A DNA stretch of 64,000 nucleotides, taken from positions 1,024,501 through 1,088,500 of the forward strand of contig NZ_CP133605.1 of assembly GCF_031199965.1 (NCBI RefSeq), in the 5' to 3' direction. The translations under genes were made by a program, and so were the position numbers. The notes under the pieces were generated by a model. It was given only the letters and a program-made list of their open reading frames with translations, was not told the DNA's origin and ran no database searches. The stretch comes from Paenibacillus sp. D2_2 (GTDB lineage: Bacteria > Bacillota > Bacilli > Paenibacillales > Paenibacillaceae). Shown in pieces: positions 1 to 64,000 of this stretch (positions within the stretch are counted from its first letter, which is position 1; the number at the start of each line of letters is the position of its first letter).

Positions 1-1321
1 AAGCGTACAATATTGGAGGAAGCAATTATTTTCAATTAAGAGATTTGGCTGGTCTATTAAAATTGGATGTCTCCTTCAATCCGCAAAAGAATCAGATTAT
101 TGTTGAGCCACAGCTTCCTGAACATGCCTACCAGACCGATGGCGTAGATGCCGGGAAAACAATGCTGTCGTTTCTTATTTCTCAAGATGGAGTAGTCCAA
201 TTAGCTCTCACTTGATCCATAATAGTGATGGAACCTTCAGCAGTATTACTGTAGATGAGAATAATGTACATATCGAGTCGTATGACCGTAATTATAAAGT
301 AACGGCTAGCCAGAAGCTTCCGCTTGAGCTGGAGTACTATGGCGCGTTCTATAGCGGTAAGCAATATAACTATATCGCCTATGGTCAGGACAACAAGGAA
401 GAGAACGACAATAAAGAAGTGATTCGGGTCGTGCGCTATGACAAGAGCTTCAATCGAATCGACAGTGCCTCAGTCACGGGCGGACAGAGTTACACGATTC
501 AGCCGTTCCGTTCTGGATCTGGGAAGATGGATGAGAATGGGGATGAACTGGTATTTCATACGTCTCGTCTGAGATATACGACCCCGGATGGACTGAACCA
601 TCAATCTCAGTTAACCCTTATCATCAATACATCAACGATGCGCGTAACCAATGATACGGGTCGGTTCCAGAAGAACCACGTCAGTCATTCCTTTGATCAA
701 TATGTCAAGTATGATGGCAAGGATCATGTGTTGGTGGACCATGGAGATGCCTACCCTCGTTCCATCGTACTTCATAAGGGAAATGGGACACAGTATAGCG
801 AGGTGGACTTGGTACCGATCCCAGGAAGTATCGGAGCGAATGCAACAGGAGTTTCTGTAGGGGGTTTGGAGATATCTTCGACACATTATCTGACAGCATA
901 TAATACGGTCGATCATTCCAAGGTCAAGAAGTATACCTCTTACGAGTTGGAGGGGCTTGAACAGGATGTCCGTGATATTATGATCGCAACCGTGCCAAGG
1001 ACGAATCTGAGTACGGGAGCAGTTAAAAATATTACATTAGCGCAATATACTACTGGCTCTGATAAAATTGGATCTGTTCCAAAACTCGTAAAAATCGATA
1101 ATGATCATTTTATCGTATTATGGCAAGAGTTTGACCAACAGCGCACGCCGTTTGGAGTTAAATATGTACAAGTCGACGGAAGTGGGAATGTGGTCGGTGA
1201 AGTGCAATCTTTTCCAAAATTTCTTCTGTCCGAATGTGAACCTATTGTCACTGACAATCAGTTGATTTGGTTCACAGATAAGAAGGGAAAGCGTGTCTTC
1301 TATACGATTCCTTTAAGCTAG
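1..1321 (+). CDS. Stalk-domain surface protein with repeat-rich beta body (5' partial, one frameshift)
   Basis: The window opens inside this gene. Frame 3 reads NIGGSNYFQLRDLA, the signature of the copper amine oxidase N-domain-like stalk domain common in Paenibacillus surface proteins, and runs to a stop at 213-215. The body continues in frame 2 to 1321, with repeated Tyr/Asp/Gly-rich beta strands (for example HTSRLRYTTPDG and VSHSFDQYVKYDG). Adding one A to the A run at 156-159 joins the frames and gives GKNNAVVSYFSR, so the break is probably a base-calling error. The body is about 370 residues and beta-propeller-like in feel. It is probably secreted and cell-surface associated by analogy with stalk-domain proteins. 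The specific function is unknown and no catalytic motif was recognised. Confidence 0.7.
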
Positions 1322-1358
1322 ATCAGATATCTTAGACAATCAAAGCAAGCTATTATAC

Positions 1359-1395
1359 AGCGTGTACCGGTATGAGCCGGTGCACGCTTTTTTTT
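1359..1395 (+). terminator. Rho-independent terminator
   Basis: A 12-bp stem (agcgtgtaccgg / ccggtgcacgct, one G-T pair) with a 6-nt loop is followed by eight T residues. It lies 38 nt after the stop of the stalk-domain gene. Confidence 0.9.
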
Positions 1396-1474
1396 CAGAT
1401 ATATATCTACGTCTGCAATATTACCTTGACAGTCATAGTACTATTATATATATTGTATCCAGGGGGTGGCTTAC

Positions 1475-1826
1475 TTGAGCGGAAAAATTTCATCCGACTT
1501 GCTAAGGGGTCATACCGATACGATTGTCCTTGGGATTCTGATGGATGGGGATAGTTATGGGTATGAGATCTACAAGAGGATTATAGAGATGAGCGAAGGC
1601 CTGTACGAATTGAAGGAGGCTACGCTCTATTCGAGCTTCAGAAGGCTGGAGCAGGACGGAAATATTCTTCCTATTGGGGGACGAGACCCAGGGTGGAAGA
1701 AGGAAATACTATAGCATTACCGACACGGGCAAAAATATATATCGACAAAATAAAGAGGACTGGGAATTCACTAAAGAAATCATTGATAAATTAATTAAGG
1801 GGAGGATCGATGGAAATGAAAGATAG
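1475..1826 (+). CDS. PadR family transcriptional regulator (two frameshifts)
   Basis: This is a small winged-helix repressor of about 117 residues once repaired. The N-terminal frame reads [22 protein letters not shown] and then [15 protein letters not shown], the classical PadR helices and winged-helix recognition region. After about 1666 the frame is lost twice, probably one missing base at 1664-1668 and one G in the run 1676-1680. Restoring both gives a [15 protein letters not shown] stretch and then SITDTGK, the canonical PadR wing. A TTG start at 1475 is chosen because AGGGGG lies 8 nt upstream; GTG at 1466 overlaps that site. The stop at 1824-1826 lies inside the next gene, so the two are translationally coupled. 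PadR genes next to prefix-domain membrane proteins are a recurrent pair in Firmicutes, and regulation of this two-gene operon by its own product is an inference. Confidence 0.85.
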
Positions 1827-2685
1827 AATAAAGAAACATGTAGACCACTTATTCGCTGATATTTATGAGACGAAACAACTAAGTGAATTGAAGGAAGAGA
1901 TTCGTGGAAATTTACTGGAGAAAATAAATGATTTAATCGCTAAAGGCGACAATGCAAATGCAGCCTTTGAAAAGGCGGTTTCCGACCTGGGGGATATGAG
2001 CGAGCTGGTAGATAGCCTGAAAAAAGCCTCCGAGACGAAATTCAATGAAGCTATGTTCAAACAGGTTCCATTAGATAAGAAGCATGTCATCGGATATACG
2101 ATTGCTTCTGTGTGTACATTGTTAGGCTTAATGCTTGGCGGAATTGCATATTTACAATATGAAGATCTATATAGAACATTATTGTTTGCTGTTCCTTTTA
2201 TTTTGGTGGCCGCTCCGATCTTTATCTATTTCGGTCTCACACAGGAGACCGTACATGATTATGGCATGAACAAGAGACGTGCCTTATCTTACAGTATCGC
2301 ATCTGAAATTATTCTGCTAGGTGCTGCCTTTTCGGGAATGCTGTATTTTCAGGATAGAACACTACCGTTTATTTTAATAACCTTTATGCCCTTTGTCATC
2401 GTGGCTGCCATTATGTTTGTCTATCTAGGACTTACAGAGAAGAGCAGAACAAAGATGGATTCCGAATGGGCGAAGCAATGGATCAGTTATTATAGCGACC
2501 CGCAATCCTACGCTGTTAGTGGAAGTATTTCCGGTGCATTATGGATATTTTGTATCGGCGCCTTCTTCTTAGTCGGATTCATGTGGAGCTGGAAGTACTC
2601 CTGGATCACATTTGTTGTCGCCGTAGGCTGCCAACTGTTAATCGAGGCTTACTTCGCTGCAAGGAGAAAGAAGCAATCTGTATAA
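1810..2685 (+). CDS. PadR-associated membrane protein with HAAS/permease-prefix-like N-terminus
   Basis: 291 residues. Residues 1-75 form a soluble helical segment ([18 protein letters not shown], then [12 protein letters not shown]) like the HAAS/DUF1700-type prefix domain that follows PadR regulators. The rest has about six hydrophobic helices in three pairs, starting near residues 92, 118, 155, 178, 235 and 257. The middle helices repeat a pattern ([17 protein letters not shown], then [17 protein letters not shown]), which suggests internal duplication of a two-helix unit. It overlaps the PadR gene by 17 nt. GGGGAGG at 1799-1805 serves the ATG at 1810, or the second ATG at 1816. It probably acts in the membrane as a sensor or signalling partner of PadR; the substrate is unknown. 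Confidence 0.75.
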
Positions 2686-2763
2686 TCCATCTCAATGATG
2701 AACCCGGCCTATCGCTGTTAACTGCGATCATATCAGTTACCTCGAGCAACCTTGGATTAATAT

Positions 2764-2823
2764 AAAAAAATGATCGGCAGCTTGGTAGCTATCGTAACGA
2801 GACTGCCGCTGCCGATCATTTTT
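2764..2823. terminator. Bidirectional terminator between convergent genes
   Basis: AAAAATGATCGGCAG pairs with CTGCCGATCATTTTT around an internal loop. The A run on one side and T run on the other allow it to serve both the PadR-partner operon (+) and the alarmone synthetase gene (-). Confidence 0.85.
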
Positions 2824-2906
2824 GTTGGCGGGGGACTTTTACCATTGTCTATTGGTCCGAAGTGGCTCCTGGTTTACCGCAAAGCGGTATCGTAAGTTAC
2901 CATTCG

Positions 2907-3680
2907 TTACAAGTCGGAATCTGGCTGTGAATCCTCATCTTTTCGGCTTTCCTCCAGCGCCAGCTTCAAGAGGTGATCAGGAATCTTGAACTTCTCGTTA
3001 TCAATCAGCAGTTCATTAAGGAAATTCGACTCTGAATGGTGGGACAGCTTGATTTCGTTGACTTCATGTTGAAGCTGCTCCATCTTCAGATCAAGTTCAT
3101 AGGCGGTATCGGCGGCTAGTTTCAAGTCTTTTAACAGCTCACCCGGTACCGTCTCATTGCATTTATAGAAGATTTTATGCTCCAGGCTGGCCCAGAAATC
3201 CATGGCGATTGTGCGGATCTGAATCTCAACACAGACTGGCTCAACGCGGTCGGACATAAATACAGGGACCTCTACTAGCAGATGCAAGCTCTTATAGCCG
3301 TTCGGTTTCGGATTTTTAATATAATCTTTGACGGAGATTGTTGTCAGGTCCTGTTGGCTCTGCAGCATTTCACTGATCCGGTAAATGTCCGATATGAAAG
3401 AACAGGTAATGCGAATACCGGCAATATCTTTAATGGTGTGCTTAATGTCGTCTAGCGAGTTTATTCCACCCTTGCGGTACAGCTTCTTCATAATGCTCTC
3501 TGGAGTTTTCAATCTGGACTTGGTGTGTTCGATCGGATTATAGTCATGCAATAGCTGAAATTCTTCCTGCAGAATATCAATCTTCGTCTCCACTTCCTGT
3601 AGAGCAAATTTATACATCATTAGAAATCGAGTTATCTTCTTTTGCATCGTCTTCATTTGTTCTAATGGATTATCTATCAT
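2907..3680 (-). CDS. ywaC: Small alarmone synthetase, RelA/SpoT-domain GTP pyrophosphokinase (YwaC/RelP type)
   Basis: 257 residues. It is predicted to make (p)ppGpp from ATP and GTP/GDP in the cytosol. The synthetase core is clear: NPIEHTKSRLKTPESI, DIAGIRITCSFISDIY, KNPKPNGYKSLHLLVEVP and EIQIRTIAMDFWASLEHKI, the motifs of the YwaC/SasA class. There is no HD hydrolase domain and no TGS/ACT region, as expected for a small synthetase. The reading frame is open far upstream to 4034, but that extension overlaps the divergent peptidase gene and is low-complexity. The start at 3680 is preceded by AAAGGAAG at 7 nt spacing and gives the family-typical length. The C-terminus carries about 45 extra residues ending in an acidic KDEDSQPDSD tail. 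It is monocistronic. In Bacillus, ywaC is induced by cell-envelope stress; whether that holds here is not visible. Confidence 0.92.
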   Translation of the reverse strand: MIDNPLEQMKTMQKKITRFLMMYKFALQEVETKIDILQEEFQLLHDYNPIEHTKSRLKTPESIMKKLYRKGGINSLDDIKHTIKDIAGIRITCSFISDIYRISEMLQSQQDLTTISVKDYIKNPKPNGYKSLHLLVEVPVFMSDRVEPVCVEIQIRTIAMDFWASLEHKIFYKCNETVPGELLKDLKLAADTAYELDLKMEQLQHEVNEIKLSHHSESNFLNELLIDNEKFKIPDHLLKLALEESRKDEDSQPDSDL

Positions 3681-3851
3681 ATCTGTCTTCCTTTTCATAT
3701 ATAATGATAGCTTGCTATATATATTATAACGTAGTCCCAAACCTGATTTCCAGAAACCCGGAATATCAGGGCTGAACGGAAGGAAATAATGGATAGTTGT
3801 GGAATATAAATAAGAAATATTTAACGATAAGAAAGAAGGTAGAATTGTACG

Positions 3852-5546
3852 ATGAAATTTAGCGAATATCCTTATGAACGCCCGGACGTCAAAGATTTCG
3901 AATTGAAGTTCAAGGAACTTTTGAATTCCTTCAATTCCGCGGATAGCTACGAAGAGCAGGATCTCGCCATGTCCGCGATTAACAAGCTTCGCACCGAGTA
4001 TGATTCGATACATACTATCGCTAGTATCCGTCATTCGATCAATACGAATGATGAATTCTATAAGGCGGAAAATGATTATTATGACGAGGTTGACCCTATC
4101 GTTCTAGAATTTATCAACGACTATTATCGAGCACTAGTGGGATCGAAATTTAGAGCTGAACTGGAGAAGAAGTGGGGTAAGCAGCTATTTCAACTGGCTG
4201 AGCTGTCGCTTAAGACATTTAGCCCCGAGATTATTGAGGATTTACAGCTGGAGAATAAGCTTCAGACGGAGTATACTCAGTTGATTGCTTCTGCAAAGAT
4301 TTTGTTCGAGGGTGAGGAACGTACACTATCGCAATTGGTTCCTTTCATGCAGTCCACGGATCGTGACCTGCGGAAGAGAGCTGAGGAAGCACGCTCTGGC
4401 TTCATGGCCGAGAATGAGGAGAAGCTAGATCGAATCTATGATGATATGGTGAAGGTACGGACGAAAATAGCGAAGAAGCTAGGCTATAACAATTTTGTTG
4501 AGCTTGCTTATGCTAGAATGAACCGGACCGATTATAATGCCGAGATGGTCGCTAATTTCCGTGCTCAAGTCCTAGAATATATTGTTCCTGTTACGACGAA
4601 GCTGAAGGAACGCCAGCGTAATCGCATCGGCGTGGAGCAACTGCTCTACTATGATGAGAATATCAGCTTCAAGTCGGGGAATGCAACGCCGAAAGGCGAT
4701 CCCGATTGGATTGTGAACCATGGGAAGACAATGTACGCCGAGCTGTCGCCGGAGACTGATGAGTTCTTCTCCTTCATGCAGAATAATGAACTGATGGATC
4801 TCGTCAGTAAAAAAGGCAAACAAAGTGGTGGCTATTGCACCTATATTGGCGATTACGGAGCACCATATATTTTCTCCAATTTCAATGGTACTTCTGGCGA
4901 TATTGATGTTCTAACCCATGAAGCAGGTCATGCGTTCCAAGTATACGAGAGCAGACAATTCTTGGTGCCGGAGTACAGCTTCCCAACGTATGAGGCTTGT
5001 GAAATTCATTCCATGAGTATGGAATTTTTCACTTGGCCGTGGATGGACCGCTTCTTCGAAGAAGAAGCGGATAAATATCGCTTTGACCATTTGGCAAGCG
5101 GCCTGATCTTTATTCCATACGGCGTTACGGTCGATGAATTCCAGCACTTCGTCTATGAGAATCCAGATGCTACTCCAGCTGAACGTAAGCAGGCATGGCG
5201 TGATATTGAGCGTAAATATTTGCCGCATCGTAATTATGAGGATAACGAATATTTGGAACGCGGCGGCTTCTGGCAGAAGCAAGGGCATATTTTCTCGACG
5301 CCGTTCTATTATATCGACTATACGCTTGCGCAAATTTGCGCATTTCAGTTCTGGAAGAAGATGCACGAGGACCGTGGGGCAGCTTGGTCGGATTATTTGC
5401 GCCTATGTCGTCAAGGCGGTAGCCTGTCCTTTACCGAATTGGTGAAGGTGGCCGGTCTGATCTCCCCATTCGAGGATGGTTGCGTTACTTCGGTCATCGG
5501 CAGCATCGAGAACTGGCTCGATCAAGTGGATGATATGGCACTGTAG
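3852..5546 (+). CDS. M3 family oligoendopeptidase (PepF/thimet-like zinc metallopeptidase)
   Basis: 564 residues, intact. It is a cytosolic zinc peptidase that degrades short peptides. The active-site motif HEAGHAFQ lies near residue 357, with the second zinc-ligand helix SYNxxE-like region YEACEIHSMSMEFF about 30 residues later, as in family M3. The N-terminal half is helical (dimer/lid region), and the C-terminal signature GHIFSTPFYYIDYTLAQICA is typical of the Firmicutes oligoendopeptidase branch. No signal peptide is present. The ATG at 3852 follows AAGAAAGAAGG. It is divergently oriented from the alarmone synthetase with about 170 nt between the starts, and is followed by its own terminator, so it is probably monocistronic. 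Confidence 0.95.
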   Translation: MKFSEYPYERPDVKDFELKFKELLNSFNSADSYEEQDLAMSAINKLRTEYDSIHTIASIRHSINTNDEFYKAENDYYDEVDPIVLEFINDYYRALVGSKFRAELEKKWGKQLFQLAELSLKTFSPEIIEDLQLENKLQTEYTQLIASAKILFEGEERTLSQLVPFMQSTDRDLRKRAEEARSGFMAENEEKLDRIYDDMVKVRTKIAKKLGYNNFVELAYARMNRTDYNAEMVANFRAQVLEYIVPVTTKLKERQRNRIGVEQLLYYDENISFKSGNATPKGDPDWIVNHGKTMYAELSPETDEFFSFMQNNELMDLVSKKGKQSGGYCTYIGDYGAPYIFSNFNGTSGDIDVLTHEAGHAFQVYESRQFLVPEYSFPTYEACEIHSMSMEFFTWPWMDRFFEEEADKYRFDHLASGLIFIPYGVTVDEFQHFVYENPDATPAERKQAWRDIERKYLPHRNYEDNEYLERGGFWQKQGHIFSTPFYYIDYTLAQICAFQFWKKMHEDRGAAWSDYLRLCRQGGSLSFTELVKVAGLISPFEDGCVTSVIGSIENWLDQVDDMAL

Positions 5547-5566
5547 GTTCACAATTCCAACTATTA

Positions 5567-5602
5567 AAACAGCGCGTAGCGATGTCGGTACGCGCTGTTT
5601 GT
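5567..5602 (+). terminator. Terminator of the M3 peptidase gene
   Basis: A 12-bp perfect stem, AAACAGCGCGTA / TACGCGCTGTTT, with a 10-nt loop sits 21 nt after the stop codon. The stem itself ends in a T stretch. Confidence 0.8.
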
Positions 5603-5708
5603 ATTTTCAGCATAAACGCTGTTCAATCTTCACTTTGTTTATCTTCTTTGTTGTTTATGTTGCAGTCTGAGCAGCAATGTTGAGCTTTCAACTATTCTCA
5701 TAACGCAG

Positions 5709-6353
5709 CTATGAAGCAGAATCATCAATTCGGGAGAGACGTTCCATGACGAGCTGGACAGCAATCGCATCATCAACGTAGCCGATCGGGAATAAATAAT
5801 CAGGAATGATATCAACGGCAGAGATGAAATACAATAGTCCGCTACCAAGTACCGCCTGCTCCTCAGCAGATATATCTTCATGACAATACTGCTCGAACAT
5901 CCGATTTAGCTTCTCGATGAAGGGTCCGGCACCGTTCACCTGCTCTACCTTGGAATGAAAGTCATCGTGAATCATTTGTTTGCCTTCGGTAGTCCGGGCA
6001 TATTGCTCGTACTTCTCTAATTCCTGCTGAACGCGTTCTTTTGTATACTGCGGGTCGAAGTTTGATGAGGAGGCAAGAATGTCTTGAATCGTATTAATGG
6101 AGTGATGAAGCTCGGTGAGCTGTTCCCTTTCGAACTCACTGCCATCCAGCATGGCTGCTTCGACGAGCATTCCTAGCGGTACATGCAGATGTTCCGCAAA
6201 TAGCTTTAGGTGGTTTGGCTTGGCAGGTTGCTTTCCATTTACGATACGGGATATTGTCGCTGTATCGATCCCCGTCAATATACTCAGCTTCCGCATGGAT
6301 AATGAGTTCTTCTGCAGCAGTGATTTGAGTATGACGCCAAAATTTGATTCCAC
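5709..6353 (-). CDS. XRE-type helix-turn-helix protein fused to a DUF1232 (YkvA-like) domain
   Basis: 214 residues with the chosen start. Residues 5-60 form an XRE/Cro HTH (LSMRKLSILTGIDTATISRIVNGKQPAKPNHLK is spread over helices 2-4). Residues 75-145 are a helical linker. The last 65 residues match DUF1232 (SGLLYFISAVDIIPDYLFPIGYVDDAIAV). The frame is open to 6527, but GTG at 6353 has an exceptionally strong site (GAGGAGGAGG, 8 nt spacing) and starts the protein right at the HTH; ATGs at 6380 and 6383 are alternatives. The role is presumably a DNA-binding regulator. DUF1232 is a small membrane-linked or helical domain of unknown function often found in stress-related proteins. It stands alone and faces away from the next gene. 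Confidence 0.75.
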   Translation of the reverse strand: MESNFGVILKSLLQKNSLSMRKLSILTGIDTATISRIVNGKQPAKPNHLKLFAEHLHVPLGMLVEAAMLDGSEFEREQLTELHHSINTIQDILASSSNFDPQYTKERVQQELEKYEQYARTTEGKQMIHDDFHSKVEQVNGAGPFIEKLNRMFEQYCHEDISAEEQAVLGSGLLYFISAVDIIPDYLFPIGYVDDAIAVQLVMERLSRIDDSAS

Positions 6354-6558
6354 TCGCGAATCCTCCTCCTCTCTGAGCATCATCCTTCTACTTAGATCAA
6401 TATATGAAGAAAGTACGGCCTTGTTCATATTCTTGTTTCTTGAATTTGTATATTGTTGCTGATTTCTCAACATATCTTCGATTGGCCGTTTGTATTTATT
6501 TATATGGCTGAGTTTCAACAATAGCACTAAATGCAGGCATCAGAAGGTTTGTATCTCT

Positions 6559-6585
6559 TGTCACAAAACAATCCCTTATCTCGTG
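6559..6585 (+). promoter_or_regulatory. Candidate ECF41-type sigma promoter
   Basis: TGTCACA (6559-6565), exactly 16 nt, then CGTG (6582-6585). My recollection of the published ECF41 target promoter is TGTCACA-N16-CGTC. The element sits 31 nt ahead of the flavoprotein start whose operon ends in an ECF41-like sigma gene, which fits autoregulation. The -10 differs at the last base. Confidence 0.65.
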
Positions 6586-6616
6586 TTATGTACATAACGA
6601 AGAATAGGGAGTAGTG

Positions 6617-7808
6617 ATGAATATGAAGGAGACAAGATGTATTGTCGTTGGCGGGGATACGCAGGAATTAACGCTGTAAAGGCCATAGAAAAAGCTTTTG
6701 GCAGTCGGGAGGGGCTCCCTACACTGCGGATCATTCTGATGGATAAGCATCCTTATCATCTGCGGAAGGTGCTGCTCTTCAAGCCGGCGGCGGTGGAGAA
6801 TGAGGAGATTACGGTTCCGCTAGCGAGACTGCTGCCGCAAGATGTGGATTTTATTCAGGCCACGGTGACAGGAATCGATTCCGAGGTTAAAAGAGTTCAT
6901 TATGTGAATAATCAGGGCAATGAGCAAGTGATGGAATTCGACGTTCTCGTACTGGCTGCAGGAAGTGTCATACGTCAGCCTGATTCAGAACAAGGGGGAA
7001 TCGCCTTGACAGGTCTGGCTGCTGCGCAGAGCATTCGTGAGACATGGAGGGCTAATCTAAGAAAGGCCACAATGATGGAGGATCAGGCAGAACGTGAACG
7101 ACTCATGACTATTACCGTAGCCGGTGCGGGAATAAGCGGTATTGAAACCTCCGCAGAACTGGCTTATGCGGTTCGTGAGGATGTGAATGCACTGGGCTTG
7201 GAGCCGAATGCGGTAGTTGTGAAGCTTATTAATGCAAATAACAGGTTGTTCCCGGACGGTCCCGTCAAAGTAGGAACCAAGCTGGAGCGAATGCTTGAAG
7301 CGGGTGGAGTTACGGTGCTGCATAACCGTAAAGTGTTGCAGGAGAAGGACGGGTGCTGACACTGTCGGATGGCAGTATAATCCCTTCTGGCTTATGTGTG
7401 TGGACGTTAGGGCTTTTGCCGAATCCCATGCTGAGCAGCTTGGGCGTACCACTTACTGCTGATGGGTACATTGCCGTAGATGCCAGCTACCGTGTGCAGA
7501 GGGCCCCGGGCATATACGCTATAGGTGATTGTGCGGAGATTATTGATCCGGCCAGCGGACTTGCAGACGGTAAGACATGCAAGGAAGCGACAGCCCAAGC
7601 GTCCCGACTGGCTCAAGTTATAGCAGCGGACCTGATGGGGCGCCCGGCTCCTACACATAAGAGATTCATGGATTTTTTCTGCTTTGGTCTTGGGCCGCAG
7701 CGTGGAATTGCATGGACACGGGCATGGGGAATCGATATGATCTTTACAGGCAAGCTGGGTTGGCGTCTCAGGGAGTTTACCTGGAAGTCGGCAAGTTTGT
7801 TGAAATAA
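6617..7808 (+). CDS. NAD(P)/FAD-dependent oxidoreductase, type II NADH dehydrogenase-like (two frameshifts)
   Basis: About 397 residues when repaired. The start ATG at 6617 gives MNMKETRCIVVGGG. A G is missing in the run at 6653-6656, after which the frame continues YAGINAVKAIEKAF. This restores the N-terminal FAD-binding GGGYAG dinucleotide fold. A second G is missing at 7351-7353, restoring VLQEKDGVLTLSDG. The second nucleotide-binding motif is VAGAGISGIETSAELA (near residue 170), and the C-terminal FAD motif is GIYAIGDCAE (near residue 305). This is the layout of NDH-2/YjlD-type dehydrogenases, which pass electrons from NADH to quinone at the membrane face. The gene is followed after 80 nt by an ECF41-type sigma gene and preceded by a promoter fitting that sigma, so the oxidoreductase is probably its target. 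Confidence 0.85.
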
Positions 7809-7888
7809 GGTAGTAGTACGGCTTGTTACAGACGATTAATATACAGTGTTCTTTTAACTAGTTTGGGTACTTGGAGGGAAGAAGTTAG

Positions 7889-8854
7889 ATGCAGATAAAG
7901 GAGCTTTATACCGAATATAAGGGACTGCTGTTTACGCTTGCCTACCAGTTGACCGGGTCAGCTTCCGATGCGGAAGATGCGGTGCAAGACGTATTTTTGA
8001 AGGTACATGACATAGATCTACAGCGTCTCGCTGAACCGAAGGCCTATTTATGCAAAATGGTGACGAATCGCTGTCTCGATGTGCTTAAATCGGCGCGAAA
8101 ACGGCGGGAACAATACTTTGGTCCTTGGCTACCTGAACCGATTCCAACTTCGGGGGATGAGCTGTTCGAATCGGTGGTGCGCGGAGAGCTGCTGTCCTAT
8201 GCGATGCTCGTATTACTTGAGCGACTTTCACCTGTGGAGAAAACGGTGTTCGTGCTCCGCGAAGCGTTAGGATTCGAATATGCCGATATTGCGGAGGTAA
8301 TCGGTAAGAGTGAAGCGAACTGTCGCAAGCTGATCAGCCGTGCGCGAAGCAAGCTGGGGATCAGGGACAGGCAGGACGTTCGCCATGAAGCTATTAAGGA
8401 AGAGTGGATTGGTCGGTTCCTGGTGGCCCTGCAAAAAGGAGATATGGACGCTGTGATCTCCATGCTGGCCGAAGATGCTGTCGTTATCTCGGATGGTGGA
8501 GGCAAGGCGTTGGCAGCTGTGAATCCCATTCGTTCACGTGAACTGGTTGCGCGTTTCCTGATTGGACTTATTCGTAAATTTGAACCATCCACGGAAGCAG
8601 ATGGAGCAACATACGCAGAGAGAAGAGAGGGAGCGGAAGGAACGAAAGACGCAGGAAAACTAGAGAAGGCAGTGAAATTGGAGGAAGCACTACAGCTTGA
8701 ATTACGGGAGATCAATGGCCAGACCGGGCTTGTAGCCCGGTCTGGCGGCAGCAACATCATCGATACCGCAGCGCTTATTCATATTGAAGGGAACTCAATC
8801 AGCAGCATATACTTCATCAGAAATCCAGAGAAGCTGCAATATTTGCGGAGATAG
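7889..8854 (+). CDS. ECF41-type RNA polymerase sigma factor with C-terminal SnoaL-like domain (SigJ-like)
   Basis: 321 residues, intact. Sigma region 2 lies at about residues 5-70 (LAYQLTGSASDAEDAVQDVF) and region 4 at about 105-160 (LSPVEKTVFVLREALGFEYADIAEV). The diagnostic ECF41 motifs are all present: WLPEP in the inter-region linker, DGGGK at the start of the C-terminal domain and NPEKL at its end. In this group the fused SnoaL-like domain controls sigma activity in place of a separate anti-sigma factor, and the target is usually an adjacent oxidoreductase, epimerase or carboxymuconolactone decarboxylase. Here that neighbour is the flavoprotein upstream. The C-terminal domain holds an unusual charged insertion (8590-8700, rich in Glu, Lys and Ala) and a perfect DNA palindrome in its coding sequence. 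The ATG at 7889 follows GGAGGGAAG. Confidence 0.9.
   Translation: MQIKELYTEYKGLLFTLAYQLTGSASDAEDAVQDVFLKVHDIDLQRLAEPKAYLCKMVTNRCLDVLKSARKRREQYFGPWLPEPIPTSGDELFESVVRGELLSYAMLVLLERLSPVEKTVFVLREALGFEYADIAEVIGKSEANCRKLISRARSKLGIRDRQDVRHEAIKEEWIGRFLVALQKGDMDAVISMLAEDAVVISDGGGKALAAVNPIRSRELVARFLIGLIRKFEPSTEADGATYAERREGAEGTKDAGKLEKAVKLEEALQLELREINGQTGLVARSGGSNIIDTAALIHIEGNSISSIYFIRNPEKLQYLRR
8718..8746. repeat. Perfect 12-bp inverted repeat inside the sigma factor coding sequence
   Basis: GCCAGACCGGGC, 5-nt loop, GCCCGGTCTGGC. It lies in the C-terminal domain codons, reading NGQTGLVARSGG. No T run follows, so it is not a standard terminator. Confidence 0.8.
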
Positions 8855-9077
8855 TACTATTCGTAACAACTATGGATGTGGCAGTCCAAGACATTTGTAT
8901 GCAGGAAATTTTGACCAGTTAGTGATTTCTTTATGTAAAGGCACAACTCTCAATATGGAGCATGTCATGGGTTTTGAAGACGGCGGTATAAAATATTTTT
9001 AATCAATCTGGGAATCGCCCTCCGTATGCTGTCAGGACTAAGATGGAATTAGCTTGATCGGGAGGGAGTGATCGGTA
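8855..9077. other. Intergenic, possible decayed coding fragment
   Basis: A forward frame ending at 9000-9002 encodes a plausible protein C-terminus (CKGTTLN followed by MEHVMGFEDGG) without a credible start. It overlaps the sigma gene end in another frame. I could not assign it to a family. Confidence 0.25.
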
Positions 9078-9137
9078 TGAAACGCCGGGCTAATTTTTCT
9101 ATTGTATATGTTAAGGTGTTCATCTATTATTATTAAG
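9078..9137 (+). CDS. Possible 19-residue small protein
   Basis: An ATG preceded by GGGAGGGAG at about 9 nt opens 19 codons (MKRRAN, then hydrophobic and Tyr-rich to the stop) and is followed 5 nt later by a rho-independent terminator. It could be a genuine small basic/hydrophobic peptide or the truncated head of a lost gene. Nothing links it to a known family. Confidence 0.3.
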
Positions 9138-9142
9138 CTGAA

Positions 9143-9177
9143 AAAAGCCATGGACGGCAAGCGGTCTATGGCTTTTT
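9143..9177 (+). terminator. Rho-independent terminator
   Basis: AAAAGCCATGGAC / GTCTATGGCTTTT hairpin with an 8-nt loop and flanking A and T runs (one G-T pair). Confidence 0.85.
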
Positions 9178-9224
9178 ATGTGTGAGTGTCGTATCTCGAT
9201 TGTCTTGACTGGATGGAGGAGTAA

Positions 9225-9425
9225 TTATTAAGCTATCTTGAACACGGGGCTGCATTGGCCGAGACTCGGTTGCTGCGGGATTATTTTGCTGATGTTCCTG
9301 TGACTAAGGCAAACTTTGGATTGGTCCATTATGACTTCGAATATGATAATGTGTTCTATGATTCTAATTCTGCGGTATGTTATGCGATTGAATTGCCGGT
9401 CATTATCTTTATTTTTGCTTTATAG
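9225..9425 (+). pseudogene. Remnant of an APH/choline-kinase-like phosphotransferase
   Basis: A 66-codon open stretch reads FGLVHYDFEYDNVFYDSN and then YAIELP. The HYDFEYDNV segment matches the catalytic loop (H-x-D-x-x-x-x-N) of the aminoglycoside phosphotransferase superfamily. The N-lobe is absent upstream (stop at 9222-9224). The metal-binding DFDD segment that should follow is lost and replaced by an unrelated hydrophobic tail, and there is no start codon with a binding site. Unlike most broken genes in this window, no single-base repair restores it, so this looks like true decay. Confidence 0.55.
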
Positions 9426-9540
9426 TTTATCATTGAAGGATATATGAACCCAGAGATGAAATTATTATAATGGAGTTTATAGAAAACCGAACTCTTTATG
9501 AACTGCATTTATAGTAAATGAAAGGGATGGATTGAATAGA

Positions 9541-10538
9541 ATGGCTACAATTAAGGATGTGGCGAAATTAGCGGGGGTTGCATTGTCAACCGCTTCTTAT
9601 GCGTTAAGTGGGGATCATAGAGTTAGCGCTAAGACCCGGGAGAAAGTACTTGAAGCCGCAAGGCAGCTGAATTATCACAAAAATGGTTTTGCCATGGATT
9701 TAAAGCGTAGCCGCACGAATACAATAGCTCTAATTCTGGCGGACTTGTCGGGGCCTTTCTACTCGGAACTGATTCGGAGTGTTCAGGAGGTAGCCTTGTC
9801 TAATGGTTATGATCTGATCGCTTGCAGTTCAATGGGAGAAAGAGACTCAACGGCAGTTCGTTTTTTACGTGAGAAAAGGGTTGATGGAGCCGTCGTGCTG
9901 GCTTATAACATGACTGATGAAATATTGCATGCTTCGGCTGGAGCTAACTTCCCCATTATTGCCATGGACCGGGTGATTTCAGGTGAAGGCTTGGTTAGTA
10001 TTATTGTGGATGGAGAGTCGGGAGGCTATGAGGCTACCCGTTACTTAATTGATAAGGGGCATCGCAAGGTTGCTTATATTAGTGGCCCGTCGAATTCTTT
10101 CGCGAATTCACTTCGGTACCAGGGTTTCCTGCGAGCAATGAAGGAAGCCGGGCTGGAGGAGCAGGCCAAGTGGCGGCTTAGCGGGGGATTTATTCGGGAT
10201 GGTGGATATAAGGCAACGAAGATGATGCTGATGCAGGGGAACTACCAACAGCTGTATTCTATGGAAATGATGAAATGGCGATTGGCGGACTCAAGGCTTT
10301 CGAAGAAGGCGGAATAAGGGTACCGGAAGATATATCTATTATCGGATTTGACGATATCGAATTGACCGAATTCATTCATCCACCGCTTACAACAATACGT
10401 CAGCCGATGTATGAGTCCGGTTCACTAGCTGGACATTTGCTGTTTCAAATGCTGAACGGTGAGAGAGTGAATGAGTCCTATAAACTGAATGTTCAAATCA
10501 TCGAGCGTCAATCTGTCTCTGAACCAGCGAAGAGCTAG
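9541..10538 (+). CDS. LacI family transcriptional regulator (one frameshift)
   Basis: 332 residues when repaired. The N-terminal HTH is canonical (MATIKDVAKLAGVALSTASY, then ALSGDHRVS), followed by a hinge helix and the periplasmic-binding-protein-like ligand domain (YLIDKGHRKVAYISGP, PEDISIIGFDDIELTEFIHPPLTT). The frame breaks in the G run 10236-10239. One added G gives QGELPTAVFYGNDEMAIGG, the expected effector-domain core. The frame is also open from a TTG at 9532, but ATG 9541 gives the family-standard N-terminus. It lies directly upstream of a GH3 beta-glucosidase gene whose promoter region holds LacI-type palindromes. It probably represses that gene and responds to a beta-glucoside or its product, which is inferred from context. 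Confidence 0.92.
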
Positions 10539-10665
10539 TATTCCTTGTGAAAAGAGAATAGTTGGATTGGATTTTCGTTGCCGAAATGCCGATAAGCCTA
10601 GGGTTGTGAGGTGGCCGCTGCTCATTGAGAGCGTACCTTTGAATCGCGGCTGGCCTAAGTGACAT

Positions 10666-10685
10666 TTCGGCCGTAGCAGGCCGAA
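10666..10685. repeat. Hairpin in the lacI-bgl intergenic region
   Basis: A perfect 7-bp stem, TTCGGCC / GGCCGAA, with a 6-nt loop and no T run. The remainder of the 283-nt gap (10539-10821) holds the two operator-like sites listed separately. Confidence 0.4.
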
Positions 10686-10718
10686 TGATACTTATTTACG
10701 GTGAATTGAACTTTTTAC

Positions 10719-10732
10719 TCGAAACGTTTCGA
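10719..10732. promoter_or_regulatory. LacI-family operator (perfect palindrome)
   Basis: TCGAAACGTTTCGA is a fully symmetric 14-mer with the central CG typical of LacI/CcpA-family operators. It lies 90 nt ahead of the beta-glucosidase start. Confidence 0.75.
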
Positions 10733-10782
10733 TTTTAATGGTACTTTATTAATATAGAATATGATTTTATAAAGATTTCGTT

Positions 10783-10797
10783 GAATCAAAACGATTC
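10783..10797. promoter_or_regulatory. Second operator-like inverted repeat
   Basis: GAATC-aaaac-GATTC lies just ahead of the beta-glucosidase ribosome binding site, 64 nt centre-to-centre from the perfect palindrome. It is weaker but again centred on a CG-containing core. Confidence 0.4.
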
Positions 10798-10821
10798 GTG
10801 AATGAGTGGAGGAATTTATCC

Positions 10822-12981
10822 GTGACAAGTCAACGTATTAGCCAATTAGTGAAGGAGATGACGCTTAAGGAGAAGGCGGCCCAGCTATTACAGCTAGCTG
10901 CTCCTTTCTATGAAGCTGGGGATGGACAGATTACCGGGCCGATGGAGTCGCTCGGCATTAGCGAGACAGAAGTTAATGATGCAGGATCGGTGTTGGGGAT
11001 CGCTGAAGCAGAGAAGATTATTCAGATCCAGCAAGCTTATTTAGCCAAGAGCCGACTCGGGATTCCGCTGTTGTTTATGGCAGATATTATCCATGGGTTC
11101 AAGACGATCTTTCCGATTCCACTGGCGATGGGATGCTCCTGGGATTTGGAACTGGCGGAGAGAAGCGCCGAGGTAGCTGCCAAGGAGGCAGCGGTGTCAG
11201 GTCTACATGTGACGTTCGCCCCGATGGCAGATCTCGTCCGTGATCCACGATGGGGTAGGGTGATGGAGTCGACGGGCGAGGACCCTTATTTGAATGCTCT
11301 CTTCGCTAGAGCGATGGTTCGCGGGTTCCAAGGAGAGGATTTGACTCATGATACCGATCATGTCGCTGCTTGTGTGAAGCATTTCGCCGCTTACGGTCTG
11401 GCCGAGGGCGGCCGGGATTATAATACCGTTGATCTATCAGAACGAAGCTTGCGCGAATATTATTTGCCTGGCCTACAAGGCTGCGCTGGAGGAAGGCTGT
11501 GAGATGGTGATGACCTCGTTCAACACGATCGATAGCATTCCGGCGAGCGGCAACCGTAAATTAATGCGTGACTTGCTGCGCGGTGAGTGGGGCTTTGATG
11601 GTGTGCTTATATCGGACTGGGCAGCGATCGGGGAGCTGATTCCCCATGGTGTAGCGGAAGATGAGCGCGAAGCGGCGCTCAAGGCAATTACCGCAGGGGT
11701 CGATATTGAAATGATGACGGCGGCCTATGTGCACCATATTCCGCAATTGGTGGCAGAGGGACTCGTCGATGAAGCGCTGGTGGATGAAGCGGTAACCCGG
11801 ATTCTGGAGCTGAAGGAGAAGCTAGGCCTGTTCGACAACCCGTTGCGCGGCGCCGATCCTAAGGCAGAGCGGGAAGTTGTGTATTGCAATGAGCACCGCC
11901 GGATCGCACAGGAGTTGGCTGCGAAGTCCAGTGTTCTGCTCAAGAACGAAGGCGTGCTTCCTCTCCAGCGTGAGCAGAAGGTGGCTGTCATTGGGCCATT
12001 TGCTCAGAGTGGAGATATCCTCGGCTCTTGGTCTTGGGCCGGATCGAAGGAGACTGCGGTACAATTGGGTGTTGCCATGGAGAAGCTGGCCGGAGCGGAT
12101 CAGATCATCCTCGCGGAGGGCAGCGATATCATGACTATAAGCGAGCAGCAGTTGCAACATGCTGAGGCCACAGCGCAAGAGGCCGATGTGATTGTTCTCG
12201 CCCTGGGAGAAGCCGCAGCAATGAGCGGTGAAGCGAGCAGCCGCAGCAATATCCAGCTTCCTGAAGCTCAGCTTAAGTTGATTCAAGCGATGAAGCGTCT
12301 TGGTAAGCCGTTGGCTGTCGTGTTGTTTAACGGCAGACCGCTTGACTTGCATGGGTCATTGATCAAGTCGATGCTGTGCTCGAAGCTTGGTTCCCGGGGA
12401 GTGAAGGGGGCGCAGCCATCGCCGATCTATTGTATGGTGTGGTCAATCCTTCCGGGAAGCTGACGATGTCATTCCCTTATGCGGTAGGACAAATTCCGGT
12501 TTACTATAATCACTTTAATACCGGGCGTCCGAAGCCAGCGGAGGATACGGATGAGCAGTATGTCTCCAAATATTTAGATATCCCTAATGCGCCGCTGCTG
12601 CCTTTTGGCTATGGATTAAGCTATACGACATTTACCTATAGCTCGCTTGAATTATCCTCTGAGGTGATGACAGTTGCGAAATCCATCAAAGTGACTGTAC
12701 AAGTCTGCAATACCGGTGAAGTTAAAGGGATTGAGACTGTTCAACTCTATGTCCGTGATATTTCCGGTGAAGTGGTACGTCCAATGAGAGAGCTCAAGGA
12801 CTTTCGCAGAATTGAACTGGCACCGGGAGAAGCAGCGCAGGTCGTGTTCGAGCTTGGCGAGGAACAGCTTCGCTACTATCATAGTGATCTGTCATTCAGC
12901 AGCGATACGGGAAGGTTCGAAATATTCGTCGGGCCGAATAGCTGTGATACGCTGCAGGGCGGATTTCGACTTGATAAATAG
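10822..12981 (+). CDS. Glycoside hydrolase family 3 beta-glucosidase, BglX-like (two frameshifts)
   Basis: About 719 residues, no signal peptide, so probably cytosolic. It hydrolyses terminal beta-linked glucose or xylose from imported oligosaccharides. The TIM-barrel domain (residues 1-330) contains FMADIIHGFKT, MESTGEDPYLN, CVKHFAAYG and the nucleophile motif GVLISDWAAI. The middle alpha/beta sandwich starts near LLKNEGVLPL, and the C-terminal FnIII-like domain includes PFGYGLSYTTF and GIETVQLYVRD. Frame breaks: an extra G near 11466-11475 (repair gives LREYYLPAYKAALEEGC) and a missing G at about 12349 (repair gives LAWVIDQVDAVLEAW). The GTG start at 10822 has GGAGG 9 nt upstream. The LacI regulator upstream and palindromic operators imply substrate-induced expression. 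Confidence 0.92.
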
Positions 12982-13009
12982 AGAGGATTGGCATGGATAG
13001 ATTTTGAAC

Positions 13010-13050
13010 TTACAGCCGCTCTGCAGTTTTCCTGCATGCAGCGGCTGTAA
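13010..13050 (+). terminator. Strong hairpin after the beta-glucosidase gene
   Basis: TTACAGCCGCT pairs perfectly with AGCGGCTGTAA, extended by CTGCAG/CTGCAT. It has only a weak T tract (ttcattt), so it may be a terminator of low efficiency or an RNA-stabilising hairpin. Confidence 0.55.
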
Positions 13051-13133
13051 TTCATTTCACGGTATGTAAGCCCTTTATTTAATATACTCAAGGAAGAGAA
13101 GGAAGGGATTGGAACGGTAAGGAGGGAAGGGGA

Positions 13134-14204
13134 ATGAATGAGCAACAGAAGTACCGGATTATTATGCAGGGAATACGCAGCGGCAATGTGGCGGAAACCT
13201 GTAAGGAATTTGGTATTTCACGGACGTTATACTACCGCTGGTACAATGCTTACATCCGGCAGGGAGTAGCCGGTTTGAGCGAGAAGCCGCGCCAGCCAGT
13301 GATGCCGAATCAGGTTGATCGTAGAACGGAGCGAATGATCCTGCAATATGTGGTGCGCTGCCCGGAGGATGGACCGAGACGAATTTTGTATGAACTGCAG
13401 GATGAAGGCATTCGTACGGGAGAATCAGGAATATATAATGTGCTCCGCAGACATGGGTTAAGCCGAAGGGAAGAACGGGAGAAATTTGCTGAAGAGATAA
13501 GGAGCCGGAAGGGAAGCCGTGGTCACCGATCCAATTCCGCACAAAGCGCGGATAAAAGGCAGGCTCGTTCCGTCCAGACCAAGGGAGTTAAGCACCCTCA
13601 GCTGGATTACCGGATGGATGATCCTGATCATGCTTATCCCGGATATATTTGCTTGCAGACTATTCAATATTTGGGGAAGTTCCCGGAGGTGGGAGAGTAT
13701 ATCAATATATTATTCTTGATTCATATTCCAGACTGGCTCTCGTTAAGCTCTACAATCAGAAGTCGTCGATTCACTTGATCGATTTCATGCGCTTCAAGAT
13801 CATGCCACTGCTTCGAACCTTTCATCTGAAGATAGATCATATTGTAACGAATAAGAGTCAGGAATTCTCAACCGCCTGGGAGCGGGGGAATCATAAGTAT
13901 ACGGACTATTTACATAAGCAAAACATTAATTCCATAGTTTACAGCGCCGACCATCCTGAAGTGTTCCAGCCCTTACATGAATTTACGAGTGTATTGATGA
14001 ACCGGTTCTACCAGCCTGTCTGGCATGAGGGGGACAGATTCCTTCGAAGCGCTTGAACAACGTCTTGATCAGTATATGAAATACTATAATTTCATGCGTC
14101 CTCTGGAGGAGGGGAGCAACAGCGGGAAAATTCCCTCCGATATCGTGCTAGATTCCAGGGGGATCCAAGAGCCGCTGCCATTATGGTTGTATACGAGGAG
14201 ATGA
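13134..14204 (+). CDS. Degenerate IS481/IS3-like transposase-related protein, likely domesticated (two frameshifts)
   Basis: 356 residues when repaired. Residues 1-60 are a transposase-type HTH (EQQKYRIIMQGIRSGN, CKEFGISRTLYYRWYNAYI) and residues 65-110 a second HTH (MILQYVVRCPEDGPRRILYEL). The C-terminal half has the outline of an integrase core (YQYIILDSYSRLALVKLYN), but the usual catalytic residues look lost. The first Asp context WQTDTTY is replaced by YRMDDPD, the DNGxEF motif reads TNKSQEF, and the final Glu region reads HPEVFQPLHEF. Breaks: a missing G at about 13655 and an extra G in the run 14028-14034. No terminal inverted repeats or target duplication were seen. The stop (14202-14204) overlaps the next ATG as ATGA, so it behaves as an operon member rather than an inserted element. 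Possible role: DNA-binding regulator. Confidence 0.7.
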
Positions 14205-15462
14205 GTATCTTGGTCGGTAGAGAAGAGCATATAGGGATTGTCGGGCGGGAATTTCCGGGCTGTCGTTAGCTCATGAGTTAGAACTCAAGGGTTATCCCTC
14301 CGTGACCGTTATGGAACAGGCTGACCGGGTCGGAGGCAAATGCTGCTCGATTGAATATAAAGGGCGGACCTATGAGATGGGCGCCTTGATTGGCCTGCCA
14401 TCATACAAGTTGACGATGGAGTATATGGAGAGATTTGATCTGCTGGAGAAGGGGCCTTTGTTGGACAGAGGCTTTTTCCACCCGCAAGGGAGCAGAATCT
14501 CGCAGATTCCGCTAGAGCAGATGCCTGACTTCGCTCGTGAATTCAAGCGCCTGCCATCGCTGATGAGACGCTATGAATCTGTAAGGGAGCCTGGGTTCAG
14601 GCAGGTGCCGCCGGAACTGTGCAAACCATTTTCCACCTGGTGTGACGAGAATGAGCTGACTGTGCTGAGACAGGTATTCATGCATTATTTCTGCGCCTTT
14701 GGCTTTGGCAACATAGATGATGTACCAACGGTATATGTCATGAAGCTGCTTAATTACGATAATCTGATGTCATTTATTGAGATTACGCATATGATCTCCT
14801 GGCCGAGCGGTGTTACTGAGCTACCGCGAAGAATGGCAGACCGGGTCTCTGATCTGAGATTAACCTGTGAGGTACAGCGAATCTACCAGGAAAATACGGG
14901 CGGAGTCAGAGTGGAGACGAATCAGGGACCGTTATATTTTGATAAAGTGATCTATACCGCGCCGCTACAGGGCTTTGCACAAAAGGTCGAGCTTATTCGG
15001 GATGAAGAGGAGCTGTTCAAGAGTATCATTGATGAGAAGTTTCGTGTCTATGCCTACAGAGTCGAAAATATGCCTAAGCTCTCGGGATACATACCCGACA
15101 ATATGGGGATTGCGTCCAGAGGAAACATGATGGCGTGGTATTACAGATGGGCGGATCTGGCGCAGACAGATCTGATCACGGTCTATGTAGCTGAGAATGA
15201 TCACATGAGCGATGCAGAAATACGAGAGAATATTGAATCCACACTTGCCTCGCTTGGCGGAGAGAATATCCGGCTATATATGATGAAGCGGTGGAATCAC
15301 TTTCCGCATGTGGATACAGCAGCACTAGAGAGTGGGTTCTATGAGCGGCTTGAAAATCTGCAAGGGAAGAATGGTATTTATTTTGCTGGTGAAATTATGA
15401 ACTTTCCGACGCTTGAGAATTGTATCCGTTATGCTAAAGCACTAGTGAACCGTTATTTTTGA
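14201..15462 (+). CDS. FAD-dependent oxidoreductase, amine oxidase/protoporphyrinogen oxidase-like (one frameshift)
   Basis: 420 residues when repaired. The N-terminal Rossmann motif is restored by adding one G at 14243-14245, giving HIGIVGAGISGLSLAHEL, followed by VMEQADRVGGKC, the FAD ribose-binding Glu and GG doublet of the flavin amine oxidase fold. The C-terminal FAD-binding segment is YFAGEIMNFPTLENCIRYAKA. Between these is a large substrate domain with ITHMISWPSGVTELPRRMADRV. It is translationally coupled to the transposase-like gene (ATGA overlap). The class includes protoporphyrinogen and phytoene desaturase-like enzymes, but no heme or carotenoid gene is nearby, so the substrate is unknown. 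Confidence 0.8.
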
Positions 15463-15560
15463 ACTAGTCGGTAATTGTCGAATTATGCGAAATTTTACTT
15501 TAAAGTTGTGTTTACAGATATATCATGAATTTTCCGCGCCGTATATGGATTTTAGATTGA

Positions 15561-15665
15561 GAAAGACACGATAAGCATAGTGTAAACCTATCTCTAAAGA
15601 AATGTCTGCGAAGCCTGTAAGGGCGGGCCTTCTCGGGATTTGATAGCTTGGTCATGAATCGATAT
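15561..15665 (+). other. Candidate structured leader RNA (weak c-di-GMP-I/GEMM resemblance)
   Basis: Between the FAD gene and the DUF5692 gene lie, in order, CACGATAAGCATAGTG, AAACC, AAAG, GCGAAGCC, a GC-rich hairpin (gcctgtaagggcgggc) and GATAGCTTGGTC. The order AAACC / AAAG / GC-AAGCC / GATAGC-GGT is that of the GEMM-I c-di-GMP riboswitch, but the P1b stem pairs poorly and several invariant positions differ. It may be degenerate, another RNA class, or chance. The rest of the 250-nt gap shows only the DUF5692 ribosome binding site. Confidence 0.22.
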
Positions 15666-15712
15666 ATTCAAAGCAAGAAGCGATTACATCGATCAAAGAG
15701 GAGGCTAATTCA

Positions 15713-16626
15713 ATGTTCCTATTCGAGGCAATGCCTTGGTATTCTATCGTGATGTGGTTTGTTGTGCTTGCAGGCTTAATGCTGGTGAATGAACTGGCGC
15801 GAATGAGTAAATGGGTGTCTCTGGCTCTCTTTCTGGTACTGCCAATCGTACTGACGATTGCGGTATGGCCGAATACGGCGGGGAAGGCTCTAGCGTAGGT
15901 ACTTGGTTTCACTGGGTCAAGGTCTATTCTGCACTAGCTGGTTGTCTGGGCTTCATGGCACTGAGATTCATTAAGGGAATGGATAAGAATAAATACATGC
16001 TAATGTTCCCAGCGATTATTCTAGCCATTAATATTCTTGAAGCCGTCATTCGTGATTTTCAGGTATATAGCCTGAATGGTATGGTGGATGGTGTTATGAT
16101 GATTGGCGGTCCTTGGAATATCATGAATGGCATCGCAGGCCTGCTGAACATTATTACGATCTCCGGATGGATGGGAATTGTGGTCAGCAAAGGCCGCTCC
16201 CGCGACATGGTCTGGCCGGATCAGCTTTGGTTCTGGATTATCGCCTATGATATCTGGAATTTCGCTTATGTGTACAATTGCGTATCTGACCACTCTTACT
16301 ATGCTGGTGCTGCTCTGCTTATCTCTTGTACGATTCCAGCATTCTTTATCAAGAAAGGAGCATGGCTGCAGCATCGTGCGCAGACACTGGCGATATGGAT
16401 GATGTTCACGATGTCCTTCCCGGCATTCGTAGGTGAATCCAAGTTCGCGGTACAGTCTTCGCATAGCGAGACGGCATTATGGGTAGTCAGTAGCTTGTCC
16501 CTGGCAGCAAATATCGCAGTATTCGTCTATCATGTCTATAAAATTACGAAGCATAAGCGCAACCCGCTCAAGGTGGAAGTATATAGCGATTTGAAGGCGT
16601 ACAAGGCTGTTGCTGAGCAGAACTAA
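15713..16626 (+). CDS. DUF5692 family multi-pass membrane protein (one frameshift)
   Basis: 304 residues when repaired by one G in the run 15880-15883 (giving NTAGEGSSVGTWFHWVKVYS). About eight to nine hydrophobic helices are visible: residues 8-27, 35-55, 65-85, 90-108, 130-150, 175-195, 205-222, 230-250 and 255-275. Distinctive motifs are GTWFHWVKVYSALAGC, GGPWNIMNGIAGLLNI and LWFWIIAYDIWNFAYVYNCV. This matches my recollection of the DUF5692 family of Paenibacillus and Clostridia. There is no known function. Many buried Trp, Tyr and His residues suggest a small-ligand or cofactor pocket, which is inference. The start has GAGGAGG. It stands 250 nt after the FAD oxidoreductase and may be co-regulated with it. 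Confidence 0.75.
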
Positions 16627-16651
16627 TAATTACCTATTTAATCGGATGAAA

Positions 16652-16689
16652 AGAAAGAAGCTGCACTCATATGGTGCAGCTTCTTTCTA
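16652..16689. terminator. Bidirectional terminator
   Basis: AGAAAGAAGCTGCAC / GTGCAGCTTCTTTCT is a perfect 15-bp stem with a 7-nt loop between the convergent DUF5692 and telA genes. Confidence 0.9.
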
Positions 16690-16715
16690 TAAAGTTGACA
16701 CTTTGACCAAACTAA

Positions 16716-17855
16716 CTATAGCCCCAGCGCTTTTCCTTTCTCTAGACGCTGGATCTGTTGCTCGCCAGTCTCAGCCAACTCTCTGAATTGGTTGATCGTG
16801 TCGCGCATTTTTGGAAGTGCATCCTGCTTGTATTTGCTGATGGAGTCGAAGGCCTCGAGTACATCCGTGAAGGCTTGCTTGAGCGTGTCGGCGGAAATCG
16901 TAGATTCCATCGCCTGCTTCTGGATTGCCGCACCTTGATCCTTCAACATCTTGGAGGTGCTGCTGATCAGATTGTTTGTAGTCTCATTGAGCAATTCGAT
17001 CTTCTTGAGCACGATCTTCTGGTTATAGAGGGCGCTTGCTACAATAACAGAAATTCTCAACGCCGATACAGTAACATTTCTCGCTCTGTCTACCCCTCTT
17101 ATCAGTTCCTTGTTATTCCTGATTACGACCTCGATCGCCATAATTCCTTGCTGGTTAACGACCAACATCTGTTGCAGATCCATCACGCGCTGACGTAGAG
17201 GGAACAAGACCTCTTCCGTAATGAAACGGATTTTATCCTCGGATTCCATACGTAATTTCGCTGCTTCGAGCTGGGTTTCGATCTCCTGGTCCATGAATGA
17301 GCCAAGTTGAATTTCCTTTTGCAGTTTCTTGGTGAGATCCCTTAGCGTCTGTTGTTCGAATTCGAGTGTCGTATTGTCATTTTTCAAAATGGTCTTACCC
17401 TTTTCCAAGGAGACAATAATATCGGAGATGACGGAGTCGGCTCTCTGAAATTTGGTAAAATAAGCCCGCAGCGGGTTAAAGAACATACCCAAGATGCCAC
17501 TCTTGGCAAAATCGATCGCACTCGGGTCCAAATCCTTAAGCTGAAGCTGCAACTCGGTTAAGCCCTTCGCTACTTGGCCACCGTCATCGCCGGTCTTTGA
17601 CAGATTGCCTACGGATACGTGCAGCAGGGAGTTCTTCTCTGAAGATGATCGCATTGTACCCATGCCAAAGCTATCGATCGATTGTAGAATCTCCTTCCTC
17701 TTCTCAATCGAATCTAAATCGAGATCGAGAATTGCCGAGACGTTATTCGTTGCCAACACTTTAAGCTCAGTTACTTCTTCAGGCTCCGGCTTTACCTGTT
17801 CTTCGATTGCGGTTTTTATTTCCTCCGGGCTAATTACTTCCATGGAAAATGCCAT
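16716..17855 (-). CDS. TelA family (toxic anion resistance) protein
   Basis: 379 residues, intact, almost entirely alpha-helical and coiled-coil-rich with no membrane segment. TelA hallmarks include MFFNPLRAYFTKFQRADSVI, LFPLRQRVMDLQQMLVVNQQG, IEVVIRNNKELIRGVDRA and ALRISVIVASALYNQKIVL. TelA/KlaA proteins are linked to tellurite and cell-envelope stress tolerance, but the biochemical role is unresolved. It is the last gene of a minus-strand operon. It starts 25 nt after the stop of the vWA protein and ends at a shared terminator. The start ATG at 17855 follows AGGGAGAGG. Published comparative work places TelA in envelope stress networks with XpaC and vWA proteins, which suits this context. 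Confidence 0.9.
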   Translation of the reverse strand: MAFSMEVISPEEIKTAIEEQVKPEPEEVTELKVLATNNVSAILDLDLDSIEKRKEILQSIDSFGMGTMRSSSEKNSLLHVSVGNLSKTGDDGGQVAKGLTELQLQLKDLDPSAIDFAKSGILGMFFNPLRAYFTKFQRADSVISDIIVSLEKGKTILKNDNTTLEFEQQTLRDLTKKLQKEIQLGSFMDQEIETQLEAAKLRMESEDKIRFITEEVLFPLRQRVMDLQQMLVVNQQGIMAIEVVIRNNKELIRGVDRARNVTVSALRISVIVASALYNQKIVLKKIELLNETTNNLISSTSKMLKDQGAAIQKQAMESTISADTLKQAFTDVLEAFDSISKYKQDALPKMRDTINQFRELAETGEQQIQRLEKGKALGL

Positions 17856-17880
17856 TTCAACCTCTCCCTTATACTAGAAT

Positions 17881-19573
17881 TTACATTTGCACATTTAGTA
17901 AATTTCCTATTTTATACACAACGTCATCTGTATCTGCATTAATGCTGGCAGCTTCGTTGATGCTAGAAATGTTCTGAAGCGCTTGAATGTTCGCATTATA
18001 TCCAATGGTGTATATAGGGATTTTATAGGTCTCGATGAGTCCACGGATATCTTTGAGAGAATGGCCTTCATTGGTCTCTCCGTCGCTAAGCACGAAGATA
18101 AGCGGCTTCACATCTGGGTTAGCAGCGACTTGATCCTGCAGCATCTTCATTGCGATTACGATTGCATCGAAGGTGGCTGTTCCACCGCCAGCCTGTAGAC
18201 TGTTGACGGCACCGACGAACATCGATTGCTGATTCGTATCATAGACGCCGATAGGTAAATTGATCGTTACATTGTCAGAGTAAGAGATGAGGCCGATGCT
18301 GTTATCTCTGCCTAAAAATTTCTGACCTTGCAACAGCGATTCCTTCAATTTATTTAACGATTCTCCGTCCATGCTACCAGATACATCGGCTACGAAGACT
18401 GCGGCAATCGGCTTGTTGCCGTTCTTCTTCTCCTTCCATAGCTTCTGAGCGGCTGATAGGATGTTACCGTCAACCGGTTAAGCTCTGAATGGTAATCTTC
18501 TAAAATGTTGAAGCCTTTGTCCTTGCCCAGATTTTGATATTTATCCTGCTTGGCAAACTTGGCGAATTCCTTAATAATATCTAGCTTTTCCTGTGGCAAA
18601 TCGCCGAGTGCATAGAGCGGACTGTCGTGTCTTACACCAAAAGGAGTGAACACATAACCGCCCTTCATATCAGCCGCATTCGCATAGAGCTGATACTCAA
18701 GTACGAATGAATCCAACGCTCCTGTCTTGGCTGCATCGCGCATTTGCAATGTCGTGGAAGCGATGAAGGGAACATTGGCCTGGAATCTCTCGAATCCCTG
18801 GACAGCTGTGTCTCCTAGCAGATCGGAACTGTCAAACGTCGAAAGCGCAGTGATCAGGAAATTAAGTCCTGTAGAGCTGGCAAAAGGGTCCGTATATCCC
18901 ATAGACAGCTCATTATCCGCTATCGCATCCGTAATTGTCTTTACGTTGACGGAGCCGTACTTTTCCACAAGCTTATCGTACTTCGCCTTACTGGTCACAA
19001 TTCCGGCGACATTACCGACAAGTCGCTCCGTCACCAAATCGGCCTTAATCCCTTGTGCCTTGACCATCTCACCCCATAGTTCATTGGAAGGAGTGAAGGC
19101 ATCTGGTATATATTTACCGGATCTGATGTAATCTGTAGCGGTACCTGAGGCAATATTGCGGATTTTCACAGATACGGTTTGGCCGTTAAGTGATATATTG
19201 GCTTTGTTGAATTGATCCGCAACTTCATTCAGCCAGTCATCGGACCCTGTCCCAGATTTCTCGGGGAAGAGAAGATCTCTACGAAGCTATCCGTTGTATT
19301 GTTCACAGTAATCGGGAACTTCGAAATATCGGGCAACGAATCAGCGATATCGACCGGATCAAGATCTATCTGCCCCTTTACTGGACCTGCGTTCGTTACT
19401 TTAATTTTGCTATAAAGTTTATCCAGCCGCTTGGAGGCATCTTCCGTAGTGATTTGTGTCTCGGATTTTCCGATATTGGAGGTCAAATTGATCCCGAAAT
19501 AGACTAGAGCAAATACAACTACAGCTATAATTGCTAGAACTACAAATGATTTTCCTTTTCTCGCCATTCTCAT
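17881..19573 (-). CDS. Membrane-anchored solute-binding-like plus von Willebrand A domain protein (two frameshifts)
   Basis: 564 residues when repaired. An N-terminal signal-anchor helix (residues 9-29, FVVLAIIAVVVFALVYFGI) precedes an extracellular region. Residues 70-370 resemble a substrate-binding protein fold (ATDYIRSGKYIPDAFTPSNELW, GYTDPFASSTGLNFL, YQLYANAADMKGGYVFTPFGV). The C-terminal 190 residues are a vWA domain with an intact MIDAS: DVSGSM, a Thr in GGGTATFDAI and LSDGE. Frame breaks: a missing G at 19263-19266 (repair gives SSPEKSGTGSDDWL) and a missing C at 18467-18468 (repair gives LNRLTGNILSAAQKLW). It probably binds a metal-dependent partner or ligand outside the membrane. 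It sits between a two-TM protein and TelA in one operon. Confidence 0.85.
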
Positions 19574-19580
19574 CTCCCCT

Positions 19581-20365
19581 TCATTGCTTATAGAATTTAG
19601 TCTGGTTAATTAGTGCATCAATCTCCTTCATGCAAGGCATATCTTCGACATCCTTATAATCTGTGCTGCCTAACTGTGTGATCTCCAGTAGAAGCTTATC
19701 GAGCTTAAGAAGAATCTCTTCATTCGCGCCAATGTAGCCTCGGATTGATGATATATATTCATCGTATAAGAGCTTCTTCTCCTGAATCAGCTTACCCGAG
19801 AAGCGTGAAGAGACTTGTTGATTAGCCAGGGTAGAGAATTCCGAAGCATCAAATACGCTTAATTTGTTAAGCAGTCCTCTTACATTGAGATAAAATAGCT
19901 TCTCAACTTCATTGATCACGGAATTAAATTTCTTATAGCTCAATTCGGTCTGATCAAACCGTTGTCCAAGAACCTCCATCAGAGTTTTTTCTTCTTTTCG
20001 ATGCGCTCCAGTTGGTCAAGGGACAGTACGATATCGGTCTTCAGAGCAGTGATGCTTCTGTAGCGATTCAGTGCCTCTATGTAATCCTCATGTATAATTA
20101 TGTCTTTAACTGGTGTTGATGCAGGAGGTTTAAACAGTAGGCTATAGCTTCCGTTCAGCAGGACGAGGAAACTGATGACCAGCAGCGTTACGCCCAGGGC
20201 CGTCTGAAGAACACTGTCTCCGCCTATCCGCAGACCTATTAGGCCCGGGGACAGCACGGCAACATTCAGGAGTACAACTCCGATAATAAGCCCTAACAAT
20301 TTGGGGAGCTTTGAGTTGTTCAAATTCTCACTTCCTTTGCTAATACCTAGATTATTGCGACCCAT
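19581..20365 (-). CDS. Two-TM protein with helical cytosolic domain (probable frameshift, or two coupled genes)
   Basis: The first part (20365-19979) has two membrane helices (LLGLIIGVVLLNVAVLSPGLI; ALGVTLLVISFLVLLNG) and a cytosolic helical start ending LERIEKKKKL. The second (19979-19581) is a soluble helical domain (NEVEKLFYLNVRGLLNKL, LDKLLLEITQLG). The stop and next ATG overlap as TGATG. Adding one base in the six-T run (plus strand, 19984-19990) fuses them into one 261-residue protein reading KKKKTLMEVLGQ. Because this window has many single-base errors in homopolymers I favour one gene, but true coupling cannot be excluded. It is the first gene of the TelA/vWA operon, with 7 nt to the vWA start. 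No family was recognised. It may be the membrane transducer of the vWA/TelA pair. Confidence 0.6.
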
Positions 20366-20569
20366 GAAGGGCTATGTCGCAGAGCTTTTTATTAATTTTA
20401 GCAGATAATAAGTTCGATGGCTCCTAAATCTTTCTAATGGAGGTGCATTCAGGGGCCTGTGTCAGTTATTACGTGGGTAGGGGATAGTTGTTTCATAAAT
20501 TTTCACTCTTTTAACGGATACGTTTGAACATTAGAAGCAACAATTGTGGTTTTTCGCGACTTTGGGCAG

Positions 20570-20620
20570 CAAAAGAGGCGTCTCTAAGTCGGAAAATCGA
20601 CTTTTGAGACAGCCTCTTTG
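20570..20620 (-). terminator. Terminator of the chitinase gene
   Basis: A long hairpin (AAAGAGGC-TCTC-AAGTCG / CGACTT-GAGA-GCCTCTTT) lies just beyond the minus-strand chitinase stop. No other element was recognised in the 288-nt gap 20366-20653. Confidence 0.75.
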
Positions 20621-20653
20621 CTTCCTTAATTTATGAGGATAGACACTTCTGAA

Positions 20654-21918
20654 TCAGCTCTCAAACGGCTTCATATTAAGCGTATCGACTTTCTCGCCGG
20701 TAATATCGATGCCCATCCGCTTCGTAATATCACGATAGTGGCCGGCACGGCGTTGCACCGGACTTCCCTCGGTCTCTCCGAGGTTAGCTTCCAATCCGTT
20801 CAACACCATAATTGTGATACCAAACCCCGGACTGTCTAGGCCGAGCGACCTCTCCTGTGCATTCGGCTTCCATCTGCCGACCATGACGTCATGTGCAGAC
20901 GGCTTCGGTACTTGCGGTGTCATCCAGAACAGAATTGCGGTCATATAGCCGATTTTACCGTCGGCGGCCACAATCTCCGGATTATCGAGCAGGACGCTCT
21001 TATCCCCATAAATAATTGAGCTGAACAGACCGTAATTGAAGTTCCAGCTTAACATGATCGGGCCGCGGCCATAATAACGCTTGCCTGATGTTCCTGGGAA
21101 CAGTTTGGCGCTGGCTGGATCGACGAAAGCATCCATATCGGCACCGGTTCTCCCGGCGATATTCTCATTCCAGAATAGTCCCATTTAAGTGGACCGCCAG
21201 GTGCGGTCGCCCATCCACCGCCGGTCTCATGTGACAGGTTGGCAAGGAATGCAGCCAATTCACGCTTGCGGTCTTTCTTGAAACCTTCCTTAAGGAAGGT
21301 CCCACAATCGACGATGACCGTATCGATCGGCTTGATCTTGTTCGCTACTGAATTGAAGTCGTCTGAGCGCAGTACAAGCGTCTCGACCTTGGCCTCTTTA
21401 TCCAGCCTGTAAATTTCTTGAGCGGAGGTCCCTGTACGGGTGCTGATTTTTATCTTAATATTTGAGACTTCCGCAACTGCACTTATTAGATTATCATAGG
21501 AGAAATAGTCACTTTGGTCGGCTTTGTAGTATTCTTTGCCTTCAGCTACTTTGAACCATTCCTTGGAGCCGAGCCGATAGGGGAATAGATCTTCGAAATC
21601 TTGCTTAGTGAGGAGAGCTTTTACCGCTTCAATCGCTTTGTCCGGCAAATAGTCAGGATCAAGGTCATCCCATTCCTGGGCAATATCTTTACGGCTTAAC
21701 AGATGGTTCTCACCAACTGATAGGGGGCTTCCTTCGTACTGAACTGGGTGGATAAGGGGCGAGGAGGAGGCCGGGTTGCCTGCCGCCATCTTGGTAGTTA
21801 GAGAAATCGAATCTGAGGCGTATGCCGAGAGTGGAACAATCAGCAGTGAAGTACCTAGAGCGAGAGTGATTGCAGGACGCAATGCCTTGTGGATCAGCGG
21901 ATACTTCCGAATGGACAT
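20654..21918 (-). CDS. Secreted GH19 chitinase (one frameshift)
   Basis: 421 residues when repaired. The signal peptide ends near AYA (residue 35). A proline-poor N-terminal module and a helical linker with QDFEDLFPYRLGS precede the GH19 catalytic domain in the C-terminal half. The catalytic acid motif is LANLSHETGGGWATAP, and the second motif YYGRGPIMLSWNFNYG matches the family signature. One base is missing at 21180-21182 (C on plus, G on the coding strand); repair gives PLKWGLFWNENIAG. ATG 21918 is preferred over 21924 because AAAGGAG lies 7 nt upstream. GH19 enzymes cleave beta-1,4-GlcNAc chains of chitin and can also attack fungal walls. A near-perfect cre site 28 nt upstream predicts CcpA catabolite repression. 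Confidence 0.9.
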
Positions 21919-21945
21919 GCGCATTCTCCTTTTTTTATTTTATTT

Positions 21946-21959
21946 GGATAACGCTTACA
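21946..21959 (-). promoter_or_regulatory. Candidate CcpA cre site ahead of the chitinase gene
   Basis: On the coding strand TGTAAGCGTTATCC matches TGWAARCGYTWNCW at 13 of 14 positions. Its position just upstream of the start is compatible with repression. Confidence 0.6.
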
Positions 21960-22327
21960 TGGTAGCAATAGGCATTTTTTTTGTACATAGGCGAACTTGC
22001 CCATAGAGACCATCGTATGAACCAGTCGGCGAGTATAAATGAAGAGGGAGAATGACTATCAGCAGGGAAGTTATTGTAGAATGGAATCGCCATTCGTGTC
22101 GAAGCAATGTATTGTCATTCCAGGGGACTAAGCCCTCGATATTATGCTGGTGAGGACTTCTATAGGAAATTAGGACGTGGGATAAAATCTTATTCTAACA
22201 GGAGAATATCTTCTATTTTCCACTCCAGGTACACCATCTTATGAATAATTGTTATGATATATGGAGAGAGTGCGACATTAAGTTCATATTCCTAGAAATT
22301 ATAATTGATAAAAAGTAGGTCATTCAC
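21960..22327. other. Intergenic region upstream of deoR
   Basis: It holds the divergent promoters of the chitinase and deoR genes. A plausible deoR -10 (TATGAT) lies at about 22255-22260. A small GAATGG/CCATTC inverted repeat is present near 22080. No other gene or RNA was recognised. Confidence 0.4.
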
Positions 22328-23258
22328 ATGGATCGAGATAAACAAAGATTGAGTATTGAAGCAGCAAAATTATATTATTTATCGGACTATAGCCAGATCG
22401 ATATAGCGGCTAAGCTAGGGTCTCCCGTCCGACGGTCTCCCGATTGCTGCAATATGCGAAGGAGCAAGGCTATGTGCGTATTGATATCTCTGATCCGTTG
22501 GAGGATTTGAATGCGCTTGGCGTTAGGCTCAAACAGAAATATGATTTGGAAACGGCGCTAGTGTGCTACTCACCAGTTAACGAGTACAAGGAGATCCAGA
22601 GGAGTATCAGTAAGGTCGCGGCCGATTATTTGCATGAGACGGTCCAGGATACGGATATTATTGGAGTTACCTGGGCAGAACGATGCATGCTGTTGCGCTT
22701 AAGCTTCAGCAGAAACAGGTTCGAGGAGTCGAAGTTGTTCAGCTTAAGGGAGGAATTAGCCATTCACACGTCAATACGTATGCGGCGGAGACGGTGAACC
22801 TATTCGCTACCGCTTACCATACGATTGCACGATATTTGCCGCTCCCTGTTATATTCGATAGTGTGGCGCTGAAAGAAATGGTGGAAAAGGACCGCCATAT
22901 TCATCGAATCATCGAGCTGGGCAGACAGGCGAATATCGCAGTATTTACGGTCGGCACAGTGAATGATGATGCGCTCTTGTTCCAGCTAGGTTATTTCAGT
23001 GAGGAAGAGAAGCAGTTGTTACAAACGAAGGGGATCGGCGATATTTGCTCGCGTTTCTTCGATGCCGAAGGCAAGCTGTGCAGCGAAGAGATTAACAATC
23101 GGACAGTTGGCATTGATTTGTCGGATCTGCAGAACAAGGAAAAATCAATTCTCGTTGCTGGGGGGCAGCGTAAGATTGACGCAATTCGTGCTGCGCTTAT
23201 TGGTAAATACGCCAATATTCTGGTGACTGATCAATTCACAGCGCAAGCTTTGTTGTAA
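22328..23258 (+). CDS. deoR: DeoR, SorC-family deoxyribonucleoside regulator (two frameshifts)
   Basis: 310 residues when repaired (Bacillus DeoR is about the same length). The HTH is restored by one G at 22418-22420, giving IAAKLGVSRPTVSRLLQYAKEQGYV. A second G at 22673-22675 restores IIGVTWGRTMHAVALKLQ. The C-terminal sugar-phosphate-binding domain follows (VEVVQLKGGIS, then FATAYHTIARYLPLPV, and AGGQRKIDAIRAALIGKYANILVTD). In Bacillus, DeoR represses the dra-nupC-pdp operon and is released by deoxyribose-5-phosphate. Here the gene is immediately upstream of deoC and reads the same way, so it is most likely the local regulator, with candidate operators before deoC. Confidence 0.92.
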
Positions 23259-23261
23259 TTG

Positions 23262-23425
23262 GTTCAAAAAGAGCGGTTCAGCACCGAGAAGGTTGGATGA
23301 AGCTAGGGTTTGAGGAGCGGAGCGTACGTAGTTTGTACGTGAGCACCGGAAACCCGGCTAAATTCAAGATTCGATGCCGAATTACTTCTTGATTGACTTC
23401 GTGATCAAAAGCGGACTTTTTGAAC
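23262..23425. repeat. Palindromic intergenic element, type A (164 nt)
   Basis: It is bounded by a perfect 10-bp terminal inverted repeat, GTTCAAAAAG / CTTTTTGAAC. It contains an inner GC-rich core (ggagcggagcg, then CGTAC-gtagttt-GTACG, then gagcaccgg) and no open reading frame of note. It lies 3 nt after the deoR stop. A short derivative with the same ends occurs at 24333-24360. The layout is that of a MITE/REP-like intergenic element. Confidence 0.6.
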
Positions 23426-23542
23426 TTCCTCTGGATCCTCGTTAGATTATGGAGTTGGGGCTATCGCTTCGGCCGTGTCTAATGGGGATTTTTTGTATGG
23501 TTTTTGTACAAAATACTGGAGCAGAATGTGTTTATAATGTGT

Positions 23543-23595
23543 GTGAACAAAATTTCAAGGTTGTATTTACATTTGTTCAAGGCGCATGTTATGAT
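23543..23595 (+). promoter_or_regulatory. deoC promoter with candidate DeoR operator
   Basis: TTTACA (23566-23571), 18 nt, TATGAT (23590-23595). TGAACAAA (23544-23551) and TTTGTTCA (23572-23579) are perfect inverted half-sites, one upstream of the -35 and one within the spacer. This is a good arrangement for repression. Assignment to DeoR is by context. Confidence 0.6.
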
Positions 23596-23661
23596 ACTCA
23601 TGTAGTAAATCATGTAATTCAGTAGTAAATATATAAATGAAGAATAGAGAGGGTGTACGGT

Positions 23662-24327
23662 ATGAACATAGCACGTATGATCGACCATACGTTATTGCGT
23701 GCAGATGCAACTCAAGCAGAGATTTCTAAATTGGTGGATGAAGCGAAGCAGTATCAATTTGCTTCTGTGTGTGTGAATCCAACATGGGTATCTTATAGCG
23801 CTGAGCAGCTTGCCGGTACAGAAGTGAAGGTATGCACGGTTATCGGGTTCCCACTTGGTGCAACGACCTCCGATGTGAAAGCGTTCGAGACGAAGAATGC
23901 GATCGAGCGTGGAGCAAACGAAGTGGACATGGTGATTAACATCGGTCAATTGAAGGACGGCAATGATGCATTCGTACAGCAAGATATTGAGGCTGTTGTA
24001 AAAGCGGCTTCGGGCAAAGCACTTGTGAAGGTTATCATTGAGACCTGCTTGTTGACGGACGAAGAGAAGGTACGAGCTTGTGAATTGTCGGTTAAAGCAG
24101 GTGCTGATTTCGTGAAGACTTCGACCGGATTCTCCACAGGCGGCGCGACACCTGAAGATATTGCATTAATGCGGAAAACAGTAGGCCCGAATGTGGGAGT
24201 AAAAGCATCTGGTGGTGTTCGCAGTCTCGAAGATGTGAACAAGATGATCGAAGCGGGTGCGACTCGGATTGGTGCCAGCTCGGGCGTTAGTATCATGAAC
24301 GGAATAACTTCTACATCTTCTTATTAA
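23662..24327 (+). CDS. deoC: Deoxyribose-phosphate aldolase
   Basis: 221 residues, intact. It is a class I aldolase that splits deoxyribose-5-phosphate to acetaldehyde and glyceraldehyde-3-phosphate. Key motifs are [12 protein letters not shown] (N-terminus), [33 protein letters not shown] and the Schiff-base lysine in [14 protein letters not shown] near residue 152, plus [14 protein letters not shown]. The ATG at 23662 is chosen over the in-frame GTG at 23653, since GAGAGGGTG lies 5-13 nt upstream. It is the first structural gene of the nucleoside salvage unit. The C-terminus [12 protein letters not shown] is close to the usual end, with the catalytically helpful C-terminal Tyr retained. Confidence 0.97.
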
Positions 24328-24332
24328 TAAGA

Positions 24333-24360
24333 GTTCAAAAAGATCGATTTTCAGTTTGAA
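24333..24360. repeat. Short inverted repeat between deoC and cdd
   Basis: GTTCAAA / TTTGAAC with a 14-nt interval. It shares its ends (GTTCAAAAAG) with the 164-nt type A element upstream and may be an internal deletion of it, or a second DeoR-type operator. Confidence 0.4.
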
Positions 24361-24379
24361 CTACTTCTATTTAAATAAC

Positions 24380-24421
24380 GGCGTGCTTCACTGGATGCTC
24401 AACACTCCATTCTAGCACGCC
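24380..24421 (+). other. Intercistronic hairpin before cdd
   Basis: GGCGTGCT / AGCACGCC (8 bp, 26-nt loop), no T run. It is possibly an attenuating or mRNA-processing structure. Confidence 0.4.
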
Positions 24422-24428
24422 TTAATGA

Positions 24429-24839
<411 letters not shown>

Positions 24840-24861
24840 ATTTCATCTCCTTTATGCATTT

Positions 24862-24875
24862 TGTAAGCGGTAACA
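24862..24875 (+). promoter_or_regulatory. Candidate CcpA cre site upstream of nupC
   Basis: TGTAAGCGGTAACA matches the cre consensus at 13 of 14 positions, the exception being the central Y. CcpA repression of the homologous Bacillus dra-nupC-pdp operon is established knowledge. Confidence 0.55.
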
Positions 24876-24926
24876 GGAAAACACTAATTTAATAAATCAA
24901 ACATGCACAAGCGCGGGAGGAACATC

Positions 24927-26105
24927 ATGAAATATGTTATTGCGATAATCGGTCTGCTTGCAGTCTTTGGCCTCACTTACATCACGAGTAAAGATCGGCG
25001 TAACATTCGCTATCGGCCGCTTGCGCAACTGATCGTTTTACAGGTCATTCTTGCCTTTCTTTTACTCAATACCAGTGTCGGCGAGTTTCTGATTAGAGGC
25101 TTTGCCTCGATATTCGAATCCTTGCTCGCTTATGCCGCGGAAGGCGTCAACTTTGTGTTTGGTGGTCTTGCTAATGAAGGACAAGCACCGTTCTTCTTGA
25201 CAGTACTGCTACCCATCGTAGTTATTTCCGCGTTAATCGGAATTTTACAATATACGAGGATATTGCCGTTCATTATCAAGTATATTGGTCTAGTGTTAAG
25301 TAAAATCAACGGTATGGGTAAATTGGAATCCTATAACGCGGTTGCCTCTGCGATTCTGGGACAATCCGAGGTATTCATATCCGTGAAGAAGCAGATCGGT
25401 TTATTACCGGAGCGTCGCTTGTATACGCTATGCGCATCCGCGATGTCAACGGTATCTATGTCTATTGTTGGCGCTTATATGACGATGATTGAACCAAGAT
25501 ATGTCGTTACAGCGCTGGTATTGAACCTGTTTGGCGGATTTATTATCGCCTCGATTCTGAATCCATACAGAGTGTCCAAGGAAGAGGATATTCTCGAGGT
25601 GCAGGAAGAGGAGAAGCAATCCTTCTTCGAAATGCTCGGCGAGTATATTATGGATGGATTCAAAGTGGCGATCGTCGTTGCCGCCATGCTGATTGGCTTC
25701 GTCGCGTTGATTGCTCTCGTTAATGGCATTTTTGGCAGCATATTCGGAATTACCTTCCAGCAGCTGCTAGGATATGTATTCGCGCCATTCGCCTTCCTCA
25801 TGGGTGTACCTTGGAAGGAAGCCGTTGATGCGGGAAGTATTATGGCTACGAAGATGGTAGCAAATGAATTTGTAGCTATGCTGGATCTGGGCAATATGAC
25901 GACGTTATCTCCGAAGAGTATCGGGATTGTCTCGATCTTCCTGGTCTCCTTCGCAAACTTCTCATCGATCGGTATTATTGCCGGAGCTGTGAAAGGTCTA
26001 CATGAGAAGCAGGGCAACGTTGTAGCGCGTTTTGGTCTGCGTCTATTGTATGGCGCGACGATGGTAAGCGTATTGTCCGCTATCGTAGCTGGTATCTTCC
26101 TGTAA
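24927..26105 (+). CDS. nupC: NupC family concentrative nucleoside transporter
   Basis: 392 residues, intact. It is an integral-membrane symporter (CNT family) importing nucleosides with H+ or Na+. About ten hydrophobic segments are visible, with the CNT core motifs [41 protein letters not shown] and [12 protein letters not shown]. The ATG at 24927 follows GGGAGG at 7 nt; an upstream in-frame ATG at 24903 lacks a binding site. It supplies substrates for cdd, deoD and pdp encoded alongside. A cre-like site precedes it. Confidence 0.96.
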
Positions 26106-26165
26106 GCAAATTTTCAGGATGTTTGTATTAACGAACAAATTAGTTTACCTTTAAATGTAAAGGGA

Positions 26166-26215
26166 GGTTCCAGCGTGTCTGCACCGAGGTGGTGTGGTGC
26201 GGACTCCTGTGAACC
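26166..26215 (+). other. Structured intercistronic leader before deoB
   Basis: Outer stem GGTTC (26166-26170) / GAACC (26211-26215) encloses a 9-bp stem GTCTGCACC / GGTGCGGAC (one G-U pair). A second small CGTTC/GAACG hairpin follows at 26216-26235. No known riboswitch class was recognised. Confidence 0.4.
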
Positions 26216-26276
26216 GTTCGTTTACTTTTTGAACGACCTCTTTAAAGATGAATATCCATGGAAGGGGATTAACAAC

Positions 26277-27458
26277 ATGAAACCATTCAAACGAATTCAC
26301 CTAATTGTGATGGACTCGGTAGGTATAGGAGAAGCTCCAGACGCTGCGCAATTTGACGATGTAGGGGCGGATACGTACGGGCACATCGCTGAGCAATGTG
26401 GTGGACTGAATATGCCTAATATGGCGAAGCTAGGATTGTCTAATATCCGCCAGATACAGGGGGTAGAGGTGGCGGACAAGCCGATGGCTTATTATTGTAA
26501 AATGCAGGAGACTTCCCGCGGTAAGGATACAATGACAGGTCACTGGGAGATTATGGGCCTTTATATCGATACTCCGTTTCGCGTGTTTCCGGACGGTTTC
26601 CCTGATGAACTGATCAAACGGATTGAAGAGAAGACCTGGCCGCAAGGTTATTGGAAATAAGCCAGCCAGCGGTACAGAGATTATTAAAGAGCTCGGGAAG
26701 AGCATGTGAAGACCGGAGCGTTAATTGTATATACGTCTGCTGATTCTGTTCTACAAATTGCTGCTCATGAAGAGATCGTTCCACTTAAGGAATTGTATGA
26801 GATTTGCGAATTTTGCCGTGAGATCACAAGAGATGATCCTTATATGCTGGGAAGAATTATCGCCCGTCCGTTCGTGGGTGAGCCTGGAAACTTCACGCGT
26901 ACGTCAAATCGCCATGATTATGCGCTCAAGCCTTTTGGCCGCACGACGATGAATGAGTTGAAGGATCAAGGTTATGATGTTATTGCTCTGGGCAAAATTT
27001 CCGATATTTATGACGGTGAAGGTATTACGAAGGCGATCAGAACCAAGTCTAATATGGACGGTATGGATAAATTGGTCGCTACATTGGATGAGCCATTTAA
27101 TGGACTTAGCTTCATTAATCTGGTTGACTTCGATGCTTTGTTCGGACATCGCCGCGATCCGCAAGGCTATGGCCAAGCGCTGGAGGAATACGATGCTCGC
27201 CTGCCAGAGGTATTCGCTAAGCTAGGTGAGGACGACTTGCTCCTGATTACAGCGGACCATGGTAACGATCCGACTTACAAAGGAACGGACCATACGCGGG
27301 AATATGTACCGTTATTGGCTTACTCGCCGCGATTCAAAGACGGCGGACGCGAGCTGTCGCTGCGTCGTACTTTTGCTGATATCGGCGCTACTGTTGCGGA
27401 TAATTTTGATGTTACACTTCCGAAATACGGCGAGAGCTTTTTGGCTGATTTGAAATAA
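26277..27458 (+). CDS. deoB: Phosphopentomutase (two frameshifts)
   Basis: 393 residues when repaired, the family-typical size. It interconverts (deoxy)ribose-1-phosphate and -5-phosphate, linking the nucleoside phosphorylases to DeoC. It belongs to the alkaline-phosphatase superfamily, with metal-site motifs [16 protein letters not shown] (first Asp), [12 protein letters not shown] (nucleophile Thr), and [17 protein letters not shown] and [19 protein letters not shown] (C-terminal metal ligands). Breaks: an extra T at 26637 (repair gives [15 protein letters not shown]) and a missing G at 26695-26697 (repair gives [21 protein letters not shown]). ATG 26277 has AAGGGG 9 nt upstream; the open frame reaches 26175 but without a binding site. 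Confidence 0.95.
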
Positions 27459-27480
27459 ATGATCATTGGAGGAACGAGAA

Positions 27481-28187
27481 ATGAGTGTACACATTGGTGC
27501 GAAGCAAGGCGAAATTGCAGAGACGATATTACTTCCAGGGACCCGCTACGAGCGAAATTCATCGCTGAGACCTATTTCGAGGACATTTCCTGCTACAACG
27601 AAGTGCGAGGAATGCTGGGATTTACCGGAACCTACAAAGGCAAACGCATCTCGGTGCAAGGTACAGGCATGGGGATTCCGACTACGAGCATTTATGTCAA
27701 TGAACTTATCAGTGAATATGGCGTGAAAAATTTGTTCCGGGTAGGAACCTGCGGCGCGATGCAGGAGCATGTACATGTACGCGATGTTGTGCTTGCACAG
27801 GCATCCTGTACAGACTCCAGCATGAACCGTCACGTATTCGGCGGATATGACTTCTCCCCGATCGCTAGCTTCCCGCTGCTGAAGGCAGCTTATGACAATG
27901 GCGCTGCCAAAGGGTTAACGCAGCATGTTGGTAACATCTTCAGCTCGGATATGTTCTATCGCGATGATAAATCCATTGTACAGAAACTAATGGATTATGG
28001 CGTGCTTGCAGTGGAGATGGAGACTACTGCTCTGTATTCTCTGGCTGCCAAATACGGTGTTAATGCATTAACGATTCTGACCGTTAGTGACCATTTGCTG
28101 ACTGGGGAAGAGACAACGTCGGAAGAGCGTCAGACGACCTTCAACGATATGATGGAGGTTGCTTTGGAGACAGCTATTTCTCTATAA
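27481..28187 (+). CDS. deoD: Purine-nucleoside phosphorylase, DeoD type (one frameshift)
   Basis: 235 residues when repaired. It cleaves purine (deoxy)nucleosides with phosphate to base plus (deoxy)ribose-1-phosphate. The frame opens [20 protein letters not shown] and breaks at 27538-27540. One G gives [17 protein letters not shown], the phosphate-binding loop. Further motifs are [40 protein letters not shown] and [12 protein letters not shown]. It follows deoB with a 22-nt gap containing GGAGGAACG. It is the hexameric high-molecular-weight class by sequence. Confidence 0.96.
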
Positions 28188-28209
28188 GATATCGTCAATA
28201 CAACTTTAA

Positions 28210-28398
28210 ATGTTGAACTAAAGAAAGAGCAGGGATTAGGCAAGAGGGTGAAATGATTCTGGAGAAGCGTAGCGTTCGCCTTTGTGAACGGATTTCTACC
28301 TTGTTGGATTCTAGTAAATCAAAGAAATCTGTGAGCAACAGCGATCGGAAGAACATTACACCCGGCTGCCTTCTTCCGTACAATCATTAGTTCAACAT
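28210..28398. repeat. Palindromic intergenic element, type B (189 nt)
   Basis: A perfect 12-bp terminal inverted repeat, ATGTTGAACTAA / TTAGTTCAACAT. An inner imperfect repeat GGGTGAAATG / CATTACACCC and stems GGATTTC / GAAATC make the whole unit foldable into a long hairpin. It is non-coding and lies between deoD and pdp. Confidence 0.65.
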
Positions 28399-28463
28399 TA
28401 GTAAGAGCTTGGGACATACATCAGGACATACAACAATACTCTTGGAGAGCGAGGAAATCGATA

Positions 28464-29765
28464 ATGAGAATGGTTGATTTGATTGCGAAGAAACGGGACG
28501 GCAAAGAGCTGACGACAGAGGAGATCAACTTTATTATTGAAGGTTACACGAACGGGAGCATTCCGGACTATCAGATGAGTGCCTTCGCGATGGCTATATT
28601 TTTCCGCGACATGACGGAGCGGGAGCGGGCCGATCTGACGATGGCTATGGTGAATTCCGGGGATACAATTGATCTGTCGGCGATCGAAGGCATTAAGGTG
28701 GATAAGCACTCTACCGGCGGCGTGGGCGACACAACGACCCTGGTTCTGGCGCCACTCGTTGCTGCATTGGATATTCCGGTAGCGAAGATGTCTGGACGTG
28801 GACTTGGACATACAGGTGGTACAATCGACAAGCTGGAATCGATCGAAGGCTTCCATGTTGAGATCAGTAAAGACGAATTTGTGAGCTTGGTCAACAATCA
28901 CAAGATCGCAGTAATCGGCCAGACGGGCAACCTTACCCCGGCAGACAAAAAGCTGTATGCATTGCGTGATGTTACGGCAACCGTTAACTCGATTCCGTTG
29001 ATCGCTAGCTCCATTATGAGTAAGAAGATTGCAGCCGGATCGGATGCTATCGTACTTGATGTGAAGACAGGCGCAGGCGCCTTCATGAAGACACCGGAGG
29101 ATGCGAAAGAATTAGCGCATGCGATGGTTAGCATCGGTAACAATGTCGGACGCAAGACGATGGCTGTTATCTCGGATATGAGCCAGCCGCTTGGCCGTGC
29201 GATCGGTAACTCCCTGGAGGTACAGGAAGCGATCGATACACTGCGCGGTCATGGACCGGAAGATCTCGAGGAACTGTGCTTTGCTCTTGGTAGACAAATG
29301 GTGTACCTCGCCGGTAGAGCTTCTTCGTTAGAGGATGCAGAGGAGCAACTGAAGGAAGTCATCCACAACGGTAAAGCATTGGATAAGTTCAAGGAATTTA
29401 TCGCGAACCAAGGCGGTGATCCGGAGGTTGTAGATCATCCGGAGAAATTGCCTCAGGCCGCTTACCGGATCGAGGTTCCTGCACGTGAAGACGGCATTGT
29501 AGCCGAGATCGTTGCCGACGAGATCGGAACGGCAGCTATGCTACTTGGCGCAGGCCGTGCAACCAAGGAATCTGAGATTGACCTTGCTGTTGGTCTGATG
29601 CTGAACAAGAAGATCGGTGACGCCGTGAAGGCGGGCGAATCGCTGGTAACGATCCATGCGAACCGCGAGAAAGTAGACGATGTTATCGAGAAGATCTACG
29701 CTAACATCCGCGTCGCTAATCATGCTGATGCACCGGTGCTGGTGCATGAGATTGTGACGGAGTAA
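28464..29765 (+). CDS. pdp: Pyrimidine-nucleoside phosphorylase
   Basis: 433 residues, intact. It phosphorolyses uridine, thymidine and deoxyuridine. Glycosyltransferase family 3 N-terminal helical domain [21 protein letters not shown], then the family signature [19 protein letters not shown] near residue 108 and the phosphate-binding [13 protein letters not shown] near residue 81. KTGAGAFM and the C-terminal PYNP domain ([29 protein letters not shown]) complete it. It is the last gene of the salvage unit and is followed by a strong terminator. The 276-nt gap to deoD contains the type B element, so transcript continuity from deoD is uncertain. Confidence 0.97.
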
Positions 29766-29828
29766 CAGCGGGGAAACGTTTATTAGTAACCTCTAGGCTC
29801 CCAATGGGATACAAAGACACGCAAGCGC

Positions 29829-29878
29829 GAAAAGCGAGCAGAATACAGGCAGTTAGCCTGGCATTCTGCTCGCTTTTT
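29829..29878 (+). terminator. Terminator of the deo cluster
   Basis: AAAAGCGAGCAGAAT / ATTCTGCTCGCTTTTT with an inner CAGGC-GCCTG stem and a T run, 64 nt after the pdp stop. Confidence 0.92.
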
Positions 29879-29959
29879 CTTTACTTTGCTATTATTGCGC
29901 ATTGTTCCTAGGCGAGGCGTGGTGTTCGCTGCATGACGGAGGTCGGTCGCTAGCTGGCT

Positions 29960-30175
29960 TATCGCTAGAAACGCTAACGAAACTGTGACACGCTATTGCC
30001 GCGAAATCGAGGCAATTATAAGTCTAACGAAACTCCATAACGTTATTCGGCTCCAAAACAGGCCAAAACCCTGCAAATTTGTGAAATAACGATATCCTGT
30101 TTCGTTAGAATTTTTTAGCATCCAATTTTGCCTGAATAGCGATTGTCAGTTTCGTTAGAGTTCCGTTAGAGTGCA
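29960..30175. repeat. Cluster of CTAACGAAAC repeats in inverted arrangement
   Basis: CTAACGAAACT occurs at 29974-29984 and 30024-30034. Its complement AGTTTCGTTAG occurs at 30148-30158, with a one-mismatch version at 30098-30108 and a degenerate tail (ttccgttagag) at 30161-30171. This fills the otherwise empty 29879-30374 gap, which has no gene. Confidence 0.6.
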
Positions 30176-30374
30176 GGGGTTCTTCATAGAATGTCGATCA
30201 TCCATCTATACGGAGAGAATATTGTATTTCAGAGCGTACATTCAGCATATAGAAGCCTGGCTATGTTGCAAATGGTTTGTATATGATTTGTCGTATTCCT
30301 CTATAGATACATAGATTTAAAGCCTGCTATAATATATAAAGCTACTAGTAAAAATACAAAGAAGGTAATTCAGC

Positions 30375-30686
30375 ATGATGAAAATCGACAGATTAGAGGT
30401 CGAGAAGGAACTTCGCAGGTTGGTTGGGGCGAAGGTTTATGTGCATAGTGAGGCGACATCGTATATGTTCGTTCGCAATTTTTCGGTACAGTTGACGGAG
30501 GCTCATATTGCCGGGGAAGGGACGTATCGTGTGGCACTGCGATTCAACGGAGATGGCTGGCTTCGAATGGAGGCACTTACCGATTACGAGGTGGATGATC
30601 AGGGGCGGTTGCTGTTGGCCGGTTTTGATGACAAGGGAAGAATGGATGTCGCTCTCCATTTGGGAAGGGAGGCTTTCCCAGAATGA
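30375..30686 (+). CDS. yojF: YojF family protein (DUF1806)
   Basis: 103 residues, intact. A small cytosolic protein with LVGAKVYVHSEATSYMFVRNF and YRVALRFNGDGWLRMEALTDYE, matching the Bacillus YojF family. In Bacillus, yojF precedes yojG (bshB2) exactly as here. The stop overlaps the bshB2 start by 4 nt (ATGA), so the two are translationally coupled. The function of YojF is unknown; a link to bacillithiol biosynthesis is inferred from this conserved pairing. Confidence 0.88.
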   Translation: MMKIDRLEVEKELRRLVGAKVYVHSEATSYMFVRNFSVQLTEAHIAGEGTYRVALRFNGDGWLRMEALTDYEVDDQGRLLLAGFDDKGRMDVALHLGREAFPE

Positions 30687-31402
30687 GCAGTCATGATCAA
30701 GAAGAGTCCCGCAAGCTGCTGCTGGTACTCGCGCACCCGGATGATGAGACTTTCATCTGCGGAGGAACTCTTGCTAAATACGCAAGTGAGGGAGTTCAGA
30801 TTACACTTGTCAGTGCAACGAGAGGTGAGATGGGACGGCGCATGGGGAATCCCCCTTATCTAAATCGGGAGACGATTGCCGCAGCGCGTGAGCGGGAGCT
30901 ACGTAATGCCTGTGACTGTCTTGGTATTCAGCAGCTGCAATTTCTGGACATTCGCGATAAGACGGTGGAGTTCATCGATGAGGAGCAATTAATTTCCCGG
31001 ATTGAGGGGATTATACACGATACCACTCCTGACGTCGTACTCACTTTCCATGAGACGCTAGGAGGCCACCCGGATCATTGCGCGATCGGCAAGGTGACTA
31101 CAGCGGCATGCCGTCGAGCTGGTAAGCAGGACTCTTTATACTATATATCGTTTGGTAATAGAATGGAGCGGCCAGAGCGCTATGGATATACCCGGAACGA
31201 TATTGTAAAAATCGATGTGTCCGCTCATTTAGAAGCGAAGTTGGCTGCATTCCGTGCGCATCGCTGTCAGTCAGAGATCGACGAATGGGTATGGCAGCCA
31301 GATCATGAGGCGCTGGCCCGTTTTGGGGCATCTGAGTATTTTATCCAAGCGGAGCCACTGTCTTCGGACCGCCGGAATCCCTATGACTTATTTCACGAAT
31401 AA
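30683..31402 (+). CDS. bshB2: Bacillithiol biosynthesis deacetylase BshB2 (PIG-L/LmbE family)
   Basis: 239 residues, intact. A zinc deacetylase that removes acetyl from GlcNAc-malate (and possibly bacillithiol S-conjugates). The PIG-L motif AHPDDETFICGGTLAKY near residue 18 provides the His-Asp-Asp zinc site, with the third ligand in GGHPDHCAIG near residue 128. The segment GEMGRRMGNPPYLNRETI is typical of the BshB2 subgroup. It is coupled to yojF by an ATGA overlap and ends at a terminator that overlaps its stop region. The other bacillithiol genes (bshA, bshC) are not in this window. Confidence 0.92.
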   Translation: MSSHDQEESRKLLLVLAHPDDETFICGGTLAKYASEGVQITLVSATRGEMGRRMGNPPYLNRETIAAARERELRNACDCLGIQQLQFLDIRDKTVEFIDEEQLISRIEGIIHDTTPDVVLTFHETLGGHPDHCAIGKVTTAACRRAGKQDSLYYISFGNRMERPERYGYTRNDIVKIDVSAHLEAKLAAFRAHRCQSEIDEWVWQPDHEALARFGASEYFIQAEPLSSDRRNPYDLFHE

Positions 31403-31426
31403 GAGGCCTTTTTGGCCTCTTTTCTA
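31400..31426 (+). terminator. Terminator of yojF-bshB2
   Basis: AAGAGGCC / TGGCCTCTTTT hairpin starting within the stop codon. Confidence 0.85.
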
Positions 31427-31563
31427 CGCGAAAATGTTGTTTTCATGATAGTTCATGTATATCACTTCATTCTTTCAACAAGAGTGGTATAATAGGACGG
31501 CATAACCCTTTTTTAAGAGAAGAAGCAATTGGACAGAAATAATGCCAAAGAAGTGATAATGCG

Positions 31564-32964
31564 ATGAATAGTGCCAGTACCATGTCTAGCTTCAAGCGGA
31601 AATCGGTATTTCTGCTGAATAAGTATTTTACGGGGGAAGTCCTCGATTATAAACAAATTATAGCGATCATTATTCCAATCCTGGTTGACCAGGCTTTTAT
31701 TATTTTGATGAGCTTATTGAATACAGCAATGATCAGCTCCTCCGGGGTCGCTGCGGTTAGTGCCGTGAGCATGGTCGATTCGCTGAATATTTTCCTCATT
31801 AACGTGTTCGTCGCTGTGGCTACCGGCGGAACGGTCATAGTGGCGCAATATAAGGGCAGAGGGGACAATGAGATGGTCTCTAAATCTGCCGCTCAAGCTA
31901 TATCTGCGGTAGCGATTATATCAGTATTCATCAGTGCATTTGTCGTTATTTTTCATGTACCAACTATAAATTTGCTGTTTGGTCGAGCGGATGCGGACGT
32001 GCTTCAGAGCGCGAAGATTTACTTGATCGGCAGCTGTATCTCTTACCCGTTCATAGCTATATTTCAAGCGGTTAACGGAGCACTTCGTGGCGTAGCAGAG
32101 ACCAAGGCATGTCTCGGTCTGTCGTTGATCATGAACATTACTTTCCTGGTTCTGAACGTGTTGTTTATCACGGTTCTAGACATGGGGGTAATGGGGCTGA
32201 TTATTTCAATGCTAACGGCTCGGATATTGGGTATGGTTACTTCGCTGATCTATTTGCTGAAATACAACCAGACACTGCGTTTCCGTATCCAGAATGCTAT
32301 TCGGTTGAATTGGTCCATTTTGAAGAAAATTATGATCATTGGGGTTCCGTTTGCAGCGGAGCAGATGTTCTTTAACGGGGGTAAGCTGTTAACGCAGACC
32401 TTTATCGTACAGCTAGGAACATTGGCTATTACAGTGAATGCGATTAGCGGCTCCATTTCGCTACTTTTCCAGATTGGGGCCAACGCTTTGAGTATCGCTG
32501 TTGTTACCGTAGTTGGTCAATGCATCGGACGAAGGAATATCGCTGACGCCAGGAAGTATGTTAAGTCATTCCTCGGATTGTCTACTGTTTTCTTCATAAT
32601 TGCAGATATCATTCTATTGCCGTTGTTCCCGTTAATCGTCAGACTGTTCTCCCCACCTGCGGAGATCATACCGACGATCTTCCAGTTAACCGTTCTAATT
32701 GCTATTGCACAGCCATTGTTCTGGTCGTTTAGTTTCATTACGCCATCGGCGCTGCGGGCTGCTGGTGATTCCAATTTCACCTCGATCTCCTCGCTGCTCT
32801 CGATGTGGCTGCTTCGTGTCATACTAGGGTATTTGCTCGGAATTACATTTGGCTTCGGAATCATGGGGGTATGGATCGCCATGGTTACGGAATGGGTCGT
32901 TCGGGGCTCGATGTTTATGTGGCGTTTCAAAGGCGAGAAGTGGTACAGCCGTAAGTTGATTTAA
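31564..32964 (+). CDS. MATE family multidrug/cation efflux transporter
   Basis: 466 residues, intact, with twelve predicted membrane helices in two bundles of six. MATE (NorM-like) motifs include the N-bundle IPILVDQAFIILMSLLNTAMI and VNGALRGVAETKACL, and the C-bundle pseudo-repeat PSALRAAGDSNFTS. Transporters of this family export cationic drugs or metabolites using Na+ or H+ gradients; the substrate cannot be read from sequence. It has its own terminator downstream and no linked regulator. The binding site is weak (AAAGAAGTGA), and a second in-frame ATG lies seven codons in. Confidence 0.92.
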   Translation: MNSASTMSSFKRKSVFLLNKYFTGEVLDYKQIIAIIIPILVDQAFIILMSLLNTAMISSSGVAAVSAVSMVDSLNIFLINVFVAVATGGTVIVAQYKGRGDNEMVSKSAAQAISAVAIISVFISAFVVIFHVPTINLLFGRADADVLQSAKIYLIGSCISYPFIAIFQAVNGALRGVAETKACLGLSLIMNITFLVLNVLFITVLDMGVMGLIISMLTARILGMVTSLIYLLKYNQTLRFRIQNAIRLNWSILKKIMIIGVPFAAEQMFFNGGKLLTQTFIVQLGTLAITVNAISGSISLLFQIGANALSIAVVTVVGQCIGRRNIADARKYVKSFLGLSTVFFIIADIILLPLFPLIVRLFSPPAEIIPTIFQLTVLIAIAQPLFWSFSFITPSALRAAGDSNFTSISSLLSMWLLRVILGYLLGITFGFGIMGVWIAMVTEWVVRGSMFMWRFKGEKWYSRKLI

Positions 32965-33023
32965 TCGGAACGCCTGTTATGGATTGAGGTCATCTGTAAT
33001 ATTTTATTCTCTCATAATTGCAA

Positions 33024-33063
33024 AGTCGCTGATGCTCGGATTAAGGGCATCGGCGATTTTTTT
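33024..33063 (+). terminator. Terminator of the MATE gene
   Basis: GTCGCTGATGC / GCATCGGCGAT stem (one mismatch/GU) with a 12-nt loop and seven T residues. Confidence 0.9.
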
Positions 33064-33075
33064 GATTTCTAGGGG

Positions 33076-33106
33076 TTGAACCTCCAGCTACTGGAGGTTG
33101 TATGCT
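33076..33106 (+). promoter_or_regulatory. MerR-type promoter (19-bp spacer) of hydrolase 1
   Basis: TTGAAC (33076-33081), exactly 19 nt, TATGCT (33101-33106). The spacer region holds a perfect 9-bp dyad AACCTCCAG-cta-CTGGAGGTT. An over-long spacer with a central dyad is the hallmark of MerR-activated promoters. Confidence 0.85.
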
Positions 33107-33153
33107 TGGTTCGAGCAAGCAGCAAGAACAGTATACAAGGAGGTTTTATATTT

Positions 33154-34587
33154 ATGAGATCTATTGAAATGGTATTAACGATCTTAAATGTTTTATTGCT
33201 CGGTTGGATCATATTTGCGAGAACCAAGACACAGCGAGGACTGCTCATTGGATTTGGTGCTTCTGCTATTGTCGTACTGGTGCATGGGATCGTTGAAGGC
33301 ATGCGTTGGCAGATGATCCCGGTCTATGCCTTGACTTTGCTCCCAATTCTGGTGTTGGCATGCAGGCGGTTATTCAAACCGTTGAAAGAGAAGGATGGCA
33401 ATAAGAAAAGATCACGTATTCGATGGATATTCACGATGGTTCTGGCCGTACTATATTCAGCTATCGCCATCGCGCTGCCAATATTATTGCCAGGTCTTCA
33501 CATTCGAGCAGCCTACAGGCCCGTATAAGGTTGGTACGGTTACTTATGATTGGAAGGATGAACAACGGGAAGAGACCTTTACATCGGATCCTGGTGATAA
33601 ACGTGAGTTGATGGTGCAGATCTGGTACCCTGCCGATTCACAGGCAAAAGGCCGTACAGCACCTTACATTTCAAACGCGGATGTTTTCGCCGAGGGATTC
33701 AGTACGATTCTGAATCTACCGAAGGCTTTGTTCACAACGTTCGGCTATGTGAAGACGCATGCTATCGAGTCTGCTGAACTGTCTCAGGAGGAATCGACCT
33801 ATCCAGTACTCTTGTTCTCCCATGGATTTAGTGGACACAAGAATCAGAACACCTTCCAGGTCGAGCAGTTAGCAAGTCATGGTTATATCGTGGTTGGGAT
33901 CGACCACACATACAGCAGCACAGCATCTGTCTTTGCAGATGGTCGGGTGGCTCCTTATGTGCAGCAGGATTTGAACTCAGGCACCTACCTGGATCAAGCC
34001 AATCCTGGATGGGTAGAAGACGCGAAGTTTGTGCTCGATCAAGTGGAGAAGCTGGCGAAGAACGATCCCGATAACCGGTTACAGGACGAATGGATCTGCA
34101 GAATGTGGGGATGTTCGGTCATTCCTTTGGCGGAGCAACGAGTACGCAGATGCTCATGGAGGATGAGAGGATCAAAGCAGCCGTGAATCTGGATGGCATC
34201 TTGTACGGCAAGCAGCGGATTCCGGCAGGAGGGTTAGAGAAGCCGTTCCTCATGATGAGTGCGGATGGATCGCTCAATAGCGTGCAGCTAATTGAAGAAC
34301 CCGAACTCAGACAGATGATGGAGGAACTGATTGCACGGTACGAGCATGTAGACGAAGGCGGCAACTACTGGATGAAGCTCAATCATATGACGCATATGGG
34401 CTTTACGGATTTGTACCTGCTCTCGCCACTGTTTGAGGAGATGGAGGGCGTGGATGTACGGCAGGCTCACCGACTTATTAACGCGTACTCCCTGGATTTT
34501 TTCAACCATTATTTGAAGCACCAGCCATTGCAGCTGCTAGAGCAGAACATCGGTGAACATCCGGATTTCACTCTGCAAAAAGGTTAA
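33154..34587 (+). CDS. Membrane-anchored alpha/beta hydrolase, PAF-acetylhydrolase-like, copy 1 (two frameshifts)
   Basis: 477 residues when repaired. Four N-terminal hydrophobic helices (residues 4-21, 30-47, 50-66, 85-108) precede an esterase domain like plasma PAF acetylhydrolase/dienelactone hydrolase. Motifs are PGDKRELMVQIWYPA, LLFSHGFSGHKNQ (oxyanion region), GYIVVGIDHTY and the nucleophile elbow GMFGHSFGGAT, with later Asp (MSADGS) and His (NHMTHMGFTD). Breaks: an extra G at 33493-33494 (repair gives LPVFTFEQPTGPYKVG) and a missing C at 34087 (repair gives QDRMDLQNVGMFGHS). It is paralogous to the gene at 35779. Its MerR-type promoter and the tail-to-tail MerR gene suggest inducible expression in response to an organic compound or envelope stress. 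Confidence 0.85.
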
Positions 34588-34610
34588 GTCACATTGGACA
34601 TTGGAATCAT

Positions 34611-34630
34611 TGAGGGCGCTTGGCCCTCGA
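34611..34630. terminator. Short hairpin between convergent hydrolase 1 and MerR 1 genes
   Basis: TGAGGGC / GCCCTCGA with a 5-nt loop, in the 51-nt gap. There is no long T run, so it is a weak terminator at best. Confidence 0.45.
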
Positions 34631-34638
34631 TGGTTCGC

Positions 34639-35582
34639 TTAGTTCTGCCGAAGCCTCCATTGGATGCCCTGATACAAAAGGAGGTTCCCTTTATACAGCT
34701 GGTGGTACTGTGGACTGATGATGGCGCATAACGTATTGCACCGTTCCAGATGCTTGGTCTGGGTGCTCTCGAAATATTCGACATAATGTTGGAAGAAGTC
34801 TTCATCAGGGTCAATCTGATCTGAATTCGTGTAGAGCATGGCCATATCTTCCACAATGGACTGTACAACCTTGCTGCCCGCAGTACATTTATTCTTCCAT
34901 GCATGATTCAACCGATCATGAATATGCTCCAGTTTATTTCTCCAGGTAGCAGCATTATAGCGAGGCTGTTGCACAATCTGTGAGAAACCCAGCTCGACTT
35001 GCTTGAGATCCGCGATAAATTGAGGATCGTTCATGAGATCTTGCAGTTCCTGCCAGGCGGCTGCCTGCTTGGCCGAAGTCTTGGGATGATGGACGACGAA
35101 CTTGTTGAAATGATATAAAGAGGGTCTCTCCACTCGCTCGGGATGCCCTCAAATAGATTCGCCTCCTCAACTTTATCCGCGATAAACTGTTTACGATTCT
35201 CGATATTGATGGTCCGAGCGTTCACTAAATCGTGGATGTAATGGAGTGAATCGTCACCATGCGCCTCTGCTTGACGCAAGATGGATATCATATTCGCGAT
35301 TGTGTTCGCCTGTGTCTCCAGGGACTCGATCTGCCACGCCAGCGCTTTCTCCACGGTTAGTTCTCCCGCAATTAACTGATGAATCTCGTCGATACCAAAA
35401 TCTAAGTAACGCAATGTGGTAATGAGTTCTAAACGCCATATATCATCTACCGAATACAGTCGATGCCCGCCTTCCGTATATTCAGTAGGTTTGAGCAGTC
35501 CGATTTCGTCGTAGTAACGGATCGTTTTGACGCTAGACCCAGTCATTTTTGCAACTTCGCCGATAAGATATTTCTTGCCCAC
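34639..35582 (-). CDS. MerR family transcriptional regulator, copy 1 (one frameshift)
   Basis: 314 residues when repaired. The N-terminal winged HTH is typical (KYLIGEVAKMTGSSVKTIRYY, DEIGLLKPTEYTEGGHRLYS) and is followed by a dimerisation coiled coil (residues 75-110). A 200-residue helical C-terminal domain carries no recognised ligand motif. One G is missing at 35122-35124 on the plus strand; repair gives EWRDPSLYHFNKFVVHHP, matching the paralogue EWRNPFLYNFNKHI. It starts at GTG 35582 with AGGGGGT about 6 nt upstream. It has no cysteine cluster, so it is an organic-effector rather than metal type. It probably activates one or both of the hydrolase promoters (33076 and 35701). Confidence 0.88.
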
Positions 35583-35700
35583 ATGATACCCCCTGTTTAA
35601 ATCAGATTATGTACGTCGATTCAAAGGCCTCCAGTCTTCTACGTTATTATCCTTGATTCGTTCCAGTATACACCTGTCCTTGCGGTTTGAAAAATGAGTG

Positions 35701-35731
35701 TTGAATGTCCCCTTAGGGGAGGTTTTATGCT
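35701..35731 (+). promoter_or_regulatory. MerR-type promoter (19-bp spacer) of hydrolase 2
   Basis: TTGAAT (35701-35706), exactly 19 nt, TATGCT (35726-35731), with a central dyad TCCCC-tta-GGGGA. Same architecture and identical -10 as the hydrolase 1 promoter but a different dyad sequence. Confidence 0.82.
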
Positions 35732-35778
35732 TGGATTCAGCAAGCAGATGGAACAGAAAAGAGGAGGTTTTATTTGTT

Positions 35779-37233
35779 ATGAGGACTTTTGAAATGTTGT
35801 CCGCAATCTTGAATATTTTATTGCTGGGTTGGTTGATATTCGCCAGGAACAGATCACAGCGAGGATTAATCCTAAGCGCCGGCATTTCAGCGCTATTCGT
35901 ACTGCTGCATGGGCTTATTGAAGGCATGCGGTGGCAAATGATTCCGGTCTATGGGATTACGCTTATTCCGATCGTGCTCCTGACCGTAAGGCATTTTAGC
36001 AAATCAAAAAAAGCAGAAAAGAAAACATCCCGAATCCGATTAACTCTGATAACGGCGTTGGCTGTACTTTACTCCTGCATTGCCGTGGCTTTGCCGCTCT
36101 TGCTTCCGGTATTTTCCTTTGAGAAACCGACAGGTCCATACAAAATAGGAACCGTATCCTATGCTTGGAAAGATGAGGGGCGGGAGGAGCTCCATACACC
36201 CGAACCAGGCGATAAACGAGAGTTGATGATACAGATTTGGTATCCAGCGAGTGAAGGCGCGAGGGGAAAAAAGGCACCTCACGTTCCTCACCCGGATATT
36301 TTTGCAGGGGAATACAGCGCAGCTTTGCATATGCCAAAACTACTGTTTACGAGCATGGGCTACGTCAAAACGCATGCGATTGAAGCGGCAGAATTATCGG
36401 ATCAGGAACAAGCTTATCCGGTACTTATTTTTTCGCATTCTTTAAACGGGATGAAGAATCAAAACACATTCGAAATTGAGCAATTAGTTAGCCATGGTTA
36501 TATCGTGGTGGGCATTGATCATACGTACCGGAGTACGATATCGGTGTTCCCTGATGGCCGTGTTGTGCCTTTTGTTCCTCAAGAGAGCAATACCATAGAC
36601 TATCTCGATAAAATCAACGAGGAATGGGTGGAGGATGCAAAGTTTGTGCTCGATCAAGTCGAGAAACTCGCCAAGAGTGATCCAGACCATCGATTTACAG
36701 ATCGGATGGATTTGGAGCGCATCGGTATGTTTGGTCATTCCTTCGGAGGGGCAACCACCACGCAAATGCTTATGACGGATTCACGAATCAAAGCAGCGAT
36801 CAATATGGATGGTGGGCTATATGGCAAGCTTCGGATTCCGGCCGATGGATTGAAGAAGCCGTTCCTGTTGATGAGTGCGGACGGTTCTCTGGCTGGCACT
36901 ACGCATATGAGCGACGAGGAAATCGCTTCTGAAGGCAGAACACGGAAGGAACTGGACAAGTTTTTTGCGGATACATTTGCTCGGCAAGCGTCCGTAACCA
37001 TAGGCGGCAACTATTGGATGACCATCAAAAACATGAAGCATATGGGTTTTACAGATATGTATTTGATGTCACCATTATATAAGAAGATGGAGGGCGTCGA
37101 TGTAAGAAGCGTACATCAGTTGATTAACGATTACACGCTGGATTTCTTTGACCATTATTTGAAGCAACAGCCGCTTAAATTACTGGATCAGAATATCGGT
37201 GACCATCCGGAGTTTTCATTGCAGAAAGGCTGA
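35779..37233 (+). CDS. Membrane-anchored alpha/beta hydrolase, PAF-acetylhydrolase-like, copy 2
   Basis: 484 residues, intact, co-linear with the copy at 33154. N-terminal four-helix membrane module (MLSAILNILLLGWLIFARN, LPLLLPVFSFEKPTGPYK), then the esterase domain with KRELMIQIWYPASEGA, LIFSHSLNGMKNQ, GYIVVGIDHTYRST, the nucleophile elbow GMFGHSFGGATTTQ, LMSADGS and KNMKHMGFTD. The active Ser, Asp and His equivalents are all present. The ATG at 35779 follows GAGGAGG at 11 nt. It is preceded by a MerR-type promoter and followed by a terminator shared with the convergent MerR 2 gene. The two copies probably arose by tandem duplication of a hydrolase-regulator cassette. The substrate is unknown; lipid esters are plausible given the family and membrane anchor. 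Confidence 0.88.
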   Translation: MRTFEMLSAILNILLLGWLIFARNRSQRGLILSAGISALFVLLHGLIEGMRWQMIPVYGITLIPIVLLTVRHFSKSKKAEKKTSRIRLTLITALAVLYSCIAVALPLLLPVFSFEKPTGPYKIGTVSYAWKDEGREELHTPEPGDKRELMIQIWYPASEGARGKKAPHVPHPDIFAGEYSAALHMPKLLFTSMGYVKTHAIEAAELSDQEQAYPVLIFSHSLNGMKNQNTFEIEQLVSHGYIVVGIDHTYRSTISVFPDGRVVPFVPQESNTIDYLDKINEEWVEDAKFVLDQVEKLAKSDPDHRFTDRMDLERIGMFGHSFGGATTTQMLMTDSRIKAAINMDGGLYGKLRIPADGLKKPFLLMSADGSLAGTTHMSDEEIASEGRTRKELDKFFADTFARQASVTIGGNYWMTIKNMKHMGFTDMYLMSPLYKKMEGVDVRSVHQLINDYTLDFFDHYLKQQPLKLLDQNIGDHPEFSLQKG

Positions 37234-37258
37234 GGGCTGTTTGCCCTCGGCTTTTTTT
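37229..37258. terminator. Terminator between hydrolase 2 and MerR 2
   Basis: GCTGAGGGC / GCCCTCGGC stem with a 5-nt loop and seven T residues on the plus strand. It overlaps the hydrolase stop codon. Confidence 0.88.
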
Positions 37259-37263
37259 GTTGA

Positions 37264-38208
37264 TTACAGCTGCTTAAGTTTCCATTGTATACCTTGCAGC
37301 AATAACTCGTTTCCTTTTGCGAACAAGCGGAATTTGGGACTCAAAGTAGAACATAGTGTGCTGAACCGTTCGATTCGTTCTGTTCTCGGATGCTGCGAAT
37401 ATTCGGCAAAGTAGCGAAAAAAATCCTCCTGGATCACGGATTGTCCAGAGCTCGCATATAGCATGGCCGTGTCCTCGACAATCTTTTGAACGTAAGGACT
37501 TTCGGCAGATTGCTTTTGCATCAACGCCGTATTTAACCGATTGTGAATTTCTTCAAGCTTCTTGACCCATCTTGCTGCATCATAATGAGGACGCTGGACC
37601 ATGTTGAAGAATAGAAATTCATGGTTTTTAAGGTCGGCTATAAACTGAGGATCGTTCAGGAGCTCCTGCAATTCATGCCAAGCAATCGTTTGTTTGGCCG
37701 ATATTTTCGTTTGATTGATAATATGTTTGTTAAAGTTGTACAGAAATGGGTTTCTCCATTCCACCGGAATGCCCTCTAACAATTGGGACTCTTCTACTTT
37801 TTCAAGGATAAATTGCTGGCGTTTCTCTGTGTTGACGGCTCGCGTGGTCACCAGATCATAAATATATTGCAAGGAAGTCTCTTCCTGCTCCTTCGCTTGC
37901 CGCAGAATGGATAACATATTCGCGAGTGTGCTCATTTGTGTCTCTATAGATTCAATCTGCCAGTCGAGTGCGTTGTCCAGCGGTATCTCGCCAGAGAGCA
38001 TCTGTTTAATCTCATCGATCCCGAAATCCAGGTAACGCAGGGTTGTAATTAGCTCTAAGCGCCATAGATCGGAAGATGTGTACAACCGATGTCCGCCCTC
38101 CGTATATTCTGTGGGCCGAAGCAGTCCGACCGTGTCATAGTAACGGACGGTTTTGATGGTAGTTCCGGTCATTTTTGCGGCTTCTCCGATGGAATATGTC
38201 TTGTCCAA
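37264..38208 (-). CDS. MerR family transcriptional regulator, copy 2
   Basis: 314 residues, intact, and close paralogue of the regulator at 34639 (same length). HTH: TYSIGEAAKMTGTTIKTVRYY, DTVGLLRPTEYTEGGHRLYT; helical C-terminal domain with EWRNPFLYNFNKHI and LRYLDFGIDEIKQML. The open frame reaches GTG 38217, but that GTG lies within the AGGGGGTG binding site. The TTG at 38208 is correctly spaced from it and aligns with the start of copy 1. It is divergent from the large membrane protein gene at 38335. It probably regulates the adjacent hydrolase promoter. Confidence 0.9.
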   Translation of the reverse strand: MDKTYSIGEAAKMTGTTIKTVRYYDTVGLLRPTEYTEGGHRLYTSSDLWRLELITTLRYLDFGIDEIKQMLSGEIPLDNALDWQIESIETQMSTLANMLSILRQAKEQEETSLQYIYDLVTTRAVNTEKRQQFILEKVEESQLLEGIPVEWRNPFLYNFNKHIINQTKISAKQTIAWHELQELLNDPQFIADLKNHEFLFFNMVQRPHYDAARWVKKLEEIHNRLNTALMQKQSAESPYVQKIVEDTAMLYASSGQSVIQEDFFRYFAEYSQHPRTERIERFSTLCSTLSPKFRLFAKGNELLLQGIQWKLKQL

Positions 38209-38334
38209 TGATGACACCCCCTGTTGTATTATACGACCTGCGCCCCATAACGGAGGTAAGGCTATTCTGCTATGATATAATAAATATACCTATAAAAGGA
38301 AGGTTTCTACATAGAGAGATAGGGAGAGGATCGG

Positions 38335-40596
38335 ATGAAGAGAAGAATTCCCCTGCTGTTTAATCTGGTGTTTTTTATTCCGACCATTATTTTAAGTATT
38401 ATGGTTTGGGTGGATTACACGGATCAACTTGATGCTAACTTGAATAGGGAGCTTACATCCGAACGAGAACTGTTCTTTCTGGACCGTGGCAATAAAGTTC
38501 TTGGGATCACGCATGATGATGATAGCGGACTGAAGGGTGAGCTTTACGATGTTAAAACAGAGAAGCTTATTAAGGAGATGCCCCTCTATTCTAATATACA
38601 TAGCCAGATCGTATCAGCATATCAAAATGGTCGCTTGATTCTGGTGACGAATAATGCTGAAGACCAGCTTGAGATGAATATGATCGATTCTGAAGGCGGC
38701 GTGCAAGAACTGGCTCAAGGAAACCTGGAGTTCTCTGGATTTGTAAATAATAATGTGTTCTCCTGGCGGGGGAAAGTGATAGCCATGGGGAAGAGGGGGA
38801 TAAAACTCCCTATATTGCAGAGGTCAATCAGGGGAGACTACAGAAGGTTGATCTGAAGGATGAGAACCTGCTACCATCTAGACCAACATATATGCGGCCG
38901 GTTCAGGGGAGCTTCGAGAGCAGTGCGGCTATGCCGATGTTCGAAGTAGATCTTCATGATGGCAGGACGGCATATGTGAGCGGGGTGCTGAACGATCAAG
39001 GGCTTCCACTAACATATGTCCAAAAGGATGAAGAGAACTCGTTCGATGCAGAACACCGTGCTGCTTACCAATTTGCAAAACAGTATAACTGGGACCAGAC
39101 TAGTCTGCTTAAAGTGGATTCCGAATATCCCGAGCAGGTCCGATATTATGATGCGGCAGCAAAGAAATGGGGCACTGTACTGCCAACTCCGATGCCAGTG
39201 TACCAGGCGAAGCTGTATCTGCTGAACGATGAGGAGACCCTGATTGCTGGCTCCAACACGAAGGATGAGGCAGAAGGGCACGTTCTTGGATATCTGTACA
39301 ATGAAAAGACGAAGCAATTTATGGATGTATCGGCGATCGTGTCAATACTTTCTTACGACAATCTGAGTGATTCGAAGCTGCATTTCTATAAGGATGCCGG
39401 AGACGACATATTGTATTACTCCAACGCGTCAGCTTCTACCGCATGGATGAATGTGCGTGAGGGAGCGTTCGGACTTCTCTACCAAGAGAAAGTCCAGCAA
39501 TGGCAGCATCATAGGGAAGAAAACCATAGATCCTTCCAAACCTTTCTGAATTACTTCAAGCAAGGAGACGGCCTAATTATCAACTGGGTAATCTGGATCA
39601 TCATTCCGCTCGTTCTGTTCGGTGCATTGGCCATTTTACCGCCGATATTGCGGGTGAAGCATAGACGAGGATTAGAACAGGGGATTACCCTCACAGGAAC
39701 GATCACGCAGATGTCCGAGACAGGAACGTATATCAACAACCAGCCACAGATTCGTTTCATTGTACGTTTCCAGGATGAAGGCCAGACGAAGGAAGTCGCG
39801 ATTAAGAAGGTCATTTCTCATATAGACCGTATACAAGTTGGGGGTCAGATTCTCATTAGTTATAACCGCAACAAGAACAAAGCTATAATTCTTAATACAG
39901 CGGATGTGGTGGAAGATGAGAAGCCGAATACCATTGAGAATGCAGTGCTGACTAAGATTGATTTTATTGGAAAAGCGCAGCGGGGAAGTGCACTGATGCT
40001 TCATTTTGAAGATGCTGGCAATGCATATTCTGTTCCTGTCACACAGGCGGCAGGGTTCGAATACCGAATAGGGGAGAGGGCATCGCTAATCCAGATTGGA
40101 GGGCTTACTCGTCTGCTCGAATATGGAAGTGTATCGACACGAGCCCGGAGTACGGCGGAGAGACTTACACTTCAGGGGGAGATTACACGAATTCAGCCGT
40201 GCGGGGTTACGATTCAAGATCGACAGTTAATGGTGCTTGAGGTGCTGATCAGTCATGGACAGGAGCGGATCCGCAAGGTGAACAGTGAGTTCGTACCTCG
40301 GGGCTTAATGTGCAGGCTGGCTCTATCATCCAAGTATCTGTGAGAAAGAGGAGCTTGATAGAGAAGTGCGTCTGCTTCAAGGAAGACATGGAGGCGGGAA
40401 GGTGACATCCGTAGAATTTACCGGTACGACCGGAGACCGCCCGTTAGCCCGTATTACTGTCCAGCGAGGAGACGACGAATATCTGATCGAACAGTCGATC
40501 GAACCCGTGTATGGGGTTGAAATTGGGGATGAGCTATGGATCGCCTATGATGAGCATAAGCGTGAAGCAGTTATTGTGAATTATGCTGTGAATTAA
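38335..40596 (+). CDS. Large membrane protein of unknown function with duplicated C-terminal beta domains (three frameshifts)
   Basis: About 754 residues when repaired. A membrane helix at residues 6-27 (LLFNLVFFIPTIILSIMVWV) and another near residue 425 (VIWIIIPLVLFGALAILPPIL) flank an extracellular region of repeated short strands (LFFLDRGNKVLGITHDDDS, MFEVDLHDGRTAYVSG), propeller-like. After the second helix come at least three copies of a small DUF3592-like beta domain beginning with G-x-I-T or similar (TLTGTITQMSETGTYINNQ; TLQGEITRIQPCGVTIQDR; VTSVEFTGTTGDRPLARITV). Breaks: a missing G at 38787-38790, a missing G at 40300-40303, and a missing A at 40344-40346. No family name can be given. 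It is followed within 32 nt by the SMI1/KNR4 gene, so probably an operon. Confidence 0.65.
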
Positions 40597-40628
40597 ATCC
40601 TGTGTATGAGACTGGGGAGGGGATGAAC

Positions 40629-41630
40629 ATGGATATTTCAAATGCTGTTCGCCTGTTGAAATGCCACGCTTTTGCGCATGATGATGTGGATTTGCCAAAA
40701 GCAGAAAATGGGTTCCTGGGCTGTCTCCGGCCGTTCCAGGGTGAGCTAAAGGAAGCAAATCTGCATGAAATGATGGTTGTTATTCGCGCGCTTGCCGCTA
40801 AGCTTGGGGAGCCTGCGCTAGATCGTGAGATTATATCTTGCTTGTGGACTATTTGTAAGCTTGGACGTGCCTGGGCGGTGGAACCAGAAGGGATGCTGCG
40901 TTCGAACGGTTTGATTACCGATGAGCAAGTAGAACGTATGGAGAATTGGCTTGATTTGATCTCCTATGCCGTTATGACTTTGCTAGATAACGGCGGCGAG
41001 GAAGAAGCATTTTGGGGCTATCACGAATATGTCTCAGAGCAGCTTGAACCGCTGATGGCAGAGCTTGATGATTTGCTTCAGGAGAAAGTAGTAGAGGCTG
41101 AAATCCAGGAGCTGCATGGCGAGTACAAGGAGCGGGTAGGAGCGGATGAAGAGAGACTGGCCGCGTTTGAGAGGAAATTCGATGTGCTACTGCCTGAGGA
41201 TTTCCGCAGCTTCTATCGCCGCAAGGACGGCAGTGGATATGCGTTTCACATTTTATATCCGGGGGATGCCGAAACGGAAGAGTGTGTTCCTTATTACTTA
41301 ATGTCCCTGGATGAAATGGAAAAGACCAAGGGCTATTTCTGCGAACGGGATGAGCTGTTGGCACAGTATTATTCCGAAGAAGAGATTCAGGAGCTAGCCC
41401 CGGAGATTAAGCCTTATTTGTTTTATAGAAAATGGTTTCCGTTTGCGACGATGGCTGGTGGCTCTCTATATTTAATGCTTGACCTTGATCCTTCCGACCA
41501 AGGCACATATGGGCAGATTATCAGTTATGTGCATGACCCGGATTTTGTCTATTATGTTGCCGGTTCCTTTACAGATTTGCTGCGCGAGTCGAACCGGAAT
41601 TTGAGTCTGATGGATGAAATCGAGTATTAA
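40629..41630 (+). CDS. SMI1/KNR4 (SUKH) family protein
   Basis: 333 residues, intact. The N-terminal 150 residues are helical (LHEMMVVIRALAAKLGEPALDREI, WLDLISYAVMTLLDNGG) and unassigned. The C-terminal half carries an SMI1/KNR4 domain: AFERKFDVLLPEDFRSFYRRKDGSG and a later LYLMLDLDPSDQGTYGQII. SUKH domains occur in immunity proteins against polymorphic toxins, but also in housekeeping contexts. No toxin gene is adjacent here. ATG 40629 has GGGAGGGG 6 nt upstream; the ATGs at 40602 and 40623 are poorly placed. It follows the large membrane protein gene closely. Confidence 0.7.
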   Translation: MDISNAVRLLKCHAFAHDDVDLPKAENGFLGCLRPFQGELKEANLHEMMVVIRALAAKLGEPALDREIISCLWTICKLGRAWAVEPEGMLRSNGLITDEQVERMENWLDLISYAVMTLLDNGGEEEAFWGYHEYVSEQLEPLMAELDDLLQEKVVEAEIQELHGEYKERVGADEERLAAFERKFDVLLPEDFRSFYRRKDGSGYAFHILYPGDAETEECVPYYLMSLDEMEKTKGYFCERDELLAQYYSEEEIQELAPEIKPYLFYRKWFPFATMAGGSLYLMLDLDPSDQGTYGQIISYVHDPDFVYYVAGSFTDLLRESNRNLSLMDEIEY

Positions 41631-41724
41631 GCCAGAGTGTAAGAAGCATCTGAATCGCTGGTGATTCATAGCTTGATGGAACTGGAACGTCTTATTTGCA
41701 GGAGATCGGAGGCGGCGGTTTATT

Positions 41725-42500
41725 ATGAAACAGATTATTGTGGACGAAATTTTGAAAATCGAGCAGGAGCACCAAGTCAAGGTTTTGTTTGCCGTGGAAT
41801 CGGGCAGCCGGGCTTGGGGATTTCCGTCGCAAGATAGTGACTATGATGTGCGGTTCGTCTATATTCATCGGCCAGAATGGTACTTGTCTATTGATGAGAA
41901 ACGGGATGTGATTGAGCTTCCGATTAATGAACTGCTAGATATCAATGGCTGGGACATCAGAAAAGCGTTGAAGCTATTCCGTAAATCGAATCCGGCTCTT
42001 ATGGAGTGGCTCGTGTCGGATATCCAGTACTATCAGGCCTATGGGTTCAAGAAGAGTTGCTTGCGCTAAGAGATCATGTCTTCTCTCCCCAAGCTTCGGT
42101 CTATCACTATCTACATATGGCGAAGGGGAATTTCCGGGAATATCTACAGGGCGAGCAGGTAAAGATCAAAAAATACTTCTACGTGCTTAGGCCGATTCTT
42201 GCTTGCCAATGGATTGAGAAATACAATACGAGTCCGCCGATTTTGTTTCAGGAGCTGGTTCGGGATCTGGTGACGGAGCCACAGCTGCGGGAAGCCATTG
42301 AGGATTTACTGAGCAGAAAACTAGCTGGAGAAGAACTAAATCTTGAGCAGCGGGTTGATGTTATCAACGAATTTGTTGAACGGGAGATTGAGCATATAAC
42401 CGAGTATGCCAAATCGGTACAAGCCGAACTTGAAGATCCAACAGAGCTTCTGGACGGGCTGTATCGGAAGTATTTGCAGAACGTATGGGATGTTGGATGA
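41725..42500 (+). CDS. RlaP-like nucleotidyltransferase (DNA polymerase beta superfamily, one frameshift)
   Basis: 258 residues when repaired. The nucleotidyltransferase active-site motif is textbook: LFAVESGSRAWGFPSQDSDYD, i.e. GS, nine to ten residues, DxD. The remainder is helical (FREYLQGEQVKIKKYFYVLRPIL, EREIEHITEYAKSVQAEL). One G is missing near 42051; repair gives AYGFKEELLALRDHVFSP. This is the RlaP (PF10127) type found in predicted RNA-repair or nucleotide-modification pathways, but no RNA ligase or kinase-phosphatase is adjacent. It lies 94 nt after the SMI1/KNR4 gene. The cellular substrate is unknown. Confidence 0.82.
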
Positions 42501-42591
42501 GCATCTATTTTCAAAGTTCAATGGGTCAAATGAGAGAATACCAAAAGACCGGTCATCGGCAGGTCTCGCTGAACGTTTGGCTTCACAGCTT

Positions 42592-43758
42592 CTATTCCAG
42601 ATACATAGATTGCAGCTTGGCTCTCTCTTGTGGAGATACTCCAAGACCTTTCTCAATGAATGCATCTATAGAACCGTAATTCTTCTCCATCATATCGAAT
42701 GCTGCTTGCAAATATTCCTTGCGTACATCCAGAAGAGCTTTAAAGGATTCCAACGCATCCTTATCTTGAATCACTTTACGCATTGCATCTACTGTCCGTT
42801 GATTCGCCTCTGCCCGATACACGTTACTTAATAAATAGTCCTGCATCACAGTCTCTTTGGAAACACCTAATGTTAGCAGAATAATAGCTGATCCCAGACC
42901 CGTTCTGTCCTTGCCTGCCGTACAATGCTGCACAAGCCCTATGTTAGCTGGATCATTCATTATCTCCAGTAATTTTACGTAAGCATCCGGTGCATCAACG
43001 AGATCCTTATTGGCTTGGACAAGCATTTCCCCAGGTTTTCCTAGAGAGCTGTAGTCACCTGATGCAATCAGTTTATTCAGGTCAGTGCCATTACTACCCT
43101 CTTGTTCCTTCACCGCAGGCAGGCGAACATACCGTGCCTTGGAAATATCAGGATCAGGCTTCGCTTCAACCTCACTATTGGTTCGGTAATCTACAATCGT
43201 GTGAAGTCCCAGTTGTTCGGCTTGTTTCTTCCCTGTAGCTGTTAATCCTTCCAACTCTCCAGAACGGAATAATTTGCCCCATTTCACGTGACGTCCATCC
43301 GAGGTTACATATCCGCCCAGGTCGCGGAAGTTAATTACCCCTTCGAGTCTGACCTCACGTTCAGCAACTGTGATCACAGCACCATTGCCACCTTTAACGG
43401 CAAAATAAACCCGCTGGCCGGGTGCTGGATCTGATGTAACATATCCGTTAAATTGTGTATAAGTATGGGCAAGTACCTTTCCATTCTTCAGAATGTCATC
43501 TGGCGATGTGCTCCAATATACTTTTGCCGCGCCAAGATCGCGATCGGTTTTCCAACGAATAATATATTTTCTATCCTTCGTATACTCTACCGAAGCCTGA
43601 GTAAATTTACCCTGGGTTTGTGTAGTAGAAGTATGAATAGACTTTTGAACTGTCGCCTTATTTGGACTAGACTTAGCCTGTACTTCCTGAAGCACAGCAC
43701 CTGAAGTTATCACAAGAGCGAGCATAGTTAACGTACAAATACGAGTCGATACTTTCAT
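42592..43758 (-). CDS. Secreted tyrosine/serine protein phosphatase (Y_phosphatase3 type)
   Basis: 388 residues, intact. Signal peptide residues 1-29 (ALVITSGAVLQEVQA). Residues 50-135 form an FnIII-like beta module (YIIRWKTDRDLGAAKVYWSTS). The catalytic domain from about residue 138 starts with the family motif GVINFRDLGGY. The CX5R signature HCTAGKDRTGLG near residue 275 supplies the nucleophile Cys and Arg, and the general-acid loop precedes it. Related to LipA/TpbA-like and Listeria LipA phosphatases that act on phosphotyrosine or phosphoinositides. It is exported, so its target is outside the cell or in the envelope. The ATG at 43758 follows AGAGGGA. It is monocistronic and convergent with the RlaP gene. 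Confidence 0.88.
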   Translation of the reverse strand: MKVSTRICTLTMLALVITSGAVLQEVQAKSSPNKATVQKSIHTSTTQTQGKFTQASVEYTKDRKYIIRWKTDRDLGAAKVYWSTSPDDILKNGKVLAHTYTQFNGYVTSDPAPGQRVYFAVKGGNGAVITVAEREVRLEGVINFRDLGGYVTSDGRHVKWGKLFRSGELEGLTATGKKQAEQLGLHTIVDYRTNSEVEAKPDPDISKARYVRLPAVKEQEGSNGTDLNKLIASGDYSSLGKPGEMLVQANKDLVDAPDAYVKLLEIMNDPANIGLVQHCTAGKDRTGLGSAIILLTLGVSKETVMQDYLLSNVYRAEANQRTVDAMRKVIQDKDALESFKALLDVRKEYLQAAFDMMEKNYGSIDAFIEKGLGVSPQERAKLQSMYLE

Positions 43759-44054
43759 CAAATAAGTCCCTCTATTCTGTTGAATTCTAGTACTTTATTA
43801 TTTCCCTTCAGTATTTGAAGAGTATTAAAGTATGTTAGAGGAACGTAAGGAATACACGAACGACTTAATTTTGCCTCGTTTAATTAGAAGTTCAACCTTA
43901 GTATTGATATTTGAATTTCACGAACACTTGTTCTATATTTAGGATGAATCGAGCGTATCCGGAAATCAAAATTGGATGAGTCGATTGGTGTTCATTTATC
44001 TGACTCAATGTGCTTTGCATCGATTTCAAAACTATTAATTTGGAGGAATTTGTT
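43759..44054. other. Intergenic, AT-rich divergent promoter region
   Basis: 296 nt between the divergent phosphatase and DinB-like genes. No conserved RNA, repeat or operator was recognised. Confidence 0.4.
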
Positions 44055-44519
44055 ATGGCAACGATTACTGATGTTTCTAAGGACTTAGAAAGATTGACAG
44101 TTTTTATTTCTAACTTGACCCCTTACTCTGATGATGTTCTTAGCAAACAAATAGTCGGTAATTGGTCGATTCAGGACATTATCAGTCATATTATGGGTTG
44201 GGACAAAAACTTTATTAAGACACTTGATCAGATTATTAACAATGATGAAGTAAAGCTTGAAGAACATCACGATGTACAGGCATTTAACGAAGGATCCGTT
44301 ATTTTCGGTAGAAAAATGAAACCACATGATTTGCTAAAAGAAGCAATTACCCAACGTGAACAATTGATATTAAAACTCAATATGGTTTCTGAATCAGCAT
44401 TTATCAGACAATTTCATAATAGTACGTATACGTTGGAAACTTTTTTACAAGAAATGTTTATTGGTCATGACAAGCATCATGAAGAACAAATAATGAAATA
44501 CCTTCAAACGGTTAAATAA
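44055..44519 (+). CDS. DinB/ClbS-like four-helix protein
   Basis: 154 residues, intact. A helical-bundle protein of the DinB/DfsB superfamily. The motif NWSIQDIISHIMGWDKNFI carries the first His of the putative metal triad, and the C-terminal GHDKHHEEQIMKYL supplies the second and third. Members bind divalent metals and include thiol-dependent (bacillithiol/mycothiol) transferases and the colibactin resistance protein ClbS. A bacillithiol pathway gene elsewhere in this window makes thiol transfer conceivable, but this is inference. The ATG at 44055 follows TGGAGGAAT; an in-frame ATG at 44010 has none. Confidence 0.75.
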   Translation: MATITDVSKDLERLTVFISNLTPYSDDVLSKQIVGNWSIQDIISHIMGWDKNFIKTLDQIINNDEVKLEEHHDVQAFNEGSVIFGRKMKPHDLLKEAITQREQLILKLNMVSESAFIRQFHNSTYTLETFLQEMFIGHDKHHEEQIMKYLQTVK

Positions 44520-44593
44520 CATAAGGTGTAGAATTTATGTTCGTCCTAATTTCGCTGTCTCTACATATATATGTGTGGAGGAGAGTGAGGCGA

Positions 44594-44940
44594 ATGGATA
44601 AAGTAGTGAAGCAATACTACCAGCTCAAACAGCAGCAGAAGGAGATCGAGCAGCAATTAGCTGGATTGCGGGGGAGATTATCAACCACTGCAATGAGCAG
44701 GGCGCAACTTCACTGGAGATCGGGAACTATAAAGTGAAGCTGGTGCAGCAAGAACGCAAAGAGTTCGATGATCTGAGGCTGTATGAGGCGCTGCCGGATC
44801 CGGAAGTGTGGCGTATGCTATCTAAGGCAGATCCGTCTAAAGTAACAAGCTTAATCAAGCTGAAGGTTATTTCCGAGGAGAGCATAAGAGATACTTTTTC
44901 ACTGAAAAATATAACGTTGCTACAAGTAGACAAGAAATAA
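44594..44940 (+). CDS. Small conserved-looking protein with N-terminal coiled coil (one frameshift)
   Basis: 115 residues when repaired. A Gln/Glu/Lys-rich coiled coil (YYQLKQQQKEIEQQLAGLRG) leads into a compact domain (YKVKLVQQERKEFDDLRLYEA, PDPEVWRMLSKADPSKV, LIKLKVISEESI). A missing G in the run 44670-44674 breaks it; repair gives LRGEIINHCNEQGATSLEIGNY. There is no known family. The pattern of a short coiled coil plus small beta region resembles phage-derived accessory proteins, but no phage genes adjoin. It has its own terminator. Confidence 0.6.
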
Positions 44941-44943
44941 TGG

Positions 44944-44989
44944 AAGTCCAAGCGAGGGGCGCTTGCCCCTAATAGCTTGGACTTTTTTT
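44944..44989 (+). terminator. Rho-independent terminator
   Basis: AAGTCCAAGC / GCTTGGACTT enclosing AGGGGC / GCCCCT, followed by seven T residues. Confidence 0.92.
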
Positions 44990-45213
44990 ACATATATAAT
45001 ATTAGAGTCATGGGAACTTAGTAATGAAATGATAGAGTACATCTTTAAGTTTGATAGGTTTCTTGATCTATGATGAGTGTTCGATTCCGACATAACACTC
45101 TCATGTTAATGTCGAAAATAGGATGAAAGTAGCAAAAAATGTCTTGGGAAATAGAAGGGTTCATGGTATATTTTTGTATGTTGATTTACAATATTATCAA
45201 ATGGAGGAGAATT

Positions 45214-46110
45214 ATGAGGATTAAAAAGAAGGTTTTCGTCGCATCATTGGTCGCATGTGGCTTGTTATCTTCAGCTATCACAGTAGGAGCGGCAACGGGG
45301 ATTCAGAAGATTCAGGCTGCTCTGAACCATAATATTACGTTTGAATTGGATGGGTCCTCCTGGACACCACGTGATCCAGATGGCAAGAAGCTGTCGGCTC
45401 TCGTCTATGATGGCTCTACATATGTTCCTCTGCGTGCCGTTTCCGAAGCGCTTGGCGCTGAAGTGAACTGGAATGGAAGTGCTCAGAAGATCACTATTAA
45501 TAGCAATGGTGGAAATGAGGGCATTCCATATAAAGATGGACAGAATAATGGAAGCAGTAGCTCGAATAATACTAGCAGCAATACCGGATCTGCTAACCCG
45601 GGTTCCAGCAGCAGTTCCAGCTCGAGCAGTTCCTCTTCTAGCAGCATGGGATCTGGCGTATTTACATATAAGAAAGATTTTAATGTGAATACAGCGAAGG
45701 ATGAACTGGCAAAGGAATCTATTAAGGTCATTAAATTATATGCAGATGCTTTAAAAACAGGAAACATGAGTGAATTGAACGCTTATGTTGACGCGCATGT
45801 AACTGAGAAGGATTATACAAAGAGCAACGCTCCAGGGAAACAATTTTCAAAGGATCTCTTAAAACAAAAGGTTGATGGAAGTCGTGATGCTAATGACAAG
45901 TCAACACTTAGTGATTATAGCAGTGCTTTAAAGAACCTAACTGTGTCTAATATCCAGGACCCAGAAACTGATAAGTCGGATACTTCAGCAAGCTTTACCT
46001 ATTCCTTCAACCCGGAAGGATTTAATTATACTGGACTAATCAAGGTTTCTTTCAAATTTGTTACCTTGTCAGATGGAACTTATATTCTCAGCGGTTTCAG
46101 TATTAATTAA
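45214..46110 (+). CDS. Secreted stalk-domain protein with poly-serine linker
   Basis: 298 residues, intact. The signal peptide (residues 1-27, ends VGAATG) is followed by a copper amine oxidase N-domain-like stalk domain (ITFELDGSSW, LVYDGSTYVPLRAVSEALGAEVNWN). Then comes a low-complexity linker of Gly, Asn and about 25 serines (45541-45650), and a C-terminal domain of about 150 residues (KDELAKESIKVIKLYADALKTG, FTYSFNPEGFNYTGLIKV) resembling an NTF2/cystatin-like fold. It is probably cell-surface or secreted; the function is unknown. The ATG at 45214 follows ATGGAGGAG. Monocistronic, with a terminator. Confidence 0.8.
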   Translation: MRIKKKVFVASLVACGLLSSAITVGAATGIQKIQAALNHNITFELDGSSWTPRDPDGKKLSALVYDGSTYVPLRAVSEALGAEVNWNGSAQKITINSNGGNEGIPYKDGQNNGSSSSNNTSSNTGSANPGSSSSSSSSSSSSSSMGSGVFTYKKDFNVNTAKDELAKESIKVIKLYADALKTGNMSELNAYVDAHVTEKDYTKSNAPGKQFSKDLLKQKVDGSRDANDKSTLSDYSSALKNLTVSNIQDPETDKSDTSASFTYSFNPEGFNYTGLIKVSFKFVTLSDGTYILSGFSIN

Positions 46111-46132
46111 TAATTGACATCATTATCAATAA

Positions 46133-46180
46133 CCCAAGTAAGTTAGGGATCAAATCTCCTATCTTACTTGGGCTTTTTTT
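46133..46180 (+). terminator. Terminator of the stalk-domain gene
   Basis: CCCAAGTAAG / CTTACTTGGG with internal TTAGGGA/CTCCTAT pairing, then eight T residues. The remainder of the gap to 46393 is AT-rich promoter sequence. Confidence 0.9.
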
Positions 46181-46393
46181 GTCTGAATATGTCTAGTAAA
46201 ATCTCGATTTGCAAATTTAGACAAGGATCAAGCTCATTTAATAGCTAGATAAGCAGAGTGCAGTCGGATTTTAGTATATTATCCCGATAAATTTAGTTGT
46301 AATAAAAAGAGGGGAATTGTAGGAAATATAGAAGTTACTATAAAATACAACTTTGTTAGCGCATACAAAACTTTTTGAGGGAGATGAGAGCGC

Positions 46394-49300
46394 TTGAAGA
46401 GGAGAATTATTGGTAGTTTACTGAGCTTCTTATTAGCCTTCACGCTAATATTGCCAGCAGTGGGAGCGCAGGAAGGCAATTCGCCAGATACGGGCGGAGT
46501 CCAGAAGATCATTTCGAAGTTAGATCCGTCGGCTATATCGCTTGATATGAGCAAATTGGATCAGAACGTAACGCTGGAGAAGCCGTCTAAGACGGGTGCA
46601 CTGAAATCAGCGAACCGGCAGGCCAATGGACTGCAAATTGAAAAGATAGACACCCTCGACAAGGCAGCGATTCAACCACACAACTATGTTCCCCTCTCAG
46701 ACAGTACAGAGCTTGTTTCCGTCATCGTAGAATTACAATCCGAGCCAGTGAAAGTTTTTGAAGCCAGTCAAAAAAACTTGAAGATTGGCACGTCTGTTAT
46801 TTCACATCAATTGCAAGTGAAGACAGAGCAGCAAAACTTCAGAAAATCAGCGAAAAGTAAACTGCACGTTGATATTAATCGTGAGTACTCCAATGTATTC
46901 AATGGATTCTCGCTGAAAATTGCTGCGGATCAAGTGGAAGATTTGCTGAACATCCCTGGTGTAAAAGCAATCTATCCGAACAATACCGTATATGCTACGG
47001 AGGATTCAGGAGGAAGTGCAGCTGCTTCTGCTCCGGTAGGAAGCGTCCCGTTTATTGGAAGCGAAGCCTTCTGGAATGATGGCATCAAAGGTCAGGGAAT
47101 CAAGGTAGGGGTTATTGACACCGGTATTGCCTACGATCATCCTGATCTTAAAGGCACAGTAGATCCAGATAATATTGGATTTGATTTCGTTAATAATGAT
47201 AACGATCCGTATGAAACGACGCACGATGAATATGTAAAAGCACATGCCAATGATCCTACTATACCTGAAACCGATCCAAAACGGGCAAGCCGTATTGGAC
47301 TTCACATGGATCCCATGTTTCTGGAATTATTGCAGGTCGTGGTGTGGGAACAGATGACCAACCAGGTATTATGGGTGTAGCTCCGGGAGCTGAAATTCAT
47401 GCATATAAGGTACTGGGACCTTACGGCAGTGGTTCAACAGAGGATGTTATTGCAGGGATTGAGAGAGCGGTAGCTGAAAAGATGGATGTAATTAACATGT
47501 CGCTTGGCTCAGAGAGTAACAACGAGCGATCGGCAGATTCCGTAGCCGTCAACAACGCGATGGTTGCAGGAACAATTACTGTTGTATCTAACGGTAACAG
47601 CGGTCCAGCTGAAGCTACAGTAACCGACCCGGGTACGGCAGAACTGGCCATTTCCGTTGGAGCATCGAAACCGCCGCTAGTGACCCCGATTATGACGATC
47701 CTCGGAGAGAGCGACGAGTATAAGCTAGATTCCTTCGATAAATCGAAGGATATTGAAACTTTAACAAATAATTATCAACTGGTCTTTGTCGGGTTAGGAG
47801 CAGAAGGAGATTATACTGGAAAAGACTTAACAGGAAAAATAGCTTTTATTAAACGCGGTAGTTTTAGTTTTGAAGAAAAAGCAGTAAATGCAATTAAAGC
47901 AGGTGCTGCAGGTGCAATTGTTTATAACAATTCGCCAGAGGCGCTGGAGAGCGTAACATTAGGAAACTCTAATATCACAATTCCAGTTTATACTCTCTCA
48001 GGCACATATGGTGAAAAAATTAAGTCCAAGCTTGATGAAGATCCTAGTTTGCAGGTGAATTTCAAGATTGGGTTTGAACAGGATACTGTCGCAGGCTTTA
48101 GCTCACGTGGTCCTTCCAGACCATCTTATGCCGTGAAACCGGATATTTCTGCACCGGGCATTGGTATTCGCTCCAGTGTTACCGATTATGAAGGCTGGTA
48201 TGAGGCTGAGAATGGAACTAGTATGGCAGCTCCGCATATCGCTGGATCGGCAGCGTTGCTGAGAGCGAAGTACCCTGATTTGTCCGTTTATGACATTAAA
48301 TCGTTGCTTATGAATAACACCGTGAAGATGATCGACCGTGACGGCAACTGGTATACCCATATGGATCAAGGCGCGGGCCGGGTTGCTTTGAATCAAGTGC
48401 TGGAAGCAAAGGCTGTAGCCGAAGTTGAAGCCAAGACAAATGCTGTTAATGGGAGTGCAGAAACGACTCACTATACAGGCAGCCTTTCCTACGGATATAT
48501 CGATTATGGAGAGAGCGCAGATCGTACGGTAATTGTTAAGGATATTGTAGGCGTCGACTCGTCTTATACGATCAACACGAAGTGGTATGGCAGTTCACCA
48601 GTTACATTAACGGTATCGAAGGATACAGTTAATGTATCCGCAGGTGGGGAGGAGTCCTTTACGGTTACAGCTACTGCTCCGGCTTCAGCTGATGACAAAC
48701 GTTACGAAGGTGAACTGATCTTGGAAGAAGCAGACGGTCATGTCATTCAACTGCCGATCGCGGTATATGTTGGTGAAGCTCCCAAATCGATGTAGTAACT
48801 GATTTGGAGTTGGATCCAGATGTATTCTCGCCAAATGGAGATGGAATTTACGATACGAGCGATATTAAATTTGCTATTAATGAGTACACTGAATATTTTT
48901 CGTTAGATGTATTTTCGTTACAGGGTAAATGGCAGGGACGATCCTTGAAGAAGATCAAGGTGTTGACCCAGGTAATTATATAGTCCGAGGCTGGAATGGA
49001 TTAGTAGTCTCACCATCTGGCAAGACAATCAAACTACCAGATAACGGATATTTATTAGTGCCATTTGCAGGTAGCTTAGTGGATGACCCCGAACCCGTAG
49101 AATCCCAAATTATTCCTTTCGTTATTGATACAAAAGCTCCAGTATCTAAATTGAACAACCCAGCAATTGTTGTTAGCAAAAATGTAGGAACGATCTCTGG
49201 ACGAGTTACTAGCAGTCTGTTAATGGATTTAAAGGGGTTGTTTAATAGCCCATTAAGCGATTTGATTGGTGTTGCTGCGGTTTATTTAGATAGTAACGGT

Positions 49301-51497
49301 GAAGATCAGGAGATAGACGGTCAATTGAATGATGATGGAACTTTTTCTATCAATGTACCAGGTGATACCAGGGGATAACTCCTTTGAGATTTATGTGTAT
49401 GATATTGCTGGCAACGGGATGATACATCCGGCGCATATCGTGAATTATACATTAGATAATAATGTGACACCTGTTCTGACGCCTTCACAGGTGCAGGAGA
49501 ATGGCGATGCTAATCTCAGTATTAACTTCTCAGTTACATCTGCAGTTTACTCAGCAAAATTTGATTTACTATACAGCAAGGAGTTAGCTGATATTAGTGT
49601 ATCTGAAAGCGCGGAATTGAAGGAGCATCAGGTGAAGAATAACCCGGATGAAGAGCTCACTGTTACGGCCGTAGTTTATGATCATAGTGGAGATTTGAAC
49701 AGATATGAGTTCTTTACAAGTTTAAATGAAGTTAATGGCTATACTGGCAAAGGTTCATTAGCTAACTTTACCATCAAACAAATTCCAGCAGGCCATTATA
49801 CCTTTGTAATTAAGAATTTAGTTCTGCTGGACCGAGATGGCTATGAAATTCCTGTTGATGTGAACGATACAGTTGAGCTAACGGTTGAAACAGTTCAACA
49901 GGCTGAGCTTTCTGTAACCCCTCTTTCGTTAGGCTTGGAGGTGGGTGATACGGATAAATTAACGGTTTCCTATAAAGCTTCAGACGGTACGGTGACAGAC
50001 GTTACCGAGAATGCGACATACACAGTAAACAATCCCGATATTGTCGAGGTGCAGAAAGGCATTGTAACAGGCAAACAGAAAGGCTTCACTACTATTCATG
50101 TTGCGTATGAAGGTCTGTCGGTAACTGTTGCTGTTGTTGTTTTGGAGCACTTCAACAGAATACTTCAGGTTACTCCAGAAACCCTATCCCTGAAGAAGGG
50201 TGATAGTAAGAAATTAGCTGTCACTTATAAAGATTTAGACGGTTCGGTGACAGACGTAACCGAGAATGCGACATATGCTGTAAGCGATGCTAATATTGTT
50301 ACGGTGCAAAAAGGTGAAGTAACAGGCAAGCAAAAAGGCAGCACGAATATTGATATTACGTATGATGGTTTGAAGGTAACTGTTAATGTTAATGTAACCG
50401 AGTCGAGCTCGGGCAGCAGCGGAGGCGACGGTGGTAGTAGCGGCAGTGGTGGAACGCCAACAACGCCAACAAAACCAACAACTCCTACAGCTGAAGGAGT
50501 TGTCAAAGAAGCAATCAAAGCAGGCGAACCTACGGTTCTGAAGCTTCCGGGCGGCTTGACTGTAACAATTCCGGCAGGTGCAATCAGCTCGGCTGATGCT
50601 GCATTTGTTCAAGGAAGTGTTGCTTCCAAGGAGGATACCGAAGCTTTATTGAAGGGACTACAATTAGGATCTACGATTAAGGCTTTCGGAGTATACTATG
50701 ACTTCGCGATCCTGGACAAGGATGGAAAAGTACTCGAAAATATCGTCTTCAGCAAGCCAGCAGAAGTATCCATACCATTGGAAGCATTGAATGCTGGTGA
50801 CTTCAACGGTGAGAAGATCAATCTGTTCAAGATCGGTGAGAACGGTCAATTAAGCGGACGTACAGCCCGCCTGGTCGACGGCAAAGTGGTCGCCCATCTG
50901 AACAGCTTCAGCCGCTATATGTTCATGGCTAAGAACATCGCCTTTACAGACGTAACAAAGGCGAAATATCCATGGGCGGTTAATGAAATTGAAGTGCTCG
51001 CTTCCAAGGATATCATTACGGGAACGAGTGCAGATCAGTACACGCCAGGCAAGCAAGTGACACGGGCTGAATTCATCTCCTTATTAGTGAGGGCCCTGGA
51101 GCTTGGTAAGAGTGAAAATAGCGAAACTCAGTTCAGCAATGTCCAGTCCGAAAACTGGTACTATGATGCGGTTCAGGCCGCAGTATCGGCTGGATTAATT
51201 AATGGCTACGCCAACAATACATTTGCGCCGAACCAGAACATTACCCGTGCAGAGATGGCGGTCATCTTGTCCAGAGTTCTGCAGCATTTGGGCATAACTG
51301 AAGGCAAGGGAGCTTCTCTCCCAGGCTATGCTGATCAGGCACAGATTCAATCCTGGGCGAAGGATGCTGTCGCGCAGGTAGCTACACTCGGTATAATGCA
51401 AGGCCGAGGCGAGACTCACTTCGCTGCACAGGAGAATACAACCCGTGCTGAAGCCGCAGTAGTCGTATATCGTATTTTCAAAGGATACACGAAATAA
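46394..51497 (+). CDS. Vpr-like subtilisin (S8) cell-surface protease with PA, Big2 and SLH domains (four frameshifts)
   Basis: About 1,700 residues when repaired. Order: signal peptide (1-25); inhibitor I9-like propeptide (about 100-200); S8 catalytic domain with Asp in VGVIDTGIAYDHPDL, His in HGSHVSGIIAG, Ser in GTSMAAPHIAG; an inserted PA domain (DLTGKIAFIKRGSFSFEEKA); FnIII-like region; FlgD/Big-type beta domains; a cohesin-like stretch; two near-identical Big2 repeats (DVTENATYTVNNPDIVEVQ, DVTENATYAVSDANIVTVQ); a Gly/Ser linker; a ZU5/stalk-like region; and three SLH repeats at the C-terminus (TRAEF, TRAEM and TRAEA motifs) for S-layer anchoring. Breaks: one base near 47304, A at 48784-48786, G at 48935-48937, and an extra G (or two missing) at 49371-49374. 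TTG start at 46394. Confidence 0.9.
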
Positions 51498-51511
51498 AAT
51501 CGTGCAAAAAC

Positions 51512-51553
51512 AAAAGGAACTGCCAGGGGTGCAAGCCTCCGGCAGTTCCTTTT
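51512..51553. terminator. Bidirectional terminator
   Basis: AAAAGGAACTGCC / GGCAGTTCCTTTT with a 16-nt loop, between the protease gene and the convergent amidohydrolase gene. Confidence 0.92.
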
Positions 51554-51573
51554 CTATATTTACAGCTCACCAG

Positions 51574-52773
51574 CTACAACTTCTCCCGGAACATCGTAGC
51601 GATCCGCTTCGATCTTCTAGCTACTGCTTCGGCGGAGCAGGAAGCTTCAACTACGACGAGGCTCGCTTCATCCCCAACTCGCGGCCAGACCTGTTCCCCT
51701 TGGTAGTTAAGCGGGGTCCGTCCTCCTGTAATATACGAGAGCGTCTTTGCCAATGCGCGCTCATCCACCCAACCGGACACCTCAGCCAAACGACCAGCCC
51801 GTTCTAGAATGTCTCCATTACCGAAAGGCGACCAGACATCAAAGATATTATCGCAAGCGACAGAGACCGACACACCCTTCTGATCCAATAGGCCGACAGG
51901 CGGGAATTTCCGGTCGATCGGTACACTTGTTATAATCGAGATTCCTGCGTCCGCTAGAATTTCAGCCATTGCTTCGGCTTGGGCAAGGGTGATATCTCCG
52001 AGCGCGTAGGCATGGCTAACGGAAACTTTGCCTTGCAAGCCCGCTTCCTTCGTTAACTGAGCTAGTCTCTTCATCGTAAACACACCCAAGTGATCAGGAT
52101 CATGCAGATGCAAATCAATTCCGGCATTGCCCTCAACGGCCAACTCAACCATGAGCTGCAGTGAGGATTCGATATCTCCGTCTACCGTTGCCGGATCCAC
52201 CCCGCCGATGAAGCTTGCCCCTTGGCGCAGCGCCTCTCTGAGCAAATCTTTGGATGCAAATAATCCATGCTGCGGGAAGGCGACGATCTCATGCGATAGT
52301 TTGCCTTCGAAGGTATGCAGCGCTTCCTTCACCGTCTCCAAATTCTTCAGGCCCATTTCCGGATAAATATCGACATGGGTGCGCACATGAGTAACGCCGG
52401 ATCTCTGATAAATATCAAGCAGCTTCTCTGCGCGTTGTTTTGTAGGCGTCTCCACGGCAGGGAGGGTTTTCTTTTCGATTTCAAGTCGTTCGAATATACT
52501 TCTTACCGGAGTAACAGCTCTCCACCGATCACCCAGCAGCGTCTTGTCCAAATGGCAGTGCTTTTCGATGAAAGAAGGTAGAATCAGCATCTGCTTAGCA
52601 TCTTTTTGCGGCAGCCCATCATGGATGACCTCGCTGGAAGGTATAATCTTCGCGATGATCCCGTCTTGAATTAACAAGTGGAATAGCTCTGTCCGTGTAC
52701 CCGTGACAACACCCTGCTCCGTCTCAAAGCCGCTCTCCAGCCGGGCATTCGTCAGCCAAAATGTTGAACTCAT
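51574..52773 (-). CDS. Amidohydrolase family protein, cytosine-deaminase-like, copy 1
   Basis: 399 residues, intact. Metal-dependent TIM-barrel hydrolase of the cytosine/isoguanine deaminase type. Metal-site motifs are LPSFIEKHCHLDKTLLG (HxH), IDLHLHDPDHLG (third His), KVSVSHAYALGD (His) and ACDNIFDVWSPFGNGD (catalytic Asp). The first motif is HCH rather than the usual HIH. The start ATG at 52773 follows GAGGATG. It is downstream of a paralogous gene (52822-54048) in the same orientation and both are divergent from a LysR regulator, so this is a probable two-gene catabolic operon. The substrate is unknown and could be a cyclic amide, pterin or pyrimidine. Confidence 0.88.
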   Translation of the reverse strand: MSSTFWLTNARLESGFETEQGVVTGTRTELFHLLIQDGIIAKIIPSSEVIHDGLPQKDAKQMLILPSFIEKHCHLDKTLLGDRWRAVTPVRSIFERLEIEKKTLPAVETPTKQRAEKLLDIYQRSGVTHVRTHVDIYPEMGLKNLETVKEALHTFEGKLSHEIVAFPQHGLFASKDLLREALRQGASFIGGVDPATVDGDIESSLQLMVELAVEGNAGIDLHLHDPDHLGVFTMKRLAQLTKEAGLQGKVSVSHAYALGDITLAQAEAMAEILADAGISIITSVPIDRKFPPVGLLDQKGVSVSVACDNIFDVWSPFGNGDILERAGRLAEVSGWVDERALAKTLSYITGGRTPLNYQGEQVWPRVGDEASLVVVEASCSAEAVARRSKRIATMFREKL

Positions 52774-52821
52774 CTTTGTTCATCCTCTCGTAGTCATTCA
52801 AATTCATCTGAATATACGGAT

Positions 52822-54048
52822 TTATTTATAAAGAACGGTTACCGGATTTCCTTGATGGATCACGGCTACTCTTCTCGCCCGCCGTGCAACTGCTTCTGCG
52901 GAACAGCTTGCATCTACGAGAACGATATTGGCAGTATCGCCAACTTGCGGCCATACCTGCTGTCCTGTCTCATTAAGAGGGGTAATGCCCCCGGTAATAA
53001 ACTTCAGAGCTTGTCCTAGCGATCGTTCATCGCTCAGATTGAAGCGTTCAGCCAATATACCGGCCTTCTCCAGCACATCACCTTTCCCGAACGGGGACCA
53101 GTGATCGGTTATGCTGTCATCGCCAAGCGAGACAGTTACGCCCTTTTCATGCAAAAGGGGAATCGGGATTGTTCTTCCTAATGGAACTGAAGAAGTGATG
53201 GATATCCCTTGATACGCAAGCAGTTCCGCAACCTCTGCGGCTTCTTGATGTGGGATGTGGGCAAGAGCCAAAGCGTGGCTGAGCGTCACTCTTCCCTGCC
53301 AACCAGCTTCTTCGGTCAGCGCGGCCAGACGTTTATAGGTGAAAATGGCCAGATGCCCTGGATCATGCAGATGCAGATCGATATCCGCATCGGCTTCAAC
53401 GGCCAGTTCCATGATCGTCTGCAGCGATTTCTCTATATTCTCATCCAGCGTCGCGGGATCCACGCCGCCTACGAGGGAGGCTCCATTACGAAGCGCTTCT
53501 CTTACGAGCGGAACAGAGCCGCTACGCAGCAATCCATGCTGGGGAAAAGCGACAATTTCGATGGAAGCTTTATCTTTGTAAGCCTCTGTTATTTTAAGCA
53601 TCGCCTCCAGGTTTTTCAGGCCGATGATAGGATCTACATTGCAATGCGAACGGATATGGGTTGTACCCGCTTGAAGCAGCAAGTCCAGTAGCTTGCCCGC
53701 CCGTTCCTCTGTCACTGGCAGCAAGCGTGGGAGCAGTTCCTTTTCCTCCTCTAGCCTGGTCAGGATGCCTCTTGCAGGAATTGTTGGTGCTTTCCAGGGT
53801 CCGCCATAATAAGTCTTATCTAGATGGATATGCATATCCCTGAATGCAGGGAGTAACAGATGCTGATGTGCTTCCCGCTTAGGTAACTTAGTTTCCACCG
53901 GAGTGTCGGCCGGAACAATGGCCGATATAAGCCCACCGCGAATTTGAATATGAAAAATATCGGTCTCAGTCCCTATAACTGTGCCGCCTTCATAGTGATA
54001 TCCGGTTTCCAACCGTACATTCATCAGCCAATAGGCATGATCGGTCAT
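52822..54048 (-). CDS. Amidohydrolase family protein, cytosine-deaminase-like, copy 2
   Basis: 408 residues, intact. Same fold and motif set as copy 1: LPAFRDMHIHLDKTYYG (HxH intact), IDLHLHDPGHLA, RVTLSHALALAH and LGDDSITDHWSPFGKGD. The frame extends upstream to 54255, but ATG 54048 has GAGGCTGAGAG at 7 nt and aligns with the start of copy 1 (MTDHAYW versus MSSTFWL). The two copies are clearly paralogous but considerably diverged, which suggests related substrates or sequential steps rather than redundancy. It is divergent from the LysR gene with 130 nt between the starts. Confidence 0.88.
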   Translation of the reverse strand: MTDHAYWLMNVRLETGYHYEGGTVIGTETDIFHIQIRGGLISAIVPADTPVETKLPKREAHQHLLLPAFRDMHIHLDKTYYGGPWKAPTIPARGILTRLEEEKELLPRLLPVTEERAGKLLDLLLQAGTTHIRSHCNVDPIIGLKNLEAMLKITEAYKDKASIEIVAFPQHGLLRSGSVPLVREALRNGASLVGGVDPATLDENIEKSLQTIMELAVEADADIDLHLHDPGHLAIFTYKRLAALTEEAGWQGRVTLSHALALAHIPHQEAAEVAELLAYQGISITSSVPLGRTIPIPLLHEKGVTVSLGDDSITDHWSPFGKGDVLEKAGILAERFNLSDERSLGQALKFITGGITPLNETGQQVWPQVGDTANIVLVDASCSAEAVARRARRVAVIHQGNPVTVLYK

Positions 54049-54177
54049 TCTCTCAGCCTCCTCTGTTTTTGTATACCGATATGCTAACATAGAGATAATT
54101 ATATGAATAATATTAATAAAATTAGTTTTCTGAAGGTTTATCATATACCAAATTTCACAGAAGAGAGATGTCGAAGA

Positions 54178-55059
54178 ATGGATATCAGACAGTTGCGCTA
54201 TTTTATTGCGATTGTAGAAGAAGGAAAAATCTCTGCGGCAGCGGATCGGCTCCATATGTCTCAGCCACCGTTAAGCCAGCAATTGAAAGCGATGGAGGAG
54301 GAGCTTGGCTCAAGGTTAGTGGAGAGGGGTGGGAAGTCCCTGGAGATGACAGAGGCGGGCAAGGCGCTATATAAATATGCCCTGCAAATGACACAGCTTT
54401 TGGAAGAGGCCAAGCTGGAAGTGAAGGAGGTGGGCAATGGAGTGAATGGGAGGCTGACGATCGGTATTAATACTTTCTCGGTCGATGGCTTACCGGATAT
54501 TTTGCAACGGTTTAAAGAACTGTACCCCAAGGTCACTTATAGAATCCAGCAAAATGAGTCGTCTCATTTATGCAAATTAGTAGAGGAGCGCATCGTAGAG
54601 CTGGCGATTATCCGCTTGCCGCTAGAGCTGGAGCATTTCTCTGTTCTGCATCTTCATACTGAGCCGTTCTATTTCATCACTTCCGCGCAGCAGCCACTGC
54701 ATGACCGGGAAGAGGTTTCACTCGCCGATATCCATAGCTATCCGCTTATTCTTCCCAGCACAGAAGGTCTGGGTGTACATTATTCGATTATTGAGGCCTT
54801 CTCTCGGCATCAATTGCAGCCGAATCTCATTGGAGAATGCTCGGATATTCCCCTGCTGCTTGATCTGGTGACTTCCGAGTTCGCGGCTTCGATTGTTCCC
54901 GAGACTGTACTACGGCGCCATCCGGGTTATCCGATACAAGCTTATGAGATCATCGGCAATGGTTTGTCCACTTCTGTTGGGTTGATCTGGAACAAGCATC
55001 ATTACCTGTCCAAGGCGGCACAGAATTTCGTTGAAATGCTGAGAGACGAAATCTCTTAA
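54178..55059 (+). CDS. LysR family transcriptional regulator
   Basis: 293 residues, intact. The N-terminal winged HTH (MDIRQLRYFIAIVEEGKISA, ADRLHMSQPPLSQQLKAMEE) is canonical. The effector domain (NGVNGRLTIGINTFSVDGLPDIL and later LIGECSDIPLLLDLV) follows. It is divergently transcribed from the tandem amidohydrolases, the classic LysR arrangement, and so presumably activates them in response to a pathway intermediate. The ATG at 54178 gives the standard N-terminus; an in-frame ATG at 54103 would add 25 atypical residues. The binding site (AGAGAGAT) is moderate. Confidence 0.93.
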   Translation: MDIRQLRYFIAIVEEGKISAAADRLHMSQPPLSQQLKAMEEELGSRLVERGGKSLEMTEAGKALYKYALQMTQLLEEAKLEVKEVGNGVNGRLTIGINTFSVDGLPDILQRFKELYPKVTYRIQQNESSHLCKLVEERIVELAIIRLPLELEHFSVLHLHTEPFYFITSAQQPLHDREEVSLADIHSYPLILPSTEGLGVHYSIIEAFSRHQLQPNLIGECSDIPLLLDLVTSEFAASIVPETVLRRHPGYPIQAYEIIGNGLSTSVGLIWNKHHYLSKAAQNFVEMLRDEIS

Positions 55060-55219
55060 GCTAGATTATGTTTATATGACGAGTTGAGCAAGTCCATAGA
55101 AATGGACATAACAAGTGTTGAATCGGACCTTATGATTTCCAAAATGTAGAATTAAAATTAAATTGCACCAATTATTATTACAGAAAATGGAGGGATGACC
55201 AAATAATTAATCACAGTAT

Positions 55220-55233
55220 CGAAAGCGCTAACA
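55220..55233 (+). promoter_or_regulatory. Candidate CcpA cre site ahead of the GH87 gene
   Basis: CGAAAGCGCTAACA matches TGWAARCGYTWNCW at 13 of 14 positions (the first T is C). It lies 73 nt before the start codon. Confidence 0.55.
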
Positions 55234-55305
55234 ATCGGATTAGATTTGTCGTAGTGTCCGGAGGGAGTGATTTACATTATTACTCGGTTAGGAGGAAGGA
55301 ACAAG

Positions 55306-58300
55306 ATGCGAAATAGGTTTGTCGCTTGGTTGTTGATGGCGTCTATTATTTTCTCGGCCTTCTTTTCCAGTCTCGGACTTAATATCGAAGCTTCTGCTGC
55401 AACAGGTCCAAACCTTGCGGCGGGCAAAAGTGTAACCGCCAGTGGTTATGCGGATGTATACGTGGCTAGTAATGTTGTGGACCAGAATCAAGGAACCTAT
55501 TGGGAGAGTACGAACAATGCATTTCCGCAATGGATCCAGATTTCTCTTGGTAGCTCAGTGAATGTTGCACAAGTCGTGCTCAAGCTTCCGGCAAGCTGGG
55601 AGACAAGAACACAAACCTTGTCCATTCAAGGTAGTGCGAACGGCACGGACTTCTTCAATATCGTCAATTCTGCAGCTTACACATTTAATCCCTCTACAGG
55701 CAATTCAGTCTCAATTGATTTCCCTACAACGAATACGCAATATGTAAGAGTTCTTTTTACAGCTAATACAGGCTGGCCCGCGGCTCAATTGTCTGAACTT
55801 GAGGTGTATGGTGCTTCTGCGCCGACGGCCAAACCGATCCCGGCAAAATTGAAGCTGAAGATTGGGATGCCATGTCAGGCGTACAGACGGAGCCCACCTC
55901 CGATACTGGCGGTGGCTTGAATGTCGGTTGGATCGATGCAGGCGATTGGCTGGATTACTCCGTTAATGTGGCGGAGTCGGGAACCTACACCGTTGAATAT
56001 CGGATCGCTAGTAACACGAATACAGGTCAAATTCAGCTTCGTTCCGGGCAGACAACACTAGCGACAACCACAGTTCCTAACACTGGAGGCTGGCAAAATT
56101 GGCAGACCGTTACGGCAACGGTAACGTTAACCCAAGGCCTACAGACGCTTCGAGTGTATGCGGGAGGTCCTAGTTTTAATATCAATTGGATTAATTTCAA
56201 ATTAGGTGATACGGGCACTCAGCCGCTGACTGCACCTAGTAATTTGGCATATTCACAGCCGGTGTCTGGAACCATTCTGTTAACCTGGAATGCATCTACA
56301 GGAAGTACGGGTGTCCAGAGCTATGAGATTTACGCTAACGATCAGCTTCGAGGTACGGTGAATGGTTCAACTCTTACTTTTACGGACAATCAACCTTCCA
56401 CGGCTACCGTCACATATTATGTCATTGCTAAGGATGCCGCGGGTAATGCTTCCCCACGAAGCAACTCCGTTACACGTGTTGGAGAAGTTACCGGAGGCAG
56501 CAATCTGGCCTTGAACAAGCCAATCACGGCTTCCTCTACAGTTCATACCTACGTTGCAACCAATGCTAACGATGGCGACATCACGACCTATTGGGAGGGA
56601 GCTCCTAACGCATATCCGAATCAGTTAACCGTTAGTTTGGGAGCGAATGCAAATATTAGCTCTATAGTGCTTAAGCTGAATCCATCCTCTGAGTGGGGTA
56701 CACGGACACAGACGATTCAAGTGCTTGGGCGGGAGCAGAGTGCTTCCAGCTTCGTCAATCTGGTCTCTGCTACAGCGTATACGTTCAATCCGGCTACAGG
56801 TAATACGGTGACGATTCCGGTTACGGCAACCACTGCGGATATACGTCTCGTTTTCACTAGCAACACGGGCTCTTCAGCTGGCCAGGTGGCAGAATTTCAG
56901 ATCCTGGGTACGCCAGCCGCAAGTCCAGATCTTACGGTTTCCGGTTTATCGTGGAGTCCTACTTCGCCGAACGAGACTGCAACAATTACTTTAACGGCAG
57001 CTGTCAAGAATGTCGGAACAGCATCTTCACCAGCAACAACGGTTAACTTCTATTTAAATAACGCTTTGGCGGGAACTGCCACCGTTGGCGCATTAGCTCA
57101 AGGTGCCTCCCAGAATGTATCGGTGAACATTGGCGCTAAGACGGCCGCTTCCTATACAGTCAAGGCTGTCGTTGATGAAAGCAACACGGTTGTGGAGTGG
57201 GACAAGACGAACAACAGCTTTACAAATCCGACTCCTCTCGTTGTAAGTGAGGTTCCAAGCTCCGATCTCGTTCCAGCTGCAGTCTGGTCGCCAGGCAACC
57301 CTAGCGCTGGAGATACGGTGACCTTCTCTGTAAATTTGAAGAATCAGGGGAATATCGCTAGCTCCAGTGGAACGCACGCCGTTACACTTCTGCTTAAGGA
57401 TAGCCAAGGGAATACAATACGTTCCTTGAACGGCAACTATAACGGCAGCATTTCGGCAGGGGGCTCGGCTAACGTATCGCTGGGTACATGGACTGCTGCA
57501 AACGGTAATTATTCTGTGACAGCTACGGTTGCCGCAGATGCCAATGAAATTCCAGCAAAGCAGAACAATAATAGCGTTACAACAGGCTTCTACATCGGAC
57601 GCGGCGCAAATATGCCGTTTACGATCATTGAGGCGGAATCTCCTGCGAACAAGACGAATGGAACTATTCTAGCTCCGAACTTCAAGCCTGGAGACTATGC
57701 GGGCGAGGCCTCTGGCCGATCGGCCGTCTACCTGGATGGAACGGGAAAATATGTGGAGTTCACGCTGACTTCCCCGGCCAACGCATTTGTGCTACGCAGC
57801 TCCGTGGCCGAGAATACAACGGGAACCGTTAGCATTTATGCGAATGATGTGAAGAAAGGCAGCTTTACGGTGACCTCCAAGTATTCTCATGTATATGCGA
57901 CTCCAAGCACACTGGGCCAGTTGGGATATGACAATCAGCCAGGATCTGGCTTAACTGCTTACTGGCTCTATGAAGATTCCCAGCTGCTGCTGAATGAAGT
58001 GTACCCAGCTGGAACGAAGATCAAGATCCAAAAGGATACCGGAGACGTACCTTGGATCTATGTCGATCTACTGGAGACAGAAAATGTTGCTCCACCAGCG
58101 TCTAACCCTGATCCTAGCAAGTATGTCGAGGTCTCAGCGAGTAAATCCATCGAGCAGGCTTTGAACGAATTTAGACAGGATCAGACCAAGAAGGGGATAT
58201 TCATTCCTGCAGGCGAATGGACGATTAATAGCAAGATATTTTTATACGGAAGAGCAACGGAGATTATTGGCGCAGGTCCGTGGCATACGAAGCTGGTAGC

Positions 58301-59284
58301 TCCGAAGAATCAAACGAATACCAATGTCGGCTTCAATATTAGCTCTACGGCGGATGGATCAACGATTCGTGATTTGTCGGCATGGGGAACTATGTCTACA
58401 GAGTGGATGGTCCTGGTAAGTTTATCGATGGCAACGGAATGAAGAATGTAACCCTTCAGAATCTTTGGGTCGAGCATTTCATCTGCTTGTATTGGGGCGT
58501 TAACTCTTCCAATAACACATTTAAGAATAATCGAATCAAAAATTTGTTCGCAGATGGAATCAACATGACGAATGGTTCCTCCTATAATGTCATCGACAAC
58601 AACTATGCCCGGGGAACCGGGGACGATTCCTTTGCCTTGTTCAGTGCAATTGATGCCGGCGGTTCTTATAATATCGGCAACAAGTACACCAACTTGACGG
58701 CAACCTGTGTCAGACGTGCAGCGGCATTCGCGGTATACGGCGGTTCTGACAACCTGTTCCAGAACCTCTATGGTGCGGATACACTGACTTATCCGGGAAT
58801 TACGATCAGCAGCTTGAGCTTCGGATACAACACCTTAGGCTTCGGCGACAAGGATACAGTGATTGACGGCGTAACTTTGGACAGAACAGGTGGAGATTTC
58901 TGGACCAGTGTCGGCGCAGACGACAAAATTAACGAATACCAGAACTTTGGGGCTATATGGTTCTTTGGCGCAGACAGGGCCTTTAAGAACATACTGGTCA
59001 AGAACGTTGATATTAACAATCCCGTATACTTCGGTCTGATGTTCCAGACGAAATCGCCAGAGAATCTGCCGATGCAGAATGTCCGCATTGAAAATGTTAA
59101 CATCAACAACCCGACCCGCTACGGAATCAAGCTCGTGGTCAGTGCGGAACAAGGGCAGGGTCCAGTCTACGGCCAAGCTAGCTTTACGAATGTGAAGGTG
59201 AATAATCCAGGCGTTCGAGCGATTTACGGCGAGGATAAGAGTCCGAACTTCACGGTGAACAGAGTATCTGGGAACAATTGGTGA
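55306..59284 (+). CDS. Secreted GH87 alpha-1,3-glucanase (mycodextranase-like), discoidin-CBM6-FnIII-discoidin-CARDB-GH87 (two frameshifts)
   Basis: About 1,326 residues when repaired. Order: signal peptide 1-33 (ends SAAT); discoidin/F5-8C domain 34-175 (NLAAGKSVTASGYADVYVA); CBM6 about 190-305 (GKIEAEDWDAMSG, then GWIDAGDWLDYSV); FnIII about 310-400; second discoidin about 405-545 (NLALNKPITASSTVHTYVA); two CARDB-type domains about 550-775; and a right-handed beta-helix catalytic region to the end (KNVTLQNLWVEHFICLYWG, FADGINMTNGSSYNVID, RGTGDDSFALF). This order matches Bacillus/Paenibacillus alpha-1,3-glucanases that lyse fungal walls. Asp residues in ADGIN and GTGDDS are the likely catalytic acids. 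Breaks: a missing G at 55842-55843 and at 58384-58387. ATG 55306 follows GGAGGAAGG. Confidence 0.88.
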
Positions 59285-59303
59285 TGGCTTAGATATAAAA
59301 CAG

Positions 59304-59341
59304 CAGGTGCAGCGCAAACTTTGCGCTGCACCTGTATTTTT
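59304..59341 (+). terminator. Terminator of the GH87 gene
   Basis: A perfect 14-bp stem CAGGTGCAGCGCAA / TTGCGCTGCACCTG followed by TATTTTTT. Confidence 0.95.
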
Positions 59342-59364
59342 TAGGCTCGAATATCTCAATTACG

Positions 59365-60957
59365 CTAGCGGCTAGATTCTTGCAATTCCTTAATCGTAAA
59401 TACGGTAGTCTGGTTTCTGCCGTTCTCTTTGGAATAGTACAGCGCTTCGTCCGCCGCATGATCAACTGCTCGGCGGTTTGGCCATGTACTGGGAACGTCG
59501 AGATACCTGCAGAGACTGTAATCGATTGGCCGGTCGGGCTTATCGTTGTGGCAAGCTGTTCGCGCAGTCGGTCTGCCAGAGCTTTGGCTCTACCAAGGTC
59601 GTAATGCCTGATCAAGATGCCAAACTCCTCGCCTCCGTAGCGGAAAGCTACGTCTTCATTGGAGGAGAGCTGCTGCATCTGCTGCGCTAAATAGCGCAGT
59701 ACTGCATCGCCAACGACATGTCCGTATGTATCGTTCACTTTCTTGAAGTGGTCGATATCAAACAGAACCAGAGCAAAGGAGTTCTTGCTCTCTATCCAGT
59801 CGGTCATCAGGCTGTCGAATCCTCTCCGGTTGACCAGGCCGGTCAGTTCGTCAATGTTGACTTCGTGTCTCAAATTCGTTAGATCTCGATTCATACTCTG
59901 TAGCGCTATCTTAACGCTTTTTGACAAAAGGCTGACCTCATAGTAGTAGGAATGGATGTCTGGAATGTTCGGGCAGGCACGGGATTCAGAATCGCTTCAT
60001 CCGAGATTTGCGCTAGTGTATTCAGCGGCTTGGCGATCCGACTTGCGACCCACCAGCCAATGACCAGAATCAACAACAGGAACGGCATTGCATATACCAG
60101 CATTCTTTTGACTAATTGTTGTAGCGGTTGGTTTATCACCTCATATGGCGTCTGTGAAATGATTCCCCAGGAACTGTTAGGTTCATATGCATAGCCTACT
60201 AAGAAATCTTTACCTAGAGAATTCGTGACCTTCTGGGAACCGCTTTGACCCAAGACTACCTTCTCTACCGCTTCATTCTTAATAACATGCTGCCCTACCC
60301 GCTCTTGTTCCGAATGAAAGATCAAATCTCCTTTTTTGTCTACAACATACACATAAGAACCGTCTCCAAAAAAATGTTCTCTGAGCATCGTACTCAGCAC
60401 ATTTTTTTCCTCCAGATAGATCGTTCCTCCCACGTATCCTTTATATGTTCCTGATTTGTCTACAATCGGAGCAGATACGAGGATAATCATCCGGTCCGTT
60501 TTCGTTGTTCGATAAGGTTCAGAAATAAAAGGCTTTTTCGTATCTACCGCTTGTTGGCTCTGCTGAGAGGTGAGCTTGTCCCAACCAATAAGCCAATGTT
60601 CTGCGGGCTATAACCCTCCACTACTCGGTTAGCATCCGCAATGATAATAGAGTTAAAATATTCGCTATTGGCCTGATAGAGATCATCAAGCATTTGAGGA
60701 TCCACCTCGCTGTCGCGCGCTGAAATGGAGGCAATTGCTTCGATGTTCTCCTGCATCGTCTTCAATAGCTCATCTGTGTTGGAAGCCAGCTTCTTAGAAT
60801 AGGATTCATTTTTATCTAAATAATTGTCGATCAAGGAAGTACGATTAACCTGTAAAGCAGATGTAATGCTGGTTAGCATCGTAAGCAAAATCGCCCCGAT
60901 AACTAGTAGCGAAATAGTAAACCGGAGAGTAATCCCTTTTTTGATATTAAGTTTCAA
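59365..60957 (-). CDS. Membrane diguanylate cyclase: Cache, HAMP, GGDEF (three frameshifts)
   Basis: About 531 residues when repaired. A TM helix at about 13-33 (LLVIGAILLTMLTSITSAL), an extracellular double-Cache region (GGTIYLEEKNVLSTMLREH, VYVVDKKGDLIFHSEQERV), a second TM helix (MPFLLLILVIGWWVAS) and HAMP, then GGDEF with NIDELTGLVNRRGFD, LFDIDHFKKVND and active-site RYGGEEF. It should make c-di-GMP from GTP; the RxxD inhibitory site was not seen. Breaks: a base at 60580-60582 (repair gives GLLVGDKLTSQQ), one at 59962-59963 (repair gives TFPDIHSYYYEVSLLS), and one at 59460-59461. The last restores AADEALYYSKENGRN and moves the stop to 59365. TTG start at 60957, with GGGATGAGG upstream; ATG 60999 is the alternative. 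Confidence 0.87.
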
Positions 60958-61112
60958 AGCCTCATCCCGCCTGCTAAATATGATGTAGAGGACAATCATG
61001 CCCTATTAGAAATACTTAACCTATTATATAACAGTGCGCATGCTAGGAATATAGTCAAGGCAAATTCATGTTATTATGGATGGGGATTCCCGGAATGAAG
61101 GAGGGCCCTTGA

Positions 61113-61283
61113 ATGAGGAACTGGTTCGCCAAGAATAAGGAGAACAAGCAAGCTCAGAAATGCTCCCGTTGTAAGCAGGCGAAGAAGCTGATATTCTATG
61201 CCAACAACTTTGGGGTTGTCAGAGGCCTGTGCAAACAGTGCAGGAAAGAAATCGGCGACAAGGAGGAACTGTTTCCGATATAG
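61113..61283 (+). CDS. Small zinc-ribbon-like protein (56 residues)
   Basis: ATG at 61113 with GAAGGAGGG 8 nt upstream. The 56-codon frame has two CxxC pairs, CSRCKQAKK (near residue 17) and CKQCRKEIG (near residue 42), spaced about 25 residues apart, with a Lys/Arg-rich N-terminus (NKENKQAQK). That is the layout of a mini zinc ribbon/treble clef able to bind nucleic acid or protein. No family was recognised. It lies between the divergently read cyclase and the GNAT gene and may share a transcript with the latter (117 nt gap). Confidence 0.6.
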   Translation: MRNWFAKNKENKQAQKCSRCKQAKKLIFYANNFGVVRGLCKQCRKEIGDKEELFPI

Positions 61284-61399
61284 GGAGCATTTGTGTTCTA
61301 CGGTAAAACGGAGAAGCATCCATTTGATTCCAACATATACGTCGAATATAATAGATGGACGGGTATGTTTACCAAATACTAGCGAAGAGGTACAGAACG

Positions 61400-61840
61400 A
61401 TGATTAGAAAAATGGAACAAAAAGACAGAGAAGCTTTCGTTGAAATGTCCAATGAGTTCTATCACTCAGAAGCGGTGCTGCACAGCATTCCAGAGAGCTT
61501 CATACGGAAGACCTTCGATGAGCTAATGGCCGGTAGCCCTTATATTGACGGTTATATCTTTGAATGCGATGGGGAGAAAGCGGGATATTCTCTGCTCTCG
61601 ATCACTTATTCGAACGAAGCCGGTGGCCTAGTTGTATGGGTGGAGGAGATTTACATTCTTCCGAAGTTCCAGGGCAGAGGCATTGGCAAGGAATATATGG
61701 ATTTTATCGAAGAGGCTTATAAAGGGAAAGCGGCCAGAATCCGCCTTGAGGTTGAGGAAGGGAACGAGCGCGCCATCAATATCTATAAGAACAAAGGATA
61801 TAAACAGCTCGACTACGTTCAAATGTACAAAGGGAAATAG
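61400..61840 (+). CDS. GNAT family N-acetyltransferase
   Basis: 146 residues, intact. Acetyl-CoA-dependent transferase with the GNAT core: EEIYILPKFQGRGIGKEYMDF (motif A, acetyl-CoA-binding Q-x-x-G-x-G), RLEVEEGNERAINIYKNKGY (motif B). The substrate is not predictable. The frame is open to 61355, but ATG 61400 has GAAGAGG 10 nt upstream and gives the normal start of the fold (MIRKMEQKD). Confidence 0.88.
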   Translation: MIRKMEQKDREAFVEMSNEFYHSEAVLHSIPESFIRKTFDELMAGSPYIDGYIFECDGEKAGYSLLSITYSNEAGGLVVWVEEIYILPKFQGRGIGKEYMDFIEEAYKGKAARIRLEVEEGNERAINIYKNKGYKQLDYVQMYKGK

Positions 61841-61878
61841 TATCGTTAAGGCAGAGACATTATATATGTCGCCTTAGA

Positions 61879-61930
61879 ACAGGGACCATCTCGAAGAGCC
61901 TTCCAATCGGCTTAAGGATGGTCCCTGTCT
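61879..61930 (+). terminator. Terminator of the GNAT gene
   Basis: ACAGGGACCATC / GATGGTCCCTGT, 12-bp stem with an internal GCC-GGC stem, then CTTGTTG. Confidence 0.82.
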
Positions 61931-62037
61931 TGTTGTAAATCCTGTTGACTTACACGCTTCGGGGGACAATAATAGGTTTTAAGCAACACTTTATTATCAT
62001 TTTTGCACACGTGAACATTGTTGAGGAGGAAATAATC

Positions 62038-63108
62038 TTGAAGATGACATTCCGGTGGTATGGGCAAGGCAATGACTCGGTGACGCTGGATCAGGTACGG
62101 CAAATCCCGGGGGTGGAGGGTATCGTGTGGTCTCTGCATGATTTGGCTGCAGGCGAAGAATGGCCGATGGAGCGAATCATGGCTGAGAAAGCTTATATTG
62201 AGAAGCATGGCTTTCACATCAATGTCGTAGAGAGCGTGAATGTACATGAGAATATCAAGCTAGGGCTGCCGTCGCGCGACAAATATATAGAAAATTATAA
62301 GCGCACGATTGAGAAACTGGGGCAGGCTGGCGTTAAGGTAATTTGCTACAACTTTATGCCGGTATTCGACTGGACACGTACAGATATGTTTAAGGAATTG
62401 GAGGATGGCTCAACCGCACTCTTTTTCGAGAAAGCGATTGTAGACAACATTGACCCGTTCGAGCTGGTACGCAGGATGGAGAGCTACACTTCGGAAATAA
62501 CTATGCCAGGCTGGGAGCCAGAGCGCTTGGAGCATTTAGGTGAACTGTTTGAAGCTTACAAGCAGGTGTCAGAAGAGGATCTGTGGGCGAACTTGAAATA
62601 TTTCCTGCAGGAGATTGTTCCGGTGGCTGAAGCTAGTGGCATTAAAATGGCGATTCATCCCGATGATCCTCCATACTCGATCTTTGGCCTGCCGCGTATT
62701 ATTACGAATAAAGAGAATATCGGTAGAATGCTGAACCTCGTCGACAGCCCATCCAACGGACTAACAATGTGTACCGGTTCCTTGGGCTCAAGCCGTGATA
62801 ATGATGTTGCGGATATTATTCGTACCTATGCAGATCGCATTCCTTTTGCTCATATCCGTAATGTACGTGTATACGATAATGGAGACTTCATCGAGACTTC
62901 GCATCGGGCTAAGGATGGCTCCGTTGACATCACCGATGTTGTTAAGGCTTATCATGAGAATGGATTCACTGGTTATGCTCGCCCTGACCACGGCCGTCAT
63001 TTGTGGGGAGAGAAGTGTCGCCCGGGGTACGGGCTATATGATCGCGCACTAGGCATTATGTATTTATGGGGTGTGTGGGATTCTCTGGAGCGAGAGAAGA
63101 ATCGGTAA
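62038..63108 (+). CDS. uxuA: Mannonate dehydratase
   Basis: 356 residues, intact. It converts D-mannonate to 2-keto-3-deoxygluconate in glucuronate catabolism. UxuA-family motifs include MTFRWYGQGNDSVTLDQVRQI, CYNFMPVFDWTRTD, MAIHPDDPPYSIFGLPRI (metal-binding His/Asp), CTGSLGS and YARPDHGRHLWGE. A TTG start at 62038 is best placed relative to GAGGAGG (8 nt); ATG 62044 is the alternative. It is followed by a terminator, then by an ABC sugar-binding lipoprotein gene, which together suggest uptake and degradation of a uronate-containing saccharide. No uxaC or kdg genes are visible in this window. Confidence 0.93.
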   Translation: MKMTFRWYGQGNDSVTLDQVRQIPGVEGIVWSLHDLAAGEEWPMERIMAEKAYIEKHGFHINVVESVNVHENIKLGLPSRDKYIENYKRTIEKLGQAGVKVICYNFMPVFDWTRTDMFKELEDGSTALFFEKAIVDNIDPFELVRRMESYTSEITMPGWEPERLEHLGELFEAYKQVSEEDLWANLKYFLQEIVPVAEASGIKMAIHPDDPPYSIFGLPRIITNKENIGRMLNLVDSPSNGLTMCTGSLGSSRDNDVADIIRTYADRIPFAHIRNVRVYDNGDFIETSHRAKDGSVDITDVVKAYHENGFTGYARPDHGRHLWGEKCRPGYGLYDRALGIMYLWGVWDSLEREKNR

Positions 63109-63138
63109 TTCGAATCATTTGTTATTCGTCTCATTCGT

Positions 63139-63190
63139 CTCCCGGCAGAATCTGATCGAAGTGATTTAGTCAGAATTTGTCGGGAGATTT
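63139..63190 (+). terminator. Terminator-like hairpin after uxuA
   Basis: CTCCCG-CAGAATCTGA / TCAGAATTTG-CGGGAG, about 13 of 17 paired, followed by ATTTT. Confidence 0.7.
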
Positions 63191-63362
63191 TGGGATATAT
63201 TGTATTTTTAAGTCTTATAATGTCATATTCTCGCGTTATTCAGACTTATTTTCGGACTATTTTAAAATAAATCGTGGATCATTCTTATATGAACCTTCAT
63301 CTTGAATTGATAATATAAAAACGCAGCAAGAAATTATTGATTCAATACAGGAGGGGTTAAAG

Positions 63363-64000
63363 ATGTTTAAATGGAAGCGTTTCCTGACAGTATTGGCAGC
63401 AACAACTCTGTTGGGGTCGCTGGTTGCTTGCGGTGGCGGAGGAGAAGCAAAGAATAACTCGTCATCGGACAAAGCTGGTAATTCAACAGCAGCAGCAGGG
63501 GATCAGCAAGTAAAACTTCGTATTATGTGGTGGGGTTCGCAACCTCGTCATGAAGCGACATTGGCAGCATTAGACTTATACACAAAGAATCATCCTAACA
63601 TTACTTTTGAACCTGAATATTCCGGTATGGACGGTTACTTGGACAAGTTGTCTACACAGGCAGCGGCTAAGAACGCACCGGACGTAGTTCAATTAGATCC
63701 GGGCTGGACTCCAGATTGGGCCGCACGCGGTCAATTGGTCGATCTGGCTCCAGAAGTTGATGTGAGTAAGGTTGATGCAAAAGTGCTGGCTGGCGGGCAA
63801 TTCGATGGCAAGCAATATGCAGTTCCACTTGGCTCCGTAGCTTATGGAATGATCTATGACAAAGCCGCTATGGACAAGCTAGGCCTTAGTAATCCACAAA
63901 ATGGATGGACTTGGGAAGATTTCTTCGCCCTTGCTAAGGAATCCAAGTCTAAGCTTCCGAGTGGACAATACTTCTCGCAAGACCTTGCCGGCGACTACTT
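63363..64000 (+). CDS. ABC transporter sugar-binding lipoprotein (3' partial)
   Basis: At least 212 residues, running off the window. Signal peptide with lipobox LVAC (Cys near residue 23), then a Ser/Ala/Asn-rich spacer and an extracellular solute-binding protein family 1 fold: IMWWGSQPRHEATLAAL, NITFEPEYSGMDGYLDKL, APDVVQLDPGWTPDWAARGQ and YAVPLGSVAYGMIYDKAAM. AGGAGGGG precedes the ATG. The segment is in one frame throughout. It is expected to be followed by two permease genes. The neighbouring uxuA suggests a uronic-acid-containing ligand. Confidence 0.92.
   Translation, partial: MFKWKRFLTVLAATTLLGSLVACGGGGEAKNNSSSDKAGNSTAAAGDQQVKLRIMWWGSQPRHEATLAALDLYTKNHPNITFEPEYSGMDGYLDKLSTQAAAKNAPDVVQLDPGWTPDWAARGQLVDLAPEVDVSKVDAKVLAGGQFDGKQYAVPLGSVAYGMIYDKAAMDKLGLSNPQNGWTWEDFFALAKESKSKLPSGQYFSQDLAGDY

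Follow-up and report, generated by a model that had tools for sequence, protein, structure and literature searches.

A transposase lacking its catalytic triad as the likely regulator of a predicted fatty-acid isomerase module in relatives of Paenibacillus and Clostridium

The window analysed here is a 64,000-nucleotide stretch of Paenibacillus sp. D2_2 (contig NZ_CP133605.1, positions 1,024,501 to 1,088,500 of the forward strand). It carries an IS481-like HTH gene, a flavin amine-oxidase-type gene and a DUF5692 gene on one strand and in that order, with a pair of candidate operator sites preceding DUF5692:

13134..14204, + strand: IS481-derived two-HTH protein without the DDE triad, likely regulator (ORFs, profile matches, intact homologues, AlphaFold model of the homologue P0002)
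14201..15462, + strand: FAD protein of the PAI (polyunsaturated fatty acid isomerase) family (ORFs, profile matches, homologues)
15494..15516, no strand assigned: candidate operator, upstream member, TTTACTTT-N8-GTTTACA, exact (motif search)
15581..15603, no strand assigned: candidate operator, downstream member, inverted, TGTAAAC-N8-AAAGAAAT, 2 mismatches (motif search)
15713..16626, + strand: DUF5692 (PF18948) multipass membrane protein, probable target of the operator pair (profile matches, homologues)

The HTH gene is broken across three frames in the window (ORFs 13134-13778 and 13649-14056, and a third piece running to the TGA at 14202-14204), rather than forming the single ORF read by the first-pass annotation, which had missed the frame breaks, the operator pair and an extension of the module by HypA, HypB and IsrA in anaerobes. 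The flavoprotein starts in a different frame from its body ORF (14302-15462), and DUF5692 is split between two frames (15713-15898 and 15811-16626) whose products score 420 and 59 bits against PF18948, for which the Pfam gathering cut-off is 27. There are intact homologues of the HTH protein, of about 335-366 residues, and open frames are seen in relatives. Between the window and a close relative 12 of 25 orthologues are split over frames, whereas a control comparison of two other relatives gave 0 of 20, and the window assembly is therefore probably error-rich; sequencing error is a likelier source of the frame breaks than decay of the locus. The HTH stop codon and the flavoprotein start codon overlap as ATGA (14201-14204). 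This overlap, taken earlier as a sign of translational coupling, is present here and in a second genome, G008, but is not a rule, as the 42 HTH/FAD junctions, with starts and stops called mechanically, range from a 45-nt gap to a 62-nt overlap.

The HTH gene product retains two HTH regions, as had been proposed, with PF13518 matched above its cut-off and PF13565 just below. The proposed loss of the integrase catalytic acids was also borne out: the second acid is replaced in the window protein (VTNKSQEF), and the D-D-E triad is kept in none of 101 family rows, a partly redundant mixture of loci and database proteins, versus five of five IS481 controls. Seven genomes of the phylum have an A1 match and no flavoprotein; three of these seven were read, and the triad is intact in all three. 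The intact homologue P0002 matches the IS481 model NF033577 with 148.8 bits (E 2.2e-43) against a cut-off of 224, and its AlphaFold model, used in a fold search, contains an integrase-type core alongside the HTH regions. A search for terminal inverted repeats around the window HTH gene found none, as the earlier reading had stated; genuine IS481 relatives have them, with long inverted repeats flanking the controls L123, L115 and L116, and those at two control genes start TGTATTAG and TGTAAAAG. The first-pass annotation had staked its proposal against multicopy elements with terminal repeats, and the HTH gene instead has a single location in 34 of 39 genomes. It is found in two or three places in the remaining five, one of which (G096) holds a single HTH gene in pieces. 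In a phylogenetic tree the IS481 controls join on long branches between clade A and clade B, next to L038, and the tree does not show a single domestication event. The HTH gene of clade B is divergent, in a regulator-like arrangement.

The IS481-like gene, the flavoprotein gene and DUF5692 form a conserved module. Among 40 genomes of the genus, all three families occur together in seven and all three are absent from the other 33. In a survey of 398 genomes of the phylum, the IS481-like gene lies directly upstream at 9 of 9 flavoprotein places, and DUF5692 is present in all 7 flavoprotein-bearing genomes. Gene order is strongly conserved outside this strain, and the view of a domesticated, DDE-less ex-transposase within a conserved module is supported. 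At every one of the 44 usable HTH loci the flavoprotein gene adjoins the HTH gene; these loci were drawn from 62, after leaving out 18, namely two that end inside the gene (L051 and L053) and 16 distant HTH-only matches with no flavoprotein match (L059-L074). The distance matrices of the HTH and FAD proteins are correlated with r 0.97 (n=41), a value reached in 0 of 2000 permutations. DUF5692 lies inside the fetched flanks of 15 of 30 loci outside Paenibacillaceae, and 4 of 11 genomes have DUF5692 without the module, one of them as a fragment. Carriers of the module are found among some relatives of Paenibacillus and Clostridium, often, though not always, together with DUF5692.

Upstream of DUF5692 we identified a bipartite 23-bp site, TTTACTTT-N8-GTTTACA (also written as TGTAAAC-N8-AAAGTAAA), mostly in two facing copies; in Clostridia it lies upstream of an operon of HypB, IsrA, HypA and often DUF5692. 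The site and its distribution are new in this analysis. Facing copies are mostly 83-88 bp apart (87 bp in the window), the spacing is identical from Paenibacillus to Clostridia, and the pair shows weak helical phasing. The exact site occurs in 5 of 40 genomes of the genus, once in each and always between the FAD gene and DUF5692, and in none of the 33 genus genomes lacking the module. Across 44 loci there are 18 exact sites, with 0.0 expected. At five or fewer mismatches for the two sites together, with the L041 and L049 regions moved to the HypB promoters, a facing pair is found in 45 of 55 regions and is missing from 10; other orientations give 4 to 7 and shuffled sequences 0. At four or fewer mismatches per site there are 49 pairs in the 55 regions, 43 of them with no more than five together; a tandem duplicate (L019) was left out of both pair counts.

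The distribution of the site tracks the ex-transposase gene and not its neighbour genes. All 11 further HTH-FAD loci have it, and it is absent near DUF5692 or IsrA genes at the seven loci lacking HTH-FAD. Among 48 genomes, 45 of which have the module, there are 22 exact places, 21 of them at HTH-FAD loci, and 30 genomes have no exact copy; the remaining place, in G085, precedes two DUF5692 genes located on a different contig. Beyond clade B, almost every HTH gene lacks an upstream copy of the site, so that self-control is not general. The exceptions are L043 and L046, where one copy precedes the HTH gene and another follows the FAD gene.

The sole full-length relative of the flavoprotein among the best 60 PDB matches listed is 2b9w, recovered with E 4e-68 by a single-sequence query (next match listed, 2.8e-7) and E 7.9e-96 by a profile query (next match listed, 9.5e-17). 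It is identical to the family at 22 of 23 invariant positions. The equivalent of PAI Arg88 is R in 39 of 39 sequences and that of Phe193 is F in 36 of 39; we take these two residues to form the substrate gate of PAI. The flavoprotein, called a flavin oxidase in the first-pass annotation, is probably a flavin isomerase. Its identity to PAI is only 33%, so its exact substrate could differ. Of the functions guessed at earlier, membrane lipid modification came near the mark, given the fatty-acid isomerase family, and redox sensing and quinone modification found no support.

In Clostridia the module also contains HypA, HypB and an IsrA-type reductase. IsrA is a putative isoprene reductase of Acetobacterium wieringae that occurs with HypA/HypB (PMC10134865); its proposed substrate, isoprene, is a conjugated diene, and the authors suggest that IsrA homologues act on double bonds in conjugation. 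The clostridial reductase is about 897 residues long, has PF07992 and PF14691 domains and is adjoined by HypA and HypB, often with DUF5692 nearby. Its two CxC motifs, 74 residues apart, are invariant in 23 rows (C188/C190 and C262/C264); the corresponding IsrA cysteines are Cys180/182 and Cys254/256 (PMC10134865). The reductase is found in 25 of 30 loci, including a 461-residue partial match in L037. No IsrA homologue was found in 17 Paenibacillaceae genomes (E 1e-150), so the predicted pathway there would end at the conjugated product. An HTH protein beside some IsrA homologues is remarked on in PMC10134865, in whose main text neither 'transposase' nor 'isomerase' occurs. The matches listed for the open-licence PMC literature contain no description of the HTH-FAD-DUF5692 module.

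We consider it likely that a DDE-dead transposase of IS481 type regulates a regulon, the flavoprotein and DUF5692 included, for fatty-acid double-bond isomerisation and, in anaerobes, hydrogenation as well. The two-HTH ex-transposase would bind the bipartite site and thereby control DUF5692 or the clostridial HypB/IsrA/HypA operon, possibly bridging the two copies much as transposases hold the ends of a transposon together; it is now likely an on/off switch for the predicted lipid genes. The flavoprotein is predicted to act on free polyunsaturated fatty acids, converting their methylene-interrupted double bonds to conjugated ones, the IsrA-type reductase of anaerobes, supplied by HypA/HypB, would hydrogenate the conjugated product, and DUF5692 may handle lipid at the membrane. 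The module, the lost triad, the low copy number, the co-inheritance, the site with its distribution and the sequence kinship of the flavoprotein are observed; what we infer is that the ex-transposase binds DNA, in which direction it acts on its targets, which ligand and substrate are involved, and what DUF5692 does. A bolder version, which we put forward tentatively and regard as somewhat doubtful, is that a transposase without its scissors has become a dedicated transcription factor that still pairs two end-like sites and so loops the promoter of the fatty-acid conjugation and hydrogenation regulon.

Several other readings of the locus were weighed. An ordinary or dying IS481 insertion, lying by chance upstream of a metabolic gene, would be consistent with the homology to the IS481 model (although below its cut-off), with the broken frames in the window and with the name 'transposase' in some homologue records. 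We regard it as refuted, and hardly credible, because the neighbourhood is conserved and the triad lost in every row; the single genomic place, the lack of terminal repeats in the window, the ever-adjoining and co-inherited flavoprotein and the open frames of relatives also speak against it. Very improbable, too, is a decayed mobile element that carries the HTH and FAD genes as cargo, with the observed sites as its ends. In favour of this, the sites are inverted, with TGT/ACA at their ends, the control IS481 repeats begin with the sequences given above, and at L043 and L046 the copies lie upstream of the HTH gene and after the FAD gene, but the copies of the usual pair have the wrong orientation to be the ends of an element and sit on one side of the genes, the G085 site precedes DUF5692 genes on another contig, and multicopy spread is not seen.

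Another protein could bind the candidate site, which may belong to another regulator or form part of a promoter, with the ex-transposase doing a different job, such as partnering the flavoprotein in a structural or targeting role. Binding by the ex-transposase is predicted from sequence, almost every HTH gene of clade A lacks an upstream copy, and the site falls where the promoter of the next gene must be. We nonetheless think this improbable, in that the site goes with the HTH gene rather than with its neighbours, keeps its spacing from Paenibacillus to Clostridia and offers two half-sites that suit two HTH regions, and the divergent arrangement of clade B is regulator-like. For the flavoprotein, records of homologues carry the names 'protoporphyrinogen oxidase' and 'flavin monoamine oxidase family', whose FAD domain it shares, and it might oxidise or desaturate some other lipid, or a pigment (as a protoporphyrinogen oxidase, or a carotenoid or quinone enzyme). 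This is unlikely: the NCBIfam models listed for both test flavoproteins all fall below their cut-offs and mostly cover the N-terminal FAD region (TIGR00562, protoporphyrinogen oxidase, scores 35.1 and 53.2 bits against 97.85), whereas the PAI match is full-length and far stronger among the matches listed, and the Arg88 equivalent is invariant.

If regulation by the ex-transposase is correct, bacteria have turned a DDE transposase into an operator-binding regulator whose site, targets and phylogenetic range are already available, so that the passage from recognising transposon ends to controlling genes can be tested directly. Polyunsaturated fatty acids would be the substrate class both of DUF5692, a membrane family without a function, and of the widespread and mostly uncharacterised IsrA-type reductases of anaerobes, linking the two to biohydrogenation; the promoter-looping version, if true, would likewise name their substrate class together.

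The proposed system resembles known ones in part. The clostridial reductase agrees with IsrA, on the features described in PMC10134865, in length, PF07992/PF14691 domains, CxC spacing and HypA/HypB, and the Paenibacillaceae module differs from that system in having no IsrA. With PAI (as described in PMC2885616) the flavoprotein shares full-length homology, length, the FAD motif and the Arg88 and Phe193 equivalents; unlike PAI, it is coupled to an ex-transposase and DUF5692, and it is known here from sequence. IS481-family transposases (NF033577; controls L114-L116, L123 and L124) have the same HTH regions, RNase H-like integrase core and similar gene length, whereas the HTH family is triad-less, its example scores below the family cut-off, it is usually single-copy with fixed neighbours, and terminal repeats were not found at the window gene. 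TldR proteins are nuclease-dead, TnpB-like repressors, in which a dead transposition protein is reused as a regulator. FHY3/FAR1 are eukaryotic transcription factors derived from a transposase (as described in PMC13306707). Both put a dead transposition protein to regulatory use, as is predicted here; in contrast to both, the present case involves a bacterial DDE transposase and a two-part DNA site, with no guide RNA known.

None of the three module genes, which encode an IS481-like former transposase with two helix-turn-helix (HTH) regions, a flavoprotein (FAD) and the multipass membrane protein DUF5692 (PF18948), occupies a single open frame in the window. The features discussed here are as follows.

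13134-14204, + strand, IS481-like gene, spread over three frames
14201-15462, + strand, flavoprotein gene, start and body in different frames
15494-15516, candidate operator site, exact copy
15581-15603, inverted partner site, two mismatches
15713-16626, + strand, DUF5692 gene, split
16716-19169, - strand, TelA family gene (PF05816), in one frame

The GH3 glucosidase gene upstream of the module and several other window genes are also split, and when the window was compared with a close relative (G008), 12 of 25 orthologues extended over more than one frame, versus none of 20 when two other relatives were set against each other. Small errors are therefore probably abundant in the assembly of the window, and readings of it that are based on open reading frames call for caution. 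The breaks are scattered across many genes of the part compared (5700-41700), for example near 9532, 10822, 17884 and 33076, and the gene next to TelA, whose counterpart in relatives encodes 564 aa, is distributed across three frames. Close homologues of the IS481-like gene are intact and 84-86% alike across the part compared.

The three genes form a conserved group. In 40 genomes of the genus, all three families occur in the same seven, and none of them was found in the other 33. Sixty-two loci were taken from named genomes, of which two end inside the HTH gene and 16 are distant HTH-only loci that lack the flavoprotein; in all 44 that remain, the flavoprotein gene directly follows the HTH gene. 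A draw of 398 genomes across the phylum, queried with the flavoprotein rather than the HTH gene, yielded nine flavoprotein places in seven genomes, with the HTH gene directly upstream at all nine and DUF5692 present in all seven genomes; four further genomes of this draw carry DUF5692 without the HTH-FAD pair, one as a fragment. The HTH proteins and the flavoproteins have strongly correlated pairwise distances (r 0.97 over 41 loci, a value that none of 2000 permutations reached). Fontibacillus phaseoli has degraded HTH and DUF5692 genes but retains the frame of the flavoprotein and the two sites. Paenibacillus sp. HOT.CON.154 carries a tandem duplication of HTH gene, flavoprotein gene and site with identical match values, either real or an effect of assembly.

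The HTH family is related to IS481 (profile match, E 2.2e-43), an example protein scoring under the cut-off of the IS481 model. When family members were aligned with five intact IS481 transposases, the D-D-E triad was retained in all five controls and in none of 101 family rows (loci plus database proteins, partly redundant), only one of which has Asp in the first-Asp column. For an intact homologue, the predicted structure (pLDDT 80.5, pTM 0.55) contains helical DNA-binding regions at the N-terminus and an integrase-type core, whose best fold matches are the cores of IstA, TnsB and retroviral integrases. Unlike genuine IS481 relatives, which have terminal repeats, the window gene has none that could be found around it. 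In 34 of 39 genomes the gene has a single location; elsewhere there is a tandem duplicate (G068), a second diverged module (G085 and G088), a gene broken in two pieces (G096), or one full and one broken copy (G089, Anaerosalibacter, where the broken second HTH-FAD pair has its own site pair). In the tree, the five controls share one branch between the two HTH-family clades, A and B, on long branches, and the tree does not distinguish one domestication from two.

A common pattern with equal spacing, TTTACTTT-N8-GTTTACA, emerged when sequences preceding DUF5692 in Paenibacillus and those of the clostridial divergent HTH/HypB region were aligned. At up to two mismatches, 0.15 matches are expected in the window, and two occurred in 1 of 100 shuffles. 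The 44 loci (860 kb) contain 18 exact sites (0.0 expected), 40 at up to one mismatch (0.6 expected) and 72 at up to two (7.35 expected), and 37 of these loci have a site within 700 nt after the flavoprotein gene or before the HTH gene. Five exact sites occur in the 40 genus genomes, one each in five of the seven module genomes and all between flavoprotein and DUF5692, versus one match to the reversed pattern; the other two module genomes have a site with one and two mismatches, and no exact site occurs in the 33 module-less genomes. A facing arrangement of two copies was detected in 45 of the 55 regions, against 4 to 7 for other orientations and none in 10 rounds of shuffling; the most frequent distance is 83-88 bp (26 of 43 pairs at up to five mismatches).

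The site follows the ex-transposase. All 11 additional HTH-FAD loci, including two that had helped to reveal the pattern, carry it at up to two mismatches; in seven loci with DUF5692 (in one case a fragment only) or IsrA, a putative isoprene reductase, and without HTH-FAD, no site lies near those genes, one of these loci having a single two-mismatch match 7 kb away. A scan of 48 genomes, 45 with the module, placed the exact site at 22 positions in 18 genomes, against four matches to the reversed pattern. Twenty-one positions are at HTH-FAD loci; the other, on a separate contig of G085, is upstream of two tandem DUF5692 genes and has a facing partner. In clade B (L052-L058, L089-L091; the window belongs to clade A), loci with a divergent operon have the facing pair between that operon and HTH-FAD. 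This distribution looks like that of a regulator with a small regulon, and the two half-sites suit the two HTH regions. The ex-transposase is likely the protein that recognises the facing pair and so regulates the operons of DUF5692 or of HypB and IsrA. A box, TGTAANT(C/G)A(T/A)(T/C)TCA, precedes the HTH gene in all seven aligned loci (window 13046-13059, L004, L013, L014, L015, L022 and L050), beginning like the candidate operator and lacking its second half. The leader between the candidate operator pair and DUF5692 (window 15604-15712, and relatives) has conserved stretches, a short inverted repeat in several relatives and no Rfam match.

Database names of flavoprotein homologues are generic or misleading. 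Among the best 60 PDB matches listed, the sole full-length relative is 2b9w, a polyunsaturated fatty acid isomerase labelled 'putative aminooxidase' (33% identity; single-sequence E 4e-68, next 2.8e-7; profile E 7.9e-96, next 9.5e-17). Across 39 homologues, 23 positions are invariant, and 2b9w has the same residue at 22 of them. Its gate residues Arg88 and Phe193 have identical counterparts in 39 and 36 of these homologues, respectively. The flavoprotein is predicted to make conjugated fatty acids. Locus L052 has a second amine-oxidase-type gene (12582-14117, 512 aa) immediately after the HTH-FAD pair, with a site in front. DUF5692 has nine long predicted helices, many invariant Trp, Arg, Asp, Glu and Asn residues, and no recognised relative in a fold search.

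Of 30 loci outside the Paenibacillaceae, clustering assigned HypB to 25 and HypA to 24, and an IsrA-type Fe-S flavoprotein was likewise recovered at 25, once as a partial match. Profile matches in one example confirmed HypB, HypA and the domains of the flavoprotein; an IsrA homologue was found in none of 17 Paenibacillaceae genomes (E 1e-150). L043, L046 and L047 have FmdE-like and FecCD/FecB-type transporter genes between flavoprotein and HypB, with one site before these genes and another before HypB; the inserted genes possibly serve metal uptake for the reductase. The IsrA-type protein has CxC pairs spaced 74 residues apart, invariant in 23 rows, and IsrA of Acetobacterium wieringae has such pairs at the same spacing (PMC10134865). 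For 988 homologues of IsrA, that paper names HypA, HypB, TetR and DUF5692 as neighbours; in A. woodii and A. fimetarium an oleate hydratase adjoins the homologue, and others have an HTH protein next to them. Neither 'isomerase' nor 'transposase' occurs in its main text. In anaerobes, the IsrA-type reductase would hydrogenate the conjugated fatty acids predicted to be made by the flavoprotein; isoprene, the substrate proposed for IsrA, is itself a conjugated diene (PMC10134865).
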